Origin: Eubacterium sp.
GTDB taxonomy: Bacteria; Bacillota; Clostridia; Oscillospirales; Acutalibacteraceae
Direction: 5' to 3'
Assembly: GCA_017463985.1 (NCBI GenBank)
Contig: JAFUEH010000008.1
Span: 62,001 to 126,000 of the forward strand
DNA: 64,000 bases
Positions 1 through 64,000 of the stretch are shown piece after piece; the first letter of the stretch is position 1; the number at the start of each line of letters is the position of its first letter. The translations under genes and the position numbers were made by a program. The notes under the pieces were generated by a model. It did no database searches. It saw only the letters and a list, made by a program, of their open reading frames with translations, and was not told the origin of the DNA.

Positions 1-66
1 GACATCGTCGTCCTCCCGGAACGCTTTGCCGCAGACGGGACATTTTTGATTTTTCGTTAATTGCAT
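1..66 (-). CDS. Zinc-ribbon/RING-like protein, N-terminal fragment
   Basis: Reading leftward from the ATG at 66, 22 codons are present before the window edge. They contain a metal-binding CxxC knuckle (Cys9, Cys12) followed by an acidic stretch. Proteins in Clostridia that begin this way often continue as a prokaryotic RING-type zinc ribbon fused to membrane segments; that continuation is inferred, not seen. A purine-rich RBS (GGGAGAAGG, on the minus strand) precedes the start, and a promoter lies at 106-134. Confidence 0.6.
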   Translation of the reverse strand, partial: MQLTKNQKCPVCGKAFREDDDV

Positions 67-105
67 AGCCTTCTCCCGAATATCAAGATATAAATAGTCA
101 CATTA

Positions 106-134
106 ATTATATCCTTTATAGGATAAAAAATCAA
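106..134 (-). promoter_or_regulatory. Promoter of the zinc-ribbon gene, with a palindrome in the spacer
   Basis: On the minus strand TTGATT (134-129), a 17-nt spacer and TATAAT (111-106) form a sigma-A promoter. The arms TATCCT (110-115) and AGGATA (120-125) make an inverted repeat lying inside the promoter, a position suited to a repressor site. Confidence 0.55.
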
Positions 135-170
135 TTATTTGTTTAAAATAGAGTAAATAGTTTATTAATC

Positions 171-199
171 TTGCAAAATGCTGACGAATGCATTATAAT
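171..199 (+). promoter_or_regulatory. Sigma-A promoter of prfB
   Basis: TTGCAA (171-176), 17-nt spacer, TATAAT (194-199), about 30 nt upstream of the prfB start codon. Confidence 0.75.
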
Positions 200-230
200 A
201 TTAGAATAATTTTATGTTTGGAGACCTGTA

Positions 231-1355
231 ATGATTATTTACGAAGAGCTGACGCAAAGGCTGAGTGCTTTTGAAAAGCCGATTCAGAATTTAAAAGAAG
301 CGCTGAACATAGACGCGCTGACAAAAGAGATTGCCGCGCTGGAGGAGGACAGCGCACGTCCTGATTTTTGGGACGATATGGAAAACAGCCAAAAGACCAT
401 GCAGCGCATCGGCAGCCTGAAAACCAAGGTGGCCTCATGGGAAGGACTGAAAAACGACTATGAGGACGCGCTGGTTATGATTGAGCTGGCGGACGACGAG
501 GAGGACGAAAGTCTTTATGACGACTGCGTTGCTTCCGTGAACAATATCGAAAAACGCGTAGAACAGATGACGCTTTCCACCCTGCTGAGCGGCGAATTTG
601 ACGACAGCAATGCGATCCTGACCTTCCACGCCGGCGCCGGCGGTACAGAGGCTCAGGACTGGGCTGAAATGCTGTTCAGAATGTACAACCGCTGGGGCGA
701 GCGCCACGGCTACAAGGTATCCACGCTGGATTATCTTGACGGCGATGTAGCCGGTATTAAAAGCGCTACCATTCTGATCGAGGGCGAAAACGCCTACGGT
801 TACCTGCACGGTGAAATGGGTATTCACCGGCTGGTGCGCGTATCGCCGTTCGATTCCTCCGGCAGGCGGCACACGTCGTTCGCCTCGCTCGAGGTCATGC
901 CCGAGATCAACGACGATGTCGAGGTTGAGATCCGTGAGGAGGACATCAAGATGGATGTTTACCGTGCCTCCGGTGCCGGCGGCCAAAAGGTCAACAAGAC
1001 CTCCTCTGCCGTGCGTTTAACCCACATTCCGACCGGCATTGTCGTATCCTGCCAGATCGAACGCTCACAGCACCAGAACCGCGAGGTGGCAATGCGTATG
1101 CTGAAATCCAAGCTGGTGGAGATCAAGGAACGCGAAAATTTGGAAAAAATCGAGGACATCAAGGGCGACCAAAAGGAGATCGCCTGGGGCTCACAGATCC
1201 GTTCTTATGTATTCATGCCTTACACCATGGTCAAGGACCACCGCACGAATTTTGAAATGGGTAATATTACCGCTGTCATGGACGGCGATCTGGACGGCTT
1301 TATTAATGCATATCTGAAAATGAAAAGTATAGAAGGTAGTGAAAACAATGACTAA
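231..1355 (+). CDS. prfB: Peptide chain release factor 2
   Basis: Terminates translation at UGA and UAA and triggers peptidyl-tRNA hydrolysis on the ribosome. The 374-residue product carries the RF2 stop-recognition tripeptide SPF at 205-207 and the catalytic GGQ at 250-252, within the conserved SGAGGQ context. The N-terminal helical domain is intact. The start is ATG 231 with GGAG seven bases upstream. Unlike most bacterial prfB genes, no in-frame UGA with a +1 frameshift site near codon 25 is visible: the frame is open from the start, so the usual autoregulatory frameshift appears absent. The next gene overlaps its last 8 nt, suggesting co-transcription. Confidence 0.97.
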   Translation: MIIYEELTQRLSAFEKPIQNLKEALNIDALTKEIAALEEDSARPDFWDDMENSQKTMQRIGSLKTKVASWEGLKNDYEDALVMIELADDEEDESLYDDCVASVNNIEKRVEQMTLSTLLSGEFDDSNAILTFHAGAGGTEAQDWAEMLFRMYNRWGERHGYKVSTLDYLDGDVAGIKSATILIEGENAYGYLHGEMGIHRLVRVSPFDSSGRRHTSFASLEVMPEINDDVEVEIREEDIKMDVYRASGAGGQKVNKTSSAVRLTHIPTGIVVSCQIERSQHQNREVAMRMLKSKLVEIKERENLEKIEDIKGDQKEIAWGSQIRSYVFMPYTMVKDHRTNFEMGNITAVMDGDLDGFINAYLKMKSIEGSENND

Positions 1356-2088
1356 CATTATCACCAACATGGACGTAACCACCCTGAGCGGCTTTGCCGT
1401 ACATCTGCTGGCCTCCGCTGTATTAGGCGCGCTGATCGGCTTAGAGCGTCAGTATACACGCCACCCTGCCGGCATCCTGACGAACCTGCTGGTTTGTTTA
1501 GGCTCCTTTGCCTTTACGGCATTTTCCTACTTATGCTTCCGTCAGGGCGTTGACCTTACCCGTGTGGCCGCCGGTATTGTATCCGGTATCGGTTTTCTCG
1601 GTGCCGGCGTGATCCTGCGCGATGGCGGCAATATCCGCGGTCTGAACACTGCGGCAACCGTGTGGTCCAGCGCCGCCGTCGGCATCCTCTGCTGTATCAA
1701 TAACCTACTGTACGCAGCCATGGTAGCCGCCGCGATCGTGTTCCTGCACTTAGTGCTGCATCCCCTGTCTCAAAAGCTGGACAAAATCAGAAGATATGAC
1801 AAAACAGCCAGTCCGGACGAGGAAGCCGTGTACCGTATCTCCGTTGTCTGTCCCGAGGAGCAGGAGCTGGAAATCAGGAAAAACATCATGAGTGTTATCA
1901 AAAATGAACCCAATGCGTTGTTACATACGCTGGAAACCGTTAACAGCCATTCTGACGAAAACAACAAGAAGATCCGCGCGTATATCACCACACGCACCAA
2001 CGATGACTCGCTGATCGAAAGCATGATCACAAAGGTCAGCAAAAACGAGGGCGTTATCTCGGCAGGCTGGAAAATCGATCATGATTAA
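1348..2088 (+). CDS. MgtC/SapB family membrane protein
   Basis: 246 residues. The N-terminal ~140 residues form four or five transmembrane helices with MgtC-family signatures: the GALIGLERQ motif after helix 1, the GFLGAGVILR segment and the GLNTAATVW segment. A soluble C-terminal domain resembling the ACT-like tail of MgtC relatives follows. The family is linked to growth at low Mg2+ and, in pathogens, to regulation of ATP synthase; the role here is unknown. ATG 1348 is preferred over GTG 1339 because the AGAAGG RBS (1331-1336) is 11 nt from the ATG but only 2 nt from the GTG. It overlaps prfB by 8 nt, so translational coupling is likely. Confidence 0.9.
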   Translation: MTNIITNMDVTTLSGFAVHLLASAVLGALIGLERQYTRHPAGILTNLLVCLGSFAFTAFSYLCFRQGVDLTRVAAGIVSGIGFLGAGVILRDGGNIRGLNTAATVWSSAAVGILCCINNLLYAAMVAAAIVFLHLVLHPLSQKLDKIRRYDKTASPDEEAVYRISVVCPEEQELEIRKNIMSVIKNEPNALLHTLETVNSHSDENNKKIRAYITTRTNDDSLIESMITKVSKNEGVISAGWKIDHD

Positions 2089-2126
2089 CAAGGCTGGCAG
2101 ATACAATTTTTAACAAGCATAATCCG

Positions 2127-2155
2127 CCTCCCGTATCGCACAATGATACGGGAGG
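2127..2155 (+). terminator. Hairpin that also contains the pdaA RBS
   Basis: Perfect 11-bp stem (2127-2137 with 2145-2155), 7-nt loop, followed by TTTTA. It looks like the terminator of the prfB-mgtC unit, but the 3' arm ends in GGGAGG, which is the ribosome-binding site for the ATG at 2163. Confidence 0.75.
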
Positions 2156-2162
2156 TTTTATC

Positions 2163-3029
2163 ATGAAAAAAATTGCTTGTTTGCTGCTGACGGCGGCGGT
2201 GATCACCGGCCTGTTCAGCGGCTGCACCGTTAAGGTAGAGGAGCCGACCGTGCCGGAGCAGGGCGTTTCCGGCACAGCAACCGAAGCGCCGACAGACGAC
2301 AGCACGACGGCAGCGCCGTCCGCAAAGGCCGTCGCCGGCACGGAGGATCTGTCCGTCGAAAAAATTATATGGGGACCCGGCACGATCGAAGCGCACGAGC
2401 AGCCGTCGGAGCCGCTGCGGCTGCAGGAACAATACGCTGCGCTCAGCGCAGAATGGCTGCTGGAGGATCAGGAGAAGATTGCGCTGACCTTCGACGAGGG
2501 GTATGAAAACGGCTATACGCCATCGATTCTCGATACCCTGAAGGAAAAAGACGTCAAAGCCATTTTCTTCGTCACTTACGATTTTGCGCGCGACAATCCG
2601 GAGCTGGTACAGCGCATGCTCGAGGAAGGACACACCGTCGGCAATCATTCCTATCATCACTATTCCATGGATGAGCTGGATACCGACACCGCCCGTGAGG
2701 AGGTCACCTTCCTGCATGATTATATCAAGGAGAATTTCGGCTACGATATGCAGTACTTCCGCTTTCCGAAGGGTGAATTTTCGGAAAAAACGCTCGGTAT
2801 TTTGCAGGAGCTCGGGTATCGTAGTATTTTTTGGTCCTACGCTTACGCCGATTGGGATCCGAACGACCAGCCGGCGGAGGATGCGGCCTTCGCCAGGATC
2901 TGTGAAAGCACCCATCCCGGAGAGATCATGCTGCTGCACGCCGTCAGCGCCACCAACGCCGCCATACTCGGCAGGGTGATAGACGATGTTCGCCAGCAGG
3001 GCTATACCTTTACCACCGCACTGGAATAG
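2163..3029 (+). CDS. PdaA-like polysaccharide deacetylase lipoprotein
   Basis: 288 residues. A signal peptide ends in a lipobox with Cys21, so a membrane-anchored lipoprotein is expected; a Thr/Ala/Pro-rich linker follows to about residue 95. The NodB homology domain has TFDEG (109-113, usually TFDDG), the metal-binding pair His162/His166 and the RFPKG motif. The sequence pattern, including the FWSYAYADWD segment and the HPGEIMLLH segment, matches delta-lactam-biosynthetic de-N-acetylases (B. subtilis PdaA), which deacetylate muramic acid in spore cortex. This is therefore a plausible spore-cortex enzyme, although lipoprotein anchoring is less typical. Its RBS lies inside a stable hairpin. 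Confidence 0.88.
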   Translation: MKKIACLLLTAAVITGLFSGCTVKVEEPTVPEQGVSGTATEAPTDDSTTAAPSAKAVAGTEDLSVEKIIWGPGTIEAHEQPSEPLRLQEQYAALSAEWLLEDQEKIALTFDEGYENGYTPSILDTLKEKDVKAIFFVTYDFARDNPELVQRMLEEGHTVGNHSYHHYSMDELDTDTAREEVTFLHDYIKENFGYDMQYFRFPKGEFSEKTLGILQELGYRSIFWSYAYADWDPNDQPAEDAAFARICESTHPGEIMLLHAVSATNAAILGRVIDDVRQQGYTFTTALE

Positions 3030-3037
3030 GAAACAGC

Positions 3038-3073
3038 AGTTGACTCACAACAGCAGTGAGCCGACTGTTTTTT
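3038..3073 (+). terminator. Intrinsic terminator after the PdaA-like gene
   Basis: Imperfect 10-bp stem (3038-3047 with 3057-3066) followed by a T-rich run (3067-3073). Confidence 0.7.
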
Positions 3074-3140
3074 CATTTTAAAAAAATCAAAACCAAGCAG
3101 CATTATTGACTATTTTTATACATTTGTATAGGATTGTTCC

Positions 3141-3168
3141 TTGCATTTTAAAATAATTGTGCTATAAT
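3141..3168 (+). promoter_or_regulatory. Promoter of the YhgE operon
   Basis: TTGCAT (3141-3146), 16-nt spacer, TATAAT (3163-3168), 52 nt before the ATG at 3221. Confidence 0.7.
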
Positions 3169-3220
3169 ACTTAGGATAAAATAGCTCATATACTAATTAT
3201 ATATAAATAGGGGTGAGAAA

Positions 3221-3634
3221 ATGAAACCGTCAAGAGGTAACGAGCCTGCACCGGATAGGACCTATACTGCCGAGGAGCGCATTGCCCTGAAATATGACCT
3301 TCTGCGCGAAAAGATCATTAGCTCTTTTCAGCGCGGCAGCCGCATATTAAAGATCACAAAGATCGTAGCGACAGTATTTTTTTTGCTGTTCACACTGGCC
3401 GGCATCGGGATCAGCCACCGCACCGGTCACGAGATACAGTGGCTGCAGGCGTGGATACTGCTGATCTTTTTCAATGTGATCGTATTTGTACTGGCCGATT
3501 ACGCCAAATACCTGGTCGAGGACAAGGTCATTCCCTATCTGGAGGACGACGAGCAGGTGGAATTCGGAGAATACGACATCTTCCTTGAGGACAACGACGA
3601 CGAGGAAGAAGACGACGAGGAAGAAGAAGCATGA
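3221..3634 (+). CDS. Small membrane protein with acidic tail, partner of YhgE/Pip
   Basis: 137 residues, no family recognised. A charged N-terminal region with a short amphipathic helix (residues 20-42) is followed by two transmembrane helices (about 45-65 and 74-94) and a C-terminal tail made almost only of Asp and Glu. Strong RBS GGGGTGAG before ATG 3221. The stop codon overlaps the next start (ATGA), so it is translationally coupled to the YhgE-like gene; a joint function is likely but cannot be defined from sequence. Confidence 0.75.
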   Translation: MKPSRGNEPAPDRTYTAEERIALKYDLLREKIISSFQRGSRILKITKIVATVFFLLFTLAGIGISHRTGHEIQWLQAWILLIFFNVIVFVLADYAKYLVEDKVIPYLEDDEQVEFGEYDIFLEDNDDEEEDDEEEEA

Positions 3635-5766
3635 AAAACATCGGAAAAATCTTCTTACGCGATATCAAAAATATTTTTACCAACTCCATGGCGATCATAC
3701 TGGCTGTCGGCATTGCTGTGCTGCCGTCGCTTTACGCCTGGTTCAACATATATGCCAACTGGGACCCTTACGGCGCGACCGGCAATATGCAGGTAGCGGT
3801 CGTCATTGAGGACGAGGGTTTCCGCTTTCATGATATTGACATTGACGTCGGCGCACAGATTGAGGCGAACCTCAAGGCAAACGACGCGATCGACTGGCAA
3901 TTTGTATCTAAAACAGAGGCCATGGAGGGCATCGAATCCGGTAAGTATTATGCCGGTATCGAAATTCCGGCCGGCTTTTCAGAATCACTGACCAGCATCG
4001 CGACCAGTGATTTCAAGCAGCCGCAGATCACCTACTACGCCAATGAAAAGAAGAATGCTATCGCCACGAAAATCACCGATAAGGTGGTACAGACCGTACA
4101 GCAGGAGGTCAACGAATCCTTTGTCACGACCGTCATCAACGTGGTAGGCTCGCTGATCGACGTTGTGGCAGACGCCACCCAAAGCGGCGCCATGGATACC
4201 TTTAACGACCTGCAATCCAAGATTGACGCCGCCAGCGACACCATCACCTCCGTACAGAAAACCGTCGACAGCTTTCAGGACGTCATCACCCTGTCCAAAA
4301 CGCTGAGCGACGCGGTAAACGACAATCACCTGAACGAGGTGATGAACAGCACCACCGAGCTGCTGGCCTGCGGCACCGATATGACAAAGCTGCTGCAGAG
4401 CAGCATTGACGGCATCACGACCTCCGTTGATACCGTGCTCAGCCAGACCACGGTGACGCTGGACGAAACAGCAGCACTCATTGATGGGATCAGTAATAAA
4501 AGCGCTGCCGATGCGGCAGAGCCGATCGCCGAGGCGCGGGCAAAGCTGCTGGAACTGAAGGCACGGCTGACAACCGTCAAGGACACGCTGGAAAATGTTA
4601 AGACCTATCTGCCGATCGAGCTGCCGGCGATTGACGAGGCCATCGCCAAGCTGGACAAACGAATGGCAGAAATCGATACCGTTGTAGGTATGCTGGATCA
4701 GGCGGCGAGCGGCGCAACGCAGGCGGAGGTCAAAAAGATCACCGACGCAATCAGCAACCTCGGCGGCGATCTGACAACAATCCGCAATGATTATAAAACC
4801 GACATTCAGCCGGTCATCAACGAAAATCTGAGCGCGCTGCTGGAGCTTCTGCGCGTGACCGGCGATTTTGTCAGCGATCTGAACGGCGATATGCCGGCTC
4901 TGCAGGCGCTGACAGCCGGTATCGACAGCTCCGTACAGAGCGGCGAGGAAATCATCAGCTCTGTGGACAGCCTGCTGTCCGGTATCAAAAAGCAGCTGGA
5001 TTCCCTTTCTGATAAGATTGAGGGACTGGGCGAAAGCGAAATCCTGAACACGCTGCAAAATATGTCCGCTACCAATTCCGAGCAGCTCGGCGCGTTCCTC
5101 GCCTGTCCTGTTCTGATTGAGACTGACAAGGTCTACAGCATCGAAAATTACGGCACGGCCATGGCCCCGTTCTACAGCACGCTGGCAATCTGGGTCGGCT
5201 CGGTCATCCTGATTGCCGTGGTGAAAACGGCTATCAAACGCAAGAGCGAGATCGGAGAACGGGTCGGCACCACCCAGGGCTATTTTGGCAGAATGTTAAC
5301 GTTTTTGGCCTTTTCAGTGGTGCAAGCGTTAATCATCTGCTTAGGCGATCTTTACTTTTTGAAGATACAGTGCCTGCATCCGGCTAAGTTTATATTCGCC
5401 GGCATTGTCGCCGCCATCGCCTTTACGGTATTCATCTATTCGCTCGCCTATACCTTCGGTGACATCGGCAAGGCGATCGTCATAATATGCCTCGTTATCC
5501 AGATCGGCGGCTCCGGCGGTACGTTCCCGATCGACGTCACGCCGAACTTCTTCCAGACGCTGAATCCGTATATGCCCTTCACCTTCGTGATCAACGCGAT
5601 GCGCGAATGTGTCTGCGGCACCTACGCGAACGACTACTGGATCGACCTGCTGAAGCTCTGCGCTTACATCGGCGTCGGACTGGTTGTCGGTATCGGCGTG
5701 AAATTCCTGGTGAAAAAGCCCATTCGCTTCTTTGAAAAGCGCATAGAAAAGACCGGATTGTTTTAA
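3631..5766 (+). CDS. YhgE/Pip family membrane protein (ABC-2 superfamily)
   Basis: 711 residues. The first transmembrane helix (about 18-38) and the following SLYAWFNIYANWDPYG segment are diagnostic for the YhgE/Pip (phage infection protein) N-terminal domain. A long extracellular region of about 430 residues (roughly 120-500), rich in Ala, Asp, Thr and Leu, is predicted coiled coil. The C-terminal ~200 residues carry five or six helices of the ABC-2 permease type. Relatives include the lactococcal phage receptor Pip and transporters linked to type VII secretion; the substrate here is unknown. The start overlaps the upstream stop by 4 nt. No ATPase gene is adjacent. Confidence 0.92.
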   Translation: MKNIGKIFLRDIKNIFTNSMAIILAVGIAVLPSLYAWFNIYANWDPYGATGNMQVAVVIEDEGFRFHDIDIDVGAQIEANLKANDAIDWQFVSKTEAMEGIESGKYYAGIEIPAGFSESLTSIATSDFKQPQITYYANEKKNAIATKITDKVVQTVQQEVNESFVTTVINVVGSLIDVVADATQSGAMDTFNDLQSKIDAASDTITSVQKTVDSFQDVITLSKTLSDAVNDNHLNEVMNSTTELLACGTDMTKLLQSSIDGITTSVDTVLSQTTVTLDETAALIDGISNKSAADAAEPIAEARAKLLELKARLTTVKDTLENVKTYLPIELPAIDEAIAKLDKRMAEIDTVVGMLDQAASGATQAEVKKITDAISNLGGDLTTIRNDYKTDIQPVINENLSALLELLRVTGDFVSDLNGDMPALQALTAGIDSSVQSGEEIISSVDSLLSGIKKQLDSLSDKIEGLGESEILNTLQNMSATNSEQLGAFLACPVLIETDKVYSIENYGTAMAPFYSTLAIWVGSVILIAVVKTAIKRKSEIGERVGTTQGYFGRMLTFLAFSVVQALIICLGDLYFLKIQCLHPAKFIFAGIVAAIAFTVFIYSLAYTFGDIGKAIVIICLVIQIGGSGGTFPIDVTPNFFQTLNPYMPFTFVINAMRECVCGTYANDYWIDLLKLCAYIGVGLVVGIGVKFLVKKPIRFFEKRIEKTGLF

Positions 5767-5919
5767 TGCGTTTCCCCTTAGCCATAGCACTCGCATTTGA
5801 ACCACGGTTTAAAAAGGCTGATTTGCGCGTACGGTAAGGAGAAAAATGTACAGATGCGCCATTTTCAGCGATTTTGGGCTGTCGGGTTCAAGTCACCTAT
5901 GCTTATGTAAAGCCTTCTA

Positions 5920-5948
5920 TTGCAAAGTGCCGCGCGGCGTGATAAAAT
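5920..5948 (+). promoter_or_regulatory. Promoter of radC
   Basis: TTGCAA (5920-5925), 17-nt spacer, TAAAAT (5943-5948). The GC-rich spacer closely resembles the one at 44206-44222 upstream of uxuA. Confidence 0.7.
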
Positions 5949-5979
5949 ATAGACATCATAAAGCGAAGGAGGGGGAAAC

Positions 5980-6675
5980 ATGGCAGAGCTTTCCAGAGAA
6001 GGTCATCGCCGGCGTGTAAAGGACGCTTATCTTGAAAACGGGCTTTCCGGCATGGCGGACGCCAATGTGCTGGAGCTGATCCTGTTTTATGCCATCCCTC
6101 GCCGTGACACTAAGGAACTGGCATACAGCCTGCTGAATCACTTTAACGGAAACCTGGAAGCAGTGCTGTCCGCCACGCCGGAGGAGCTAGCAGCCGTGGA
6201 CGGCATCGGTGACTCCGCCGCGATCCTGCTTTCACTGTTTAACCGCGTGAGCAGCCGCATCAGCACCCAGCGCAACGGCGCTGTGGTAAGGTTCGACAGC
6301 TATCACGACGCCAAGGCATATTGTCAAAACCTGTTGGGGCTGTCGCCCTGTGAGCAGACGGTGCTGATCACACTTGATAATAATATGCGCATCTTGGCAG
6401 TACATACCGTAGCAGAGGGCACTGTCAACACCGCCGTGATCGAGCCGCGCAAGCTCATCGAGCTGGCGCTCCGCGACAAATGTGCTTCCGTGATGCTGAC
6501 GCATAATCACCCGAACGGCAGCTTTATCCCCTCACCGGAGGATATGACAGTAACGCAACAGCTGTACCGTCTGTTTGCCGCCCTGAACATTCGTCTGGCT
6601 GACCATATCATCGTCGGCAGCGACGGCTCGCTCTCCATGAAGAACGACGTGCGCTACGCCGCCCTGTTTTCATAA
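5980..6675 (+). CDS. radC: RadC/JAB domain protein
   Basis: 231 residues. The N-terminal half is a helix-hairpin-helix region (the LSATPEELAAVDGIGDSAA segment, about 63-81). The C-terminal half is the JAMM metallo-fold with Glu145 in AEGT, HNHPNG (175-180) and SPED (185-188), giving the E/HxH/D metal set. The family was once thought to act in DNA repair, but that role is not established; a JAMM-type protease or nuclease function remains possible. RBS GGAGGGGG precedes ATG 5980. It stands alone with its own promoter. Confidence 0.95.
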   Translation: MAELSREGHRRRVKDAYLENGLSGMADANVLELILFYAIPRRDTKELAYSLLNHFNGNLEAVLSATPEELAAVDGIGDSAAILLSLFNRVSSRISTQRNGAVVRFDSYHDAKAYCQNLLGLSPCEQTVLITLDNNMRILAVHTVAEGTVNTAVIEPRKLIELALRDKCASVMLTHNHPNGSFIPSPEDMTVTQQLYRLFAALNIRLADHIIVGSDGSLSMKNDVRYAALFS

Positions 6676-6853
6676 CACGCAGCTGTTATCTTTCGATGAT
6701 TACCGATTGCAAAAGATAAAGGCTAAAGGCATTGCCAAGAAGGAAAAGCCCTGAAATTCAAAAAGCTACTCTTGACTTTTATAAGGGCAAGAACAAAAAA
6801 GAATTCATAAGCTTCATGACGGCTTGCCGAAGAATTTTTTGGAGGAAAACAAT

Positions 6854-7690
6854 ATGGAAGATGATAAAATAATACAGATGAAAATATTCAGCGGGGATCC
6901 CAACAAGCTGATTATGTGCGAGTTAACAACCAGTAATGTCCGGGCATATCGAGTTTCCCGAAACGAGCTGCAGGAATTCGGCAAACGCGAGGACGCTCAT
7001 AACACCGGTATATATTTTTTATTCGGCAAAGACGACTACAATAACACAACCGTCTATATAGGCGAAGGGGAAGACATATTAGTTCGGTTAAAACAGCAGC
7101 TATTTTTAAAAGACTATTGGAATGTTGCAATTGTCATTATAAGTAATAACAATTTTTTAAACAAGGCGCATATTAAATACCTTGAAAACGAATTCTATTC
7201 TCTTGCTATTGAATCTGCACGAGCAGTTGTAACAAATAAAAATACGCCAACAAGATCCTCTGTTTCAGAATATGATGCTGCGACACTTAACAGATTTATT
7301 AACGATACAAAACTTTTGGTGAATACATTAGGCTACAAGGTTTTTGATTTAGTTGACGAAGATACTGAAAGTAAATTACCGTTGTTCTACATAAAAGCAG
7401 CAAGAGGTGCAAATGGTGCCGGCAAAATAGTTACCGATGGATTTGCCGTGTTAAAAGGAACCTCTATTGCCACATCTGTTACAAAAAGCTACCCCTCCGG
7501 CAGCAGCAAAAGACGTCAGTATCTGATAGAAAGCGGCATTATTAATTCGGATTATGTTTTTGTAAAGGATTATGTATTTAACAGCCCTTCCTCCGCTGCA
7601 CAAATTGTCATGGGCAGAAGCGCCAACGGGTTGACCGAATGGAAAACGGAAACCGGTCAAGTATTAAAAACAATAATTGAAATCTTATAA
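6854..7690 (+). CDS. GIY-YIG nuclease family protein with C-terminal DUF4357
   Basis: 278 residues. The GIY (52-54) and YIG (68-70) motifs, with Arg79 downstream and the acidic LENEFY segment, define a GIY-YIG nuclease domain in about 50-145. The last ~70 residues match the DUF4357 pattern found behind GIY-YIG and restriction-associated proteins. ATG 6854 has GGAGG eight bases upstream, whereas the longer frame would need an upstream TTG. Base composition is clearly more AT-rich than the neighbours and codon use differs, suggesting acquisition. It lies between radC and the 3' end of guaA, a common integration site. The cellular target is unknown. Confidence 0.85.
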   Translation: MEDDKIIQMKIFSGDPNKLIMCELTTSNVRAYRVSRNELQEFGKREDAHNTGIYFLFGKDDYNNTTVYIGEGEDILVRLKQQLFLKDYWNVAIVIISNNNFLNKAHIKYLENEFYSLAIESARAVVTNKNTPTRSSVSEYDAATLNRFINDTKLLVNTLGYKVFDLVDEDTESKLPLFYIKAARGANGAGKIVTDGFAVLKGTSIATSVTKSYPSGSSKRRQYLIESGIINSDYVFVKDYVFNSPSSAAQIVMGRSANGLTEWKTETGQVLKTIIEIL

Positions 7691-7697
7691 CAGCAAA

Positions 7698-7731
7698 AAG
7701 GCTAATTGATTACAGAAAATCAATTAGCCTT
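7698..7731 (+). terminator. Strong terminator after the GIY-YIG gene, symmetrical
   Basis: Perfect 14-bp stem (7698-7711 with 7718-7731), 6-nt loop. It has A residues on the left and T residues on the right, so it can also stop leftward transcription coming from guaA. Confidence 0.85.
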
Positions 7732-7839
7732 TGTTATGTTTAGTTAGGATGATTTCACTAATGTTGCCATTTTGTTGCCACAAGGCGTTTCAAATTGCAA
7801 TAAAGTGAGTGTTTATGCGCCTTTCAGGACTTTGGGTTC

Positions 7840-8823
7840 TTATTCCCACTCGATGGTGGCGCTTGGTTTTGGGGTGAGATCGAAGAGGACGCGGTTAACG
7901 TTCTCCACCTCTGTTGTGATGCGCTGGGTAATGTGCTGCAGGAGGTCAAACGGCACGTTCTCGACCGTGGCGGACATGGCGTCCTTTGTATTGATCGCGC
8001 GGATGATCACAGGATAGGCGTAGGTACGCTTACCGTCCTTGATACCGGTGCCTTTAAAATCAGGTACAGCGGTGAAATACTGCCAAACCTTGCCCTCCAA
8101 GCCGTTCTTGGCAAATTCTTCCCGCAGGATGGCATCCGATTCTCTGACGGCTTCCAGTCTGTCACGGGTAATAGCGCCGAGACAGCGCACGCCGAGGCCC
8201 GGGCCCGGGAACGGCTGACGATAAACCATGCTATCCGGCAGGCCGAGCGCCTTACCGACGACTCTGACCTCATCCTTAAAGAGGAGCTTCACCGGCTCTA
8301 CCAGCTCAAACTGCAGATCCTTCGGCAGACCGCCGACATTATGGTGTGCCTTGACACCGTCGTCCGATTCCAGAATATCGGGATAAATGGTACCCTGTGC
8401 CAAAAATTCAATGCCGTCCAGCTTTCTGGCTTCCTCTTCAAACACGCGGATAAATTCCGCACCGATGATCTTTCTTTTCTTCTCCGGCTCAGCAACGCCT
8501 GCCAGCTTATCAAGGAAGCGGTCTACAGCGTCCACATAGATCAGGTTCGCGTCCATCTGATTACGGAACACCTCGACCACCTGCTCCGGCTCGCCCTTGC
8601 GCAACAGGCCGTGATTAACGTGTACACACACCAGCTGCTTGCCGATCGCCTTGATCAACAGCGCGGCAACGACCGAGGAATCCACACCGCCGGACAGGGC
8701 CAGCAGCACCTTCTTATCACCGATCTGTGCCTTCAGCGCCGCCAGCTGTTCTTCGATAAACGCATTCGCCAGCGCCGGCGTCGTGATTCTTTCCATTGTG
8801 TCAGGTCTTTTGTTTGCATCCAT
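7840..8823 (-). CDS. guaA: GMP synthase, ATP-pyrophosphatase subunit/domain only
   Basis: Makes GMP from XMP, ATP and an ammonia source. The 327-residue protein contains the ATP-PPase P-loop SGGVDSS (44-50), the PFPGPGLGVR motif and the dimerisation domain ending in the hallmark ATIEWE. The class I glutamine amidotransferase domain (about 190 residues with a Cys-His-Glu triad) of normal bacterial GuaA is absent, and no separate GATase gene is nearby, so it must use free ammonia or a partner encoded elsewhere. The start is ATG 8823, preceded by AGGAGG on the minus strand; the frame upstream of it is open but not conserved. It is the last gene of the GtrA-hydrolase-guaA cluster, 25 nt behind its neighbour. 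Confidence 0.93.
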   Translation of the reverse strand: MDANKRPDTMERITTPALANAFIEEQLAALKAQIGDKKVLLALSGGVDSSVVAALLIKAIGKQLVCVHVNHGLLRKGEPEQVVEVFRNQMDANLIYVDAVDRFLDKLAGVAEPEKKRKIIGAEFIRVFEEEARKLDGIEFLAQGTIYPDILESDDGVKAHHNVGGLPKDLQFELVEPVKLLFKDEVRVVGKALGLPDSMVYRQPFPGPGLGVRCLGAITRDRLEAVRESDAILREEFAKNGLEGKVWQYFTAVPDFKGTGIKDGKRTYAYPVIIRAINTKDAMSATVENVPFDLLQHITQRITTEVENVNRVLFDLTPKPSATIEWE

Positions 8824-8848
8824 ATCTATTTTTCCTCCTGAAAATAAT

Positions 8849-10003
8849 TTACTTTGAAAGTCTGTCGTTAACGCCCTCATAACGGCCGGCAAGCACCGCC
8901 CGTGTGGCCTTGCCAAAGGATTTGCGCATCAGCTTCATGCTGCCCTTAAATTCCTTCTTCGTCCCTTTATCGATGGCCTTCCAAGCAGCCTTACCGCCCT
9001 TGAGCGTAGCGCCGACATGGCGCTTGACATCCAGCAGGCCGCGCTGACCGGTTCCCTCAATCACCTCACCGACCACCAGCGCCACCGCGTCGCTCTGCGC
9101 CGGTGTAATATTATCGCGCACGGCATGGAACATCAAATCAGAAATCTTGCTCTTTTTATTCGTACCCTTTTTGGCAATACGCAGCTTGTCGCCGTCAAAC
9201 AGCCAAGTGAGCATATCATGCTGCATCGCACCGGTGAGCTTGCTGCTCTTCACGGCGATATAATCGTCATCATGCGCCAGCATCATACCGATGAACGAGG
9301 ACTGCGGCACAAAGTGACGGTAACGCGGCAACAGCTCGTTATACACCGCTCTGTCTCCCTGCAGGTAATCATAGCTGGCAAGACCGGGGCCGTCGTTATT
9401 ATAAAGATACTTCACGCGATCACGGATCTCCTTAGGAGAATTCATCACGGCATACTGCGCCACATAGCCGCCCTTTGAGTGGCCGCAAACGATCAGGTCG
9501 CCGTCAAAGCGTTTCGCCGCCTCGGCAAGATAGGCCAGCGACAGCTCGTCGGACGGCGTACCGCCGGCGGTAAGGATATTCAGGTCCTCCTCCCAGCCGA
9601 TCAGCGTATCATCCGTGCCGCGGAACATCACCAACACCTCGCCGGTAGGGAGCAGATAGGTTGCCGCGTTAAACTGCACCGCCGGACGCTTGCCGTAATT
9701 ATCGGTACAGGCAACCACCTTGATTTCACTGTAACGCTTTTGCTCCGCCATGGCCATCAGCAGCTGACTGATCCCCTTCACCAGCACCAAGCCGACCGGC
9801 TGATGCTTATTACCGCGCAGGGCAAACAGCTTTTGACACGCCTCACTGAACGGTACCGGCTCATCGTCAAAGCTGGGGGAAACCGCCTTGTCCAGCGGCA
9901 TATAAAAGCTCATGTTGATAGCCACGTTATCCTCGTCGCAAAACGGCTTTTCGCTAAAAGGAATATGGCCGTAATTTCTGACATAATCAATGACGTGTGA
10001 CAT
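8849..10003 (-). CDS. Mbeg1-like (DUF2974) alpha/beta hydrolase
   Basis: 384 residues. The core matches the lipase-like fold of DUF2974/Mbeg1-like proteins: a FRGTD segment (127-131) forms the oxyanion strand region and GHSKGG (174-179) holds the nucleophile Ser176. A basic, low-complexity C-terminal region follows from about residue 320. No signal peptide is seen, so it is probably cytoplasmic or associated with the membrane inner face. Substrates are unknown for this family. Its ATG shares one base with the stop codon of the GtrA gene, giving tight coupling. Expression is probably driven from 10574-10602. Confidence 0.85.
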   Translation of the reverse strand: MSHVIDYVRNYGHIPFSEKPFCDEDNVAINMSFYMPLDKAVSPSFDDEPVPFSEACQKLFALRGNKHQPVGLVLVKGISQLLMAMAEQKRYSEIKVVACTDNYGKRPAVQFNAATYLLPTGEVLVMFRGTDDTLIGWEEDLNILTAGGTPSDELSLAYLAEAAKRFDGDLIVCGHSKGGYVAQYAVMNSPKEIRDRVKYLYNNDGPGLASYDYLQGDRAVYNELLPRYRHFVPQSSFIGMMLAHDDDYIAVKSSKLTGAMQHDMLTWLFDGDKLRIAKKGTNKKSKISDLMFHAVRDNITPAQSDAVALVVGEVIEGTGQRGLLDVKRHVGATLKGGKAAWKAIDKGTKKEFKGSMKLMRKSFGKATRAVLAGRYEGVNDRLSK

Positions 10004-10548
10004 TATGATTCCTCCTCTGCTTCCGCATCATTTTCTTGCTTATGTTTGTTTTTAAAAATGATAAATTTACTGAAAATATAATTCAGCACTACTACCAGCA
10101 CGCTGACAAGCGCCTTGGCCCAAAAGCCCTCGATCCCGAGCAGGCTTTGGCGCAGGCCAAGCATCACCAACGCCGGAATACCGAACCATTCAAACAGACC
10201 GGTAAACAGCCGCGCCGCCACAAATTCCCACAGCTCGCGCAGCACCGTCCCTGCTTTCCACGATTTCGATTCAAACACCCACAGCTTATTGGTAACGTAG
10301 GCGACCAGCACGCTGGCGATCCAAGCCACCAGGTTAGCCACAAACAGCAGCGTCAGCGCCTTGCCGGAATTGCCGCTGAACAGCGAAAACACAACGTTGT
10401 CGCTGCTTTCGACCGCCGAAAGATCAACGTGGAGCAGCCGCACCATCACGGCATACACGACCCAGTTCACCAGGGTAGTCACCACACCGAAAAACAGGTA
10501 ACTGATAACCTCTTTATATTTCACGATCAATGCTTTTATTTTTTCCAT
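10003..10548 (-). CDS. GtrA family membrane protein
   Basis: 181 residues with four transmembrane helices, the FFGVVTTLVNWVVY start of helix 1 and the YVTNKLWVFES motif after helix 2, both typical of GtrA/DPMS-type proteins. Members move or present polyprenyl-phosphate-linked sugars for cell-surface glycosylation. The start ATG 10548 has GGAGAG upstream; longer frames cross the promoter and have no RBS. No glycosyltransferase gene is adjacent, which is unusual for the family. Confidence 0.9.
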   Translation of the reverse strand: MEKIKALIVKYKEVISYLFFGVVTTLVNWVVYAVMVRLLHVDLSAVESSDNVVFSLFSGNSGKALTLLFVANLVAWIASVLVAYVTNKLWVFESKSWKAGTVLRELWEFVAARLFTGLFEWFGIPALVMLGLRQSLLGIEGFWAKALVSVLVVVLNYIFSKFIIFKNKHKQENDAEAEEES

Positions 10549-10573
10549 AAGCTTCTCTCTCCAATATGTTTTT

Positions 10574-10602
10574 ATTATAGCATACTGTAAAAACAAATTC
10601 AA
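10574..10602 (-). promoter_or_regulatory. Promoter of the GtrA-hydrolase-guaA cluster
   Basis: On the minus strand TTGAAT (10602-10597), 17-nt spacer, TATAAT (10579-10574). The -35 box lies inside one arm of the terminator at 10593-10629. Confidence 0.75.
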
Positions 10603-10629
10603 GGCTGCCCACGACAACCTTGAATTTGT
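10593..10629 (-). terminator. Terminator of the metal ATPase operon
   Basis: Perfect 12-bp inverted repeat (10593-10604 with 10618-10629). Leftward transcripts leave it through a run of five T (TGTTTTTAC). Confidence 0.75.
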
Positions 10630-10649
10630 TGATGGAAGGATGTTCATTT

Positions 10650-12527
10650 TTATTCCCTCAGCGCGCGGATCGCATTCAGGACCGCGATCACCATCACGCC
10701 TACATCGGCAAAAATCGCCAACCACATATTCGCGATACCCAGCGCGCCAAGCACCAGGCACAGCAGCTTGACGCCGATCGCAAAGTAAATGTTTTCGTAA
10801 ACAATGCGCAGGCATTTGCGCGAAATGCGAATAGCGACGGCAATTTTTTCAGGATTATCGTCCATCAGCACCACATCCGCAGCTTCGATCGCGGCGTCAG
10901 CGCCGAGCGCGCCCATCGCAATGCCGATGTCCGCACGGGACAGCACCGGCGCATCATTGATGCCGTCACCGGTAAAGGCCAACAGCGCCTTGGGTTCTTT
11001 TTGCTGCAGCAGCGTCTCTACCTGCGCCACCTTGTCCGCCGGCAGCAGCTCGCTGTGCACCTCGTCGATCCCGAGCGTATCGGCCACCTGCTGCGCCACA
11101 GCGGCATTATCGCCGGTCAGCAACACCGTCTTTTTCACGCCGCACTGCCGCAGCGCCTGCATCGCGGCCGGTGCGGATTCCTTAATCTGGTCGGCAATCA
11201 GCAGTGAGCCGAGGAATACACCCTCCTCCGCCACATATACAACGGTTCCCACGCCGCTGTTCGGCACAATGGCAACCGAAAGGCTTTCCATCAGCTTACG
11301 GTTGCCGACAGCTACCTGCCTGCCGTCCACGGTAGCCGTAACGCCGTTACCGCCGATCTCATGCACGTCCGTCACGCACCGGCTCTCCGGCGGTTCGTGA
11401 CAAGCCGCCTTGATGCTTTGCGCAATAGGATGGTTAGAATACGCCTCCGCCATGGCGGCTGTTGTCAGCAGTCGGTCTGTACTCACACCGTCGGCAGGAC
11501 ACAGCTCGCTCACCGCAAACACGCCCTTCGTAACGGTGCCGGTTTTATCCATGACGACATATTTCGTTTTGGAAAGCGCCTCCAGATAGCGCGCGCCCTT
11601 GACTAAAATTCCCTGCTTTCCGGCGCCGCCGATTCCGGCAAAAAAGGTAAGCGGAATACTGATAACCAGCGCGCACGGACAGCTGATAACTAAAAAAGTC
11701 AGCGCACGGTACAGCCACGTGCTCCATAGTGCGTCGCTGCCCGCTAACAGCCGTATCGCCGGCGGCAGCACTGCCAGCGCCAGCGCCGCGGCGCAGACTG
11801 CAGGCGTATAAACGCGCGCGAACTTTGAAATAAACTGCTCCTGCTTCGCTTTTTTCATCGTGGCATTTTCGACCAGCTCCAGAATTTTGGACACCGTAGA
11901 GTCACCAAACGCCTTCGTGGTACGGATCCGCAGCACGCCGTTCATATTGACGCTGCCGCTGATTACCTCGTCCCCGACAGTGACCTCGCGCGGTACGCTC
12001 TCACCAGTCAGGGCAACAGTATTCAACGTTGCGCTGCCCTCCAACACAACGCCGTCGATCGCTATTTTTTCACCGGTCGAAACCACCAGTACGCTGCCGA
12101 CCGGTACTGCTTCCGGTTCCGTTTCCTGTTCACCGTCCTCGGTTTCCACAACACAGGTATCCGGCCGCAGATCCATCAGCGCGGTAATACTGCGGCGGCT
12201 CTTGCCGACAGCAGCGCTTTGGAACAGCTCCCCGATCTGATAAAACAGCATTACGGCGATCGCCTCGCTGTAGCTGCCGTTCTCCTTGATCGCCAAGGCA
12301 AAGGCGCCGACAGTAGCGATTGCCATCAAGAAATTTTCATCAAACACCTGGCGGTTTAAAATTCCTTTAAACGCTTTTTTCAGCACATCATAGCCGATGA
12401 TAAAATACGGCACTAAAAACAGTGCTGCGCGCAGCCATCGGTTATCCAGCGGAACAAAGGAAAGCACCGCCAGCAGCACGCCGGCAATCATAATGCGGCA
12501 CAGCATTTTCTTTTGTTTTCTGCTCAT
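10650..12527 (-). CDS. Zn2+/Cd2+/Pb2+-type P1B ATPase
   Basis: Exports soft divalent metals across the cytoplasmic membrane using ATP. The 625-residue protein has the TGES actuator motif (174-177), the metal-binding CPC in helix 6 (283-285), the phosphorylated Asp in DKTGT (327-331) and TGDGINDAPVL in the hinge. The last helices carry Lys and Asp in the VKLLCLVLG and FADVG segments, the pattern of the ZntA/CadA subgroup rather than Cu exporters. It has no N-terminal metal-binding domain; that role falls to the separate HMA protein encoded 7 nt upstream. An SmtB-type operator controls the pair, which fits zinc or cadmium. Confidence 0.95.
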   Translation of the reverse strand: MSRKQKKMLCRIMIAGVLLAVLSFVPLDNRWLRAALFLVPYFIIGYDVLKKAFKGILNRQVFDENFLMAIATVGAFALAIKENGSYSEAIAVMLFYQIGELFQSAAVGKSRRSITALMDLRPDTCVVETEDGEQETEPEAVPVGSVLVVSTGEKIAIDGVVLEGSATLNTVALTGESVPREVTVGDEVISGSVNMNGVLRIRTTKAFGDSTVSKILELVENATMKKAKQEQFISKFARVYTPAVCAAALALAVLPPAIRLLAGSDALWSTWLYRALTFLVISCPCALVISIPLTFFAGIGGAGKQGILVKGARYLEALSKTKYVVMDKTGTVTKGVFAVSELCPADGVSTDRLLTTAAMAEAYSNHPIAQSIKAACHEPPESRCVTDVHEIGGNGVTATVDGRQVAVGNRKLMESLSVAIVPNSGVGTVVYVAEEGVFLGSLLIADQIKESAPAAMQALRQCGVKKTVLLTGDNAAVAQQVADTLGIDEVHSELLPADKVAQVETLLQQKEPKALLAFTGDGINDAPVLSRADIGIAMGALGADAAIEAADVVLMDDNPEKIAVAIRISRKCLRIVYENIYFAIGVKLLCLVLGALGIANMWLAIFADVGVMVIAVLNAIRALRE

Positions 12528-12534
12528 TGCGTCC

Positions 12535-12753
12535 CTACGCCTCTATCTCAAAATCACTGTCGACCTTGCGGCAGGCCTTTAATACTTTTTTCATCACAGC
12601 CTTTTCGTCCGCGCCGTCCTCAAACTCGACATTCATCTTCAGCGTCATAAAATTAACCGCCGCTGCTTTCACGCCGTCCACCTTATTGGCAGCAGCCTCC
12701 GCCTTATTGGCACAGTTGGCACAGTCGACTTCAATACGATACGTTTTTTTCAT
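12535..12753 (-). CDS. Heavy-metal-associated (HMA) domain protein
   Basis: 72 residues forming a single ferredoxin-like HMA fold. The motif DCANC (Cys11, Cys14) replaces the usual MxCxxC and begins with an Asp, a variation seen in zinc- and cadmium-type HMA domains. Start: of the two ATGs, 12753 is chosen because AAGGAG is 7 nt upstream, while the ATG at 12759 would leave only one base. Likely passes metal to the ATPase encoded just downstream. Confidence 0.9.
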   Translation of the reverse strand: MKKTYRIEVDCANCANKAEAAANKVDGVKAAAVNFMTLKMNVEFEDGADEKAVMKKVLKACRKVDSDFEIEA

Positions 12754-12792
12754 CACCATACTCCTTATCAGTCAAATTCACGTTTAAACACA

Positions 12793-12806
12793 TGAATAAT
12801 TGTTCA
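12793..12806. promoter_or_regulatory. SmtB/ArsR-type operator
   Basis: The minus strand reads TGAACAATTATTCA, an exact match to the core TGAACA-NN-TATTCA bound by SmtB/ZiaR-like zinc sensors. A second TGAACA half lies at 12805-12813. It sits just downstream of the -10 box, so binding would block transcription. No ArsR-family gene is in the window. Confidence 0.75.
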
Positions 12807-12819
12807 TTTGTTCATCACT

Positions 12820-12847
12820 ATTATAACATATTCTATGTAAAAGTCAA
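12820..12847 (-). promoter_or_regulatory. Promoter of the HMA-ATPase operon
   Basis: Minus strand TTGACT (12847-12842), 16-nt spacer, TATAAT (12825-12820), immediately upstream of the operator. Confidence 0.75.
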
Positions 12848-12911
12848 TCCCTCTGCGCTGTTTTTTTAATAAAGCCGCTGTCCGCAAATCGTGCCTCTCC
12901 AAAAACGGCTC

Positions 12912-12940
12912 TTGATATGAAGGGGGCAATGGAGTATAAT
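12912..12940 (+). promoter_or_regulatory. Promoter of the YhaM-like gene
   Basis: TTGATA (12912-12917), 17-nt spacer, TATAAT (12935-12940). An in-frame ATG at 12939 overlaps the -10 box and so cannot be the start codon. Confidence 0.75.
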
Positions 12941-12977
12941 GGGCATACAGATTATATTAGAAGCACGGAGAGATACC

Positions 12978-13949
12978 ATGAATTTTCATACCCTTCCAAA
13001 CGGCATGGCCGACGGCTTTGTCGTCATCAAAAAATGTGAAGAAAAAAAGGCTAAAAACGGCTCTGCTTATCTGGATCTTGTCATCGGTGACAAGGACGGC
13101 GAAATGAGCGCAAAAATGTGGGATTTTAAGGGCGGCAGCTTTGAACAGGATATGATCGTGCGCGTTCGCGGCGTGGTAGAGCAGTATAACGGCAGAGACC
13201 AGTTCCGTATTTCACAGATCCGACCGGCGCGCGAGGGCGACGAATACAACCTGGCGGACTTGGTACCGGCGTCAGAGATCGGCGGCGAGCAGCTGTTTGC
13301 GATGCTGCACCGCAAGGTGGAACGCTTTGAAAACAACGATCTGAAGGCCATTGTACTGAAGATTATCGACGAGCACCGCAGCGAGCTGATCACCTACCCG
13401 GCAGCCCTGCGCCTGCATCACGCGATGGTGGGCGGCCTGCTGTATCACACGATGAGCATCGTGCTGCTGGCAGAGTCTGTCTGTCAAATCTATCCGAACG
13501 TGAACCGCGAGCTGCTGCTGGCCGGCGCGATTTTGCACGACGTAGCAAAGACCTGGGAGCTGGAAACCGGCAAGACGGGGATGGCGAAGGGCTATACCGT
13601 CGAGGGCGAGCTGATCGGTCACTTGGTCAAGGGTGCGATCTATATCAACGACGCCGCCCGCGAGCTGGGGATCGACAGCGAATACGTCGCCCTGCTGGAG
13701 CATATCGTGATTTCGCACCACGGGGTACCGGAATACGGTGCGGCAGTGCGTCCGATGTTCTTGGAGGCGATTATCCTGTCGGCGCTGGATAACCTGGACG
13801 CCACCGTCTATGAAGTCAATGCGGCCACCGATAAAGTGGAGCCGCACAAATTCACCGACAGGCAGTGGGCGCTGGATAACCGCAAGCTGTACAACCACGG
13901 GCTCGGTGCGACCGGTCACCGCGTCAATTTCACGGAGAGCGAGGAATAA
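12978..13949 (+). CDS. YhaM-type 3'-5' exoribonuclease (OB fold + HD domain)
   Basis: 323 residues. An OB-fold nucleic-acid binding domain occupies about 10-85, and an HD phosphohydrolase domain spans 145-300 with metal ligands His157, LHDVAK (His187-Asp188) and the VISHH segment. This order and length match YhaM of B. subtilis, a Mn-dependent 3'-5' exoribonuclease. ATG 12978 is used: GGAG lies 7 nt upstream, and the longer frame starts inside the -10 promoter element. It is followed after 3 nt by prmA. Confidence 0.9.
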   Translation: MNFHTLPNGMADGFVVIKKCEEKKAKNGSAYLDLVIGDKDGEMSAKMWDFKGGSFEQDMIVRVRGVVEQYNGRDQFRISQIRPAREGDEYNLADLVPASEIGGEQLFAMLHRKVERFENNDLKAIVLKIIDEHRSELITYPAALRLHHAMVGGLLYHTMSIVLLAESVCQIYPNVNRELLLAGAILHDVAKTWELETGKTGMAKGYTVEGELIGHLVKGAIYINDAARELGIDSEYVALLEHIVISHHGVPEYGAAVRPMFLEAIILSALDNLDATVYEVNAATDKVEPHKFTDRQWALDNRKLYNHGLGATGHRVNFTESEE

Positions 13950-13952
13950 GAA

Positions 13953-14912
13953 ATGGGAATGACGAACGACGTCACACAGGATCGCTGGACAGAAATTGCC
14001 GTCACCGTTGCCACCGCCGATCTCGAGCTGGCCGGCAGCATCGCCAACATGGTCGTCCCGTACGGCATCTATATCGAGGATTATTCCGCGCTCGAGGAGG
14101 AAACCCTGGCCATTGCGCACATAGACCTGATCGAAGAAACACTGCTACAGCGTGACCGTACGAAGGGTATTATCCATATCTATGTGAATCCGGAGGAAAA
14201 TCCGCTGGAAGCGACCGCTTTTTTGACGGAGCGGCTGAACAGCTGCGGCATTGCGCACGACGTCACTGTCGCTGACTGCCGCGTTGAGGACTGGCAAAAC
14301 AACTGGAAGCAATACTTTAAGCCAATGCCGATCGGCAAGCGGCTGCTGATCCGGCCGCTGTGGGAAACTGAGTTTGAGGCTGACGGCCGACAGGTACTGA
14401 ACATTGAGCCGGGGCTGGCCTTCGGCACCGGCGCACACCCTACCACCCGTCTGTGTTTGGAAACGCTGGAGGATTATATCCGTCCCGATTCCACCGTGCT
14501 GGACATCGGCTGTGGCAGCGGCATTCTTTCCATCGCGTCGCTGCTGCTCGGCGCAAAAAGTGCCTTTGGCGTTGATATCGACTCGCTGGCGGTTAAGACT
14601 GCGGCGGCCAACGCCCGCGAAAACGGCTTTACCGCGCCGGTGTTCACCGTCGTACAGGGCGACCTTTCCGAGAAGGTCAGCGGCAAATTCAAGATCGTGG
14701 TAGCCAATATCGTGGCCGACATTATCATGCAGTTCAATACGCAGGTCGGCGCTTTTTTAGAGGACGGCGGCGTGTATATCACCGGCGGTATCATTGAAGC
14801 GCGCGAGGACGATGTGCTGCGCTCCTTTGACGCCAACGGCTTCACGGTGCTGGAGCGCCGCGAAAACAACGGCTGGCTGGTATTTGTGCTGCAGCGCGCG
14901 GCACAGGACTAG
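13953..14912 (+). CDS. prmA: Ribosomal protein L11 methyltransferase
   Basis: Transfers methyl groups from S-adenosylmethionine to ribosomal protein L11. 319 residues with an N-terminal substrate-recognition domain, the GTGAHPTT loop, the SAM-binding motif LDIGCGSGIL and the NIVADIIM segment corresponding to motif IV. Start ATG 13953 lies 3 nt after the preceding stop, with GAGG inside the upstream gene; a second ATG at 13959 is possible. Probably transcribed from the promoter at 12912-12940. Confidence 0.95.
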   Translation: MGMTNDVTQDRWTEIAVTVATADLELAGSIANMVVPYGIYIEDYSALEEETLAIAHIDLIEETLLQRDRTKGIIHIYVNPEENPLEATAFLTERLNSCGIAHDVTVADCRVEDWQNNWKQYFKPMPIGKRLLIRPLWETEFEADGRQVLNIEPGLAFGTGAHPTTRLCLETLEDYIRPDSTVLDIGCGSGILSIASLLLGAKSAFGVDIDSLAVKTAAANARENGFTAPVFTVVQGDLSEKVSGKFKIVVANIVADIIMQFNTQVGAFLEDGGVYITGGIIEAREDDVLRSFDANGFTVLERRENNGWLVFVLQRAAQD

Positions 14913-14952
14913 TTATACCGGCAGATTTCGCCATATTTAATGTAATTGACTA

Positions 14953-14981
14953 TTGCAATCAATTTGTCAAAAGTGTAAAAT
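14953..14981 (+). promoter_or_regulatory. Promoter of the first M28 peptidase gene
   Basis: TTGCAA (14953-14958), 17-nt spacer, TAAAAT (14976-14981). Confidence 0.65.
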
Positions 14982-15018
14982 ATACGATGTAATGTAAATA
15001 TTTGACAGGAGTGATGAC

Positions 15019-16278
15019 ATGAAAATTGCTAAGGAATACGGCACCTTCGATTTGCAGGGCAATACCGACTTTGCCGTAGAAGAGATCACTGCACTTTGTA
15101 ACGATGTCGGCCCGCGCCGTCCCGGCTCGCCCGAAGAGCTGAAGGCGCAGCAGCACATGCAAGACGTTATGGAGCAATACAGCGACGAAACCAGAATTGA
15201 ATCCTTTACGCTGCACCGTCAGGGCTTTATGGGCTTTATCCCGTTCACGGTCGCCTGCGGCGTTATCTCGGTATTCCTCAACTGGTTCGTCAGCCCGGTA
15301 GCGGCCTTCATTCTCTGCGTGCTGGCCTTTGTACCGTTGCTGTTTGAATTCTTAATGTACAAGGAATTTGACGATTTTCTTTTCCCGAAGCAGACCTCCC
15401 ATAATATGATCGCCACCAGGAAGCCGACAGGAGAGGTAAAAAAGCGCATTGTACTGGTAGGCCATTCCGACAGTCAGTTTGAATGGAAGCTGAATTACCT
15501 GCTGGGCGGCTTACAGGCGAAGCTGTTTGTAGAAATTCCTGCCGTAGTTGGCTTGGTGATCCAAACGATCTATGCGTTGGTATGCCTGATCGTTGCCCAC
15601 GGTGGAGCGGCGCGCACCATCCAAAACAACGCGCGCTGGTTCTTCATTCTGTTCTTCGTCGTCAGCATCGTAATGATCCCGTTTGAGATCTCCTTTATCT
15701 TCTTCCAGTCCTGGCACGACAGCGTACCCGGCGCTTCGGATAACCTGTCCGGCTGTTACACGGCGATCGGCGCTGTCAAGGCGCTGGATGAGGCCGGCGT
15801 AAAATTTGAAAACACCGAGGTAGTCGTGGTGTGCTCCGGCTCAGAGGAGGCAGGCCTGCGCGGCGCAAAGGCCTTTTCCAAGAAGCATGAAAAGGAGCTG
15901 AAGGAAATTCCTACCGCTGTTGTGGCGCTGGACACCTTCCGCGATTTGGAGGACATGGCGATTTATGACCGCGATCTTTCCGGCACGGTTCAGCACGATT
16001 GGGGCGTTAAGCACCTGCTGAAAAACGCAGCGGCTAACTGCGGCTATGACCTGCCGTTTGAATCCATCTACATCGGCGGTTCCGACGCAGCTGCCTTTAC
16101 GCAGCGTAAGATCCCGGCCTCCTGTCTGGCCGCCATGAATCCCGATCCGCCGAGATATTATCACACCCGTCTTGACACACCGGAAAATATGCGCCCTGAG
16201 GCCATTACCGCCGGTTTGGAGATCGTGATCGAAACGCTCTGTATGTACGACAAAGAGGGCTGCCCAACAAAAGAATAA
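15019..16278 (+). CDS. M28-family metallopeptidase with embedded membrane segments
   Basis: 419 residues. The zinc ligand set of M28 aminopeptidases is visible: His149 in GHSDS, Asp241 in GASDN, Glu276/Glu277 in SGSEEAGLRGA, Asp305 and His382 in YYHTRLDT. Two predicted transmembrane helices (about 71-90 and 92-113) precede the catalytic core. Two more (about 168-194 and 207-230) are inserted between the first His ligand and the Asp ligand, which is unusual for this peptidase clan. No signal peptide is present. Probably a membrane-embedded aminopeptidase; the substrate is unknown. A paralogue with the same layout is at 22967-24229. Confidence 0.85.
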   Translation: MKIAKEYGTFDLQGNTDFAVEEITALCNDVGPRRPGSPEELKAQQHMQDVMEQYSDETRIESFTLHRQGFMGFIPFTVACGVISVFLNWFVSPVAAFILCVLAFVPLLFEFLMYKEFDDFLFPKQTSHNMIATRKPTGEVKKRIVLVGHSDSQFEWKLNYLLGGLQAKLFVEIPAVVGLVIQTIYALVCLIVAHGGAARTIQNNARWFFILFFVVSIVMIPFEISFIFFQSWHDSVPGASDNLSGCYTAIGAVKALDEAGVKFENTEVVVVCSGSEEAGLRGAKAFSKKHEKELKEIPTAVVALDTFRDLEDMAIYDRDLSGTVQHDWGVKHLLKNAAANCGYDLPFESIYIGGSDAAAFTQRKIPASCLAAMNPDPPRYYHTRLDTPENMRPEAITAGLEIVIETLCMYDKEGCPTKE

Positions 16279-16346
16279 CAACAGTGAAAAAAGCGGTTCC
16301 ATTAGGCGAGATGCTACAACGAAGTTTTATATCAATATAAGAACAA

Positions 16347-16368
16347 GGGCGAGAGTAAAATCTCGCCC
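16347..16368. terminator. Hairpin, possible terminator
   Basis: Perfect 8-bp GC-rich stem (16347-16354 with 16361-16368), loop GTAAAA. No strong T run follows on either strand, so the role is uncertain. Confidence 0.45.
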
Positions 16369-16516
16369 AAAAATTATGCATCTTTGATTTTTCAATAGTG
16401 ACATAGGATATACCAAAGAAAGACTAAACGGATAAATCGCAAATATCTCATGAGCAGGCCAATACTTTTTTGCCAAAATCTCCTGATAAATCCTTAAAAG
16501 ATATTTACAATGAAAT

Positions 16517-16545
16517 TTGCAATATACGGTTGTATATGGTAAAAT
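16517..16545 (+). promoter_or_regulatory. Promoter in the AT-rich patch
   Basis: TTGCAA (16517-16522), 17-nt spacer, TAAAAT (16540-16545), reading toward the broken gene and the immunity-like gene. Confidence 0.55.
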
Positions 16546-16677
16546 GTACACATAATCATTTGGCGGAGCCTTCAGCGGAGTAACTGGCTCACTCCATTCT
16601 GTTTGGCAACAAGAGGTATTTATACATCAAAACATTCCATAAGCAGCGATTATTGGATTTGTAAAATAGAAGGAGTT

Positions 16678-16985
16678 ATGCTAAAAGATAAAAGCGACTA
16701 TTATATAAAGGAATTGAACAAAATTATACCGGATTTACTAATCCCAGCTCGAACAAGCAAAATATTGATAAACAGGCGTTTGAAAATTTTAATGAATTAT
16801 TATCGACTATACAGAACAATATAAAAAATGATAATAGTATACCTAAACAAATAGTTGGAAAACAATTTGATATATATGTTGCGCTATGCACTGAAAGTCA
16901 ATATTGTGAATTTGATTCCGATTTATTTATTAAAACAGCAGAGTATGAAAGTTTTTTGTCAAAACTTTTTAATACTCCACTATAA
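16678..16985 (+). pseudogene. Frameshifted AT-rich small gene, unknown family
   Basis: A possible start ATG 16678 (GAAGGAG just upstream) opens one frame to 16824. A second frame without any ATG runs 16692-16985 and reads like coding sequence (KQIVGKQFDIYVALCTES segment, then a stop just before the next RBS). The simplest reading is one protein of about 100 residues disrupted by a single frameshift between about 16700 and 16760. The family is not recognised. Its position directly upstream of a Tdi1-like immunity gene suggests another member of a toxin/immunity cluster. Confidence 0.4.
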
Positions 16986-17002
16986 GAGGAATAGGAGAAA
17001 TA

Positions 17003-17536
17003 ATGATGTTTAATGAGTTTTTAGAGTTTTTTGGGAGTAATATACAAATCAATATAACTGGTAGCTCTTATGACACATTTTTGGACAATTTTGAAGGACA
17101 GTCATTTGGGGAAGGGTTGTTTAGAGCTTTTGACAAGAAGAAAATAGCCTATTGGGAAAATACTGTTTCAACTGCATATCCTCATTTCAAAAATCAGTTC
17201 AATCTATTTGGCTATGATTGGCTTGGTAGATGTTTTGCTATTGATTTGCGTAATAATACAAAAGGTAATATCTTGATGTTTGAAATAGGAACCAAAGACG
17301 TTTTAGAAATACCATGTGATTTTTTGAATTTTCTTAATCAAGAAATACCTCAATATACTGATGCCTGTTTGGCTTTAAATTTCTATCGTGAGTGGTTAAT
17401 GGTTTCAAAAAAGTTTATATCCAATTATCGATGCGTAGGTTATAAAGTGCCACTATTTTTAGGCGGAGAAGATTCTATTGACAATCTTGAAGATATAGAT
17501 ATGGATGTTTATTGGCATATTCTTTCTAAACTATAA
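17003..17536 (+). CDS. Tdi1/DUF1851-like immunity protein
   Basis: 177 residues, AT-rich codons unlike the flanking genes. The pattern FGYDWLGRCFA, then a hydrophobic strand ending in a LEIP segment, and the C-terminal VGYKVPLFLGG with DVYW near the end, match the GAD-like/DUF1851 family that includes the type VI effector immunity protein Tdi1. In Firmicutes such genes usually sit in immunity clusters against contact-dependent or LXG toxins. No toxin gene is visible here, so it may be an orphan immunity gene. ATG 17003 (or 17006) with AGGAG upstream; ends in a terminator. Confidence 0.7.
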   Translation: MMFNEFLEFFGSNIQINITGSSYDTFLDNFEGQSFGEGLFRAFDKKKIAYWENTVSTAYPHFKNQFNLFGYDWLGRCFAIDLRNNTKGNILMFEIGTKDVLEIPCDFLNFLNQEIPQYTDACLALNFYREWLMVSKKFISNYRCVGYKVPLFLGGEDSIDNLEDIDMDVYWHILSKL

Positions 17537-17553
17537 TCTATTTTGGTATTTTT

Positions 17554-17585
17554 AAAGTGGAGAGAGCAAAAACTCTTTCCACTTT
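17554..17585 (+). terminator. Terminator of the immunity-like gene
   Basis: 13-bp stem with one mismatch (17554-17566 with 17573-17585), 6-nt loop; weak T run. Confidence 0.6.
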
Positions 17586-17828
17586 AATGTCAATATGATA
17601 TGGAAAACCGCTTGAAATCAGTACAGAATGATGGGACACATCATTATTTTTCAAAGATAATCCGAAACACTCCCCAAAACAACCATCTGCCAAAGGGTAA
17701 AAGTGCGGCTGAAAAAGGATAGTACAGACCGTAGCGTAGCGAGCATCGGATTTTAATGGCAAAATCCAAAAAAGCGAGAGAACCCGATTCTAAGATACAT
17801 AAAAACAAGTTAATAATGCAAAAGAAGA
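17586..17828. other. Intergenic stretch with no gene recognised
   Basis: AT-rich, with a short frame on the minus strand (17538-17762) that has no RBS and crosses the terminator. A tandem GTAGCGTAGCGAG motif occurs at about 17730-17745. Nothing else can be supported. Confidence 0.5.
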
Positions 17829-17856
17829 AAAGGTACAGTTGCTAAGCTGTACCTTT
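17829..17856 (-). terminator. Bidirectional terminator for the 17919-18368 gene
   Basis: Perfect 10-bp stem (17829-17838 with 17847-17856), 8-nt loop, eight T on the plus side and A-rich sequence on the other side. Confidence 0.75.
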
Positions 17857-17918
17857 TTTTAACTTCGTTTTTGCACCTCGTCATTGAACGGAACCGCTTT
17901 TGTTTTGTTTCCGTTTAC

Positions 17919-18368
17919 TTACAAATACGCGCGGAGGTCCTCTGTAAGCTGCAGCTCCAGGTCCACCAGCCGCTCGGCAATATCCTTTGCCTTTCTGTCA
18001 GCGCTTTGGTACTGATTCAGATAACGGCTCAGCGACTTCACACCCATATTACAGCCGTCTGTCATCAGGTCCGCCACGGTCTTATCAGAATGATCCGCCA
18101 TCAGCCGTGCATTGGTCTTCAACCAGCTCATGCCCTTGGCAACGGGGTTCGGCTCCTTGCCGGCGTCGCTATGGTCGTCCAATAGCACGCCCACCTCAAT
18201 GCTTAACTTTTCGTGCGCGGTACGGCATTCGCGCAGCAGCTCTCGAAAGCGCCTGTCGGCCACATCGTCCACCACGTCATTAATAGAAGCGATGCCCATT
18301 TTAATACCGGCGTCGCACTCGCGTAAAAGCTTGACGGTATCGCCGTCTCTGCCAACTGTTTCCTGCAT
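17919..18368 (-). CDS. DUF2383-like four-helix protein
   Basis: 149 residues, entirely alpha-helical in appearance, with heptad-like spacing and no signal or membrane segment. The segment CDAGIKMGIASINDVVDDV and the length fit the ferritin-like DUF2383 family, whose function is unknown (some members are linked to spore coat or stress). GGAAAGGA precedes ATG 18368. Monocistronic, with a terminator downstream. Confidence 0.6.
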   Translation of the reverse strand: MQETVGRDGDTVKLLRECDAGIKMGIASINDVVDDVADRRFRELLRECRTAHEKLSIEVGVLLDDHSDAGKEPNPVAKGMSWLKTNARLMADHSDKTVADLMTDGCNMGVKSLSRYLNQYQSADRKAKDIAERLVDLELQLTEDLRAYL

Positions 18369-18478
18369 AAAAAATCTTCCTTTCCCATAAATTCAGTAAT
18401 ATTGTGCAACGCTGCGGCGCCATTATGCAAAAAATTACTGTCTTGCGTAAAGAAATCATAAAATCTGGGAAAGAACAA

Positions 18479-18507
18479 TTGCATTTATACGGTTTTTTTG
18501 CTAGAAT
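18479..18507 (+). promoter_or_regulatory. Promoter of the transketolase pair
   Basis: TTGCAT (18479-18484), 17-nt spacer, TAGAAT (18502-18507). Confidence 0.7.
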
Positions 18508-18538
18508 AGGAACGAAAAAATAAAGGAGGCATTTCGAT

Positions 18539-19381
18539 ATGAATGCGGATATGAAAAAAGAGCTTCAGATTTTTGCCACGCAAATCAGAATGGGCATTAT
18601 CGAGAGCACCTACCGTGCCCAGTCGGGTCACCCGGGCGGTTCCCTGTCGGCAGCGGATGTGTTCGCTTACCTGTACGGCAAGGAAATGCGGTACAGAGCT
18701 GACGAACCGAAGTGGGAGGACAGAGACCGTATGGTACTGTCCAAGGGTCACTGTGCGCCGGGCTTATACAGCGCGCTGGCTTACAAAGGATTTTTCCCGG
18801 TAGAGGACTTAAAGACCCTGCGTAGGATCGACTCCTACCTGCAGGGCCATCCGAACATGAACACCGTTCCCGGCATCGACATGAGCACCGGCTCGCTCGG
18901 TCAGGGCGTCAGCGCGGCTGCCGGTATGGCGAACGCCGCCAAGTATCTGAAGAAGGACGTTAACGTGTATACCGTACTCGGTGACGGCGAGATTCAGGAG
19001 GGTCAAGTATGGGAGGCGTTTATGTACGCCGCGCATTATCGGCTCGACAACCTGTGCGTGATCATTGACTTTAACAACCTGCAGATCGACGGCCGCACCA
19101 CTGACGTTATGAACGTGCAGCCGATCGACGAAAAGCTCAAGGCCTTTGGCTTTGAAGTCGTCACCGTTAACGGTAATGACCTCGACGAGCTGGACGAAGC
19201 CTTTGAAAAGTTCCACGCGAACGAGGGCAAGCCGTTTGCTATCATTATGAAAACGCTCAAGGGCTTTGGTGTTTCCTTTATGGAGGATCAGTGCGGCTGG
19301 CACGGCAAAGCACCGAGCGACAAGGACTACGAAACCGCAATGGCTGAGCTGACAGCCAGACTGCAAGAACTGGAGGCGTAA
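18539..19381 (+). CDS. Transketolase, N-terminal (TPP-binding) subunit
   Basis: 280 residues, equal to the first half of a standard transketolase. It has the SGHPGG loop near residue 31, the RMVLSKGHCAPGLYSAL segment, and the thiamine diphosphate/Mg motif GDGEIQEGQVWEA ending near NNLQ. It pairs with the next gene to form the complete non-oxidative pentose-phosphate enzyme (a heterotetramer in organisms with split transketolase). RBS AAAGGAGG precedes ATG 18539. Confidence 0.95.
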   Translation: MNADMKKELQIFATQIRMGIIESTYRAQSGHPGGSLSAADVFAYLYGKEMRYRADEPKWEDRDRMVLSKGHCAPGLYSALAYKGFFPVEDLKTLRRIDSYLQGHPNMNTVPGIDMSTGSLGQGVSAAAGMANAAKYLKKDVNVYTVLGDGEIQEGQVWEAFMYAAHYRLDNLCVIIDFNNLQIDGRTTDVMNVQPIDEKLKAFGFEVVTVNGNDLDELDEAFEKFHANEGKPFAIIMKTLKGFGVSFMEDQCGWHGKAPSDKDYETAMAELTARLQELEA

Positions 19382-19384
19382 GGT

Positions 19385-20326
19385 ATGGCAGACGTAAAAT
19401 ATATTCCCACCCGTGAAAGCTATGGCAACGCGTTAAACGAGCTGGCTGCCGAGGGCGCTGACAAGCTGGTCGTGATCGACGCCGATCTTGCCTCCGCCAC
19501 AAAAACCGGTATCTTTAAAGCGGTTCATCCTGACAGACATTTTAACTGCGGTATTGCTGAAGCTAACCTGATTGGCACAGCAGCAGGCTTTGCGACCATG
19601 GGGCTGGTGCCGTTTGCTTCCAGCTTTGCGATGTTCGCTGCCGGCAGAGCCTTTGAACAGGTACGCAACTCCATCGGTTATCCGCATCTTAACGTAAAGA
19701 TCGGCGCCACGCACGCCGGCATTTCCGCCGGTGAGGACGGTGCGTCTCACCAGTGCTGCGAGGACTTTGCACTGATGCGTTCTATCCCGGGCATGGTCGT
19801 GATCTGCCCGTCCGACGATATCGAAGCAAAGGCTGTTGTGAAAGCGGCTTACCGTTACGAAGGTCCCGTTTATATGCGCTTTGGTCGCTCCGCCGTCCGT
19901 GTATTCCACGACGAGGACTACACCTTTACCATCGGCAAGGGAGAGATACTCAGAGAGGGCAAGGACGTCACGATCATCGCCACCGGCCTGATGGTACAGG
20001 AAGCCATCGACGCCGGCGAGCTGTTGGCCGCAAAGGGCATTGACGCTGAGATCATCAATATGCCGACGATCAAGCCGCTTGACGAGGCATTGGTACTGGC
20101 TTCCGCTAAGAAAACCGGCAAGGTGATCACAGCGGAGGAACACAACATCATCGGCGGTCTTGGCGAGGCGGTATGCGCCTGCCTGAGCGAAAACTATCCT
20201 GTACCCGTCAAGCGCATTGGCGTGAACGACGAATTCGGTCATTCCGGTACGGCAGACGCCCTGTTAAAACAGTTCGGTCTGTGCGCAGAGCACGTTGCCG
20301 AGGTAGCAGAAGCGTTTGTTAAATAA
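19385..20326 (+). CDS. Transketolase, C-terminal (pyrimidine-binding + C domain) subunit
   Basis: 313 residues covering the pyrimidine-binding domain (catalytic Glu in the FNCGIAEANLIGTAAG segment) and the C-terminal domain (TGLMVQEAIDAGELL and TAEEHNIIGGLGEAV segments). Starts 3 nt after the partner subunit stop, with AAGG just upstream, and ends before a strong terminator, so the two form a closed operon. Confidence 0.95.
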   Translation: MADVKYIPTRESYGNALNELAAEGADKLVVIDADLASATKTGIFKAVHPDRHFNCGIAEANLIGTAAGFATMGLVPFASSFAMFAAGRAFEQVRNSIGYPHLNVKIGATHAGISAGEDGASHQCCEDFALMRSIPGMVVICPSDDIEAKAVVKAAYRYEGPVYMRFGRSAVRVFHDEDYTFTIGKGEILREGKDVTIIATGLMVQEAIDAGELLAAKGIDAEIINMPTIKPLDEALVLASAKKTGKVITAEEHNIIGGLGEAVCACLSENYPVPVKRIGVNDEFGHSGTADALLKQFGLCAEHVAEVAEAFVK

Positions 20327-20350
20327 AATACCGACGACACAATACTAAGC

Positions 20351-20390
20351 AAAAGGAAGCTGGCTCTCTCCCGAGAGCCAGCTTCCTTTT
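20351..20390. terminator. Bidirectional terminator between convergent genes
   Basis: Perfect 18-bp stem (20351-20368 with 20373-20390), 4-nt loop TCCC, A run on the left and T run on the right; it serves both the transketolase operon and the minus-strand surface protein. Confidence 0.9.
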
Positions 20391-20412
20391 ATATTGTCAC
20401 AGATCCCTATAT

Positions 20413-22590
20413 TTACGGATTTAAGCAGACGCCGCTGTTGTTAAAGCGATAGGTCTTGCCGCCCTGCGTCAGGTTCGCCGTGCGCATATCGCCGTTAGCG
20501 TTCAGATAATACCAGCTGCCGCTCTCCTTGAGCCAACCGGTTTTCATATCGCCGTTCGTATTGAAATAATACCACTTGCCGTTAATATATTTCCAGCCTG
20601 TTGCCATGGCGCCGTTGCTGCTGAGATAGTACCACTTGCCGCCGAGCTTCTTCCAGCCGGTCACCATCGCGCCGTTTTCATCCATATAATACCAGCTGCC
20701 GTTCACCTTTTTCCAACCGGTGGCCATCGCACCGCTGTTGTCAAAGTAGTACCAGCTACCCTTAATTTTGAGCCAGCCGGTGATCATAACGCCCTTGCTG
20801 TTCAGGTAGTACCACTTGCCGTCCACCTGCTGCCAGTATTTCTGCGCAACATCCTTTTTGTAATAATACCAACTGCCGTTTTCTTTGAGCCAGCCGTTTT
20901 TGACCAGCTTCGGCAGCACCGTTTCCTCCGTTTCGCCGCAGAATACACACTCCTTGGTTTCCTTGCCTGCCTGCGTATAGGTCGCCGGCTGGACAGTTGT
21001 TTTCCAAACGTGATCGGGATAAACGAAGTCGCTGCTGTCTGTTGCTTTTCTGAAATAGCCGAGGCCGACGACCGCGTCTGCCGTCGCAAAATAATCCCCT
21101 GCGTCGTCCAGCTGGAAGATGCCGGTATTCCCTTCAAAGCCCTCCACCAGGTTCTTATAATAGCGGAAGGCGCCGGCCGTGTCTCCGACAGCGGCAAACG
21201 CACCCATTGCCAGCGCCGTAGAGTTGGCATTGACCTCCGTTACCATACCGGCGTCGTCATTATAAGCGCCATTCTCACGGGTATAGGAACGGATCACGTT
21301 CTTTGCATCCTCTACGTAATCGCTGAAATCGTCAGCATACTTGGCGATCGCCATCAGGAAATAAGAGGTATTGTCACAGCAGAATACGCCGTTATACAAG
21401 CCCTTGCCCATCTTATAGTAGTTATCGATCAGGTCCTGACAGAGCGCTTTGCCCTTTTCGCTGTCCGCTGCTTCGATCGCAAAACGGTAGTAATAGGGAT
21501 GTGTTTTTGCTTCGGTAATGTCCGCGGCCGCATAAGCAGCAGCAATATCGTAGCCCTTGAAATCAGACGGGTCATAACCGAGTGCTTTCAAGGAGACGAT
21601 CACCGCGCCGTAGAAGCCGACGTCCTCCTTACCGCTATAGGGGGATTTCAGTAGGCCGCCGTTTTTCGCCAGATTCTCCGCTACGCTGTCAGCAAAGGCG
21701 TCGCCGTAAGCGCTCATGTCGTAGCCGGTCATCACCATAGCGGCAAAGCGCACAGCGTCAGCAGCGCTGAAGCTTTCGTAAGCGCTGACCAGATAATCGC
21801 CGCCCTTTTGAATTTCCTCGGTGATGTAGTCGTTATACACCTGCACCGTACACCATGGGGCAAAGATGTCATATTCGTCATAATCGTTTTCATACATACC
21901 GACAGCGGTAACGCCGTAGGTGCCTACCGCGTCATACGACAGCGTAACCTGACCGTTTTCGTCTGTAACGCCAAGCTCGTTGCCCCATTCGTCTGTCACA
22001 AGCATATCAGCGACCGGCACCGTGACCGGATTCCAGTCCTCGTCGTAATCCTCGACATTCAGCGTAAGCGTTACCGTGCCGCCGGGAACGGTGCCTGCCT
22101 CGCGCTTATCAAAAAAGGTATACTTGTCGCTGTAAAAATAATCGTCCTGATAGAAATAGAACTCCACAATGTCGCCGTTGCTGATCGCCTCGTTCGGAGA
22201 GCTCGGCATACCGCCGTTCACACGGTAACCCAGCGCATTCGTGCTTTCACCAAACACTGACTTGAACATCGGATAGCCATACTGATCCGTGATCTGCACC
22301 GGTGCATAGTCCATGAAGTCCTCACCGAACAGCTCGAGGTGCGCCTGCAGGATCGCGTCCAGAATCGACGGTTCCTCGATCGTATCGGCATAACCGACAG
22401 CGTCTGCATAGCGGTCGTCCAGATCAGCCGGCACAGTAATTTTTTGCGGATTCATAATGTACACGCCGCCGTCGAACGCGCCGAAGGTAACGGTAACGCT
22501 CTTGGCAGTGTCGGCCATTGCTGCTGTACCGAACAGCAGGCAGCTGCTCGCCATCAGTACCGCGAGCAGTAAGGATAATACTTTTTTCAT
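20413..22590 (-). CDS. Secreted transcobalamin-like protein with choline-binding-type wall repeats
   Basis: 725 residues. The signal peptide (about 1-28) is followed by a domain ending in LGYRVNGG...NGDIVEFYF, the DUF4430/transcobalamin C-terminal-like pattern (about 30-165), then an Ig-like domain (about 170-240). A helical domain follows (about 250-520) with spaced repeats such as NSTALAMGAF and YFATADAVVGLGYF, resembling the alpha/alpha toroid of terpenoid cyclases and of intrinsic factor. A short Cys-containing HVWK...CVFCGETEE domain and eight C-terminal 20-residue aromatic repeats complete it. A cobalamin riboswitch precedes the gene, so capture of cobalamin at the cell surface is the best inference. 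ATG 22590 has AGGAGG upstream; the longer frame would run through the riboswitch terminator. Confidence 0.82.
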   Translation of the reverse strand: MKKVLSLLLAVLMASSCLLFGTAAMADTAKSVTVTFGAFDGGVYIMNPQKITVPADLDDRYADAVGYADTIEEPSILDAILQAHLELFGEDFMDYAPVQITDQYGYPMFKSVFGESTNALGYRVNGGMPSSPNEAISNGDIVEFYFYQDDYFYSDKYTFFDKREAGTVPGGTVTLTLNVEDYDEDWNPVTVPVADMLVTDEWGNELGVTDENGQVTLSYDAVGTYGVTAVGMYENDYDEYDIFAPWCTVQVYNDYITEEIQKGGDYLVSAYESFSAADAVRFAAMVMTGYDMSAYGDAFADSVAENLAKNGGLLKSPYSGKEDVGFYGAVIVSLKALGYDPSDFKGYDIAAAYAAADITEAKTHPYYYRFAIEAADSEKGKALCQDLIDNYYKMGKGLYNGVFCCDNTSYFLMAIAKYADDFSDYVEDAKNVIRSYTRENGAYNDDAGMVTEVNANSTALAMGAFAAVGDTAGAFRYYKNLVEGFEGNTGIFQLDDAGDYFATADAVVGLGYFRKATDSSDFVYPDHVWKTTVQPATYTQAGKETKECVFCGETEETVLPKLVKNGWLKENGSWYYYKKDVAQKYWQQVDGKWYYLNSKGVMITGWLKIKGSWYYFDNSGAMATGWKKVNGSWYYMDENGAMVTGWKKLGGKWYYLSSNGAMATGWKYINGKWYYFNTNGDMKTGWLKESGSWYYLNANGDMRTANLTQGGKTYRFNNSGVCLNP
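20416..20901 (-). repeat. Eight tandem choline-binding-type repeats
   Basis: About residues 564-725 of the surface protein: 20-residue units of the form TGW-x5-GxWYYxxxxGxM, the cell-wall-binding repeat (CW_binding_1) class that attaches proteins non-covalently to wall polymers. First and last units are degenerate. Confidence 0.85.
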
Positions 22591-22608
22591 ACATAACCTC
22601 CTATAAAG

Positions 22609-22664
22609 AAAAAGCTCTGCCTCGGGCAGAGTAGAGCATGAAAAAAGGCGCGCTGAAAAAGCGC
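22609..22664 (-). terminator. Two tandem hairpins forming the riboswitch expression platform
   Basis: Read leftward: a 5-bp stem (22660-22664 with 22650-22654) followed by six T (22646-22641), then a 7-bp stem CTCTGCC/GGCAGAG (22615-22621, 22625-22631) followed by a T run (22613-22609). Both stand between the aptamer and the RBS. Confidence 0.7.
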
Positions 22665-22713
22665 AGTCAATTCTCAACCCTTCCGCTTGCCCAAAGGTCT
22701 GAATTCCAACAAA

Positions 22714-22852
22714 CAGCTCGTCTCCCGACTTGTGATATAGCCATGCTTGCCGCTCGCCTTCTCAGGCATAGATACTGCCCAATGGCTCTGAGCGCCTTCA
22801 TCAGTTACGGTAATGGCGGTTGTTCGGGACTCTCACCCGATTCCGTTAGCTG
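22714..22852 (-). promoter_or_regulatory. Cobalamin riboswitch aptamer
   Basis: On the minus strand the 5' half carries the AATCGGGTGAGAGTCCCGA helix and the CAACCGCC element. The core follows with GCCATTGG and TGAGAAGGCG, and the 3' end has a B12-box-like AAGTCGGGAGACGAGCTG (22732-22715). Order and spacing match cobalamin riboswitches. The aptamer begins about 9 nt after the predicted transcription start. Two terminators downstream suggest transcriptional OFF control by cobalamin. Confidence 0.88.
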
Positions 22853-22867
22853 CTTATCTGCACACCG

Positions 22868-22896
22868 ATTATAGCACGGTCGCAGCCAAATTACAA
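22868..22896 (-). promoter_or_regulatory. Promoter of the riboswitch transcript
   Basis: Minus strand TTGTAA (22896-22891), 17-nt spacer, TATAAT (22873-22868). Divergent from the promoter at 22905-22933. Confidence 0.65.
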
Positions 22897-22904
22897 TATT
22901 TTTA

Positions 22905-22933
22905 TTGCAAGCCCGCCGTATTTGATGTATAAT
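22905..22933 (+). promoter_or_regulatory. Promoter of the second M28 gene
   Basis: TTGCAA (22905-22910), 17-nt spacer, TATAAT (22928-22933). Confidence 0.75.
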
Positions 22934-22966
22934 CTGTATGAAATCACTATTAAAGGAGCGGTCAAC

Positions 22967-24229
22967 ATGAATCTTCAAAAGATTATTGACAAAAAGGACT
23001 GGGCTGCGCAGTATATGATCGACGAAATTACCCACGTCATCAAAACCTTTGAAAAAAGAGAGCCCGGTTCCAAGGGCGAGCTGCAAGCCACGGAATACAT
23101 GGCAGAGGTGCTGGAAAAGGACTGCGGCTGTGACCCGAGCTTAACGAAAATCGAAGGGTTTAAAGAGAATCCCGGCTCGTTCTTCGGGTGGATCTACTTC
23201 ACCATCACGTTTGTACTGCTGGCGATCGTGCTGTACTTTTTCTTCCCGGTGATCTCGATCGTACTGATTGCCGCCGGACTGTTCATTGCGCTGATGGAAT
23301 TCGGTATGTACAAAAAATTTGTTGACTGGGCGTTCCCTGAGAAAACCGGCCACAATGTCACCGCCGTCAAGCCGCCGAAGGGTGAGGTAAAACGCCGCAT
23401 GGTATTCAACGGCCACAGCGACGCTGCCTGGGAATGGCCGGTGAACTACAAGCTCGGCGGTGTCGGCTTTGAGGGACACGCCATTATCTGCGCGATCGGC
23501 GCCATCTATTTTATCGTCGTTTCTGCGATCTATATCCACCATTTCGGCTGGATGGGCGTCGCGGTCAATCCAAGAGTCGCGATCGGGGATATGTGGTTTA
23601 TCAAGGCGGCGCTATGGGGACTGCTGTTTGTGCCGTTTGAAATCGGTCTGTATTTTATGTGGAATGAACACCGCATTGTTGACGGCGCTAACGACAACCT
23701 GACCGGCTGCTTTATGGGCATTGCGGTACTGAAGGCGCTGCAGGACGAGGGCATTGAGCTGGAAAACACGGAGCTTGCCGTCGTTAACTGCGGTTCAGAG
23801 GAGGCAGGTCTGCGCGGCTCTAAGGCTTGGGCAGAGGCGCACAAGGGTGAATGGCAGGATGTACCGACCTTCTTCATCTCCTACGATACCATTCATGACC
23901 CGAAATACCTGATGGTCAACTACCGCGATCTGAACGGCACCGTGAAATCCGATAAGGACGTTTCCGACCTGTTCCTGGAGGCGGCAAAGGAGGTAAAGGT
24001 ACCGGTTGTCAAGGGCTGGGTTCCCCCGCTCGGCGGCGCAACCGACAACGCAGCTTTTAACCAAGGCGGCTTCCGCTCGACCGGTATCACCGGCCTGAAC
24101 CACAAGCTGGAGGATTATTATCACACGCGCCGTGATACTTATGACAACATGAACGCCGAGGGTCTTGCCAACTGCTTTGCAGCCACGGTGAAGGCGCTGG
24201 AAAAATTTGATAACGGAGCAAAGCAGTAA
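22967..24229 (+). CDS. M28-family metallopeptidase with embedded membrane segments (paralogue)
   Basis: 420 residues and the same architecture as the protein at 15019-16278. Zinc ligands are His150 in GHSDA, Asp243 in ANDNLTG, Glu278/Glu279 in CGSEEAGLRGS, Asp307 and His386 in YYHTRRDT. Helices at about 71-112 precede the core and a helical pair at about 170-190 and 210-232 lies inside it. ATG 22967 with AAAGGAG upstream is chosen; the ORF start further upstream overlaps the -10 box. It forms a unit with the small DUF4250 gene that follows after 1 nt. Confidence 0.85.
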   Translation: MNLQKIIDKKDWAAQYMIDEITHVIKTFEKREPGSKGELQATEYMAEVLEKDCGCDPSLTKIEGFKENPGSFFGWIYFTITFVLLAIVLYFFFPVISIVLIAAGLFIALMEFGMYKKFVDWAFPEKTGHNVTAVKPPKGEVKRRMVFNGHSDAAWEWPVNYKLGGVGFEGHAIICAIGAIYFIVVSAIYIHHFGWMGVAVNPRVAIGDMWFIKAALWGLLFVPFEIGLYFMWNEHRIVDGANDNLTGCFMGIAVLKALQDEGIELENTELAVVNCGSEEAGLRGSKAWAEAHKGEWQDVPTFFISYDTIHDPKYLMVNYRDLNGTVKSDKDVSDLFLEAAKEVKVPVVKGWVPPLGGATDNAAFNQGGFRSTGITGLNHKLEDYYHTRRDTYDNMNAEGLANCFAATVKALEKFDNGAKQ

Positions 24230-24230
24230 T

Positions 24231-24407
24231 ATGGCATTACCACGCGATCCTTTCATTTTACTCAGCGTCATCAATACGAAGCTGCGCGACGCTTATCCGA
24301 GTCTTGACGCCCTGTGCGAGGACCTTGACGAGGACAAAAACGCACTGACGCAAAGGCTGACGGCCATAGGTTTTCACTACGACGAAGCACATAACCAATT
24401 CCTATAG
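24231..24407 (+). CDS. DUF4250 small protein
   Basis: 58 residues. The N-terminal PRDPFILLSVINTKLRD segment and the C-terminal GFHYDEAHNQF segment are the signatures of DUF4250, a widespread but uncharacterised family of Firmicutes. The start ATG follows the M28 stop by one base; GGAG lies within the upstream gene. Followed by a terminator. Confidence 0.88.
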   Translation: MALPRDPFILLSVINTKLRDAYPSLDALCEDLDEDKNALTQRLTAIGFHYDEAHNQFL

Positions 24408-24419
24408 GCTAACATAACA

Positions 24420-24447
24420 AAAGGACTGCTCAAAGCAGTCCTTTGTT
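24420..24447. terminator. Terminator between convergent genes
   Basis: Perfect 11-bp stem (24420-24430 with 24434-24444), 3-nt loop, T-rich downstream on the plus strand. Confidence 0.85.
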
Positions 24448-24460
24448 TTTTTGGATTAAA

Positions 24461-25036
24461 TTAACCGCGCTGGTTAAAGTCAGCAGACAGCAGGTTCATG
24501 GCCTTGAACAGCTTGCCCATATAAATGAACGGACCGACGATAATCAGTGCGCCAAGCACATTCCAAAGCCAGAAATCGGCCGCGCCGAACTTGTAATCAA
24601 TGCCTCTTCTTTGCAGCTCGTTGCCGATACGGGCGCTAAGCTGATGCCACCAAACGATTGCATAAATAGAGAGGGTGATCGGTGCTAAAACCAGCGCCAT
24701 CAGCAAGAAATGCATCGTTTTTTTGCCGTCGTAGCGGGAAGCAATGATGTTGATGTCAGCGCTGACGCCGCTCATCACAACCAAGGCATAAATGCCAAGC
24801 GTAATAATTGACAGTAAGATGAGCTTCACCAAGCCTCTGTTTGTTTTCAGCTGGGCAACCGGCATGGCTGCCTGCGGCTGCTGCATCGGATACTGCTGTG
24901 CCTGCGGCTGATAGCCAGGCTGCGGCTGTGGCTGGTAGCCCGTCTGGGACTGTGGTTGATACTCCGGTTGCGGTTGCGGCTGATAATTCGGCTGCGGCTG
25001 GTAGCCAGTCTGCGGCTGATAGTTTTGATTGTCCAT
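24461..25036 (-). CDS. DUF4234-like membrane protein with Gln/Pro/Tyr-rich N-terminus
   Basis: 191 residues. Residues 1-60 are a low-complexity region of repeated YQPQP-like units. Then three or four transmembrane helices follow, with the LVKLILLSIITLGIYALV segment typical of DUF4234. The function of the family is unknown. ATG 25036, preceded by AAGGAG. Own promoter at 25100-25128. Confidence 0.8.
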   Translation of the reverse strand: MDNQNYQPQTGYQPQPNYQPQPQPEYQPQSQTGYQPQPQPGYQPQAQQYPMQQPQAAMPVAQLKTNRGLVKLILLSIITLGIYALVVMSGVSADINIIASRYDGKKTMHFLLMALVLAPITLSIYAIVWWHQLSARIGNELQRRGIDYKFGAADFWLWNVLGALIIVGPFIYMGKLFKAMNLLSADFNQRG

Positions 25037-25099
25037 AGATATTCTCCTTAAAAAGTATTATTAACCGCTCCGCACCGGCGAAGCATCATTAACAATTAA

Positions 25100-25128
25100 A
25101 TTATAAAGTATCTGCAGGCTATTGTAAA
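25100..25128 (-). promoter_or_regulatory. Promoter of the DUF4234-like gene
   Basis: Minus strand TTTACA (25128-25123), 17-nt spacer, TATAAT (25105-25100). Confidence 0.7.
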
Positions 25129-25156
25129 GAAAAATATACAATTTTTTCAAATAATA

Positions 25157-25204
25157 TACATCCGCATTTGTTGACCGGCGCAGGGCAATAAGAGTATAAA
25201 AGCC
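25157..25204 (+). repeat. Intergenic repeat, copy A (most diverged)
   Basis: Shares GCATTTGTTGA, GG-GCAGGG and a following purine/TAA-rich tail with copies at 27918-27969 and 28635-28686. It lies just upstream of the XRE gene promoter. Confidence 0.55.
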
Positions 25205-25238
25205 ACTAAATAACCGAATGCAAGCATTTCTTGACAAA

Positions 25239-25267
25239 TTGTAAAACAGAGTTTATTGTACTATATA
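25239..25267 (+). promoter_or_regulatory. Promoter of the XRE regulator
   Basis: TTGTAA (25239-25244), 17-nt spacer, TATATA (25262-25267); an alternative TTGACA lies 8 nt further upstream with poorer spacing. Confidence 0.5.
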
Positions 25268-25302
25268 TGCAATTAAGGTATTTTGTTTGCGAGGTGATAT
25301 TT

Positions 25303-26334
25303 ATGACATTGGGTGAGACAATAAAGGATTTAAGAAAACGAAATAATATGTCGCAAGAACAACTTGCTGAAAAATTAGACGTCAGCAGGCAAAACGTTTC
25401 GTTGTGGGAAAAAGATTCAACGCGACCCACGATAGAAAATATAATAACGTTGTCCGATATATTCTCGGTTTCAGTTGATGAGCTACTTAAATCAAACGAA
25501 CCGTTAGAGCCAAAAGCAGAAGAAGCAAATGTGAGTGATGAGCCTGCCGTTTCAAATAATAACGGTAGTAAAAAAATATATATTATTGCCGCACTTGATG
25601 CGGTGGTGCTTGCACTCGGAATATATATGATTTGGTTTTTTAAAAGCGGCAGTACAAATTTTTTCAATGTGCTTGATTTACACTTTAACTGTTCGGCAGT
25701 ATTTTTTATTGAAAGCTTACCAGTTATCATAGTCGTGCTGTCTGCCCTGTGGTTAGCGACGGCAATACTCGCGTTTGTAAAAAGGAAGTCATTTAAGATA
25801 ATTAAAACGGTTATAATTATGCTTACTCTTGCACTGTTTATTGCAGGAAATCTTGCAGGCGGCATAATAGATAATTCAAGAGAAAAAGAGGCGCAAGATA
25901 TAATTCCGCAAGGTACTTCGTATTTTGACATAAAAGCATTTGAAAGTATCGGCACGACTGCAGAATTTTCAGAGCAGTATGTTGAAGGACGGACGGATAT
26001 GGAAATACCCGTAAATTACAGCGTAACGCAGTGGTATAAAGAAAATTATATGTACACAAAGTGTGTAGAATTCACCGATAATAACGATAAAAACAGCGAG
26101 CTCTCACGATATTTCCTCGAGCTTGAGATGAAATATGCAGACGGAAAATTTGAGTATTTCTCAGACGGTGAATGTAAAGAGCTTGGTATTGCCAAGGGTG
26201 AATATAGTTTAAATAGTGACGACAATTCACTGTCGCTGATTCTTGTTAAAGGCAGTCGCGTGTATTTTTGCGAATATGATAACATCGGTGTTATTAATGA
26301 TAATGTAAAAGAACAAATAAAACAGCTGCAATAA
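25303..26334 (+). CDS. Membrane-anchored XRE-family regulator
   Basis: 343 residues, AT-rich. An HTH_3/XRE DNA-binding domain occupies residues 2-60 (LRKRNNMSQEQLAEKLDVSRQ core). A linker and three predicted transmembrane helices follow (about 92-112, 135-158, 168-187), then an extracytoplasmic C-terminal domain of about 150 residues. This layout suggests a one-component regulator whose outer domain senses an envelope signal. The ATG at 25303 has GAGGTGA upstream; earlier in-frame codons overlap the promoter. Ligand and targets are unknown. Confidence 0.82.
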   Translation: MTLGETIKDLRKRNNMSQEQLAEKLDVSRQNVSLWEKDSTRPTIENIITLSDIFSVSVDELLKSNEPLEPKAEEANVSDEPAVSNNNGSKKIYIIAALDAVVLALGIYMIWFFKSGSTNFFNVLDLHFNCSAVFFIESLPVIIVVLSALWLATAILAFVKRKSFKIIKTVIIMLTLALFIAGNLAGGIIDNSREKEAQDIIPQGTSYFDIKAFESIGTTAEFSEQYVEGRTDMEIPVNYSVTQWYKENYMYTKCVEFTDNNDKNSELSRYFLELEMKYADGKFEYFSDGECKELGIAKGEYSLNSDDNSLSLILVKGSRVYFCEYDNIGVINDNVKEQIKQLQ

Positions 26335-26376
26335 TAAAAACCGCTATGGAAATATATGTACTTCAAACAAAGACCT

Positions 26377-26396
26377 GCCTCGGCACACGCCGAGGC
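26377..26396 (+). terminator. Terminator-like hairpin after the XRE gene
   Basis: Perfect 8-bp stem GCCTCGGC/GCCGAGGC with loop ACAC; short T run. The stem half CCTCGG recurs in the terminator at 27868-27893. Confidence 0.6.
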
Positions 26397-26421
26397 TTTC
26401 GCTATAAAAGTTGAGATTCAA

Positions 26422-26449
26422 TGTAACCTTTCGTATACTTGAGTCGCTA
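26422..26449 (+). promoter_or_regulatory. ECF-type promoter, probably autoregulated
   Basis: TGTAAC (26422-26427) and CGCTA (26445-26449) separated by 17 nt, with no sigma-A elements nearby. The AAC -35 motif and CG-starting -10 motif are those of ECF sigma factors. Confidence 0.6.
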
Positions 26450-26485
26450 TATAAGTGAAAGGACCTTTCAAAAAGAGGTGAGAAA

Positions 26486-26968
26486 ATGACAAAGGATGAA
26501 TACATAAAAGCGGTTAAGCGCAACAGCAACAGACTCTATTTAATCGCACTGTCCTATTTGCAAAATCATTATGATGCCGAGGACGTTATGCAGGAGGTAC
26601 TATTAAAGCTGTGGAAAACGAAAAAGGCATTTAACGATGAAGAGCATATAGACAAGTGGCTTACGATTAGTTGTATTCACAAGTGCAAAGACCGTTTTAA
26701 GTCACCGTTTGCCAAAAAGACCGTTCCTGTTGACGAGATTAATGAGCTTTATACCTTTGACAGTATCAAAAGCCTTGACATCTTTAATGCGGTAATGTCC
26801 TTGCCTAAAAACGAACGTCTTGCGGTGCACCTGTTTTATTACGAGGATATGCCCATCAATGAGATAGCAACGATGTTAAAATGCAAACCGTCTGCCGTTA
26901 AAACAAGACTGCACAGAGCAAGAAAACATTTAAAAGAGATATTAGGAGATGATTGGATAAATGAATAA
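26486..26968 (+). CDS. ECF-type RNA polymerase sigma factor
   Basis: 160 residues with sigma region 2 (YLQNHYDAEDVMQEVLLKLWK, about 28-48) and region 4 (LPKNERLAVHLFYYEDMPINEIATMLKC, HTH ending in AVKTRLHRAR). Starts after AAGAGGTGAG. The downstream gene overlaps by 8 nt and has the layout of an anti-sigma factor, so the pair forms a classic ECF/anti-sigma module likely transcribed from its own ECF promoter. Confidence 0.93.
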   Translation: MTKDEYIKAVKRNSNRLYLIALSYLQNHYDAEDVMQEVLLKLWKTKKAFNDEEHIDKWLTISCIHKCKDRFKSPFAKKTVPVDEINELYTFDSIKSLDIFNAVMSLPKNERLAVHLFYYEDMPINEIATMLKCKPSAVKTRLHRARKHLKEILGDDWINE

Positions 26969-27860
26969 CAGAGAGATTTACAAAACTGCGATGTCAGGAG
27001 TCCGTCACTCGGAGGAAGCGATTGAAAGGATTTTTGATATGACGACAGATAAGAAAAAAAATAGCTTTAAGCTGACATATAAACGCCTTGCCGCAGCAGC
27101 GCTGGCGCTGGTGCTTTTTATCGGCGGCGGATTCGGTATAAACCGTTACGCTAACAAAAGCGATAAACTAACCGTGATGGTTGCGTATGCTGAAGACGGT
27201 GAAATCAAAATTGGCAGCGCCTCAAGTCAAAAAATTGTCAAGGGCTTGTATTTTGCGCCTGCTGACGACGAAAATGCGTGTAAAAAGCAACACGAAAAAG
27301 CCGTAAACGACTATAACGAATATAGCATGGATTTTGAAGACTTAGACGCAGTAGTCGGACCGGTTATGTGGAGTGGAGTCGGCGCCTATGACATTTATGA
27401 TAAAAACGGCGAGGTTATTGCAGAGCTTTACACCTCAACCGCAGGTAATATCGTTGCAAGCAAAACGGATTATTCAAATGTGAAAAGCTTTACGGTTGAA
27501 AACGAAAGCGAACATGCGCTTTTGCAGTTTGAACACGCCGGACTGTATGAAAAATGGGAAAGTGAAGAAGATAACATTGACGAAGAGATGCTCTATGAGG
27601 ATTTCATCAATCACAAATTCACCTTAACAGGCGATGAGCTTAGAAAAAGCCAGGAGGAATGGGGATATTACGGATATACGCTTGAATGGCTGTCCACCGC
27701 AGAGGTATATGATTGCCCGCCGGATAATATTACTGCCGATTTCAAAGCAAGCGATATTAAGGATAAGATCACCTTTACCTTTGAGAACAATGACGGAAGC
27801 ATTGAAAGTGCTAGTGTTAACATCACATTTGACAATTACGGGCATATTCACTTAGAATAA
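26961..27860 (+). CDS. Putative anti-sigma factor, single-pass membrane protein
   Basis: 299 residues. A ~40-residue cytoplasmic N-terminal region with a helical patch (REIYKTAMSGVRHSEEAIERI) is followed by one transmembrane helix (about 43-60) and a ~235-residue extracytoplasmic domain. The position directly behind, and overlapping, an ECF sigma gene is the main evidence. The outer domain resembles the uncharacterised DUF4179-type sensors, but the match is not certain. Ends before a terminator. Confidence 0.75.
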   Translation: MNNREIYKTAMSGVRHSEEAIERIFDMTTDKKKNSFKLTYKRLAAAALALVLFIGGGFGINRYANKSDKLTVMVAYAEDGEIKIGSASSQKIVKGLYFAPADDENACKKQHEKAVNDYNEYSMDFEDLDAVVGPVMWSGVGAYDIYDKNGEVIAELYTSTAGNIVASKTDYSNVKSFTVENESEHALLQFEHAGLYEKWESEEDNIDEEMLYEDFINHKFTLTGDELRKSQEEWGYYGYTLEWLSTAEVYDCPPDNITADFKASDIKDKITFTFENNDGSIESASVNITFDNYGHIHLE

Positions 27861-27867
27861 AATCAAC

Positions 27868-27900
27868 AGCCTCGGCCGCAACACCGAGGCTGATTTTTTG
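27868..27900 (+). terminator. Terminator of the sigma/anti-sigma operon
   Basis: 9-bp stem CAGCCTCGG/CCGAGGCTG (27868-27876, 27885-27893), 8-nt loop, then A and six T. Confidence 0.85.
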
Positions 27901-27917
27901 GTTGCAAAACGGCTGGC

Positions 27918-27969
27918 AATGAAATCGGCCGTTATTGAACGGCGCAGGGAACGGAGAGAATAAGCTGTA
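27918..27969 (+). repeat. Intergenic repeat, copy B
   Basis: Begins AATGAAATC and contains GCAGGGAACGGAGAG followed by a TAAGC-GTA end; aligned over about 52 nt with copy C. It ends one base before the promoter of the 5S-like RNA. Confidence 0.7.
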
Positions 27970-27970
27970 T

Positions 27971-27999
27971 TTGACATAGCAATATCGTTTTGCTATAAT
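27971..27999 (+). promoter_or_regulatory. Perfect-consensus promoter of the 5S-like RNA/Nudix unit
   Basis: TTGACA (27971-27976), 17-nt spacer, TATAAT (27994-27999). Predicted start of transcription is near 28006. Confidence 0.85.
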
Positions 28000-28005
28000 T
28001 AAACA

Positions 28006-28112
28006 GTCAAGGACACCTGTACCCATTCCGAACACAGCGTTAAGACTTGATAATTTAACAATAAGAGATGCTGTTACATCGACCTGTCACACCGTGGCAG
28101 GTCTGTTTATTT
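28006..28112 (+). ncRNA. 5S-rRNA-like RNA or leader upstream of the Nudix gene
   Basis: From the predicted start, GTCAAG (28006-28011) pairs with CTTGAT (28046-28051) as 5S helix II. CTGT/ACAG (28017-28020 with 28034-28037) corresponds to helix III, and the loop ACCCATTCCGAAC (28021-28033) matches 5S loop C, followed by GTTAAG. Helix I and the normal helix IV/V arm are missing. A 10-bp stem (28081-28090 with 28094-28103, loop ACC) followed by TGTTTATTT may end it. It is either a separate small RNA of about 100 nt, a Nudix mRNA leader, or a decayed 5S fragment. Confidence 0.6.
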
Positions 28113-28130
28113 CAGAGGGGATTGGGAATT

Positions 28131-28631
28131 ATGGATATTACATTTAGAACGGACGCCGGAGTTTTCAATTACAGAGTGTGCGCTATCATAAAGCACAACA
28201 ATAAACTGCTCGCTATGAAGAATAATAAGTCATCTTACTACTTTCTTCCCGGCGGCAGAGTGAATATGCATGAGGATACAGATACCGCTATCAAGAGAGA
28301 ACTCAAAGAAGAGCTTGGCATTGACGCGAAGGTTGTCAGACCGCTGTGGCTTGTTCAGGGCTTTTTCATCGAGGACGAAATCAAAGAAAAATTCCACGAG
28401 CTGTGTATATATTACTTAGTTGATGTTTCCGATACCGACCTTGTAAACCGTGAACGCTTTGCAGGGCTTGAAACAAAGAATAATGAAATATTTGAATGGC
28501 TTGATGTTGATACACTGAACGAACAGTATCTTTATCCGCTGTTCATCAAGAAAAGAATCAACGATTTACCGCAGCAGCTTGAAATGCTGACGGAACGGGA
28601 GTATGAATATCATGGTCAGCAAGAACTTTAA
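28131..28631 (+). CDS. Nudix hydrolase
   Basis: 166 residues. The Nudix box is complete: GGRVNMHED followed by RELKEELGI (Gx5Ex7REUxEExGU, about residues 42-64). This binds Mg2+ and cleaves a nucleoside diphosphate linked to another group; the actual substrate cannot be read from sequence. RBS GAGGGG precedes ATG 28131. Upstream is the 5S-like RNA; both lie between two direct repeats, as one apparent cassette. Confidence 0.9.
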   Translation: MDITFRTDAGVFNYRVCAIIKHNNKLLAMKNNKSSYYFLPGGRVNMHEDTDTAIKRELKEELGIDAKVVRPLWLVQGFFIEDEIKEKFHELCIYYLVDVSDTDLVNRERFAGLETKNNEIFEWLDVDTLNEQYLYPLFIKKRINDLPQQLEMLTEREYEYHGQQEL

Positions 28632-28634
28632 GGT

Positions 28635-28686
28635 AATGAAATCTGCATTTGTTGATTGGTGCAGGGAACGGAGAGTGTAAGCCGTA
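28635..28686 (+). repeat. Intergenic repeat, copy C
   Basis: Begins 3 nt after the Nudix stop; carries AATGAAATCTGCATTTGTTGA, then GCAGGGAACGGAGAG and TAAGCCGTA. Closest to copy B. Confidence 0.7.
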
Positions 28687-28714
28687 CAGCCACCAAATCG
28701 GTGGCTGTACTTTT
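28684..28714 (+). terminator. Terminator of the Nudix unit
   Basis: Perfect 11-bp stem (28684-28694 with 28700-28710), loop AAATC, then TTTT. Confidence 0.85.
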
Positions 28715-28725
28715 AACTACTGGTA

Positions 28726-28734
28726 TGGTATAAT
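28726..28734 (+). promoter_or_regulatory. Extended -10 promoter of the GNAT gene
   Basis: TGGTATAAT gives an extended -10 (TGnTATAAT); no good -35 box is visible. Confidence 0.5.
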
Positions 28735-28771
28735 GAAATCAATAAATTATCATATGCAATGGGGATATATC

Positions 28772-29323
28772 ATGATAGTTGATAAATCAGGAATTATTAT
28801 AAGACCAGAGACACCGTCTGAATATGAATCTGTTAATAAACTAATTTATGAGGCTTTTACTGAGTCACATGGTATAGAAATTGGTCAATTTATGATGAAT
28901 CACTTTGCGGAAGAAAGGCAGAAGGAAACCTTCGTTCCTGAACTATCACTCGTGGCTGTGTTAAATGACGGAACAATTATTGGAGAAATAGCAATCCACG
29001 AAACTGACATTGCCACCAAAAACGGAAAAATCACACAATTGACCTTATCGCAAAGTGCAGTATTACCAGAATATAGAATGCATGGAATTATGAGAATGCT
29101 TGTAGAATATGCATTAGATAAAGCAAAAAACATGGGATATGGAGCAGTGTTTCTTGGAGGAAACCCAAATCTTTATTCAAGATTTGGGTTTGAAGCATCC
29201 AGCAAATATGGAATTTACCATAAAGATAGAAACAAGTGGGGAGACGAAGGTTTTATGGTTTGTAAATTAAAACCCGATGCTTTGGATGGTATAACGGGTA
29301 CAACTTCATATTATGGTGGGTAA
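28772..29323 (+). CDS. GNAT-family N-acetyltransferase
   Basis: 183 residues with the GNAT fold. The acetyl-CoA loop is represented by QSAVLPEYRMHGIMRMLVEYAL (Q/RxxGxG/A-like, about 88-109), and the LGGNPNLYSRFGFE segment is shared with YhbS-type acetyltransferases. AT-rich like the preceding genes. ATG 28772 has GGGGATA upstream; earlier in-frame starts run through a terminator and promoter. Substrate unknown. Confidence 0.88.
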   Translation: MIVDKSGIIIRPETPSEYESVNKLIYEAFTESHGIEIGQFMMNHFAEERQKETFVPELSLVAVLNDGTIIGEIAIHETDIATKNGKITQLTLSQSAVLPEYRMHGIMRMLVEYALDKAKNMGYGAVFLGGNPNLYSRFGFEASSKYGIYHKDRNKWGDEGFMVCKLKPDALDGITGTTSYYGG

Positions 29324-29420
29324 AACCTTAGTTATGTAATTAGAGAAAAGGTTGGCAAGTGGTTGGCTTTCAGGCAAACTCAAGTCAACTAATGGCAACC
29401 CAAGTCAGCCATTGAAAAAT

Positions 29421-29435
29421 GAGGTGACAGGATTT
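29421..29435. repeat. Direct copy of the tRNA-Pro 3' end (att-like)
   Basis: GAGGTGACAGGATTT, identical to 29625-29639 in the 3' part of the tRNA-Pro gene and in the same orientation. Integrases that target tRNA 3' ends leave such short duplications. Confidence 0.5.
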
Positions 29436-29484
29436 TCCCATCAGATACTAAGCTATTTGAACATCGGCACAAAGAGCCTACGCT

Positions 29485-29541
29485 GCTCGAAACAGTCCAC
29501 CGGACTGTTTCTCCGTCGAGCCTCGGCGGCAAGACGCCGAG
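29485..29541. repeat. Cluster of strong palindromes (REP-like)
   Basis: AAACAGTCC/GGACTGTTT (29490-29498, 29502-29510) is nested in GCTCGA/TCGAGC (29485-29490, 29516-29521), followed directly by CTCGGCG/CGCCGAG (29522-29528, 29535-29541). No coding frame is supported; it looks like a repetitive extragenic palindrome unit. Confidence 0.55.
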
Positions 29542-29558
29542 TTCTCCGCATCGTGCCC

Positions 29559-29575
29559 GCAGGTTCAAATCCTGT
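29559..29575 (+). repeat. Inverted copy of the tRNA-Pro T arm
   Basis: GCAGGTTCAAATCCTGT on the plus strand equals the T-stem/loop of the tRNA-Pro gene (29631-29647, minus strand). No cloverleaf can be folded around it, so it is a remnant. Confidence 0.55.
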
Positions 29576-29585
29576 ATCTAAATTG

Positions 29586-29615
29586 AAAAAAGGATACCGC
29601 ATGGGTATCCTTTTT
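29586..29615 (-). terminator. Terminator of tRNA-Pro
   Basis: 12-bp stem (29587-29598 with 29604-29615), 5-nt loop, with A/T tracts on both sides; leftward transcripts of the tRNA would end here. Confidence 0.75.
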
Positions 29616-29619
29616 CCAA

Positions 29620-29696
29620 TGGTCGAGGTGACAGGATTTGAACCTGCGGCCTCTTCGTCCCGAACGAAGCGCTCTACCAAGCTGAGCCACACCTCG
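29620..29696 (-). tRNA. tRNA-Pro (anticodon CGG)
   Basis: 77 nt on the minus strand with encoded CCA (29622-29620 end). Acceptor CGAGGTG/CACCTCG, D arm GCTC-AGCTTGGTA-GAGC, anticodon stem CTTCG/CGAAG around loop TTCGGGA, T arm GCAGG-TTCAAAT-CCTGT. The anticodon is complement of 29660-29662, reading CCG codons. Confidence 0.93.
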
Positions 29697-29801
29697 ATTG
29701 CTTTTCTTTCTGAATGCCCTATAATTATTGCACAAAATTGCCGTCAGGTCAAGTATTATTTTTCGTAAATTGAAATTTTCTGTTTTTTTCCGGCTTTTTC
29801 C

Positions 29802-29829
29802 TTGCATATCGCTGCGTTTTGTGTAATAA
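29802..29829 (+). promoter_or_regulatory. Putative promoter of the gltX operon
   Basis: TTGCAT (29802-29807), 16-nt spacer, TAATAA (29824-29829); the -10 assignment in the TAATAATATTAT run is uncertain. Confidence 0.45.
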
Positions 29830-29868
29830 TATTATGACTTATTTTAAATATTAGGTTCAGGTGATGAA

Positions 29869-31527
29869 ATGGACACACAAAAATTAGCACAGCTTTTATT
29901 TCCGAAAATTTTGAAAACGCCCGATTATTACGAGGCGCTGTATCCGCCGCGCCGTTTGGCAGACGGTGCGCGCGTTACCCGTTTTGCGCCGAGCCCGACC
30001 GGCTTTTTGCACTTCGGTAACCTCTTTACCTGCCTTGTATCGTACAAAACGGCCAAGAGCACGGACGGCGTATTTTACGTCCGCGTAGAGGATACGGATC
30101 AAAAGCGCAAGGTTGACGGCGCGATCGAGGTCATGCTCAAGGGACTATCCGTATACGGCATCACGCCGGACGAGGGCGTACTGGACGAGGACGAGCAATT
30201 CGGCGCTTACGGCCCGTACTACCAGAGCGAGCGCAAAATCATCTATCAGACGTATGCCAAAAGCCTGGTGGCACAGGGGCTGGCCTATCCCTGCTTCATG
30301 ACCGCCGAAGAGCTGGATGATATCCGCGCGCAGCAGGAGAACGAAAGCATTAAGGGCATCTGGGGCTTATGGGCTAAGCACCGCGACCTTTCCTTGGAGG
30401 AAATCGAAGCGAACCTGGCGGCCGGCAAGCCGTGGACCCTTCGCCTGAAATCCCCTGGTACACCGGAGGGAAAATGCTATTTTGACGATATGATCAAGGG
30501 TAAGATCGAAATGCCCGAAAATGTGCAGGATGTCGTCCTGCTGAAATCTGACGGTATTCCGACCTATCATTTTGCACACGCGATCGACGATCACCTGATG
30601 CGTACCACGCACGTCGTGCGCGGCGACGAGTGGATATCCTCCGCGCCGATCCATCTCCAGCTATTCAAGCTGCTCGGCTTTAAGCCGCCGAAATATGCAC
30701 ACGTAGCGCCGATCATGAAAGAGGAAAACGGCGGCAAGCGCAAGCTTTCCAAACGCAAGGATCCTGAAGCGGCCGTCACCTATTATGCAGAGGAGGGCTT
30801 CCCGAGCGAAAGCGTAAACGAATATATGCTCACGCTGGCCAACTCTAATTTCGAGGATTGGCGGCGCATGAACAAGGAAGAAGCGCTGGACAAATTCCCC
30901 TTCAACCTAAAAAAAATGAGCGTATCCGGCGCGCTGTTCGATATGGTAAAGCTCACCGACGTATCTAAAAACGTGATCTGCAAAATGCCGGCGGCGAAGG
31001 TGTTTGACCTTTCCTACGCATGGGCGCAGGAATACTGCCCTGCACTGGCCGCGCTGTATGAGCAGGACAAGGCACGCGCTACCGCCATACTGAACATTGA
31101 CCGCGAAAACAAAAAGCCGCGCAAGGACATCGCGAAATGGAGCGATATTCCCGACTATATCAGCTATATGTACGACGAGACCTTCGTCCCCTGCTACGAC
31201 CTCACCGGCAACGCCACACCGGCGCTGGCAGTAAAGGTACTGACGAACTACCTTGACGCCGTTAACCTGAACGACACCAAGGAAGAATGGTTTGACCGCA
31301 TCAAGGGACTGTGCGCCGGCATCGGCTGCACACCGAACGTGAAAGAATACAAACAGCATCCGGAGGCCTTTGACGGTCACGTGGGCGACGTTTCCACGGT
31401 GATCCGCGTGGCGCTGACCGGCAGGACCAATACGCCGGATTTATATGAGATCACCCGCCTGCTCGGTGAGGAGGCCGTCAAGGCAAGACTGACCGCCGCA
31501 CTGGCACACTACAAGGAGGAAAACTAA
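29869..31527 (+). CDS. gltX: Glutamyl-tRNA synthetase
   Basis: Charges tRNA-Glu with glutamate. 552 residues, class I synthetase: the HIGH-type signature is [12 protein letters not shown] (40-51) and the second signature is KRKLSKRKD. Full length for the clade. Since glnS follows directly, the cell makes Gln-tRNA by direct charging, so this enzyme probably need not mischarge tRNA-Gln. The RBS is weak (AGGTGATG). First gene of a run with glnS, typA and hemW. Confidence 0.96.
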
Positions 31528-33206
31528 TGGCTATTGACGAAATCAAAAAAGAAGAAACTGCCTCCAATTTTATCCATGAATTCATTGACGAGGATCTGGA
31601 AGAGGGCGTATATTCCCGTGTTCAGACCCGTTTTCCGCCGGAGCCGAACGGCTACCTGCACATCGGTCACGCCAAGGCGATCTGCATTAATTTCGGCGTG
31701 AAGGACAAATACCGCGGCGTATGCAACCTTCGTTTGGACGACACGAACCCGACGAAGGAGGATACCGAATACGTAGAGGCGATCGAGGAGGACATCAAGT
31801 GGCTTGGCTTTGATTACGACAACGTATACTATGCCAGCGACTACTTTGACTTCCTGTACGAATGTGCAATCAAGCTCATTAAAAAAGGAAAGGCTTACGT
31901 CTGTGAGTTAACGCCGGAACAGATGCGCGAATACCGCGGCACACTGACCGAGCCGGGCAAGAACTCCCCCTACCGCGACCGACCGATCGAAGAGAACCTT
32001 GACCTGTTCACACGCATGACGAACGGTGAATTTGAGGCCGGCAAAATGGTGCTGCGTGCTAAGATCGACATGGCTTCCCCCAATCTCAATATGCGCGACC
32101 CGATCATCTACCGCATCATGTATGCGCACCATCACCGCACCGGCGACAAGTGGTGCGTCTATCCGATGTATGACTTTGCGCATCCGCTTTCCGACGCGTG
32201 CGAAAAGGTGACCCACTCCCTGTGCTCGCTGGAGTTTGAAAACCACCGTCCGCTTTATAACTGGTTTGTCGATGAGCTGATCGAGGGCGAAAAGCCGCGT
32301 CAGATCGAATTTGCGCGCCTAAATCTCAACTACACCCTGACCTCTAAGCGCAAGTGCCTGAAATTGGTACAGGACGGCATTGTTGACGGCTGGAACGATC
32401 CGCGTATGGCTACCATCAGCGGTATGCGCCGTCGCGGCTATCCTGCGGAGGCTATCCGTGATTTCTGCGAAAAGATCGGCGTTTCCAAGGCATACAGCGT
32501 CGTGGACTTTGCCCTGCTGGAGAGCTGTGTGCGCGACAATCTGAACCAGACCGCACCGCGCGCGATGGCTGTGCTGGATCCGATCAAGCTGATCATCGAT
32601 AACTATCCGGAGGACAAGGTAGAGGAGCTGGAGGCGGAATACCATCCCGATCATCCGGAATTCGGCAAGCGCACCATCCCGTTCGGCAAGGAGCTTTACA
32701 TTGAGCGCGACGACTTCATGATCGAGCCGATCAAAAAATACCGCCGCCTGTTCATCGGCAATGAGGTCAGGCTGTATAAAGCGTATTTCGTGACCTGCAC
32801 CGGTTATGACCTTGACGAAAACGGCGAGGTCTGTGCCGTACACTGCACTTATGATCCGGCAACCTTCGGCGGCGACGCACCGGACGGCAGGAAGGTCCGC
32901 GGCACAATCCACTGGATTTATGCCGGCGATTGCGGCGAAGCGGAGGTCAGACTGTATGACCGGCTGTTCGACGTACCGAACCCGAGCGACGAGGAGGGCG
33001 TCAGCTCCTTTGAGGACAACCTCAATCCGGACTCGTTGGTGGTGAAGACCGCCTATATCGAGCGTGCGCTGAAAACCGTCAAGGCCGGCGATCGCTTCCA
33101 GTTTATGCGGACCGGCTATTTCTGCGCCGACACCGATACCAGTGACGAAAAAATTGTATTTAACCGAACCGTAGCATTAAGAGATAGTTTTAATAAGAAG
33201 AAGTAA
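31527..33206 (+). CDS. glnS: Glutaminyl-tRNA synthetase
   Basis: 559 residues, class I. The [14 protein letters not shown] signature is at 37-50; the KMSKR equivalent is LTSKRK; the C-terminal anticodon-binding beta barrels (about 345-545) are complete. Its ATG shares one base with the gltX stop (TAATG), and AAGGAGG lies inside gltX. GlnRS is uncommon in Firmicutes, most of which use GatCAB, so this is probably an ancient acquisition in this lineage. Confidence 0.97.
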
Positions 33207-33211
33207 ATCTT

Positions 33212-35041
33212 ATGGCACAAAGAAAAGATATCAAAAACATTGCCATTATTGCGCACGTTGACCACGGTAAGACCACGCTGGTAGATGAAATGCTGCATCA
33301 AAGCGGCATCTTCCGCGACAACGAAGTGGTACAGGAGCGCGTAATGGACTCCAATGACCTGGAAAAAGAACGCGGTATTACGATCCTTTCCAAAAATACC
33401 GCTATCCATTACAAGGATACAAAAATTAATATTGTTGACACGCCCGGTCACGCCGATTTCGGCGGCGAGGTAGAGCGCATCCTGATGATGGTGGACGGCG
33501 TACTGCTGCTTGTAGACGCCTTTGAAGGCTGTATGCCGCAAACGCGCTTTGTATTAAAGAAAGCGCTTGGGCTGCACAAAACGCCGCTCGTCGTTGTCAA
33601 CAAGGTAGACCGTGACGGCGCACGGCCGGAGGAGGTCGTGGACGAGGTGCTTGACCTGTTCATTGAGCTTGGAGCCGATGACGACCAGATCGATTTTCCG
33701 GTGATCTTCGCCTCTGCGCGCGGCGGCTATTCCAGCCTTGACCCCACTGTACGCAGCGGCGATATGCGCCCGCTGCTGGACGCTATTTTAGAGAATATTC
33801 CTTCGCCGCAGGGCGACCCTGACGGTGCGCCGCAGATCCTCTTTTCCTCGCTGGAATACGACGATTATGTCGGTCGGATCGGCGTTGGCAGAGTGGAACG
33901 CGGCAGCGTCAAGGTCAATACGCCTTATGTACTGTGCAAGCAGGACGGCAGCACCGAAAATGTACGCTTTTCACAGCTGTATCAGTTTGAGGGCTTAAAG
34001 CGTGTGCCCTGCACCGAAGCGCAGTTTGGCGATTTGATCTGCGTAGCCGGTATACCCGACCTCAACATCGGTGAAACCGCCTGCGATCCGGAGCATATTG
34101 AGCCGCTTCCGTTTGTCAAGATCGACGAACCGACGATCTCAATGAACTTCATGGTCAACGACTCCCCGTTTGCCGGCAAGGAGGGCAAATACGTCACCTC
34201 GCGCAACCTGCGCGACCGGCTGTTTAAAGAGGTGGAGACGAACGTTTCCATGCGTGTAGAGGAAACGGACAGCATGGACACCTTCAAGGTATCTGGCAGA
34301 GGCGAGCTGCATCTGTCGATTTTGATCGAAACCATGCGGCGTGAAAACTACGAATTCGCCGTATCGCGACCGACGGTTATCCTGAAGAAGGACGAAAAGA
34401 CAGGCCAGACGCTGGAGCCGATGGAAACCGCTATTATCGAGGTGCCTGAGGAATATGTCGGCAGCGTCATGCAAAAGCTCTGCTCGCGTAAGGGCGAAAT
34501 CGAGAACATGGACACACGTTCCACCGGTATGACGCACCTGGAGATCAAGATCCCCTCACGAGGTCTGATCGGTTACCGCAGCGAATTCTTAACCGACACC
34601 AACGGCAACGGCATCATGAACCAGCTGTTTGCCGGCTATGAACCCTACAAGGGCGATATTGAAACACGCAGCCGCGGCTCCATTGTCGTGCACGAAACCG
34701 GCACGACCACCGGCTACGGACTGTGGAACACGCAGGACAGAGGCCGCCTGTTCATCGGCCCGGGCGTTGATGTTTACGAGGGTATGATCGTGGGCGAATG
34801 TGCGAAGGACGAGGACATTGTCTGTAACGTCTGCAAAAAGAAACACGTAACCAATACCCGTGCCAGCGGCAGCGACGAGGCGTTAAAGCTAGTACCGCCG
34901 ACCACGCTCTCGCTGGAACAGAGCATGGAATTCCTCGCAGACGATGAGCTGCTGGAGGTCACGCCGAAGTCCATCAGATTACGCAAAACGATTCTGAATA
35001 AAGAGCTGCGCTTAAAGGCGGAAAGCCGTGCCAGAAAATAA
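33212..35041 (+). CDS. typA: Translational GTPase TypA/BipA
   Basis: 609 residues. G1 motif AHVDHGKTT (14-22), G2 RGITI, G3 DTPGHADFGGEVER, G4 NKVDRDGARPEEVVDE, then EF-G-like domains and the TypA-specific C-terminal domain (MNQLFAGYEPYKGDI segment and following). Binds the ribosome at the EF-G site and aids 50S assembly and stress growth. Starts 5 nt after glnS. Confidence 0.97.
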   Translation: MAQRKDIKNIAIIAHVDHGKTTLVDEMLHQSGIFRDNEVVQERVMDSNDLEKERGITILSKNTAIHYKDTKINIVDTPGHADFGGEVERILMMVDGVLLLVDAFEGCMPQTRFVLKKALGLHKTPLVVVNKVDRDGARPEEVVDEVLDLFIELGADDDQIDFPVIFASARGGYSSLDPTVRSGDMRPLLDAILENIPSPQGDPDGAPQILFSSLEYDDYVGRIGVGRVERGSVKVNTPYVLCKQDGSTENVRFSQLYQFEGLKRVPCTEAQFGDLICVAGIPDLNIGETACDPEHIEPLPFVKIDEPTISMNFMVNDSPFAGKEGKYVTSRNLRDRLFKEVETNVSMRVEETDSMDTFKVSGRGELHLSILIETMRRENYEFAVSRPTVILKKDEKTGQTLEPMETAIIEVPEEYVGSVMQKLCSRKGEIENMDTRSTGMTHLEIKIPSRGLIGYRSEFLTDTNGNGIMNQLFAGYEPYKGDIETRSRGSIVVHETGTTTGYGLWNTQDRGRLFIGPGVDVYEGMIVGECAKDEDIVCNVCKKKHVTNTRASGSDEALKLVPPTTLSLEQSMEFLADDELLEVTPKSIRLRKTILNKELRLKAESRARK

Positions 35042-35061
35042 AAAGCAAGGGATGTGAGAAT

Positions 35062-36096
35062 ATGAACGAAAAAGCAGGTTTATATTTTCACATCCCTTTT
35101 TGTAAAAGTAAGTGTCCGTACTGCGACTTTTACAGCGTCAAGTACAGTGTACCGGCGGCACAGCAGTATTGCCGCGCGCTTTTGGAAGTCCTTAGGCAAT
35201 ATAACGGCAGCTTTGACACGGTGTATTTCGGCGGCGGCACGCCGAGCGTAATGGAACCGGCGCTGCTTGGTGAAATACTGCAGGCGGCACGGGAACATTT
35301 TGACATCGCGCCGGACAGCGAGATCACGGTCGAGTGCAATCCGTCAAAGGATTTAAGAGGTGCCTTCCTGCAGTACCGCGGCTTTGGCATCAACCGCATC
35401 AGTCTCGGGATGCAAAGCGCCGTGGACAGGGAGCGCTTTGCGCTCGGGCGGAGCGCCGGACGGGCGCAGGTGACAAAGGCGATCGACGACGCGCGCGCCG
35501 CAGGCTTCACGAACATCAGCCTTGATCTCATGCTCGGTACGCCGCACCAAACGTTGGCGTCGCTTGATGAAAGCTTTGACTTTATTGACAAAATGCAGGT
35601 ACAGCACGTTTCCGCCTATCTGCTGAAAATCGAACCGGGTACAAAATTCTTTGACTTACGCGACCGGTTGGCGCTGCCCGATGAAGACACCGTCGCAGAA
35701 ATGTATCTGAAAACCGTACAGACGTTGGAACAGATAGGACTTGCGCAATACGAGATCAGCAATTTTGCCCGTCCCGGCTTTGAGAGCCGGCACAACACAA
35801 AATACTGGCGGCTCATTCCCTATCTTGGCATTGGCAAGAGCGCGCACTCCTTTTGGGAGGGCAAGCGATTTTATTACGACCGCGACTGGCAGCTTATACA
35901 AGACGGGGACGGCGGCACGGACGACGAGCGCATCCTGCTCGGACTGCGGCTGCGTGAGGGCATTGACAAAACGCTTGTCCATAAGCCATACCGTGCTTAC
36001 GTCGCGATGGGTCTGATGACGGAAACGGTTCAAAAAATAGCGCTGACGCCGCAGGGTATGCTGGTTTCTAACACGATCATAAACGCGCTGCTTTAG
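35062..36096 (+). CDS. hemW: Radical SAM heme chaperone HemW-like
   Basis: 344 residues. The 4Fe-4S/SAM motif is C14-x3-C18-x2-C21 with the following D-F typical of HemW, then YFGGGTPS. The C-terminal HemN_C-like region is short. HemW proteins transfer heme to respiratory or other hemoproteins; the older name oxygen-independent coproporphyrinogen oxidase is probably wrong for this type. Begins 20 nt after typA behind AAGGGATGTGAG. Confidence 0.93.
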   Translation: MNEKAGLYFHIPFCKSKCPYCDFYSVKYSVPAAQQYCRALLEVLRQYNGSFDTVYFGGGTPSVMEPALLGEILQAAREHFDIAPDSEITVECNPSKDLRGAFLQYRGFGINRISLGMQSAVDRERFALGRSAGRAQVTKAIDDARAAGFTNISLDLMLGTPHQTLASLDESFDFIDKMQVQHVSAYLLKIEPGTKFFDLRDRLALPDEDTVAEMYLKTVQTLEQIGLAQYEISNFARPGFESRHNTKYWRLIPYLGIGKSAHSFWEGKRFYYDRDWQLIQDGDGGTDDERILLGLRLREGIDKTLVHKPYRAYVAMGLMTETVQKIALTPQGMLVSNTIINALL

Positions 36097-36135
36097 GGTA
36101 TACTATACTTGTATCCTGAGCAGCGAGGTGACAAC

Positions 36136-36324
36136 ATGAAAAAAGTGAAGAAAACCGACTATCAAAAGAAATACCGGCTCTCGCCGGAGGCGTCACGCAC
36201 ACTCGGCGCGTGGATGTATAATCCTACCGTTCAGCCGGACGGCAGAACCGAAATGGGCGTACCGATCCCTACTACTGAAAACGTAGAGTATTCCAAGGAA
36301 TACGGTGAAGAAAACGAATTATAA
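36136..36324 (+). CDS. Small conserved-looking protein, unknown
   Basis: 62 residues, basic N-terminus (KKVKKTDYQKKYRL), then a Pro/Gly/Thr-rich acidic part. No family recognised, no membrane segment. GAGGTGACAAC before ATG 36136 gives a good RBS, and a strong terminator follows, so it is probably a real small gene at the end of the hemW unit. Confidence 0.6.
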   Translation: MKKVKKTDYQKKYRLSPEASRTLGAWMYNPTVQPDGRTEMGVPIPTTENVEYSKEYGEENEL

Positions 36325-36332
36325 TGAAAACG

Positions 36333-36365
36333 GAGGCCGTCTCACAGTAAATGTGAGACGGCCTC
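36333..36365 (+). terminator. Terminator after the small gene
   Basis: Perfect 14-bp stem (36333-36346 with 36352-36365), loop GTAAA. Confidence 0.8.
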
Positions 36366-36390
36366 GATTGTTGATCGAAAACCTATTAAA

Positions 36391-37236
36391 TTAAAGATGG
36401 AAAATAATATCGTCTGATTTCCAATTAAATATTGCCATACCGATGACAAGCATCAGCACAGAGGTGATGGTTCCATACAGCAGCATGTGCCAGTTAAACG
36501 GCGTATCAGGATAGAGCACGCACTGCCGGAACATTTCAATCATGTGATAGAGTGGATTAATTCTAACAACCATTCTAAGTGCCGCGCTCTTGATAACGTG
36601 GATGTGATACAACACCGGCACCATATACAGCAACAGCGTCTGGAACACGCCCCAGATATATTCAATATCGCGGAAGTACACGCACAGCACGGACAGAATC
36701 AAGCCAACGCCGGTGGAAAACAGCAGAATCAGGAACAGCGGTATCGGCACCAAAATCAGACGCCAGGACAGCGTTAATGCCGCGCCGTTGCTGATACCCG
36801 TCAGCTTAAAGAAAATCCATACCAGGATATAACCCAGCAAGGAAATGGCAAGCGTCACAAAGCAAGAGAATATTGACGACAGCGGATACATATACTTAGG
36901 TACATATACCTTCTTAATGATCGCTTGGTTGACGCGGAAGGAGGTCATCGCCTGACGCGTTGCCGTATTGAAAAAGTCCAGCATCAAACGGCCTGCAAAC
37001 AGGTAAACCGGAAAACAAATAACATCGTCGTTTTTATGCGTAAAAATATGGGTGAACACAACTGACAGCACTACCATATTTAACAGCGGCTGCAAAAAAC
37101 TCCAGAAAATACCCAGCCAAGAGCTGCGGTATTTCAGCTTAACATTCTTACGCGTCAGTTCCATCAAAAGGTTTTTATACTTACGGAACATATCCACGCC
37201 GTGGTTTAACTCAGCCTCCGCCGATTTCACGCTCAT
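36391..37236 (-). CDS. ABC-2 type polysaccharide/teichoic acid export permease
   Basis: 281 residues, six transmembrane helices, with the N-terminal KYKNLLMELTRKNVKLKYRSSWLGIFW segment and the FRDIEYIWG segment typical of TagG/RfbA-type permeases exporting lipid-linked wall polymers. Start ATG 37236 with AGGTG upstream; an upstream open frame has no RBS. The ATPase partner (TagH/Wzt type), normally adjacent, is not found next to it, so it is either encoded elsewhere or lost. Confidence 0.88.
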   Translation of the reverse strand: MSVKSAEAELNHGVDMFRKYKNLLMELTRKNVKLKYRSSWLGIFWSFLQPLLNMVVLSVVFTHIFTHKNDDVICFPVYLFAGRLMLDFFNTATRQAMTSFRVNQAIIKKVYVPKYMYPLSSIFSCFVTLAISLLGYILVWIFFKLTGISNGAALTLSWRLILVPIPLFLILLFSTGVGLILSVLCVYFRDIEYIWGVFQTLLLYMVPVLYHIHVIKSAALRMVVRINPLYHMIEMFRQCVLYPDTPFNWHMLLYGTITSVLMLVIGMAIFNWKSDDIIFHL

Positions 37237-37311
37237 TGTAACACCTCGATTGACGGCCGCCACAGCAACGCCTGCCGGCCGAAAGATAAAAGTACAATTC
37301 AAATATGTGAC

Positions 37312-37340
37312 ATTATAGCACAGTCCGTTTAATTTTTCAA
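37312..37340 (-). promoter_or_regulatory. Promoter of the ABC-2 permease gene
   Basis: Minus strand TTGAAA (37340-37335), 17-nt spacer, TATAAT (37317-37312), leaving a ~70-nt leader. Confidence 0.7.
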
Positions 37341-37402
37341 CTTTTATTATTGCTGAGTTGATTAAAACGACAAAAATTGGCAATTTTTACTATATCTTGT
37401 GG

Positions 37403-37897
37403 TTATTTGCACATATCTGCCAGCATTAAAGCGGTCTTTCTGGCAGACATATCGCCGTCGATCACATAATCGGCCGCGGCAAGATAGCGTGCGCGGCGCT
37501 CGCGGTAAAGCGCCTCCGCCTTCTCCCGGTCCTGAAAAAGCGGACGGGTACTGCTGTCCCCTATTCGATCACAGATCACCGGAAAGGAGGCGTCCAAAAA
37601 CACCACCCTGCCACCGCCGCGCCGAACAGCCTCCACATTGCGCGCAAAGGTCAGCGCGCCGCCGCCGGTAGAAACGACGCAGTTTTGCATACCGCCGACG
37701 CGCTCGCACACGGCGTGTTCCAGGTCGCGGAAGTATGCCTCGCCGTGCGCGGCAAAAATGGCTTTTACCGTAATTCCCTGTTCCTTCTCAATCAGCTCGT
37801 CCGTATCGACAAAGCGACAGCCCTTGATTTTGGCAAGCTCCTTGCCCACCACTGTCTTGCCTGCGCCCATAAAGCCGCAAAGGATAATGTTCTTCAT
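37403..37897 (-). CDS. aroK: Shikimate kinase
   Basis: Phosphorylates shikimate in chorismate synthesis. 164 residues with the Walker A GFMGAGKT (8-15), the VDTDE (Asp in shikimate binding), YFRDLE (Arg in shikimate binding), the STGGGAL motif, RPLF lid and RRARYLAAA. All canonical residues are present, unlike the second kinase at 60030-60533. Its ATG overlaps the aroE stop by 4 nt, so the two are coupled. Confidence 0.95.
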   Translation of the reverse strand: MKNIILCGFMGAGKTVVGKELAKIKGCRFVDTDELIEKEQGITVKAIFAAHGEAYFRDLEHAVCERVGGMQNCVVSTGGGALTFARNVEAVRRGGGRVVFLDASFPVICDRIGDSSTRPLFQDREKAEALYRERRARYLAAADYVIDGDMSARKTALMLADMCK

Positions 37898-38742
37898 CGG
37901 TTCTTCAGCTCCTTTTCTGCCAGCGCCGTCACGCGCGCCACTTCCTCCTCCGTAAACGTCACACCGTTCCACAGTTCCTCGGCCACCGCCGCCTGCCACA
38001 CCAACATCGGCAGGCCGTTCAAGCCGGGAATACCGGCCTCACGCGCGATTTTCAACAACTGCGTTTCAGTCGGGTTGTAAATGGCGTCAAACACCGCGCC
38101 GGCCTTTTTTACCGCGGCTGCCGCCAGCGGACACGCGTCTGTATGCGGCGCCATGCCCACGGGCGTGGCGTTGATGATAAGATCATAAGCGCCGTCGACC
38201 GACTGCAGCGCCGTCAGGCGGATCTCCTTTTGCAGCTTGTCGCGGATCTCCTGCTGCAGCGCCGCCGCCTTAGTCAGGCTGCTGTCGCGCACGGCAAGCG
38301 TAACCTGCGCGCCGGCCAACAGGCACTCAAAGGCAAACATCCGCGCTGCGCCGCCGCAGCCGGTGATCAGCACGTTACCGTCGATCGCTATACCGGCCGC
38401 CTTGACGGAACGCAGAAAGCCTTCACAATCAGTATTATAGCCGACGAACCTGCCCTCCTCCCGTCGGACGGTGTTCACAGCGCCGAACAGCGCTGCGCGC
38501 GGCGATAAGCTGTCCAGCAGCGGAACAATCTCCGTTTTATGCGGAATGGTAACATTAAAGCCGTCCAACGCCGACAGTCCCGTCGCAAAGCGCTCCGCCA
38601 GTGCCGCCGGCGGTATCTCCTGCAGCGTATAGGAAAGCGACAGCTGCTTTTCAGCGGCCAGCGCCTGATGGATCAGCGGACTGACGGAATGACCCAGCGG
38701 ACAGCCGATCAACGCCAGGTGTTTTTTTACAACTTCTGCCAT
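37894..38742 (-). CDS. aroE: Shikimate 5-dehydrogenase
   Basis: Reduces 3-dehydroshikimate with NADPH. 282 residues: GCPLGHSVSPLIHQ (substrate Ser pair), NVTIPHKTEIVP (catalytic Lys), GYNTDCEGF, NADP motif GCGGAARM and the NATPVGM segment. Start ATG 38742 (MAEVV) with GGGAG upstream is preferred over the ORF start further out. Forms an operon with aroK. Confidence 0.95.
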   Translation of the reverse strand: MAEVVKKHLALIGCPLGHSVSPLIHQALAAEKQLSLSYTLQEIPPAALAERFATGLSALDGFNVTIPHKTEIVPLLDSLSPRAALFGAVNTVRREEGRFVGYNTDCEGFLRSVKAAGIAIDGNVLITGCGGAARMFAFECLLAGAQVTLAVRDSSLTKAAALQQEIRDKLQKEIRLTALQSVDGAYDLIINATPVGMAPHTDACPLAAAAVKKAGAVFDAIYNPTETQLLKIAREAGIPGLNGLPMLVWQAAVAEELWNGVTFTEEEVARVTALAEKELKNR

Positions 38743-38767
38743 TCTGATATATCTCCCGAAAAATGTA

Positions 38768-38796
38768 TTGACAAACAAGATAAAAGTCACTATATT
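38768..38796 (+). promoter_or_regulatory. Promoter of the ACP-like gene
   Basis: TTGACA (38768-38773), 17-nt spacer, TATATT (38791-38796). A short palindrome GTAGC-AAC-GCTAC (38803-38815) lies just after it. Confidence 0.7.
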
Positions 38797-38877
38797 ACTT
38801 ATGTAGCAACGCTACTGTCATCATAACACATAAAAAAAATATTCACAATCATTTTTAATACATTAAGGAGCTTTTTT

Positions 38878-39105
38878 ATGTTAACAGACGAAATCAGAGA
38901 AATTATTGCCGACGCACTGGAAATCACGCCGGAGGAGGTAGACGTTGAAGCGCGTTTGGAGGATTTAATGGCCGATGAGCTTTCGCTGACGGACATCGCC
39001 TCTTCGCTGGAGGATCAGTATTCGATCGAGATCTCGGAGGAAGCGCTGGACAGCTTTAAAACCGTTGAGGACGTTATCTCTTTTGTAGAAGCGAATTTAG
39101 ACTGA
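38878..39105 (+). CDS. Acyl-carrier-protein-like protein without the prosthetic-group serine
   Basis: 75 residues with the four-helix ACP pattern: acidic overall, DLMADELSLTDIASSLEDQYSIEI aligned in two parts to the DxxGADSL-helix II region. The position of the phosphopantetheine-bearing Ser in DSL is Glu34 (DEL), so 4'-phosphopantetheine attachment is not expected. It is separated from fatty-acid genes and has its own consensus-like promoter and RBS (AAGGAG). Probably a structural or regulatory ACP paralogue; a true acpP should exist elsewhere. Confidence 0.8.
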   Translation: MLTDEIREIIADALEITPEEVDVEARLEDLMADELSLTDIASSLEDQYSIEISEEALDSFKTVEDVISFVEANLD

Positions 39106-39174
39106 CGACAGGCCGTGGCGGATTTAAGTCAAAATTAACAAATTATACTGCAAATTTTCGTTACTTTGGCTTTG

Positions 39175-39203
39175 TTGACATACGGGGAGAATCATAGTAT
39201 AAT
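39175..39203 (+). promoter_or_regulatory. Perfect-consensus promoter of glpK
   Basis: TTGACA (39175-39180), 17-nt spacer, TATAAT (39198-39203). Confidence 0.9.
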
Positions 39204-39225
39204 AAAGGTTAGGCAACTAACCTTT
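39204..39225. promoter_or_regulatory. Palindrome over the glpK transcription start
   Basis: AAAGGTTAG (39204-39212), loop GCAA, CTAACCTTT (39217-39225), then a T run. It starts directly after the -10 box, so it may be a repressor operator; if transcription begins upstream of the expected site, it could act as an early attenuator. Confidence 0.6.
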
Positions 39226-39253
39226 ATTTTTTTAATAGAAAGAGGAAGACATT

Positions 39254-40768
39254 ATGGCAGAAAAATATGTAATGGCGCTCGATCAGGGAACCACCAGCTC
39301 CCGTGCGATTATTTTTAACAAAAGAGGCGAAATTTTAGCCAAGGGCCAAAACGAATTTACGCAGTATTATCCGCAGAACGGTTGGGTTGAGCATGACCCG
39401 AACGAAATTCTGTTCTCCGTGATTCAGGCGATGATCGCCTGCCTGCGTCCTGCCGGCACCGAGGAGGCCGTAAACCCGCGCCACATCGCCGGTATCGGTA
39501 TCACCAATCAGAGAGAAACCACCATTATTTGGGATAAGGAAACCGGCAAGCCGATCTATAATGCCATTGTTTGGCAGTGCAGAAGAACCGCCGACTACTG
39601 CGAAAAGTTAAAGGAAGAAGGTCTGGGTGACTACATTAAGCAAAAGACCGGTCTGCTGATCGACGCTTACTTCAGCGCCACGAAGATCAAATGGATCCTG
39701 GACAACGTAGAGGGTGCGCGTGAAAGAGCCGAAAAGGGCGAGCTGCTGTTCGGTACGATCGACACCTGGATCATCTGGAATCTTACCGGCGGCAAGGCCC
39801 ACGTGACCGACTATTCCAATGCCTGCCGTACCATGCTGTTTGATATTGACAAGCTCTGTTGGGACGAGACCCTTTGCGAAAAGCTCGGCATTCCGATGTG
39901 TATGCTGCCAGAGGTGAAGCCATCCAGCTGTGTATACGGCTACATGAGCCGCATCACCGGTATTGAGGAGCTGACCGGTATCCCGATCGCCGGCGCCATC
40001 GGTGACCAGCCCGGCGCACTGTTCGGCCAGGGCTGCTTTGAAAAGGGTCAGGCTAAGAACACCTACGGCACCGGCTGCTTCCTGCTGATGAACACCGGCG
40101 AGGAAAGGATCGACAGCAAGTCCAACCTGCTTTCCGGTATCGCCTGGGGTCTTGACGGTAAGGTAACCTACGATCTCGAGGGTTCTGCATTCAACGCCGG
40201 CTCCGTTATCAAATGGCTGCGCGATGAATTAGAGCTGATCGACTCCGCTCAGGAATGCGATATCTTTGCAGAGGAGGTTCCTGACACGAACGGCCTTTAC
40301 CTTGTACCGGCCTTCACCGGTCTCGGCGCGCCGTACTGGGATATGTACGCTCGCGGTATCATGGTCGGCATTACCCGTTCCATCAACAAGCGCCATATCT
40401 GCCGCGCTGTATTGGAAAGCATCACCTATCAGATGACGGACCTGCTGGAAGCGATGATGGCGGACAGCGACATTATGCTGAAGGATCTCCGTGTTGACGG
40501 CGGCGCTTCGGTTTCTAATATCATGATGCAGATGCAGGCGGATATGACGGGCTGCAACGTAAACCGCCCGGTGAACAGAGAAGCCACCGCGCTCGGCGCA
40601 GCTTACTGCGCAGGTCTGGCGACCGGCGTATGGGAGAGCACCGCAGAGATTGAGGAAAACCGCAAGGTTGACAAGATTTTTGTTCCCTCCATGCCGACCG
40701 ACGTCAGAAACAAGAAATATGCCGACTGGAAGCGTGCTGTTGAGCGTTCACGCAACTGGGAGAGATAA
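39254..40768 (+). CDS. glpK: Glycerol kinase
   Basis: Phosphorylates glycerol to glycerol 3-phosphate. 504 residues with the FGGY fold: DQGTTSSR (10-17), GITNQRETT, and the second FGGY signature around [20 protein letters not shown]. Full length. RBS AGAGGAAG. Codon use is strongly biased toward a restricted set, consistent with high expression. No glpF or glpD is adjacent; a MITE-like element begins at its stop codon. Confidence 0.97.
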
Positions 40769-40998
40769 GACTGTCGAAAAAGCGCATAAACACGCAGGCT
40801 TATTCAAGGCGCTAGGTTAACGTCCGTAGCGGCTAGTTACAAATAAATTTATGTTACGCAACGACTAGACTATATTAAAGGCCTTGCAAGCATCGAGCTT
40901 GCAAGGCCTTTGGCGTTTTCCGTCTTTTGCTCGGGGGCGGTACCGATGTACAGCTCCCGCTCGCAAAAAACGAAATTCTGCATCTTTTTCGAAAGTCT
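40768..40998. mobile_element. MITE-like non-coding element with terminal inverted repeats
   Basis: The left end AGACTGTCGAAAAAGCGCA (40768-40786) matches the reverse complement of the right end (40979-40998), which reads AGACTTTCGAAAAAGATGCA. The ~231-bp interior has no ORF but contains a strong hairpin (40877-40911). TA dinucleotides flank both ends (40766-40767, 40998-40999), as expected for an IS630/mariner-type target; the left one belongs to the glpK TAA stop. Confidence 0.55.
40877..40911. terminator. Terminator-like hairpin inside the MITE-like element
   Basis: Perfect 14-bp stem (40877-40890 with 40898-40911), 7-nt loop; may terminate glpK transcription. Confidence 0.75.
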
Positions 40999-41067
40999 AC
41001 TTGAGAATTTTGCTATAATGAACAGTTTCCGATTTTGTTCTTGCGAGGATATTGTTAAAAATTTAAC

Positions 41068-41095
41068 TTGATATATTTTTTCCTTATGCTATAAT
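41068..41095 (+). promoter_or_regulatory. Promoter of the Ldh-family/malic enzyme genes
   Basis: TTGATA (41068-41073), 16-nt spacer, TATAAT (41090-41095). Another TATAAT-like box at 41012-41022 has no clear -35. Confidence 0.7.
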
Positions 41096-41137
41096 ATATG
41101 TCGGTAAATTTTATTTTAAATAAAAGGAGATTTTATT

Positions 41138-42298
41138 ATGCCAAAAGTAGTATGTCCATGGAATCTGATCACTGACTTTGTAACCGACGCTTTCGTTGGC
41201 TACGGTATTCCGAGAGACGAGGCAGAAATGTGCACAGACGTGCTTCTTGAATCCGATAAGAGAGGCATCGAGAGCCACGGCTGCAACCGCTTTAAGCCCA
41301 TCTATCTTGACAGAATCAAGGCAGGAATCCAGTCACCTACCACTAACTTTGAAATTCTGAAGGAAACAGAAACCACCGCAGTGGTTGACGGCCACAACGG
41401 TATGGGTCAGGTCATCGGCACCAAGGCGATGCAGATGGCAATCGACAAGGCGAAGAAATACGGTATGGGTATGGTCGTTGTCCGCAACTCCTGCCACTAC
41501 GGTATCGCCGGTTATTACACCTCCATGGCAACCGAGCAGGGCTGCATCGGCATGACCGGTACCAACGCCCGTCCGTCCGTTGCACCGACCTTTGGCACAG
41601 AGGGTATGTTCGGTACCAATCCGTTCACGCTTGGCGTTCCGTCCGACGAAGCCTTTGACTTCAACTTTGACTGCGCTACCTCTATCACCCAGAACGGTAA
41701 GATCGAATATTACGCCAGAATTGACGAGCCGGTTCACCCGGGCACGATCATCAATATCGACGGCACCCCGGTAGAGGGCGACGCAGGTGAAGCACTCAAG
41801 AAGATCCGCGGCGGCACAGCAGCGCTGACCACCCTGGGCGGCATCGGTGAAGCACTCGGCGGCTACAAGGGCTACGGCTTTGCGATGTTTGTAGAGTTCC
41901 TTTCCTCCGTTCTGCAGGACGGCGAATACGGCAAGGCGCTCGACGGTAAGGACGAAGAGGGCAACATCAGACCGTATCACCTCGGTCACTTCTTCATCGC
42001 GATCGACACCAACCACTTCCTTGGCGAAGAGATCTGCCGCAAGAAGACCGGCGACATCATCCGCACCATCAGAGCCTCTAGAAAGGCACCGGGCGAGGAC
42101 AGAATTTATATCGCAGGCGAAAAGGAATACGAAATCTGGAAGGAAAGAGAGCCGCACGGTGTACCGATCAATGAATCCGTACAGGGCGAAATCAACGCCG
42201 TAAGAGACGAGCTCGGCCTTGACTACACCTTCCCGTGGGAAGAGAACTACACCCCGTATCCGGAAACCAAAAAGATCAAGTCACACATCGAAAGATAA
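41138..42298 (+). CDS. Ldh-family malate/L-lactate-type dehydrogenase
   Basis: 386 residues of the NAD(P)-dependent Ldh/YlbC family (type-2 malate/sulfolactate/ureidoglycolate dehydrogenases), not Rossmann-type LDH. Landmarks: SHGCNRF near the N-terminus, the catalytic region NSCHYGIAGYY, GTNPFTLGVP and the GGYKGYGFAM segment. The adjacent malic enzyme favours malate as substrate. RBS AAAAGGAG. Strong codon bias suggests high expression. Confidence 0.93.
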   Translation: MPKVVCPWNLITDFVTDAFVGYGIPRDEAEMCTDVLLESDKRGIESHGCNRFKPIYLDRIKAGIQSPTTNFEILKETETTAVVDGHNGMGQVIGTKAMQMAIDKAKKYGMGMVVVRNSCHYGIAGYYTSMATEQGCIGMTGTNARPSVAPTFGTEGMFGTNPFTLGVPSDEAFDFNFDCATSITQNGKIEYYARIDEPVHPGTIINIDGTPVEGDAGEALKKIRGGTAALTTLGGIGEALGGYKGYGFAMFVEFLSSVLQDGEYGKALDGKDEEGNIRPYHLGHFFIAIDTNHFLGEEICRKKTGDIIRTIRASRKAPGEDRIYIAGEKEYEIWKEREPHGVPINESVQGEINAVRDELGLDYTFPWEENYTPYPETKKIKSHIER

Positions 42299-42361
42299 GT
42301 ATTTCTATGAAGGATTTCGGTAGCGAAATTCCAACCAGCAGATAACAAGGAGAATTATATT

Positions 42362-43534
42362 ATGGATTACAGAAAAGAATCATTAAGACTGCACGGCGAG
42401 TGGAAGGGCAAGGTTGAAGTCGTTGCCCGCGCAAAGGTTGACAACAAGGACGCCCTTTCGCTGGCATATACCCCCGGCGTAGCAGAGCCCTGCCTTGCTA
42501 TTCAGGATGATTATACCAAGAGCTGGGAGCTCACTAGACGTTGGAACATGGTAGCCGTTGTCACCGACGGTACCGCTGTGCTCGGCCTTGGCGACATCGG
42601 TCCGGAGGCAGGTATGCCGGTAATGGAGGGCAAATGTGTGCTCTTCAAAGAGTTTGGTGATGTTGACGCCTTCCCACTTTGCGTCAGAACCAAGGATGTT
42701 GACGAGATCGTTGACGTTGTTTACAAAATCAGCGGCTCCTTCGGCGGCGTAAACCTCGAGGATATTTCTGCACCGCGCTGCTTTGAGATCGAAAAGAAGC
42801 TCAAGGAAAAGTGCGATATTCCGATTTTCCACGATGACCAGCACGGCACGGCTGTTGTTACCTCTGCGGCGCTGATTAATGCCATGAAACTGACCGGCAG
42901 AACCCTTGGCGACTGCAAGGCTGTTATCAACGGCTCCGGCGCAGCCGGCGTGGCAATTGCCAAGCTGCTGATGAAGCTCGGTCTGAAGGACGTTATCCTT
43001 TGCGACAGAACCGGCGCGATCTACGAGGGCAGAGAGAACCTCAACCCGTTCAAGGAGGAGATCGCTAAGGTCACCAACAGAGGTATGGTCAAGGGCGGCC
43101 TGAAGGAAGCCATGGTAGGCACCGATATTTTCATCGGCGTTTCTGCTCCCGGCATCGTATCTCAGGATATGATCAAGTCCATGAACCCGAACCCGATCGT
43201 CATGCCGATGGCTAACCCGACGCCGGAAATCATGCCGGACGAGGCAAAGGCTGCCGGTGCGGCAATCGTAGGCACCGGCCGTTCCGACTTCCCGAACCAG
43301 ATCAACAACGTACTGGCTTTCCCGGGCATCTTCCGCGGTACGCTTGACGTTCGCGCCAGCGATATTACTGAGAACATGAAGATCGCCGCTGCGTACGCGA
43401 TCGCGTCTCTGGTTTCTGACGACGAGCTGAACGCAGATTACATCCTGCCGCACGCTTTTGATCCGAGAATCATGAACACCGTCGCTGCCGCTGTTGCTGA
43501 AGCAGCCCGCAAGGACGGCGTTGCCAGAATCTAA
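42362..43534 (+). CDS. Malic enzyme (malate dehydrogenase, oxaloacetate-decarboxylating)
   Basis: Converts malate to pyruvate and CO2 with NAD(P)+. 390 residues, the short bacterial form without a phosphotransacetylase domain. Catalytic Tyr in LAYTPGVAEP, the Lys in MPVMEGK, metal-binding FHDDQHGTA and the nucleotide-binding GSGAAGVAIAKLL are all visible. Sits 63 nt behind the Ldh-family gene, likely co-transcribed, and followed by a strong terminator. Confidence 0.96.
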   Translation: MDYRKESLRLHGEWKGKVEVVARAKVDNKDALSLAYTPGVAEPCLAIQDDYTKSWELTRRWNMVAVVTDGTAVLGLGDIGPEAGMPVMEGKCVLFKEFGDVDAFPLCVRTKDVDEIVDVVYKISGSFGGVNLEDISAPRCFEIEKKLKEKCDIPIFHDDQHGTAVVTSAALINAMKLTGRTLGDCKAVINGSGAAGVAIAKLLMKLGLKDVILCDRTGAIYEGRENLNPFKEEIAKVTNRGMVKGGLKEAMVGTDIFIGVSAPGIVSQDMIKSMNPNPIVMPMANPTPEIMPDEAKAAGAAIVGTGRSDFPNQINNVLAFPGIFRGTLDVRASDITENMKIAAAYAIASLVSDDELNADYILPHAFDPRIMNTVAAAVAEAARKDGVARI

Positions 43535-43547
43535 CCGCTATTCATCC

Positions 43548-43586
43548 AAAGAGCCTGACTCATGCAAACGAGTCAGGCTCTTTTTT
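43548..43586. terminator. Terminator between convergent genes
   Basis: 14-bp perfect stem (43548-43561 with 43570-43583), 8-nt loop, T run on the plus side and A run on the other. Confidence 0.9.
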
Positions 43587-43605
43587 ACGATTTGCTATCA
43601 ACGGC

Positions 43606-44094
43606 TTACTGCTTCCCCTGCTGCTGAGCAAGAAGCATATTTTTTACGTCGGACACATCCTCCGCCGCTTGCGCCAGCATCATCATCAGCGCCTGTGCCA
43701 CAACAGCCAGGACGGTTCCGACAATGATAATCGCTATCGCGGCCAGGAAACCCTCTCCGCCGCCGATCACAACGCCGGCCGCCACACCGCCGATCAGCGC
43801 GCCGAGAATATCCAGAACCATCGTGATCATCGCCACCGTTCTGACGATGCCGATCCAACGGTTCGTGCTGCCGGAGGTTGGCTGATAAACAGGCGCTGTC
43901 GGCGGCACTGTGGCCCCTGCCGATGGCTGAGGTGCCGTGCCTGTCGGCTGCTGTGACGGCTGTTGCGCCGCAGCCTTAGCGTGTTTCTTCTCCTCCAGTG
44001 TTTTGAACATACACTCTTCACACTGAAGATAACCGTTTGTATGATACTCCTCGAAAGGACTGAGCTTTTTACCGCAGGTTGTACATTGTTTCAT
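43606..44094 (-). CDS. Zinc-ribbon membrane protein, unknown
   Basis: 162 residues. An N-terminal zinc ribbon has two CxxC knuckles (Cys4/Cys7 and Cys25/Cys28). A Gln/Pro/Thr-rich linker follows (about 42-75), then two transmembrane helices (about 83-112 and 117-140). The family is not identified. ATG 44094 behind AAGGAG. Confidence 0.75.
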   Translation of the reverse strand: MKQCTTCGKKLSPFEEYHTNGYLQCEECMFKTLEEKKHAKAAAQQPSQQPTGTAPQPSAGATVPPTAPVYQPTSGSTNRWIGIVRTVAMITMVLDILGALIGGVAAGVVIGGGEGFLAAIAIIIVGTVLAVVAQALMMMLAQAAEDVSDVKNMLLAQQQGKQ

Positions 44095-44125
44095 ACAGAT
44101 TCTCCTTTTGAATGATTTCAGGTTT

Positions 44126-44154
44126 ATTGTAGCACATCATCTATCGACCGTCAA
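44126..44154 (-). promoter_or_regulatory. Promoter of the zinc-ribbon membrane gene
   Basis: Minus strand TTGACG (44154-44149), 17-nt spacer, TACAAT (44131-44126). Confidence 0.65.
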
Positions 44155-44199
44155 GGAGATACGGAGGCACCTAAGCCAGGCATTTTCATCATTTTGCAG

Positions 44200-44228
44200 T
44201 TGCGAAAGTGCGCGCGGTGTGATAGAAT
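44200..44228 (+). promoter_or_regulatory. Promoter of the mannonate operon
   Basis: TTGCGA (44200-44205), 17-nt spacer, TAGAAT (44223-44228). Spacer and flanks nearly repeat those of the radC promoter. Confidence 0.7.
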
Positions 44229-44251
44229 TGTTTTATAAAGGAGGGATAGCC

Positions 44252-45328
44252 ATGCAAATGACTTTTCGATGGTTCGGCAAGGACAAGGATACGGTTACGC
44301 TCGAACAAATTAAACAAATCCCCAACGTAGTCGGCGTCGTGCCGGCGCTGCACGATCTGCCTGCCGGCGCGGCATGGACGATGGACAGAGTACAGGCAAT
44401 GTACGATGAAATCACCGCTGCCGGACTGACGATGGAGTGTATTGAAAGCGTCAACGTACACGAGGATATTAAAATCGGTCTGCCGACCAGAGATCAATAC
44501 ATTGAGAACTACAAGGAGTCGATCCGCAATTTGGCAAAGGTCGGCGTTAAAGTGATCTGCTATAATTTTATGCCGGTATTTGACTGGACGCGCACTGATC
44601 TGTATATGCCGCTGCCGGACGGCTCTACCTGTCTTTGCTACGACGGCAAGCAGGTGGAGGGCAAAAGTCCCGAGGATATGTTCCGCGAAATCGACGATAA
44701 CTCTAACGGCTACGCCATGCCCGGCTGGGAAACCGAGCGTATGGGCGAAATTAAGGCGCTTTTTGAAAAATACAAAGACGTCACGGCCGACGACCTGTGG
44801 GCCAACCTGCAATATTTCTTAGAAGCAATCATGCCGGTCTGCGAGGAATGCGACGTAAAGATGGCCATTCATCCGGACGATCCGCCGTGGGGCATCTTTG
44901 GCCTACCGCGCATCATCACCGGCAAGGAGGCAATCGAAAAGCTCTTTGCCCTGGTGCCCAGCAAATACAATGGCTTAACGCTATGCACCGGTTCGCTCGG
45001 CGCCAGCCCTGACAACGATATGGTAGAGATCATTCACACCGCCAAGGACAGAATTTATTTTGCCCATCTGCGCAACGTACAGCACAACGACCAGTGGTTT
45101 AACGAAACGGCGCACGAGAGCAACGCCGGCTCGCTGGATATGTACGAAATTGTGAAGGCGCTGCAGGAGGAGGGCTTTGACGGCTATATCCGCCCTGACC
45201 ACGGCAGAATGCTGTGGGGTGAAGTGGCACGACCGGGCTACGGTCTGTATGACCGCGCGCTGGGCGTCTGTTACCTGAACGGCCTGTGGGAGGCTGTTGA
45301 AAAATCACGCAAGGAGAAAGAATTATGA
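44252..45328 (+). CDS. uxuA: D-mannonate dehydratase
   Basis: Dehydrates D-mannonate to 2-keto-3-deoxy-D-gluconate in hexuronate catabolism. 358 residues, TIM-barrel fold. Recognisable segments are TFRWFG at the start, PNVVGVVPALHDLPAG, the metal-site MAIHPDDPPWGIFGLPRI and FAHLRNVQ, and IRPDHGRMLWGE near the end. ATG 44252 with AAGGAGGG upstream; an open frame further upstream has no RBS and crosses the promoter. Stop overlaps the next start by 4 nt. Confidence 0.96.
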   Translation: MQMTFRWFGKDKDTVTLEQIKQIPNVVGVVPALHDLPAGAAWTMDRVQAMYDEITAAGLTMECIESVNVHEDIKIGLPTRDQYIENYKESIRNLAKVGVKVICYNFMPVFDWTRTDLYMPLPDGSTCLCYDGKQVEGKSPEDMFREIDDNSNGYAMPGWETERMGEIKALFEKYKDVTADDLWANLQYFLEAIMPVCEECDVKMAIHPDDPPWGIFGLPRIITGKEAIEKLFALVPSKYNGLTLCTGSLGASPDNDMVEIIHTAKDRIYFAHLRNVQHNDQWFNETAHESNAGSLDMYEIVKALQEEGFDGYIRPDHGRMLWGEVARPGYGLYDRALGVCYLNGLWEAVEKSRKEKEL

Positions 45329-46173
45329 TACACGAGAATTTAAAGGGCAGAGTAGCGGTTGTCACCGGCGGCGGCGGCGTGCTTTGCGGTGCATTTTCCA
45401 AAACGCTGGCAAAGCAGGGCTGCAAGGTAGCTGTGCTTGACCTGAACGAAGCGGCGGCACAGCAATGCGCAGATGAAATCAACGCGGCGGGCGGCGAAGC
45501 GATCGCGGTCGGCTGCAACGTACTGGAGCAGGAATCCATGGAAAAAGCACGTGCCATCATTAATGAAAAGCTCGGCACCTGTGATATATTACTCAATGGC
45601 GCTGGCGGCAATAATCCGAAGGGCACCACGACGAAGGATACACTGGAACGGATCGACCTGCTGCAAAAGGACGACAGCATCAAGACCTTCTTTGATTTAG
45701 ATCCTGCCGGCATCAGCTTTGTATTCAACCTGAACTTCCTCGGCACACTGATCCCCACCCAGGTGTTCGCACGCGATATGGTGGAAAAAGAGAACACCTG
45801 CATCGTGATGATCACCTCCATGAACGCCTTCCGTCCGCTGACGCGTATTCCGGCTTACTCGGCTGCCAAGGCAGCAGTGAAGAATTTTACGGAATGGATG
45901 GCGGTACACTTTGCACCGATGGGTATCCGCGTCAATGCGATCGCGCCGGGCTTCTTCTCGACAAAGCAGAACGCCGCGCTGCTGTGGAACGAGGACGGTT
46001 CACCGACCGAGCGAACCGGCAAAATCCTTGCGGCAACACCAATGAACCGCTTCGGCAAGCCGGAGGAGCTGGACGGTGCGCTGTTGTTCTTAGTGGACGA
46101 GGCCTTCAGCGGTTTTATCACCGGCGTGAATATTCCGGTGGACGGCGGCTTCAACGCCTATTCCGGCGTATAA
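45325..46173 (+). CDS. SDR-family D-fructuronate reductase (mannonate oxidoreductase)
   Basis: 282 residues, short-chain dehydrogenase: the TGGGGVLCGAF cofactor loop (about 15-25), NGAGG, catalytic Ser in MITSMNAF and YSAAK (Tyr/Lys). Because it overlaps uxuA by 4 nt, it is most likely the non-orthologous UxuB that reduces fructuronate to mannonate in many Firmicutes. No uxaC or transporter gene is in the window. Confidence 0.9.
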   Translation: MIHENLKGRVAVVTGGGGVLCGAFSKTLAKQGCKVAVLDLNEAAAQQCADEINAAGGEAIAVGCNVLEQESMEKARAIINEKLGTCDILLNGAGGNNPKGTTTKDTLERIDLLQKDDSIKTFFDLDPAGISFVFNLNFLGTLIPTQVFARDMVEKENTCIVMITSMNAFRPLTRIPAYSAAKAAVKNFTEWMAVHFAPMGIRVNAIAPGFFSTKQNAALLWNEDGSPTERTGKILAATPMNRFGKPEELDGALLFLVDEAFSGFITGVNIPVDGGFNAYSGV

Positions 46174-46204
46174 ACAGAGTGAGTGAAATCCAAACTGTCA
46201 AAAT

Positions 46205-46241
46205 AAAAAGCTATTTCACGAAGTTCGTGAAATAGCTTTTT
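46205..46241. terminator. Terminator between the uxu pair and the PurF-like gene
   Basis: Very long stem (46205-46222 with 46224-46241; tip forms the loop), A run left and T run right; works in both directions. Confidence 0.9.
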
Positions 46242-46242
46242 A

Positions 46243-47655
46243 TTATTCTTTTCCGTCCCAACAGTAGGTACAAAGCTTGTCGGGGTCAACGCCGATGGCG
46301 TCGATCATATCGTCCAGGCGGTTATAGCGCAGCGTCGTAAATTTTTGCTGCTGCCGAATACCTTCCACCATGGCGGCATATTTTTCGGTATCGGGATTGA
46401 TATACTCCTGAAGCGTAGCGTCGTCAGGATCGCCGCCCTCCAGCTCACGGATCACACGGCGCGTGATCAGCTCCATCTCACTGGTAGAACGAGAGAAATT
46501 CAGATACTTACAGCCATAGAAGATCGGCGGACAGGCCGGGCGGATATGTACCTCCTTCGCGCCGCTGGCAAACAAGTATTCCGTCGTTTCGCGCAGCTGG
46601 GTACCGCGGACGATCGAATCGTCGATCATCAGCAAGCTCTTGCCCTCGATCAGCTCGCGGATCGGCAGGAGCTTCATTTTTGCAATCAGGTTTCGCTTTG
46701 TTTGGTGCGTCGGCATAAAGGAGCGCGGCCAGGTTGGCGTATATTTTACAAACGGACGGGTATAGGGAATCCCGCTTTCATTAGCATACCCGATTGCATG
46801 GGCAATACCGGAATCAGGCACACCGGCAACCACATCCGGCTTGACGGAACCGGCATCACGCTTAGCAAGCGCTGCACCGCAGTGATAACGCATATCCTCT
46901 ACGTTGACGCCCTCGTAGGTCGAGGACGGATAACCGTAGTACACCCACAGGAAGGTACAAATCTTCATTTTGTCACCGCCGGGAACCAGCGTTTTGATAC
47001 CCTCCGGCGTTATCACGACGATCTCGCCGGCACGAAGCTCTCTGTCCGGCGTATAACCGAGGTTCAGGAAGGCAAAGCTCTCAAAGCAGGCGCAATAGCC
47101 GTCGTCCTTTTGCCCGAGGACAACCGGCGTTCTGCCGAACTTATCACGTGCCGCATAGACGCCCTTCGGCGTGAGCAGCAGCATACTCATCGACCCGTCG
47201 ATCAGCTCCTGTGCATATCGAATGCCGTCGATAAAATTATCCTTTTGGTTAATGATCGCAGCCACCAGCTCAGTCTGGTTGATCTCGCCGCCATGCATCT
47301 CAAAAAAATGCGCGCCCTTGGCGATGATCTTTTCAACAATTTCCGCACTGTTGTTGATTTTACCGACGGTTGCGATTGCAAACGAGCCGTGATGTGACCG
47401 CACAAAGATCGGCTGCGCCTCATAGTCGCTGATCACGCCAATGCCCAGCTGTCCCTTCATTTCGTTGGATTCCTTAGCAAATTTCGTTCTGAACGGCGAA
47501 TTCTCAATATTGTGAATCGCTCTGTCAAAACCGTTTTCGCTGTCATAAACAGCCATGCCGGCGCGCCGTGTGCCGAGATGCGAATGATAGTCCGTACCGA
47601 AAAAAAGGTCGAATACGCAGTCTGTTTTGGAAACTGCTCCGAAAAATCCTCCCAT
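46243..47655 (-). CDS. PurF-like amidophosphoribosyltransferase homologue without the catalytic Cys
   Basis: 470 residues with the Ntn glutaminase-like domain, then a PRTase domain with the PRPP loop MIDDSIVRGTQL. Cysteines in KICTF, PACPPIFYGC and the terminal CTYC are placed as in Fe-S-containing PurF. However, the N-terminus reads MGGFFG instead of MCG: residue 2, the nucleophile needed to hydrolyse glutamine, is Gly. A second PurF-like protein of this type is common in Clostridia and its reaction is not known. It may use ammonia, or serve as a PRPP/nucleotide sensor. Own promoter, monocistronic. Confidence 0.85.
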   Translation of the reverse strand: MGGFFGAVSKTDCVFDLFFGTDYHSHLGTRRAGMAVYDSENGFDRAIHNIENSPFRTKFAKESNEMKGQLGIGVISDYEAQPIFVRSHHGSFAIATVGKINNSAEIVEKIIAKGAHFFEMHGGEINQTELVAAIINQKDNFIDGIRYAQELIDGSMSMLLLTPKGVYAARDKFGRTPVVLGQKDDGYCACFESFAFLNLGYTPDRELRAGEIVVITPEGIKTLVPGGDKMKICTFLWVYYGYPSSTYEGVNVEDMRYHCGAALAKRDAGSVKPDVVAGVPDSGIAHAIGYANESGIPYTRPFVKYTPTWPRSFMPTHQTKRNLIAKMKLLPIRELIEGKSLLMIDDSIVRGTQLRETTEYLFASGAKEVHIRPACPPIFYGCKYLNFSRSTSEMELITRRVIRELEGGDPDDATLQEYINPDTEKYAAMVEGIRQQQKFTTLRYNRLDDMIDAIGVDPDKLCTYCWDGKE

Positions 47656-47697
47656 AAGCTTGTCCTCCGTTGGGGTATTATTTAGTTTGTTGAAAGT

Positions 47698-47725
47698 ATT
47701 ATAACAGATAATGCACTAAAGTAAA
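47698..47725 (-). promoter_or_regulatory. Promoter of the PurF-like gene
   Basis: Minus strand TTTACT (47725-47720), 16-nt spacer, TATAAT (47703-47698). Confidence 0.65.
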
Positions 47726-47763
47726 ACATTAATTTGACAAAAAGAATAATTTCAGAAAATAAA

Positions 47764-47797
47764 CCAAAAGACGCCTTTTTGCAGAGGCGTCTTTTGG
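47764..47797. terminator. Terminator-like hairpin
   Basis: Perfect 12-bp stem (47764-47775 with 47786-47797), 10-nt loop; T-rich on both outer sides. It shields the PurF-like promoter from the heat-shock operon. Confidence 0.65.
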
Positions 47798-47868
47798 TTA
47801 TTTGTTGCCACCCTTTCAATCGCTGATCAACCAGTGTATGTGCGCAATTTCTATCGTATAAACAGTGA

Positions 47869-47979
47869 CAGCCGGTGGCCTTGCTTATTTCAGATGACTA
47901 TCATTGTGGTGATCCGGAGGCAATGAGCTTTGAATATATCGATTTGGCGACCTATCAGCAACAACACCCATCATCATAA
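47869..47979 (+). pseudogene. Possible C-terminal gene remnant
   Basis: Open 36-codon frame (QPVALLISDDYHCGDPEAM segment, then EYIDLATYQ and a polar tail) ending in TAA, with no plausible start or RBS. It reads like the tail of a decayed protein gene; family unknown. Confidence 0.3.
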
Positions 47980-47983
47980 AGTT

Positions 47984-48012
47984 AGCGGCCTGATCCTTTG
48001 GGACAGGCCGCT
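47984..48012. terminator. Terminator at the end of the heat-shock operon
   Basis: 12-bp stem with one bulge (47984-47996 with 48001-48012), loop TTTG; T-rich tract is moderate in both directions. Confidence 0.65.
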
Positions 48013-48018
48013 GCTATT

Positions 48019-49149
48019 TTATTTGAATTTATCAAAAAAGTTCTTTTTGCTGTTGCCGCTCTTAGGTGGCGTATAGCTTGCGTCAAACTGGCGGAGAATA
48101 TTCTTTTGCTCACTTGTAAGCGATTTCGGTATATCGACCACGATGCGCACATACATATCGCCCTTACCGACGGCACGCACGCGCTGAATGCCCTTACCCT
48201 TCAAGCGGAATACTTCGCCGGGCTGCGTACCGGCAGGGATTGAATACTTAATATCCCCGTCCAGCGTCGGCACGCGAACCTCCGCACCGAGCGTCGCCTC
48301 GACAATGCTGACGTGCTTATTGTACAGCAGATCATAGCCGTCGCGCTCAAACTCCTTATGCGCCTTGACGTTCACAATCACGTGCAGGTTACCGGCAGGA
48401 CCACCGTTAGCGCCGGTGTCGCCCAGCCCTCTGATCACCACGGTCTCGCGGTTATCAATACCGGCAGGAATATCCACCTTCGTTTTATTGCGGATACGTA
48501 CTTTGCCCTTGCCGCCGCACTTTTGGCACGGATGGTCAATGATTTTACCCTTGCCGCCGCAGCGTGTACACGGACGGGAGGTCATAAAGATACCCTGCCG
48601 TGAGGTAACCTGACCGGTGCCGTGACAGTCAGGACAGGTATGCACTGCACCGTCGGTGGAACCGGTTCCATGGCACTGTGAGCAATCCTCTACACGCGGC
48701 ACTTCCACTGTCTTAGAGCAGCCCTTTGCTGCCTCCTCAAAGGTGATCGTCACCGTAGCCTGTATATCCCGTCCCTTACGCGGTGCGTTCGGATCGCGCG
48801 CGGTAGCACCGCCGAAGCCGCCGCCGAACACCTGTGAAAAGATGTCGCCCAGGTCAAAATCAGCGTCAAAACCGCCGAAGCCGCCTCCGTAACCGCCGGC
48901 ACCGGCGCCGTAGTTCGGATCCACGCCGGCAAAGCCGAATTGGTCATAGCGCGCTTTCTTTTCGGCGTCGGACAGCACCTCATAAGCCTCGTTGCACTCC
49001 TTGAACTTTGCCTCTGCCTCCGGATCGTCCGGATGCAGGTCAGGGTGATACTGGCGCGCCGCCTTACGGTATGCTTTTTTGATTTCATCGTCCGAAGCGC
49101 CCTTGCTTACGCCGAGCACTTCATAGTAATCGCGTTTATTTTCAGCCAT
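48019..49149 (-). CDS. dnaJ: Chaperone DnaJ
   Basis: Hsp40 co-chaperone that stimulates DnaK ATPase. 376 residues: J domain with HPD at 35-37, Gly/Phe-rich linker (about 75-110), four CxxCxGxG zinc repeats (about 151-215) and the C-terminal substrate-binding beta domains. It is the last gene of the hrcA-grpE-dnaK-dnaJ operon; a stable hairpin lies between dnaK and dnaJ. Confidence 0.97.
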
Positions 49150-49189
49150 AATAGCTCCAATGTTTCTGAATAAAATGTACTAATGCGCG

Positions 49190-49217
49190 GTATCCCGCCG
49201 ATCGCTCGGCGGGGTAC
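49190..49217. other. Hairpin between dnaK and dnaJ
   Basis: 12-bp GC-rich stem (49190-49201 with 49206-49217), loop TCGC, no T run in the direction of transcription. More likely an mRNA processing or stability element than a terminator. Confidence 0.6.
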
Positions 49218-49250
49218 GCTCATTTTTAAAAGGGGAAAATAATGAAAAGC

Positions 49251-51083
49251 TTAGTTATCGTCTACATCATTGTAATCGGCATCGGTATAGCCCTGGTCCG
49301 CCTGTGCGCCTTCAAACGGATTGCCCTGCGGTGCGCCCTGCTCGCCGCCGGCTGCCTGATAAAGCTTCTGCGATACCTCATAGAACTTGTTGGTCAGATC
49401 CTCCTGCGCCGACTTCATCGCGTCAACATTGTCGCTTTCGATTGCAGACTTGAGGGCGGCCAACTTCGTTTCCAGTGCGGACTTATCGTCAGAGGAGAAC
49501 TTATCGCCGTTTTCGCTGAGCAGCTTTTCCGTTTCATAAACCATCTGATCGGCGCTGTTCTTCGCATCAACCGCTTCTTTTCTCTTCTTGTCCTCAGCAG
49601 CAAACTGCTCCGCCTCACGGACAGCCTTTTCGATATCGTCCTTGCTCATGTTGGAGGAAGCGGTGATCGAGATCTGCTGTTCCTTGCCGGTACCCTTATC
49701 CTTAGCGGATACGTGCACAATGCCGTTAGCGTCGATATCAAAGGTTACCTCGATCTGCGGCACACCTCTTCTTGCCGGCATAATGCCATCCAGATGGAAG
49801 CGCCCCAGCGTCTTGTTGTCAGCGGCGAATTCTCTTTCGCCCTGCAGTACGTGTACCTCAACGCTGGTCTGATTGTCCGCAGCGGTGGAGAAGATCTGGC
49901 TCTTCTTCGTAGGAATTGTCGTGTTTCTTTCAATGATAACGGTGTTAACACCGCCCATTGTTTCAATACCGAGTGACAGCGGTGTTACGTCGAGCAGCAG
50001 CAGACCGTCGGTAATATCCTGGTTGAGCACACCACCCTGGATCGCAGCACCCATGGCTACGCACTCGTCTGGGTTAATGCCCTTGAACGGCTCTTTGCCA
50101 GAGAATTTCTTGATCGCATCCTGAACAGCCGGAATTCTGGTAGAACCGCCGACCAGCAGGATCTTGTCGATCTCGCTCATGGAGAGGCCGGAGTCGCTCA
50201 TCGCCTGACGAACAGGACCCATTGTCTTTTCAACAAGGTCAGCCGTCATTTCGTTGAACTTCGCTCTGGTAAGCGTTGCCTCTAAGTGCTTCGGGCCGGT
50301 GGCGTCCGCGGTAATGAAGGGCAGTGAGATCTGTGCGGTAGTCATACCGGAAAGGTCGATTTTTGCCTTTTCAGCCGCTTCTTTAATACGCTGCATAGCC
50401 ATCTTGTCGCCGGAAAGATCGATACCGTTAGAGGCCTTAAAATCAGCTACCAACCAGTTCATGATCTTTTCATCGAAGTCGTCACCGCCAAGACGGTTGT
50501 TACCGGCTGTGGCAAGTACCTCCTGTACGCCGTCGCCCATCTCGATGATCGAGACATCGAAGGTACCGCCGCCAAGGTCGTATACCATGACCTTTTGGTC
50601 GTCTTCCTTGTCAATACCGAAGGCAAGCGCAGCCGCTGTCGGCTCGTTGATAATTCTCTTAACGTCAAGGCCTGCGATCCTACCGGCATCCTTGGTAGCC
50701 TGACGCTGTGCGTCGGTGAAGTAAGCAGGAACGGTGATGACCGCCTCTCTTACCGGCTCGCCAAGATAAGCCTCTGCGTCGCTCTTCAGCTTTTGCAGAA
50801 TGATCGAGCTGATCTCCTGCGGCGTGTAAGCCTTACCGTCAATGTTGACCTTGTAGTCAGAACCCATGTGACGCTTGATGGAAGCGATCGTCTTATCCGG
50901 ATTGGTGATAGCCTGACGCTTTGCTACCGCGCCGACCATTCTTTCGCCATCCTTGGTGAACGCGACAACAGACGGTGTCGTTCTGGCGCCCTCTGCATTC
51001 GCGATGATCACCGGCTCGCCGCCCTCAATAACGGACACACAGCTGTTTGTTGTACCTAAATCAATACCAATAATCTTAGACAT
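49251..51083 (-). CDS. dnaK: Chaperone DnaK (Hsp70)
   Basis: 610 residues. The ATPase domain starts with [12 protein letters not shown] and contains the [12 protein letters not shown] and [10 protein letters not shown] phosphate motifs. The substrate domain has the [11 protein letters not shown] entry segment, and the helical lid ends in an acidic/polar tail. Shortened linker region typical of Gram-positive DnaK (lacks the ~24-residue insert of proteobacterial DnaK). RBS AAAGGAG. Confidence 0.98.
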
Positions 51084-51135
51084 AATCTTTATCTCCTTTG
51101 TCAGTTAGTTTTATATTATTATGTGCGGTTTTGCA

Positions 51136-51660
51136 CTAATTTGCCGTTTTTACCATGGCCGGTCTGACGACGCGGTCACCGACCTTATAGCCCTTTTGGA
51201 AAACATCGGTGATGATATTTTCCTCCAGCGACTCATCCTCGATGTGCATAACAGCATTATGCAGGTTCGGGTCAAAGGTGTCGCCGGGCTCGCCGTATTG
51301 CTCCACACCGAGCTTATCCAGCGCCGCCATCAGGCCGGTCATTGTCATTTCTACACCCTTTTTCAGTGCTTCGTAATCAGAGTCCGCACTGAGCGCGCGC
51401 TCCAGGTTATCGATCACCGGCAGTATCTCTGCAATAACAGTACCCTTAGCGTTGGTAAAGGTCAGTTCCTTTTCCTTCGCACTTCTTGCACGGTAGTTTG
51501 CATATTCCGCCGCGGTGCGCAGCAGCTTTTCCTTTGTGTCAGCCAGCTCCGCAGCTACCGGATCCGTTTCCTCCGTTACCGCTTCTTCCTGAGCGGCGGC
51601 TGTCGCCTCCTGCTCCTGCGGCCGTTCCTTTTCCGGTGTTGGTTCTTGCTTCTTACTCAT
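51136..51660 (-). CDS. grpE: Nucleotide exchange factor GrpE
   Basis: 174 residues: acidic, Glu/Gln/Pro-rich N-terminus, long coiled coil (about 35-75 onward) with EYANYRARSAKE, and the C-terminal beta domain with GVEQYGEPGDTFDPNLHNAV. Overlaps the end of hrcA by 8 nt. Confidence 0.96.
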   Translation of the reverse strand: MSKKQEPTPEKERPQEQEATAAAQEEAVTEETDPVAAELADTKEKLLRTAAEYANYRARSAKEKELTFTNAKGTVIAEILPVIDNLERALSADSDYEALKKGVEMTMTGLMAALDKLGVEQYGEPGDTFDPNLHNAVMHIEDESLEENIITDVFQKGYKVGDRVVRPAMVKTAN

Positions 51661-52690
51661 ATTTCAATCCGCCTTCCTTCAGCAGCATTGCTGTAACTTT
51701 CATAATATAATCTACCCGCGGCAGCACATTTTTATAGTCGATCCGCAGTGAGCCAAGACAGCCCAGTGTAGCAAGCTGTGTGCCGTTATAGCGGAAACGG
51801 GCGATCGCCGTCACGGTGTTTTTCAGCTCATAGACCGGATTTTCGTCTCCGATAAAGAGGGCTGAGCTGACATTCGCTTTTGCAAAATCATTGAGCAGCC
51901 CCTCCAGCTTCTTCTTACGCGCCAGCAGCACCAGCAGGCTGTAAGCATCCTGCCCCAGCTCCGACTGCGACAGCAGCTTTGTTTCGCCTTCAATGACCAG
52001 CGTTCCCTCGCTTGCCTCCATACACAGTGAGCACAGCGTTGACAGGAGCGGCAGCATTTCAAATATGCGTTCGCCCAGCGCGCCGGCAGTAGACTGCAGC
52101 AGGGACAGGTTAATATCGCTGAGCGGCACTCCGATAAAATATTGCCGCGCCAGCTCATAAAATACGCGCTTAAATTCGCCGTCCACCGTACAGTTGAGCC
52201 GGCAGACAGAGGACTTGATCTTGCCGCCGACCGACAGCATCACCAGCATGACCTTGCCGTTACCGGTGGGGATCAGCTCAACGCCCTGCACACAGTCATA
52301 CGGGTCCTTTACGGTGGAGTAGAAGGCCGCACAGCCGGTCACCTCTGACAGCAAACGGGCAGCGTCCGCCAAAAGCCGTTCCGGATCAGACGCATTCACG
52401 GACAGGCGCTCATTGATCTGTTCGCGTTCATAAGGGCTGAGCTTGGCCGCCTGCAGCAGGTTGTCAACATAGTAGCGGTAAGCCGCCTTCGTCGGTACCC
52501 TGCCGCCGCTGGTGTGGCGTTGTTCCAAATAGCCGACGCTTGTCAAATACGCCATTTCGTTCCTGACCGTCGCGGAGCTGATGGTATAAGGGAGCATCAT
52601 GCACAGGTTTTTGGAGCCGAGCGGCTCGCCGGTTTTGATATAATAATCGGTTATCAAACCCAGAATAGCCGAACGTCTTTCGCCTAGCAT
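51653..52690 (-). CDS. hrcA: Heat-inducible transcription repressor HrcA
   Basis: 345 residues. The N-terminal winged helix (LGLITDYYIKTGEPLGSKNL, then SSATVRNEMAYLTSVGYLEQRHTSGGRVPT) binds CIRCE; a GAF-like domain and C-terminal dimerisation domain follow. First gene of the operon it represses; the CIRCE is 22 nt upstream of its start. Confidence 0.97.
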   Translation of the reverse strand: MLGERRSAILGLITDYYIKTGEPLGSKNLCMMLPYTISSATVRNEMAYLTSVGYLEQRHTSGGRVPTKAAYRYYVDNLLQAAKLSPYEREQINERLSVNASDPERLLADAARLLSEVTGCAAFYSTVKDPYDCVQGVELIPTGNGKVMLVMLSVGGKIKSSVCRLNCTVDGEFKRVFYELARQYFIGVPLSDINLSLLQSTAGALGERIFEMLPLLSTLCSLCMEASEGTLVIEGETKLLSQSELGQDAYSLLVLLARKKKLEGLLNDFAKANVSSALFIGDENPVYELKNTVTAIARFRYNGTQLATLGCLGSLRIDYKNVLPRVDYIMKVTAMLLKEGGLKYE

Positions 52691-52711
52691 CTTAACTCCT
52701 CCCTTTGCGTT

Positions 52712-52738
52712 TTAGCACTCTAACCTGCCGAGTGCTAA
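52712..52738. promoter_or_regulatory. CIRCE operator
   Basis: TTAGCACTC (52712-52720), 9-nt spacer, GAGTGCTAA (52730-52738): an exact match to the CIRCE consensus bound by HrcA. Confidence 0.98.
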
Positions 52739-52748
52739 CTCTATTTGT

Positions 52749-52777
52749 ATATTATATCCATTTTCCTGTTTTGTCAA
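52749..52777 (-). promoter_or_regulatory. Promoter of the heat-shock operon
   Basis: Minus strand TTGACA (52777-52772), 17-nt spacer, TAATAT (52754-52749), with CIRCE at and just after the start site. Confidence 0.8.
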
Positions 52778-52807
52778 TAGTTTTTTGCAAAATTTACAAA
52801 AAAGAAA

Positions 52808-52836
52808 AAATCCGACTGTTACAAATACAGTCGGAT
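52808..52836 (-). terminator. Terminator of the flavoprotein gene
   Basis: Perfect 11-bp stem (52808-52818 with 52826-52836), 7-nt loop, followed leftward by a T-rich run. Confidence 0.85.
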
Positions 52837-52856
52837 TAGCACTTACGAGTACAAAA

Positions 52857-54167
52857 TTATAGCGACCGATAGGCCTTGATCCACTTATCGACCTTCTTTT
52901 CGTCATACTGCTCCGGTATGCTGCCACACACAGCAGGCAGCAGCGGCAATGTTTTCAGGCAGGCAGCGACAGAGGGGATATGCTTAATGAACTTTGGCAA
53001 TGACGTCACCAACCGCTTCACATAGTCCGGCGTGATGTTCGGTGCTTTGCCGTCCGGAATTGCCAGCATATCGGCATTCAGAATTCCCTTTTCCATCAGG
53101 TAATCCACGGCTTCGCCGTTGATATAGGTAAACACGGTCTTGATCACATCGATCAGCACCAGATCCTTACCGAGCTGCGTAAAATAGCGGTATTCATAAG
53201 GCCACAGCTTTGCGCGCGTATAGTCGCCGTCGGCCTCCTTCACAGCGTCCGCCAAAAGCTTACCGGCGTTCATGCTGAGGATAATGCCGCTGCCATTGAG
53301 CGGTACCGTCATACCGGCGCTGTCACCGATCGCAGCGTAACCGTCCGCCACGAGCATCGGCAGCATCCGCGTGATCGGAATATCCTCAAAGCTGCCGCCC
53401 CTGACGATTTCCTCGCCAATGAACGGAAAATCCGCACGGAAGGACGCCAGCGCGGCGTCTACCTCCTCCTGCGTCAGCGCGCCGGACTGGCTGAATTTGC
53501 CGACCAGAATGTCTACATAGTCCTTTTTTGTGATCACCCAGTCAATGCCCGGTCGGTATTCATGAAACGCATGAATGGAATAGGACGGTGTGTTGATGGT
53601 GCCGTCCAGATTTTTAAAATAGGCGCGATAAACGTGGAAAACGCTGCGCTTGTTAATTTCGTTATCAATGCCAAACACGGCCGGCAGCCGGCTGCGCAGC
53701 GGCGAATACATGCCGGCACTATCGACGATCAGGTCGGCCTTGATCAGACTCAAGTGACCCTTGCGCTTGGCGATCACACCCGTAACGGCACGGCCCTCCG
53801 TATACGGCGCCAGCAGCGTTGTCTCAAAGCGCAGCTCTGCACCGGCCTCCTCCGCTAACGTGAGCAGATAACGGATCAGCTCTTTGCGGTCCATCATGAT
53901 CGAATCCTCGCGGTGCGGCATCACGACCTCCACCGTGCCGCGCGGATTGTGAAAGCTCTGATCCTCCGCCGTGTAGATCATCTCTGCCGGCGGCTGCGGC
54001 AGATCAGCGCCGTCAAACGCTGACAGATCCAGCCAATCATGCCAGTCATGGCCCATTTCCTCGCGCTTTTTACGCTCCAAGACTGTTACGTCATATCCTG
54101 CCTTAGCCAGGTGGTACGCTGCCACCAGTCCGCCGTGACCGGCGCCAGCAATCAAAATCTTTTTCAT
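52857..54167 (-). CDS. Geranylgeranyl-reductase-like FAD oxidoreductase
   Basis: 436 residues. The FAD-binding GAGHGGLVAAYHL (7-19) at the N-terminus, a central substrate-binding part, and the second FAD motif YAAIGDSAGMTVPLNGSGI identify the p-hydroxybenzoate hydroxylase/geranylgeranyl reductase superfamily. The C-terminal region is helical and Cys-poor. Bacterial relatives saturate isoprenoid chains; others act on unknown lipids. No isoprenoid gene is adjacent, so the substrate is open. Consensus promoter, own terminator. Confidence 0.83.
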   Translation of the reverse strand: MKKILIAGAGHGGLVAAYHLAKAGYDVTVLERKKREEMGHDWHDWLDLSAFDGADLPQPPAEMIYTAEDQSFHNPRGTVEVVMPHREDSIMMDRKELIRYLLTLAEEAGAELRFETTLLAPYTEGRAVTGVIAKRKGHLSLIKADLIVDSAGMYSPLRSRLPAVFGIDNEINKRSVFHVYRAYFKNLDGTINTPSYSIHAFHEYRPGIDWVITKKDYVDILVGKFSQSGALTQEEVDAALASFRADFPFIGEEIVRGGSFEDIPITRMLPMLVADGYAAIGDSAGMTVPLNGSGIILSMNAGKLLADAVKEADGDYTRAKLWPYEYRYFTQLGKDLVLIDVIKTVFTYINGEAVDYLMEKGILNADMLAIPDGKAPNITPDYVKRLVTSLPKFIKHIPSVAACLKTLPLLPAVCGSIPEQYDEKKVDKWIKAYRSL

Positions 54168-54206
54168 AACGTCACGTCACCCTTCTTAGATTTATTAGAC
54201 AATAGT

Positions 54207-54235
54207 ATTATAACGCACGCCCGTTTCTTTGTCAA
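54207..54235 (-). promoter_or_regulatory. Perfect-consensus promoter of the flavoprotein gene
   Basis: Minus strand TTGACA (54235-54230), 17-nt spacer, TATAAT (54212-54207). Confidence 0.9.
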
Positions 54236-54285
54236 TGCTCGAAAAGTGTCAGACTGTTGCCGACTGCGTCGTCACCGGTCACAAG

Positions 54286-54314
54286 TTGACAATTCCGGTG
54301 GGTAACGATATAAT
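54286..54314 (+). promoter_or_regulatory. Perfect-consensus promoter of the EEP hydrolase gene
   Basis: TTGACA (54286-54291), 17-nt spacer, TATAAT (54309-54314); divergent from the flavoprotein promoter about 50 bp away. Confidence 0.9.
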
Positions 54315-54334
54315 GAGCACAGGGAGATGATCAA

Positions 54335-55231
54335 ATGAAAAAGACGCTGCTTGTGCTCGGCTGCCTGCTATTGGCGGCGATCCTGACCGTCAGTGTGCTG
54401 AACCTGGCTTATTATCCGGCCTATCGCAACGCCAACGACCGTTACGAAGGCGACGCCGCTACGACAGAGAGCATCACCGTTATGAGCGCTAACGTGCGCA
54501 CCTGGAGCCCGACGGATGTGCTGAAAAAGAGTTGGTTCTACCGCGCGCCGCTGGTGCTGCAAAATATTGAAGCGGTACAGCCGGACATCCTTGGCTTTCA
54601 GGAGGTCACCAAAATGCACTACCGCTACCTCACTGACGCACTGCCGGACTATGACAGTGTGCTGGAATACCGCGACAATAGCCCCTTTTCCGAAGCCTGT
54701 CCGGTATTTTACCGCACAGATCGCTTTGACCTGAATGAAAAGGGCTCGTTTTGGCTCAGCGAAACGCCGGAGGAAATGAGCAAGGACTGGGGCGCAGCCT
54801 GCTACCGTATCTGTTCTTATGTCATTTTAACAGAAAAGGAAACCGGCAAGCAGCTAGTGGTGTTCAACACCCATCTTGACCATATCAGCGACGAAGCGCG
54901 TATCAACGGCATTCAGGTGGTACTGGATAAAATCGCAGCGTTCGGCGGTCTGCCGAGCATTATCATGGGCGATTTTAATGCCGAGGAGGACAGCGAAACC
55001 TATCGCGCAGCGACCGAAAATTTTTATGACGCAAAGTATCAGACAGAAAACACCGCCTCCGGCGCTACCTATCAGAATTGGGGCAAGGCGCTTGACCGTG
55101 AAAACATCGACTATTTTATGATCTCTAAAGAGGGCATTGCGGTCGAGCAGTACCGTATTATTGACACCACCTACGACGGCGTATATCCCAGCGATCACTT
55201 CCCGATTGCCGTAACCGTCACTTTAACTTAG
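54335..55231 (+). CDS. Endonuclease/exonuclease/phosphatase (EEP) family protein, membrane-anchored
   Basis: 298 residues. An N-terminal hydrophobic helix (about 4-24, no lipobox) anchors the EEP domain outside the membrane. EEP landmarks: VMSANVR, FQEVTK (metal Glu), NTHLDHIS, MGDFNAEEDS and YPSDHFPI (catalytic His). Extracellular EEP enzymes of this size are often nucleases, sphingomyelinase-like or phosphodiesterases; the substrate cannot be told. RBS AGGGAGATG. Confidence 0.92.
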   Translation: MKKTLLVLGCLLLAAILTVSVLNLAYYPAYRNANDRYEGDAATTESITVMSANVRTWSPTDVLKKSWFYRAPLVLQNIEAVQPDILGFQEVTKMHYRYLTDALPDYDSVLEYRDNSPFSEACPVFYRTDRFDLNEKGSFWLSETPEEMSKDWGAACYRICSYVILTEKETGKQLVVFNTHLDHISDEARINGIQVVLDKIAAFGGLPSIIMGDFNAEEDSETYRAATENFYDAKYQTENTASGATYQNWGKALDRENIDYFMISKEGIAVEQYRIIDTTYDGVYPSDHFPIAVTVTLT

Positions 55232-55287
55232 GCATAATGTAGGTGCATGCCTGATGTTGCGCTTTGTTTTTTTATCCAGCGACAACA

Positions 55288-55316
55288 AAGAAGGACTGCC
55301 ACAGGCAGTCCTTCTT
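55288..55316. terminator. Terminator between convergent genes
   Basis: Perfect 13-bp stem (55288-55300 with 55304-55316), loop ACA. Confidence 0.85.
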
Positions 55317-55327
55317 CTTATCAGTAA

Positions 55328-56191
55328 TTAGTATGTAATGCAGTTGGTCGTGATATAACGCGTACCGGCATCCACGAGCTTTTCCATCAGATCAATACGG
55401 TCGCAGGTCCAGGTAGCAGTCTTGAGGCCGTTTTCGTGTACGCGGCGAATCATTTCGCAGTTATTGGCGGTATTCGCCGGCAGGTTGCAGTCATAGCTGA
55501 TGCCGCAGTCGCTGAGCGTTTTTGCCCGCGCAATCTTTTCATCGGTAATATCATCCACCAGGTAATACAGCTCCGCGTCGGTGAGCTTGCGAAGATCGAC
55601 CAGATCCTCAAAGCTGAAGGCAATGTAGGTAGTCTCCACGCCGTATTTTTCCTGCAGGGCAAGCATTTTGTCGTAATGCTTACGGTTGCGGTTATATTTG
55701 ATCTCTACCGTAGCGTGCATTCCGTACTCGGCGCACTTTTTGAAGAAATCCTCCAGCGTGCATATCTTCAGATCAGGATACTTGTCGATATTGTGACCGT
55801 TATTATAATTCAGCTTCAGCAGCTCATCATAAGAGGCCAGCTCCAACGATTTCGTGCCGTCCATCATACGGGTAGTCAGCGGATCATGGTGAACGACCCA
55901 CACGCCGTCGCGCGTCATATAGGTGTCGCACTCCGCGCCCCAGTAGCCAGCCTTACCGGCTTCTTCATAAGCCGGCAGCGTATTTTCAGGCGCTACCGCA
56001 CGGAAGCCGCGGTGCGCCGTCAGCACAAACGCGTCGCTGTCGCGGAGCTTTTCAGACTCCTTGACGCTTCTTACCTCATAAGGCACCAGCTTACAATAAT
56101 TTTTAAACCATTCTACTTTCGTGCCGACGTAATAGCCGCCAACCGCTGCACCGGTCACCAACGCCAGCTTTCCTAGCCCCTTTAAAAGCAT
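55328..56191 (-). CDS. Glycerophosphodiester phosphodiesterase, membrane-anchored
   Basis: 287 residues. A hydrophobic N-terminal helix (about 5-24) is followed by the GDPD TIM barrel. AHRGF (catalytic His with Arg), ENT (metal Glu), the AECDTYMTRDG segment (Glu and Asp), VVHHD (second catalytic His) and VEIKYN are all present. Hydrolyses glycerophosphodiesters to glycerol 3-phosphate and an alcohol; may act on lipid or wall glycerol phosphate at the outer face. Own promoter. Confidence 0.93.
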   Translation of the reverse strand: MLLKGLGKLALVTGAAVGGYYVGTKVEWFKNYCKLVPYEVRSVKESEKLRDSDAFVLTAHRGFRAVAPENTLPAYEEAGKAGYWGAECDTYMTRDGVWVVHHDPLTTRMMDGTKSLELASYDELLKLNYNNGHNIDKYPDLKICTLEDFFKKCAEYGMHATVEIKYNRNRKHYDKMLALQEKYGVETTYIAFSFEDLVDLRKLTDAELYYLVDDITDEKIARAKTLSDCGISYDCNLPANTANNCEMIRRVHENGLKTATWTCDRIDLMEKLVDAGTRYITTNCITY

Positions 56192-56226
56192 ATCAAAGCA
56201 CCTCGCTTGTCATTCATGATACCTGT

Positions 56227-56254
56227 ATTATAGCATTTACAGCAGGTTTGTCAA
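56227..56254 (-). promoter_or_regulatory. Promoter of the GDPD gene
   Basis: Minus strand TTGACA (56254-56249), 16-nt spacer, TATAAT (56232-56227). Confidence 0.8.
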
Positions 56255-56295
56255 TTGTTAAATAACAATATTGTAATTAATATTTTAATATATTA

Positions 56296-56322
56296 TTGCC
56301 GACCGGAATACCCGGTCGGCAA
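56296..56322. terminator. Terminator after the second GDPD-like gene
   Basis: Perfect 11-bp stem (56296-56306 with 56312-56322), loop AATAC; six T follow on the plus strand, AT-rich sequence on the minus strand. Confidence 0.75.
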
Positions 56323-56335
56323 TTTTTTGTAACGG

Positions 56336-57169
56336 TTATGTTCCCCAGTTATCGATCGTTTCCTGCAGCTTATCCACGTGGTGCGTGGTGATATTGTCGG
56401 GTGAATTGACCAGCGCGCGCTTCATTTCATAAGTGCGATCCACCGTCCATTCCGACAGCTTATAGCCGTGCTCATGCAACAAGATCGACAGGGTACGCGA
56501 GGCGTATACGTGGTTGCAATTGATCCCGATCGCGCCGGTTTCCTCCAGCAGATCCAGGATCTTTTCCTGATAATCCTCAGAGAAAATGCTGATACGGCTG
56601 GGAGAATAGTTGATATAATAGTCGACGCCGGGGCATTTGTCTGCCGCCGTCTTTGCCTGATAGGGTTCGATACCGGTCATAAAGACCTTGTCGAACAGGT
56701 CATACGCCTGAACCAGCTGATACAGCTCGGGCAGTACGCGCACATCCTTAATATCGAGGTTCACCTTGATCGGATTCGCCTTGACCAGTTCAAATACCGA
56801 GGACAGCTCTACGCCGTCCGTATTCGTCGTGATAATATCGTGTCCCATCACGACCGTACCGTCCAGTCGCTGGCGCACATCCACCTCTACCACATCAGCG
56901 CCGTGATCGATCGCCACCTGCACGCCCTCCAGCGAATTATCCGGCGTATCGTACGCGCCGCTGTGCGCTGTGACCGTAAAGTCATCTGCCAGGGTCAAGG
57001 TGCGTTCATCATAAGTTTTATAAAAAGCATACATAGCAACACCGGCAACCATTGCCACAGAAATCAGAAAGGATAATACCTGATACGTAAAGCGCTTTGC
57101 CCACAGGGGCGTCATGTTCCTTTTCAGGAACCGTTTAAAGCGCTCCCAGCGTGATATTTTTTCAGCCAT
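56336..57169 (-). CDS. Diverged GDPD-family membrane protein
   Basis: 277 residues with a basic cytoplasmic N-terminus, one transmembrane helix (about 30-50) and a GDPD-like barrel. The catalytic His of AHSG and the VEVDVRQRLDG and GHD segments remain. The Arg after the first His is Ser, and the usual ENT is DNS, so activity or substrate may differ from the neighbour at 55328-56191. Begins 16 nt after guaB and has no promoter of its own, so it depends on guaB transcription. Confidence 0.8.
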   Translation of the reverse strand: MAEKISRWERFKRFLKRNMTPLWAKRFTYQVLSFLISVAMVAGVAMYAFYKTYDERTLTLADDFTVTAHSGAYDTPDNSLEGVQVAIDHGADVVEVDVRQRLDGTVVMGHDIITTNTDGVELSSVFELVKANPIKVNLDIKDVRVLPELYQLVQAYDLFDKVFMTGIEPYQAKTAADKCPGVDYYINYSPSRISIFSEDYQEKILDLLEETGAIGINCNHVYASRTLSILLHEHGYKLSEWTVDRTYEMKRALVNSPDNITTHHVDKLQETIDNWGT

Positions 57170-57185
57170 TCAATCACCAAATCTA

Positions 57186-58688
<1,503 letters not shown>

Positions 58689-58693
58689 TTACT

Positions 58694-58722
58694 ATAATAC
58701 CATGTTATACCGCTAAAGGCAA
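58694..58722 (-). promoter_or_regulatory. Promoter of guaB
   Basis: Minus strand TTGCCT (58722-58717), 17-nt spacer, TATTAT (58699-58694). Confidence 0.65.
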
Positions 58723-58727
58723 GTGTT

Positions 58728-60020
58728 TTATTGCCCGTCAAAAAACTTTGGTTGTTTTGCCAAAGCGTTTGGCACTGTACACCGCCGCAGGGTGCTGCCT
58801 TCATACCTTCCAATCCCCTCCAAACAGCGGTAGCTTTTGCCGTAAAGAAGGCAGGTCGTTGTCCGGTAATCACGTCCCTCGCTCAGCGCTACGCCGGCCG
58901 GTGTGCGTACCGCGTACTGTCCGCTGTCGGCCTTGCCGCCAAGCTGCGGCGTCAAAATACAGTTAGACAGCAGCCGTTCCTCCGCCGCGTCATAGCCAGA
59001 GACAGCTGCATACGCCTGATAATTTTCGTTAAAATAATCCGTATCGAAATAGAGCGGATCCGGCGTGTGCTCCTTTGCCGCACTGTCGTATTGCTGCAGC
59101 GCAGCCGCCGTCACCAAAAAGCAATACAGGTCACCCTTGCCGGTGCGCCCGTCGATCGCTTCATCGTCCCAGGTGAGATCAGCGGCATAATACACACCGT
59201 TCAGCGCGATCAGGTTCCAAGCATGATTGCCGGCATTTTTGGCGGAGGTAATGATCCGTGTACGGTAGCCAAGCGCGCGTGCTATGCGGAAAAAGGCGGC
59301 CGCATAGCCCTGACAGGTGGCCTTCCCTCCCAGCAGCGCACCGTAGGCGGAAAAGGCCGCCGGATTGGCCGTCGGATCAGCCGCAGCCTTGCTGTCATAC
59401 ACAGCGCGGTCACAGATATAGGTGTGTACGCGCGTCAGCCGCTGATAATCGGTCAGTGCCTTTGTATTCAGCTCGCTGACAAAGCGCGCCACCGCCTTAT
59501 CCACCTGTTGCTCCTGTGCTGCCGTGGAATAATAGGTAACGCTCGCCGTGACCGTATAATAATACAGGCCGCCGGTATGGCGATCCTCGGTGAACGCAGT
59601 ATAGCCGTAGCCCGCTACCGCCAAGCGCAGATAATCGCCGTCATTCACGCGATCGGAGCGCTGATCATCCGTAGCGGCAAAAAACAGCCGCCGTACCAGC
59701 CCGAGCCGTTCGGACTTCGTGCTCATCCGCTGCGCTGTCACCACGTGCAGCGTAAAGGAGCCGGCGCGCTGTAAGAGGTATCGCTTCATGCTGCGGTACA
59801 GCGCTTCGCCCTCGGCATAATACACCGCCTCGCCGGTGTTCACGTCCGCCGTTGCAGCCGCTGCTGTCGAATACGCAGCCTCTACCTTTTCACCGCTGTA
59901 AAGCGCATTATCCTCAAACGCAGGCGCAGCAGCGCTCTCCGCGGCCAGCACGGTCCATCCGCCTGCCGGGGAGGTAATCAGCAATATCCAGATACTCAGT
60001 ACTGCTAACGCCCGTTTCAT
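58728..60020 (-). CDS. Secreted transglutaminase-like protein
   Basis: 430 residues with a signal peptide (about 1-27). An Ala-rich region and a helical part precede a transglutaminase-like core with a complete Cys-His-Asp triad: Cys236 in GGKATCQGYA, His266 in GNHAWNL and Asp281 in AADLTWDD. Such Firmicute proteins act at the cell surface as proteases or cross-linkers. Last gene of the dense minus-strand operon that starts beyond the window edge; 9 nt behind the shikimate-kinase-like gene. Confidence 0.87.
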   Translation of the reverse strand: MKRALAVLSIWILLITSPAGGWTVLAAESAAAPAFEDNALYSGEKVEAAYSTAAAATADVNTGEAVYYAEGEALYRSMKRYLLQRAGSFTLHVVTAQRMSTKSERLGLVRRLFFAATDDQRSDRVNDGDYLRLAVAGYGYTAFTEDRHTGGLYYYTVTASVTYYSTAAQEQQVDKAVARFVSELNTKALTDYQRLTRVHTYICDRAVYDSKAAADPTANPAAFSAYGALLGGKATCQGYAAAFFRIARALGYRTRIITSAKNAGNHAWNLIALNGVYYAADLTWDDEAIDGRTGKGDLYCFLVTAAALQQYDSAAKEHTPDPLYFDTDYFNENYQAYAAVSGYDAAEERLLSNCILTPQLGGKADSGQYAVRTPAGVALSEGRDYRTTTCLLYGKSYRCLEGIGRYEGSTLRRCTVPNALAKQPKFFDGQ

Positions 60021-60029
60021 AAGCTTCTC

Positions 60030-60533
60030 CTACTGTCCTGCCGCCGCCACAATGCGCGCCACAGTCTCCTCCACGGTGCCGTCATTACCGTCGATCTCTA
60101 CATCCGCATAGCGCCGATACAGCGGCAGCCGTTCGCGGTACATATCCTCCAGCGTATTCCCCTGCCGCACCACAATACCGCGCGTCGTAAAATTGTTAAT
60201 ACGCTGCAGCATGGTTTCATAATCTAAATGCAGGTAGATCACCTTGCCGAGGGAGCGCAGGTGCTGCATCGCCGCGTCGGAATAAATCACGCTGCCGCCG
60301 GTGGCGATCACCGTGGCCTCCAGCTGTAAGGAACAGATCGCCCGTTCCTCCGCTACATAAAAATATTCCGTTCCCTTCGTGTCGATCAGGTCCTGCAAAC
60401 GGCTTTGCTCCAGTCCCTGCAGCAGTAAATCTGTATCAAAAAAGTTTTTCAGCATCACCTTTGCGGCAATGACGCCGCAGGTGCTTTTGCCCGAGCCGGG
60501 CGGTCCGATCAATATTACATTGCTTTTGTCCAT
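60030..60533 (-). CDS. Shikimate kinase-like protein (second copy, altered site)
   Basis: 167 residues. Walker A GPPGSGKS (10-17) and the FDTD motif are intact. The substrate-binding Arg that aligns with YFRDLE of the aroK product is absent (YFYVAEE), and the GGG motif is GGS. It belongs to a shikimate-kinase-like subfamily found beside standard aroK in Clostridia. The substrate may not be shikimate. Starts 1 nt after nth, RBS inside nth. Confidence 0.75.
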   Translation of the reverse strand: MDKSNVILIGPPGSGKSTCGVIAAKVMLKNFFDTDLLLQGLEQSRLQDLIDTKGTEYFYVAEERAICSLQLEATVIATGGSVIYSDAAMQHLRSLGKVIYLHLDYETMLQRINNFTTRGIVVRQGNTLEDMYRERLPLYRRYADVEIDGNDGTVEETVARIVAAAGQ

Positions 60534-60534
60534 C

Positions 60535-61167
60535 TTATTTTACACCGACCCTTTTGCAGTTTTCCGCCATCGGACAGCCGTCGCACTTTGGCTTTCTGGC
60601 CGAGCAGGTATCGCGCCCAAACAGCACGATACGGTGACAGAAATCGCTGCCCTCCTCGGGCGGAATGAGTTTTTTAAGCGCCATTTCAATCTTCACCGGC
60701 TCCTTTACCTCTACCAGCCCGATACGGTTGGCGATACGGATCATGTGCGTATCCACCACGATACTCTCCTTGCCGTACACATCGCCCACGATCAGGTTAG
60801 CGGTCTTACGGCCGACGCCGGGAAGCTTTACCAGCTCCTCGATCGTATCCGGCACCGTGCCGCCGAATTCGTCGCGTACCATCTGTGCCATGCCGATGAT
60901 GGACTTGGCCTTATCGTGATAAAATCCGCACGATTTGATGAGCTGCTCCACGTCTGCCAGCTCCGCGCCGGCATAATCATCCAGTGTTCTGTATTTTGCA
61001 AAAAGAGCGGGGGTGACTAAATTCACCCTCGCGTCCGTACATTGCGCAGAAAGGCGCACCGCCACCAACAGCTCGAACGGATTGCCGGCCGTCAGTGAAC
61101 AGATCGCCTCCGGATATTCTTTTTTTAAGATTGCTACCGCATTCAGTGCGCGTTGCTTTTTAGTCAT
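60535..61167 (-). CDS. nth: Endonuclease III
   Basis: Bifunctional DNA glycosylase/AP lyase for oxidised pyrimidines. 210 residues: helix-hairpin-helix LPGVGRKTA with catalytic Lys121, catalytic Asp139 in VVDTH, and the 4Fe-4S ligands Cys188-x6-Cys195-x2-Cys198-x5-Cys204. Overlaps rarA by 8 nt. Confidence 0.97.
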   Translation of the reverse strand: MTKKQRALNAVAILKKEYPEAICSLTAGNPFELLVAVRLSAQCTDARVNLVTPALFAKYRTLDDYAGAELADVEQLIKSCGFYHDKAKSIIGMAQMVRDEFGGTVPDTIEELVKLPGVGRKTANLIVGDVYGKESIVVDTHMIRIANRIGLVEVKEPVKIEMALKKLIPPEEGSDFCHRIVLFGRDTCSARKPKCDGCPMAENCKRVGVK

Positions 61168-62434
61168 GGCTGTTCTTTACCTTATCCCAGTATTGCTTAT
61201 ATGCCTGTTCGCTCTTATTATCGCCGTATTCATAATAGCGGCGGTCCTTGATGGCGTCCGGCAGGTACTGCTGGTACGTCCAGTGATGAGGATAATCGTG
61301 CGGATAAAGGTAATGCTGCCCTTTTACCGCCGCGTCCTCGCCGTCATAATGCTTATTTTGCAGCTGACGGGGGATCGGTCCGCTCTTGCCGGCCCGAATA
61401 TCCGCCAGCGCCAGATCGATCGCACCGGCGCCGCTGTTGCTCTTAGGCGACGTTGCTACCAAAATCACGGCGTCCGCCAGCGGGATACGCGCTTCCGGCA
61501 GGCCAACCATCATGGCAGCGTCCACCGCCGCCTTGACGATCGGAATGATCTGCGGATAGGCCAGCCCAACATCTTCGCAAGCACACACCATTAGCCGTCG
61601 GCACGCGCTGGGCAGGTCGCCCGCCTCGAGCAAACGCGCTAAATAATGCAGCGCCGCGTCCGGATCGCTGCCGCGCATACTTTTTTGAAAGGCGGAGACA
61701 ATGTCATAGTGCTCGTCGCCGTCACGGTCGTACTTCATCGAGGATTTTTGCGACAGCTCCTCTGCCGTTGCCAGGGTAATGACCTTTTTGCCGTCGGCGG
61801 CACGGGTAGCCAGATAGCAGTTTTCCACCGTGTTCAGCGCCTTGCGGACATCGCCGCCGCAGCCGAACGCGATCTTACGCAGCACCTCGTCGCTGTATTC
61901 AACAGCAATACCGTTTTCCGCACGCAAGCAGTCAAAGCCGCGCTGTACGGCCGGCACAATCTCCTCAGGCGTGATCGCCTTAAATTCAAACACGGTCGAC
62001 CGTGAAAGGATCGCCGGGTACACATAAAAATACGGGTTTTCTGTCGTAGAGGCGATCAACGTGATCTTGCCGTTTTCAATAAACTCCAGCAGGCTCTGCT
62101 GCTGGCGCTTGTTAAAGTACTGTATCTCGTCAAGGTACAGCAAAATACCGTTCGGTGCCGTAAAGGTATCGATCTCGGCAACGATATCGCGGATATCTTG
62201 GGTAGAGGCGGTGGTGCCGTTGAGCTTGCGCAGGGCGCGGTTCGTCTTACCGGCAATGATCGACGCTACCGTTGTTTTGCCGACGCCGGAAGGTCCGTAA
62301 AAAATCAGGTTCGGCACCTCGCCGTTTTCAATCATATTATACAGCGCCTTACCGGGGGTAAGCAGATGGCGCTGTCCCACCACCTCGCTGAGCTCCCGCG
62401 GGCGTATTCTGTCTGCAAGCGGATTGATATTCAA
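61160..62434 (-). CDS. rarA: Replication-associated recombination protein A (RarA/MgsA) AAA+ ATPase
   Basis: 424 residues. Walker A GPSGVGKTT (about 49-57), Walker B LLYLDEI, sensor 1 STTENPYF, followed by the helical oligomerisation domain and the C-terminal MgsA domain. Acts at stalled replication forks. Overlaps queH (4 nt) and nth (8 nt). Confidence 0.95.
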   Translation of the reverse strand: MNINPLADRIRPRELSEVVGQRHLLTPGKALYNMIENGEVPNLIFYGPSGVGKTTVASIIAGKTNRALRKLNGTTASTQDIRDIVAEIDTFTAPNGILLYLDEIQYFNKRQQQSLLEFIENGKITLIASTTENPYFYVYPAILSRSTVFEFKAITPEEIVPAVQRGFDCLRAENGIAVEYSDEVLRKIAFGCGGDVRKALNTVENCYLATRAADGKKVITLATAEELSQKSSMKYDRDGDEHYDIVSAFQKSMRGSDPDAALHYLARLLEAGDLPSACRRLMVCACEDVGLAYPQIIPIVKAAVDAAMMVGLPEARIPLADAVILVATSPKSNSGAGAIDLALADIRAGKSGPIPRQLQNKHYDGEDAAVKGQHYLYPHDYPHHWTYQQYLPDAIKDRRYYEYGDNKSEQAYKQYWDKVKNSHD

Positions 62435-63057
62435 GCTTCGTTCTCCTTTGCCTTACGGGAATAGCGGCAGCCGCAAAAATTCTGCCGATAGAGCCGGTAT
62501 GTGCGTGACAGCTCGATCGAGCGCTTATAGCCCTCGTGCTTTTTGAAATCGGACGGCAGCCAGGCCACGCCGTACTGCGCGCCGAGCGCCTCCCCGATCT
62601 CGTTGATTTTTTGCGCGTTTTTCAGCGGACTGATCGACAGTGTGGTACAAAAATAATCAAAGCCGTTTTCCTTCGCCAGCCGCGCCGTATGCTCCAACCG
62701 CAGCCGATAGCATCGAAAGCAGCGCTCGCCGCCCTCCGGTACTGCCTCCAGTCCCTTAGCAATCGCCTCAAAATCAGCGGCGCAATAGGCGCCTCTCACC
62801 AGCCGGACGGGATGCTTCGTCGGCAGCGCCTCGATCAGACGCTGCTGCTCCCGAAAGCGCTTGTCAAACTCGTCCTCCGGAGAGATATTAGGGTTATAAT
62901 AATAGACCGTTATGTCAAAATAATCTGAAAGATATTCGAGGGTATAGCTGGAACACGGCGCACAGCAGGAATGTAGCAGCAGCCGCGGCGGCGCAGCGTT
63001 TTCCTCCAGCTGCGCCAAAACACGCTCCAGCTCCCGTTGATAGTTGATTTTATTCAT
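62431..63057 (-). CDS. queH: Epoxyqueuosine reductase QueH
   Basis: Reduces epoxyqueuosine to queuosine in tRNA. 208 residues of the DUF208 family: HSCCAPCSSYTLEYL (Cys31, Cys32, Cys35), the CFRCYRLRLEHTA pair and the FCGCRYS C-terminal cysteines for the Fe-S and metal sites. Functionally replaces QueG. Middle of the operon. Confidence 0.95.
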   Translation of the reverse strand: MNKINYQRELERVLAQLEENAAPPRLLLHSCCAPCSSYTLEYLSDYFDITVYYYNPNISPEDEFDKRFREQQRLIEALPTKHPVRLVRGAYCAADFEAIAKGLEAVPEGGERCFRCYRLRLEHTARLAKENGFDYFCTTLSISPLKNAQKINEIGEALGAQYGVAWLPSDFKKHEGYKRSIELSRTYRLYRQNFCGCRYSRKAKENEA

Positions 63058-63066
63058 GATATTGCA

Positions 63067-64000
63067 TTATAAATAATTCCGCGGATTCACGCGCGTATCG
63101 CTGACGCGCACCTCAAAGTGGCAATGCGGACCGGTAGAATTGCCAGTACTGCCGCTCTTAGCAAGCACGGTGCCCTTATACACTGCCTGACCGACCTTTA
63201 CCAGCAAGGTAGAATTGTGCGCATACAGCGTACAAATCCTTCTGCCGGAGGCGTCCGTACCGTGGTAAACCATCACATAATAACCGTAGCTGTAATGCCA
63301 TTCCGAGCGAATAACGATACCCTTCTGTGCGGCAACAACGCTGGTACCGGAGGGACACGGAATATCCATGCCGCCGTGCGCCTTGCCTTGGAAGTAGTGA
63401 CCGAATTCCTGTGAAACGCCGCTGTGGCCGGGAACAGGCCAGCCAAGCGAAAGCGCTGCATTCGAATTCACAAAGACCTCGCCCGTCTGGTTCGCCAGCT
63501 CCACCTCGTCCTTGTCCTTCAGCTCTGGATTTTCTGCTGTGGTGACCTCGTCGGCGGACTTCCTGCCGCTGAGGAGGGCGTCAATTTCAGCGTCAATATT
63601 GGCAAGCGCTGCCTCGCTGTCATCGGAATAATCAAGATATATCTGATTGTTAATGGCGTAGTCCATAAAGAGCTTGTCATAAGTGGCGCGCTCCGCCGCC
63701 AGCACCTGCTTTTTGCTTTCCAACTCCGCTGCCTTGGCATTGACGGAGGTCTTTTCGGCTTCGTATTCCGCCTTCGCGGTGTCCAGCTCAGCTTTCGCCG
63801 CGTCCAGCGCCGCCTGCTTGGCTTCCAAGCCGTCCTGCTTCGTCATGATCTCGTCCATCTGCTCCGTGACCTGCTGCAAGAGCGCCGTATCACTTTTAGA
63901 AACAGCCTTGATCATTTCAAACCGGTTGAGGAACTGTGAAATGTCCTTGCTGGTCAGCAGGGCGACAATGATACTGCTGTTGCCGCTGACGTACATCGCA
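63067..64000 (-). CDS. M23-family peptidoglycan hydrolase with coiled coil (5' end beyond window)
   Basis: At least 311 residues; the frame continues past base 64000, and the apparent Met at 63996 is internal (YVSGNSSII-type segments occur inside EnvC/CwlO-like proteins). A long Ala/Glu/Lys-rich coiled coil (from about 35 to 125) precedes the M23 domain, with zinc ligands His/Asp in AHGGMDI and His in GPHCHFEV. An endopeptidase that cuts peptidoglycan cross-bridges or stems, probably controlled by FtsEX-like partners as in CwlO/PcsB; that control is inferred. Confidence 0.92.
   Translation of the reverse strand, partial: AMYVSGNSSIIVALLTSKDISQFLNRFEMIKAVSKSDTALLQQVTEQMDEIMTKQDGLEAKQAALDAAKAELDTAKAEYEAEKTSVNAKAAELESKKQVLAAERATYDKLFMDYAINNQIYLDYSDDSEAALANIDAEIDALLSGRKSADEVTTAENPELKDKDEVELANQTGEVFVNSNAALSLGWPVPGHSGVSQEFGHYFQGKAHGGMDIPCPSGTSVVAAQKGIVIRSEWHYSYGYYVMVYHGTDASGRRICTLYAHNSTLLVKVGQAVYKGTVLAKSGSTGNSTGPHCHFEVRVSDTRVNPRNYL

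Follow-up and report, generated by a model that had tools for sequence, protein, structure and literature searches.

Organisation of the locus

Within the window (the whole stretch of DNA that was analysed, 64,000 nucleotides), a cobalamin riboswitch lies upstream of a gene for a secreted surface protein, both on the minus strand. The coding sequence runs from an ATG at 22590 to a stop codon at 20413-20415 and encodes 725 amino acids; a longer, TTG-started reading frame was rejected because it would extend into the riboswitch leader. The features are given below with the evidence used for each, where A5 is the profile of the toroid domain and A6 that of the alpha/alpha-toroid family from ECF operons, A8 is the profile of the N-terminal domain, and A7 and A9 are DUF4430 profiles, with A9 built from 50 sequences.

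22868..22896, minus strand: predicted promoter TTGTAA-N17-TATAAT with extended -10 (consensus scan, 10/12 matches)
22698..22884, minus strand: cobalamin riboswitch aptamer (RF00174, 64.4 bits, model positions 1-189)
22688..22696, minus strand: candidate antiterminator strand (suggested by the minimum-energy leader fold)
22649..22665, minus strand: first terminator-like hairpin with U tract (terminator scan)
22615..22631, minus strand: second terminator-like hairpin with U tract (terminator scan)
22597..22602, minus strand: AGGAGG ribosome-binding site (sequence)
20413..22590, minus strand: gene of the 725-aa secreted surface protein (translation)
22513..22590, minus strand: signal peptide, residues ~1-26 (sequence, judged by eye)
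22141..22509, minus strand: divergent DUF4430-like beta domain, residues ~28-150 (homology and hhalign of A8 vs A9)
21835..22095, minus strand: Ig/CarboxypepD_reg-like domain, residues ~166-252 (weak profile matches)
21037..21834, minus strand: alpha/alpha-toroid-like helical domain, residues 253-518 (hhalign of A5 vs A6)
20905..21027, minus strand: linker with CxxC, residues 522-562 (sequence)
20416..20898, minus strand: eight choline-binding-type wall-binding repeats (PF01473)
20350..20391, minus strand: strong terminator-like hairpin 3' of the gene, 19 pairs (terminator scan)

When the whole protein was searched against Pfam, NCBIfam and PDB, only the wall-binding repeats had significant matches. 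Large clostridial toxins, the PspA/PspC models and CbpF were rejected as relatives, their top matches covering the repeats alone. The flanking genes in the window, a transketolase pair and M28-like peptidases, have no link to B12 by eye.

The riboswitch leader

The cobalamin aptamer read in the initial annotation was confirmed by the RF00174 search, in which the full model was covered with a score more than 30 bits above the gathering score of 31.5 (E 1.3e-13 for the window searched), with several non-standard pairs in P1 of the alignment; this aptamer is the sole RF00174 match of the 2.58 Mb genome. The 5' end of the Rfam match lies within the predicted promoter, and a consensus match of this kind is in itself not evidence of function. 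The two terminator hairpins of that annotation are both present, carry U tracts and are well placed between the aptamer and the ribosome-binding site, but the number of terminator-like sites in 20300-23050 is not above chance (4 found vs 3.0 expected from shuffles), and they are therefore credited for their position and not for their number. The candidate antiterminator strand could base-pair with the second terminator at its 5' arm, 22620-22628 (z-score only -1.64). Because the fold of the whole leader is no more stable than that of shuffles (z -0.69), we present the switching pairs as candidates and do not claim them as shown. From this arrangement we infer that the leader regulates the downstream gene ligand-dependently via the candidate terminators: with ligand on the riboswitch, one or both terminators would form and the gene would be off, while without ligand the competing pairing would let transcription through to the gene, and the surface protein would be expressed when intracellular cobalamin is low.

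The wall anchor

The eight PF01473 stretches reach 157 bits against a Pfam cut-off of 20.5, which upholds the reading of eight wall-binding repeats. These repeats are the only likeness to choline-binding surface proteins of the PspA and CbpF type, where the ligand is choline; choline is the putative ligand for the organism of the window as well, and its genome encodes two LicD proteins. The suggestion that the choline-binding anchor is a new design for B12 scavenging had to be given up: at least 35 open frames of the genome carry such repeats, and the ends of the relatives are mostly sortase-like or fn3-like and not of choline-binding type, so that the anchor is not special to B12.

The two ectodomain modules

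Five Pfam families were listed for the window protein at E up to 10, and PF14478, PF01122 (which we take to be the cobalamin-binding alpha/alpha barrel family of intrinsic factor and transcobalamin), prenyltransferase and propeller families were absent from these. The DUF4430-like and toroid-like domains of the initial annotation thus lack a Pfam match, but both were recovered by profile-profile comparison. For the toroid, A5 aligned with A6 in hhalign at 95.6% (E 1.3e-8), a result reached by 0/200 column shuffles, and A6 itself matches squalene-hopene cyclases (E 1.7e-9); on this comparison we infer a toroid fold for the window protein. With A5 in PDB, at E up to 10, nothing significant was found, and neither a solved cobalamin binder nor a toroid was matched; likewise, the A5 members gave nothing convincing among the 25 of 35 Pfam families shown, a single member (1/63) touching a toroid family (TED_complement, E 0.029).

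The assignment of the N-terminal domain to DUF4430 is remote. A8 and A9 aligned at 89.7% (E 1.8e-6), and a rerun with trimmed alignments scored 44.1 against 20.7 for the best shuffle (reached by 0/300). When A8 was split by clade, the likeness to DUF4430 was 59.8% for the clade of the window protein vs 4.3% for the small-protein clade, while against the earlier profile A7 it was marginal (34.0 observed, 32.5 for the best of 200 shuffles). With an E limit of 10, an HMM of A8 missed the DUF4430 lipoproteins, a search with A7 gave chance-level matches only, and A8 had no significant match in PDB. The domain is homologous to secreted proteins linked to riboswitches and ECF genes. The following Ig-like domain is weak (Big_3_5, E 0.0062), and CarboxypepD_reg is weakly matched by 11/22 members of A8 (best E 6.5e-4).

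The arrangement recalls intrinsic factor, transcobalamin and haptocorrin, secreted proteins which combine an alpha/alpha toroid with a DUF4430-type beta domain, as the window protein would, and a similar high-affinity capture is proposed here. The presence of DUF4430 in TCN is recorded in the sections available to us of PMC4350170. The two-part design read in the initial annotation has matches at profile-profile level; the likeness is remote, as no animal B12 carrier was matched significantly in the profile searches, the best being transcobalamin-2, second in the search with the partner-gene profile A9 at E 0.52, which is suggestive only. The other part of transcobalamin is an alpha/alpha barrel, and in the animal carriers the toroid is N-terminal and the beta domain C-terminal, whereas in the window protein the beta domain comes before the toroid. 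The window protein also differs from the animal carriers in being anchored to the wall, and its relatives are often encoded by two genes.

Linkage to cobalamin riboswitches in the genus and beyond

In 62/70 genus genomes with an ectodomain homologue, a cobalamin riboswitch on the same strand precedes the homologue by 103-1702 nt; of the 76 genus riboswitches, 62 have a homologue in this position. The flanking genes of the window would be compatible with a chance juxtaposition, in which the riboswitch has another target and happens to stand before the gene of an unrelated wall protein, but same-strand adjacency in 62/70 genomes makes chance very unlikely, and we give this explanation almost no weight. 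The remaining 14/76 riboswitches are without a homologue behind them, and two of these are followed by surface proteins that showed neither of the two domains.

We examined 25 loci for an intervening reading frame, chosen mainly for a long gap between riboswitch and toroid. Such a frame was found in 22/25, and all of these (22/22) match the DUF4430 profile (E <= 8.2e-34), giving the order riboswitch, DUF4430 gene and toroid wall protein. An adjacent DUF4430 gene is present in 39/68 loci, with a clear difference between proteins bearing the N-terminal domain (1/15) and the others (38/53; Fisher p 7e-6). The split loci may encode the two halves of a transcobalamin-like clamp in separate genes, which the window protein would combine in one chain. 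In other genera, homologues of the N-terminal domain head clusters with toroid plus DUF4430 and ECF genes. Both ectodomain modules are homologous to proteins recurrently found behind cobalamin riboswitches.

This coupling bears on two further explanations. B12 could be captured via a site unlike that of transcobalamin, with a resemblance to intrinsic factor that is accidental or confined to the fold family; the available parts of PMC8941943 describe BtuG (a beta-propeller) and BtuH (a C-terminal globular domain with no known structural homologues) as unrelated folds doing the same job under B12 riboswitches, and A5 matches no solved cobalamin binder. We regard this as unlikely, since the genus couples the toroid precisely with DUF4430 in an adjacent gene, or with a DUF4430-like domain in one chain, and toroid and DUF4430 are the two parts of transcobalamin, and the PDB search with A8 gave no chain named BtuG or BtuH. 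Still less probable, in our estimate, is a B12-regulated surface protein which does not bind B12 itself, for instance an adhesin, or a protein that binds the B12 carriers of the host; made when B12 is limiting, it would let the cell relocate or take a loaded carrier. Adhesins often have such anchors and Ig/fn3 parts, and the two riboswitches preceding surface proteins with neither domain would fit such a role, but throughout the genus the conserved element behind the riboswitch is the toroid, with variable anchors, and the same N-terminal domain family heads ECF clusters in other genera.

Proposed importer and B12 use

The btuFCD partner suggested by the initial annotation was not found: the genome search detected no FecCD/BtuC-type permease, where the same search found one in 13/14 control genomes, and the importer, which has no linkage to the window gene, is of ECF type. 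From four clusters of other genera an S-component profile was built; this profile, which best matches the CbrT structure 6FNP (E 4.9e-18), identified one S-component in the genome (G000:C3:11249-11971), and its own best solved match is again CbrT (6FNP_A, E 1.3e-11); the PDB code is given for ECF-CbrT in the consulted part of PMC5997447. The S-component gene is part of an ECF operon, in which the adjacent A-A' genes match ECF ATPase models with scores under the cut-off and the match of the T gene is to CbiQ (24.2 bits, cut-off 25). A gene for BtuR, the corrinoid adenosyltransferase, is located near the S-component gene (PF02572, 130.8 bits), while in NCBIfam the S-component is nearest a folate family and the adenosyltransferase nearest cobA, both below cut-off. 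A DUF4430 lipoprotein gene (G000:C40) is likewise unlinked to the window gene, and the sole PF02310 protein of the genome is a MetH. The PQQ propeller of one ECF cluster was rejected as BtuG-like, being a weak match to BamB-type propellers.

The neighbourhood of S-component and adenosyltransferase genes resembles that of cbrT and pduO in L. delbrueckii (PMC5997447, in the part consulted). For a lactobacillus, the accessible text of PMC9963975 mentions that a DUF4430 protein without known function is encoded next to rtpR and, separately, an annotated 'additional lipoprotein component of putative cobalamin ECF transporter'; a wall-bound catcher is not mentioned in the portions of either source that we consulted.

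A proposed cobamide catcher

The interpretation builds on the cobalamin aptamer, the wall-binding repeats, the homology of both ectodomain modules and the CbrT-like importer, all established at sequence level, and B12 is the putative ligand, judged from the riboswitch and the accompanying genes. We consider it likely that the window protein catches cobamides from the gut where this bacterium lives, being held on the wall, repressed by B12 and a supplier of an ECF importer encoded elsewhere in the genome. The original idea of riboswitch-controlled cobalamin capture at the surface is strongly supported by the linkage in relatives, the DUF4430 partner genes and the CbrT-like importer, with parts of it changed as described above. 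The secreted protein would dock on the wall non-covalently via its repeats, and its DUF4430-like and toroid domains would clamp the corrinoid in the fashion of transcobalamin and intrinsic factor. The corrinoid may then be passed to the DUF4430 lipoprotein and the CbrT-like transporter, be adenosylated by the enzyme whose gene neighbours that of the transporter, and be used by MetH.

More tentatively, and with slightly less than even confidence in the whole, these may be bacterial transcobalamins of the Oscillospiraceae, in which the DUF4430/toroid clamp would consist of two neighbouring surface proteins in many genus members and of a single chain in other species, with wall anchors that are freely exchanged, control by cobalamin riboswitches and delivery to ECF-CbrT; animal B12 carriers would then share their design, and perhaps their origin, with bacterial B12-scavenging proteins. 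If true, this would provide a natural split clamp with halves open to separate study, and would bear on where the animal carriers came from and on how organisms of the rumen and gut compete for B12.

BtuG and BtuH are Gram-negative outer-membrane systems. Of these Bacteroides proteins, the sections consulted of PMC8941943 state that their loci have cobamide riboswitches and that they help a transporter capture B12, and also that little is known of how gut Firmicutes capture cobamides; their folds differ from the window protein, which would be a Gram-positive counterpart built in two parts like transcobalamin and open to study in relatives that can be cultivated. In the parts of the open-access literature consulted we found no surface protein of toroid/DUF4430 type controlled by a cobalamin riboswitch; closest to it are the BtuH work (PMC8941943) and the lactobacillus proteome (PMC9963975).

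With regard to the mode of control in the relatives, a terminator was found in the leader of 32/57 linked loci examined (of 62 linked), while in linked loci with a gap of ~20 nt between aptamer and reading frame there is no room for a terminator, which suggests translational control.

Leader of the window gene

The gene encoding the 725-aa surface protein of the window is preceded by a cobalamin aptamer, and here the initial annotation was confirmed: the RF00174 match scores 64.4 bits (threshold 31.5), and is the single one found in a genome-wide search of its own genome. The interval separating aptamer and gene contains two hairpins with U tracts and an AGGAGG box.

Features of the leader and gene
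22698-22884, minus strand: cobalamin aptamer (RF00174 match)
22688-22696, minus strand: possible antiterminator strand, just 3' of the aptamer
22665-22649, minus strand: first hairpin with U tract, between aptamer and gene
22631-22615, minus strand: second hairpin with U tract, between aptamer and gene
20413-22590, minus strand: window gene, 725 codons plus stop

Both hairpins are well positioned, but a count of 4 such sites over the scanned region is not above chance (3.0 in shuffles). The folded leader (z -1.64) places the 22688-22696 strand, a possible antiterminator, opposite the second hairpin's 5' arm. The sign of regulation is taken from the aptamer class, as cobalamin riboswitches are OFF switches according to PMC11477304.

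Domains of the window protein

From the N-terminus, the protein consists of a signal peptide (by eye), a beta domain (the N-domain), an Ig-like domain, a helical domain, a CxxC linker and eight PF01473 repeats. Only the repeats were significant in Pfam and NCBIfam searches, so the DUF4430-like and toroid-like labels assigned initially depend on remote similarity; they failed as database matches and held at the profile level. The helical domain of the window protein and 62 counterparts from its genus (A5, 63 sequences) aligned with the toroid part of five proteins that combine toroid and DUF4430 in other genera (A6), with an hhalign probability of 95.6% (E 1.3e-8), and with trimmed alignments 0/200 column shuffles reached the score (best 23.1 vs 66.4 observed). 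All five A6 members match both DUF4430 and prenyltransferase-toroid Pfam models, and A6 finds squalene-hopene cyclases in the PDB (E 1.7e-9). The N-domain family (A8, 22 sequences) aligned with a 50-sequence DUF4430 profile (A9) at 89.7% (E 1.8e-6), a score reached by 0/300 shuffles (best 20.7 vs 44.1 observed); against a smaller DUF4430 set (A7) the result was marginal (53-58%; 34.0 vs best shuffle 32.5), and when A8 was divided by clade, the window clade gave 59.8% and the small-protein clade 4.3%. From these comparisons and shuffles, support for the toroid is good, and the N-domain is probably DUF4430-like.

One chain or two genes

Of 25 loci inspected for an ORF between switch and toroid gene, chosen mainly for a long gap, 22 contained one; these ORFs are mostly lipoprotein-like (by eye), and all 22 match A7, built without them (E 8.2e-34 or better). 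In a survey of neighbours (69 loci fetched, 68 used as one lacked a toroid ORF), an adjacent DUF4430 gene was present in 39/68 (upstream and on the same strand in 23, divergent in 15, downstream in 1). It accompanies 1/15 N-domain-bearing proteins vs 38/53 without N-domain (Fisher p 7e-6, not adjusted for relatedness; some of the loci are truncated at contig ends, and 11 of these 15 N-domains are members of the profile that scored them). This complementary occurrence suggests that the N-domain stands in for a DUF4430 partner encoded separately, and that the toroid acts jointly with DUF4430, much like the domain pair of transcobalamin. In transcobalamin the alpha/alpha barrel comes first and the beta domain follows, the reverse of the order in the window protein. 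A DUF4430 in transcobalamin is noted in PMC4350170.

In the toroid+DUF4430 proteins of L025, L022, L028, L029 and L026, a low-complexity stretch and hydrophobic segments lie between the domains (by eye), and both domains may therefore be on one membrane-anchored chain.

Conservation of the linkage with the riboswitch

The ectodomain had a match in 15/200 genomes drawn from the family, own genome counted. A cobalamin-class riboswitch was found at gathering scores in 7/19 scanned loci, own locus included (17 of the 19 come from the 14 remaining genomes and two from the own one, namely the locus of the window gene and the DUF4430 locus L001), and a genome-level search adds riboswitches beside homologues in G015 (40.3 bits) and G098 (23.7 bits, below threshold). 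Within the genus, 70/80 genomes have a homologue and 72/80 a cobalamin riboswitch (76 switches altogether), with the homologue 103-1702 nt downstream of the switch on the same strand in 62/70 genomes and for 62/76 switches. Such linkage is lacking for 11/74 homologue places, several on another contig than the switch, and these may be assembly breaks. The relatives collected are named as Oscillospiraceae, Ruminococcaceae, 'Eubacterium sp.' and uncultured Clostridia, many of rumen or gut source.

Of the 14 switches without linked homologue, 12 were fetched: five have a very large DUF4430-bearing surface protein downstream (L224, L225, L226, L227, L232), one a divergent DUF4430 gene (L228), and two, each the second cobalamin riboswitch of its genome (G226 and G254), are followed by anchored Ig/CarboxypepD_reg proteins (L229:1135-3378, L230:4970-7381) in which neither toroid nor DUF4430 was detected; the remaining four regions (L223, L231, L233, L234) are truncated or of insufficient length for a call. 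The other two switches, in G149 and G021 (window genus, without homologue), are followed by a large protein with GLUG and DUF4430; the one in G149 additionally contains a toroid-like region (SQHop_cyclase_N at E 0.0012, below cut-off) and carries an SPLTG tail. The riboswitch-controlled 2613-aa surface protein at L052:844-8685 contains GLUG, DUF4430, a toroid-like region and a sortase-type end, the toroid-like region following the beta domain as in the window protein.

ECF importer genes

An N-domain protein heads an ECF-gene cluster in G098, G145, G080, G174, G015 and G069, and 5/6 clusters include a toroid+DUF4430 protein, replaced in G080 by a propeller protein and a DUF4430 lipoprotein (ECF genes called by eye, except those of G145 and the S-components of the profile search; G015 was outside the S-gene check). 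The profile of four S-components (A2; G174, G098, G145, G080) has CbrT (6FNP, PMC5997447) as best solved match (E 4.9e-18, next best 5.1e-8), and found an S-component in 12/12 genomes tried. The one in the own genome again matched 6FNP best as single query (E 1.3e-11, next 0.0012); its nearest NCBIfam family is folate, below cut-off.

C3:11249-14729, own genome: corrinoid adenosyltransferase (PF02572, 130.8 bits), EcfT, fused A-A' and S

A matching adenosyltransferase-EcfT-A-A'-S row is present in G021 (by eye). In the own genome the row is unlinked to the window gene, the DUF4430 lipoprotein gene lies separately on contig C40, and the single protein with PF02310 is a MetH. Looking for linked btuFCD genes had been suggested initially, and a search of the own genome for FecCD/BtuC permeases, positive in 13/14 controls, found none.

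A likely course, as read from sequence, would be that scarce cobalamin leaves the leader open, the window protein reaches the cell wall and grips cobamides between its two domains, and these are handed on through the DUF4430 lipoprotein to the ECF importer. Bacteroides BtuG and BtuH are capture proteins in B12-riboswitch loci (PMC8941943), and a lactobacillus paper (PMC9963975) carries an annotation for an extra lipoprotein belonging to a cobalamin ECF transporter; the kind of protein is therefore already known, while the open-access literature searched yielded no description of a wall-held, transcobalamin-like form, split or fused. A cluster of ECF genes with an AdoCbl-II riboswitch also encodes a PQQ/BamB-like beta-propeller protein (L027:10503-11834), which recalls the propeller of BtuG, although its match to BamB is weak.

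Wall anchors and other neighbours

Using simple patterns, the C-terminal ends of the 68 toroid ORFs were sortase-like (30), an fn3-like region (17), choline-binding-type repeats (6: L159, L160, L163, L164, L165, L167, two of which a stricter pattern missed), a membrane helix (2), cut (4) or otherwise (9). Among the proteins examined, the window protein alone combines N-domain, toroid and repeats; a G098 protein has repeats and two N-domains, with the toroid absent. The own genome encodes two LicD proteins and at least 150 choline-binding-type repeats (150/346 candidates scored) in at least 35 distinct open frames, and the anchor is therefore the house style of this organism and not, as first proposed, a new design for B12 scavenging.

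A small HNH_repeat (PF18780) protein recurs at L223, L224 (6806-7198), L225, L227, L232, L053 and L028 (9422-9697), called by Pfam scan for 4/7 loci and by eye for the remainder. On one side of it lies the cobalamin riboswitch, and on the other a large surface protein of GLUG/DUF4430 type, for which L028 has an N-domain protein instead. In the window, two similar M28-like peptidase genes (15019-16278 and 22922-24229) flank a transketolase gene pair (18539-20326) and the window gene (by eye).
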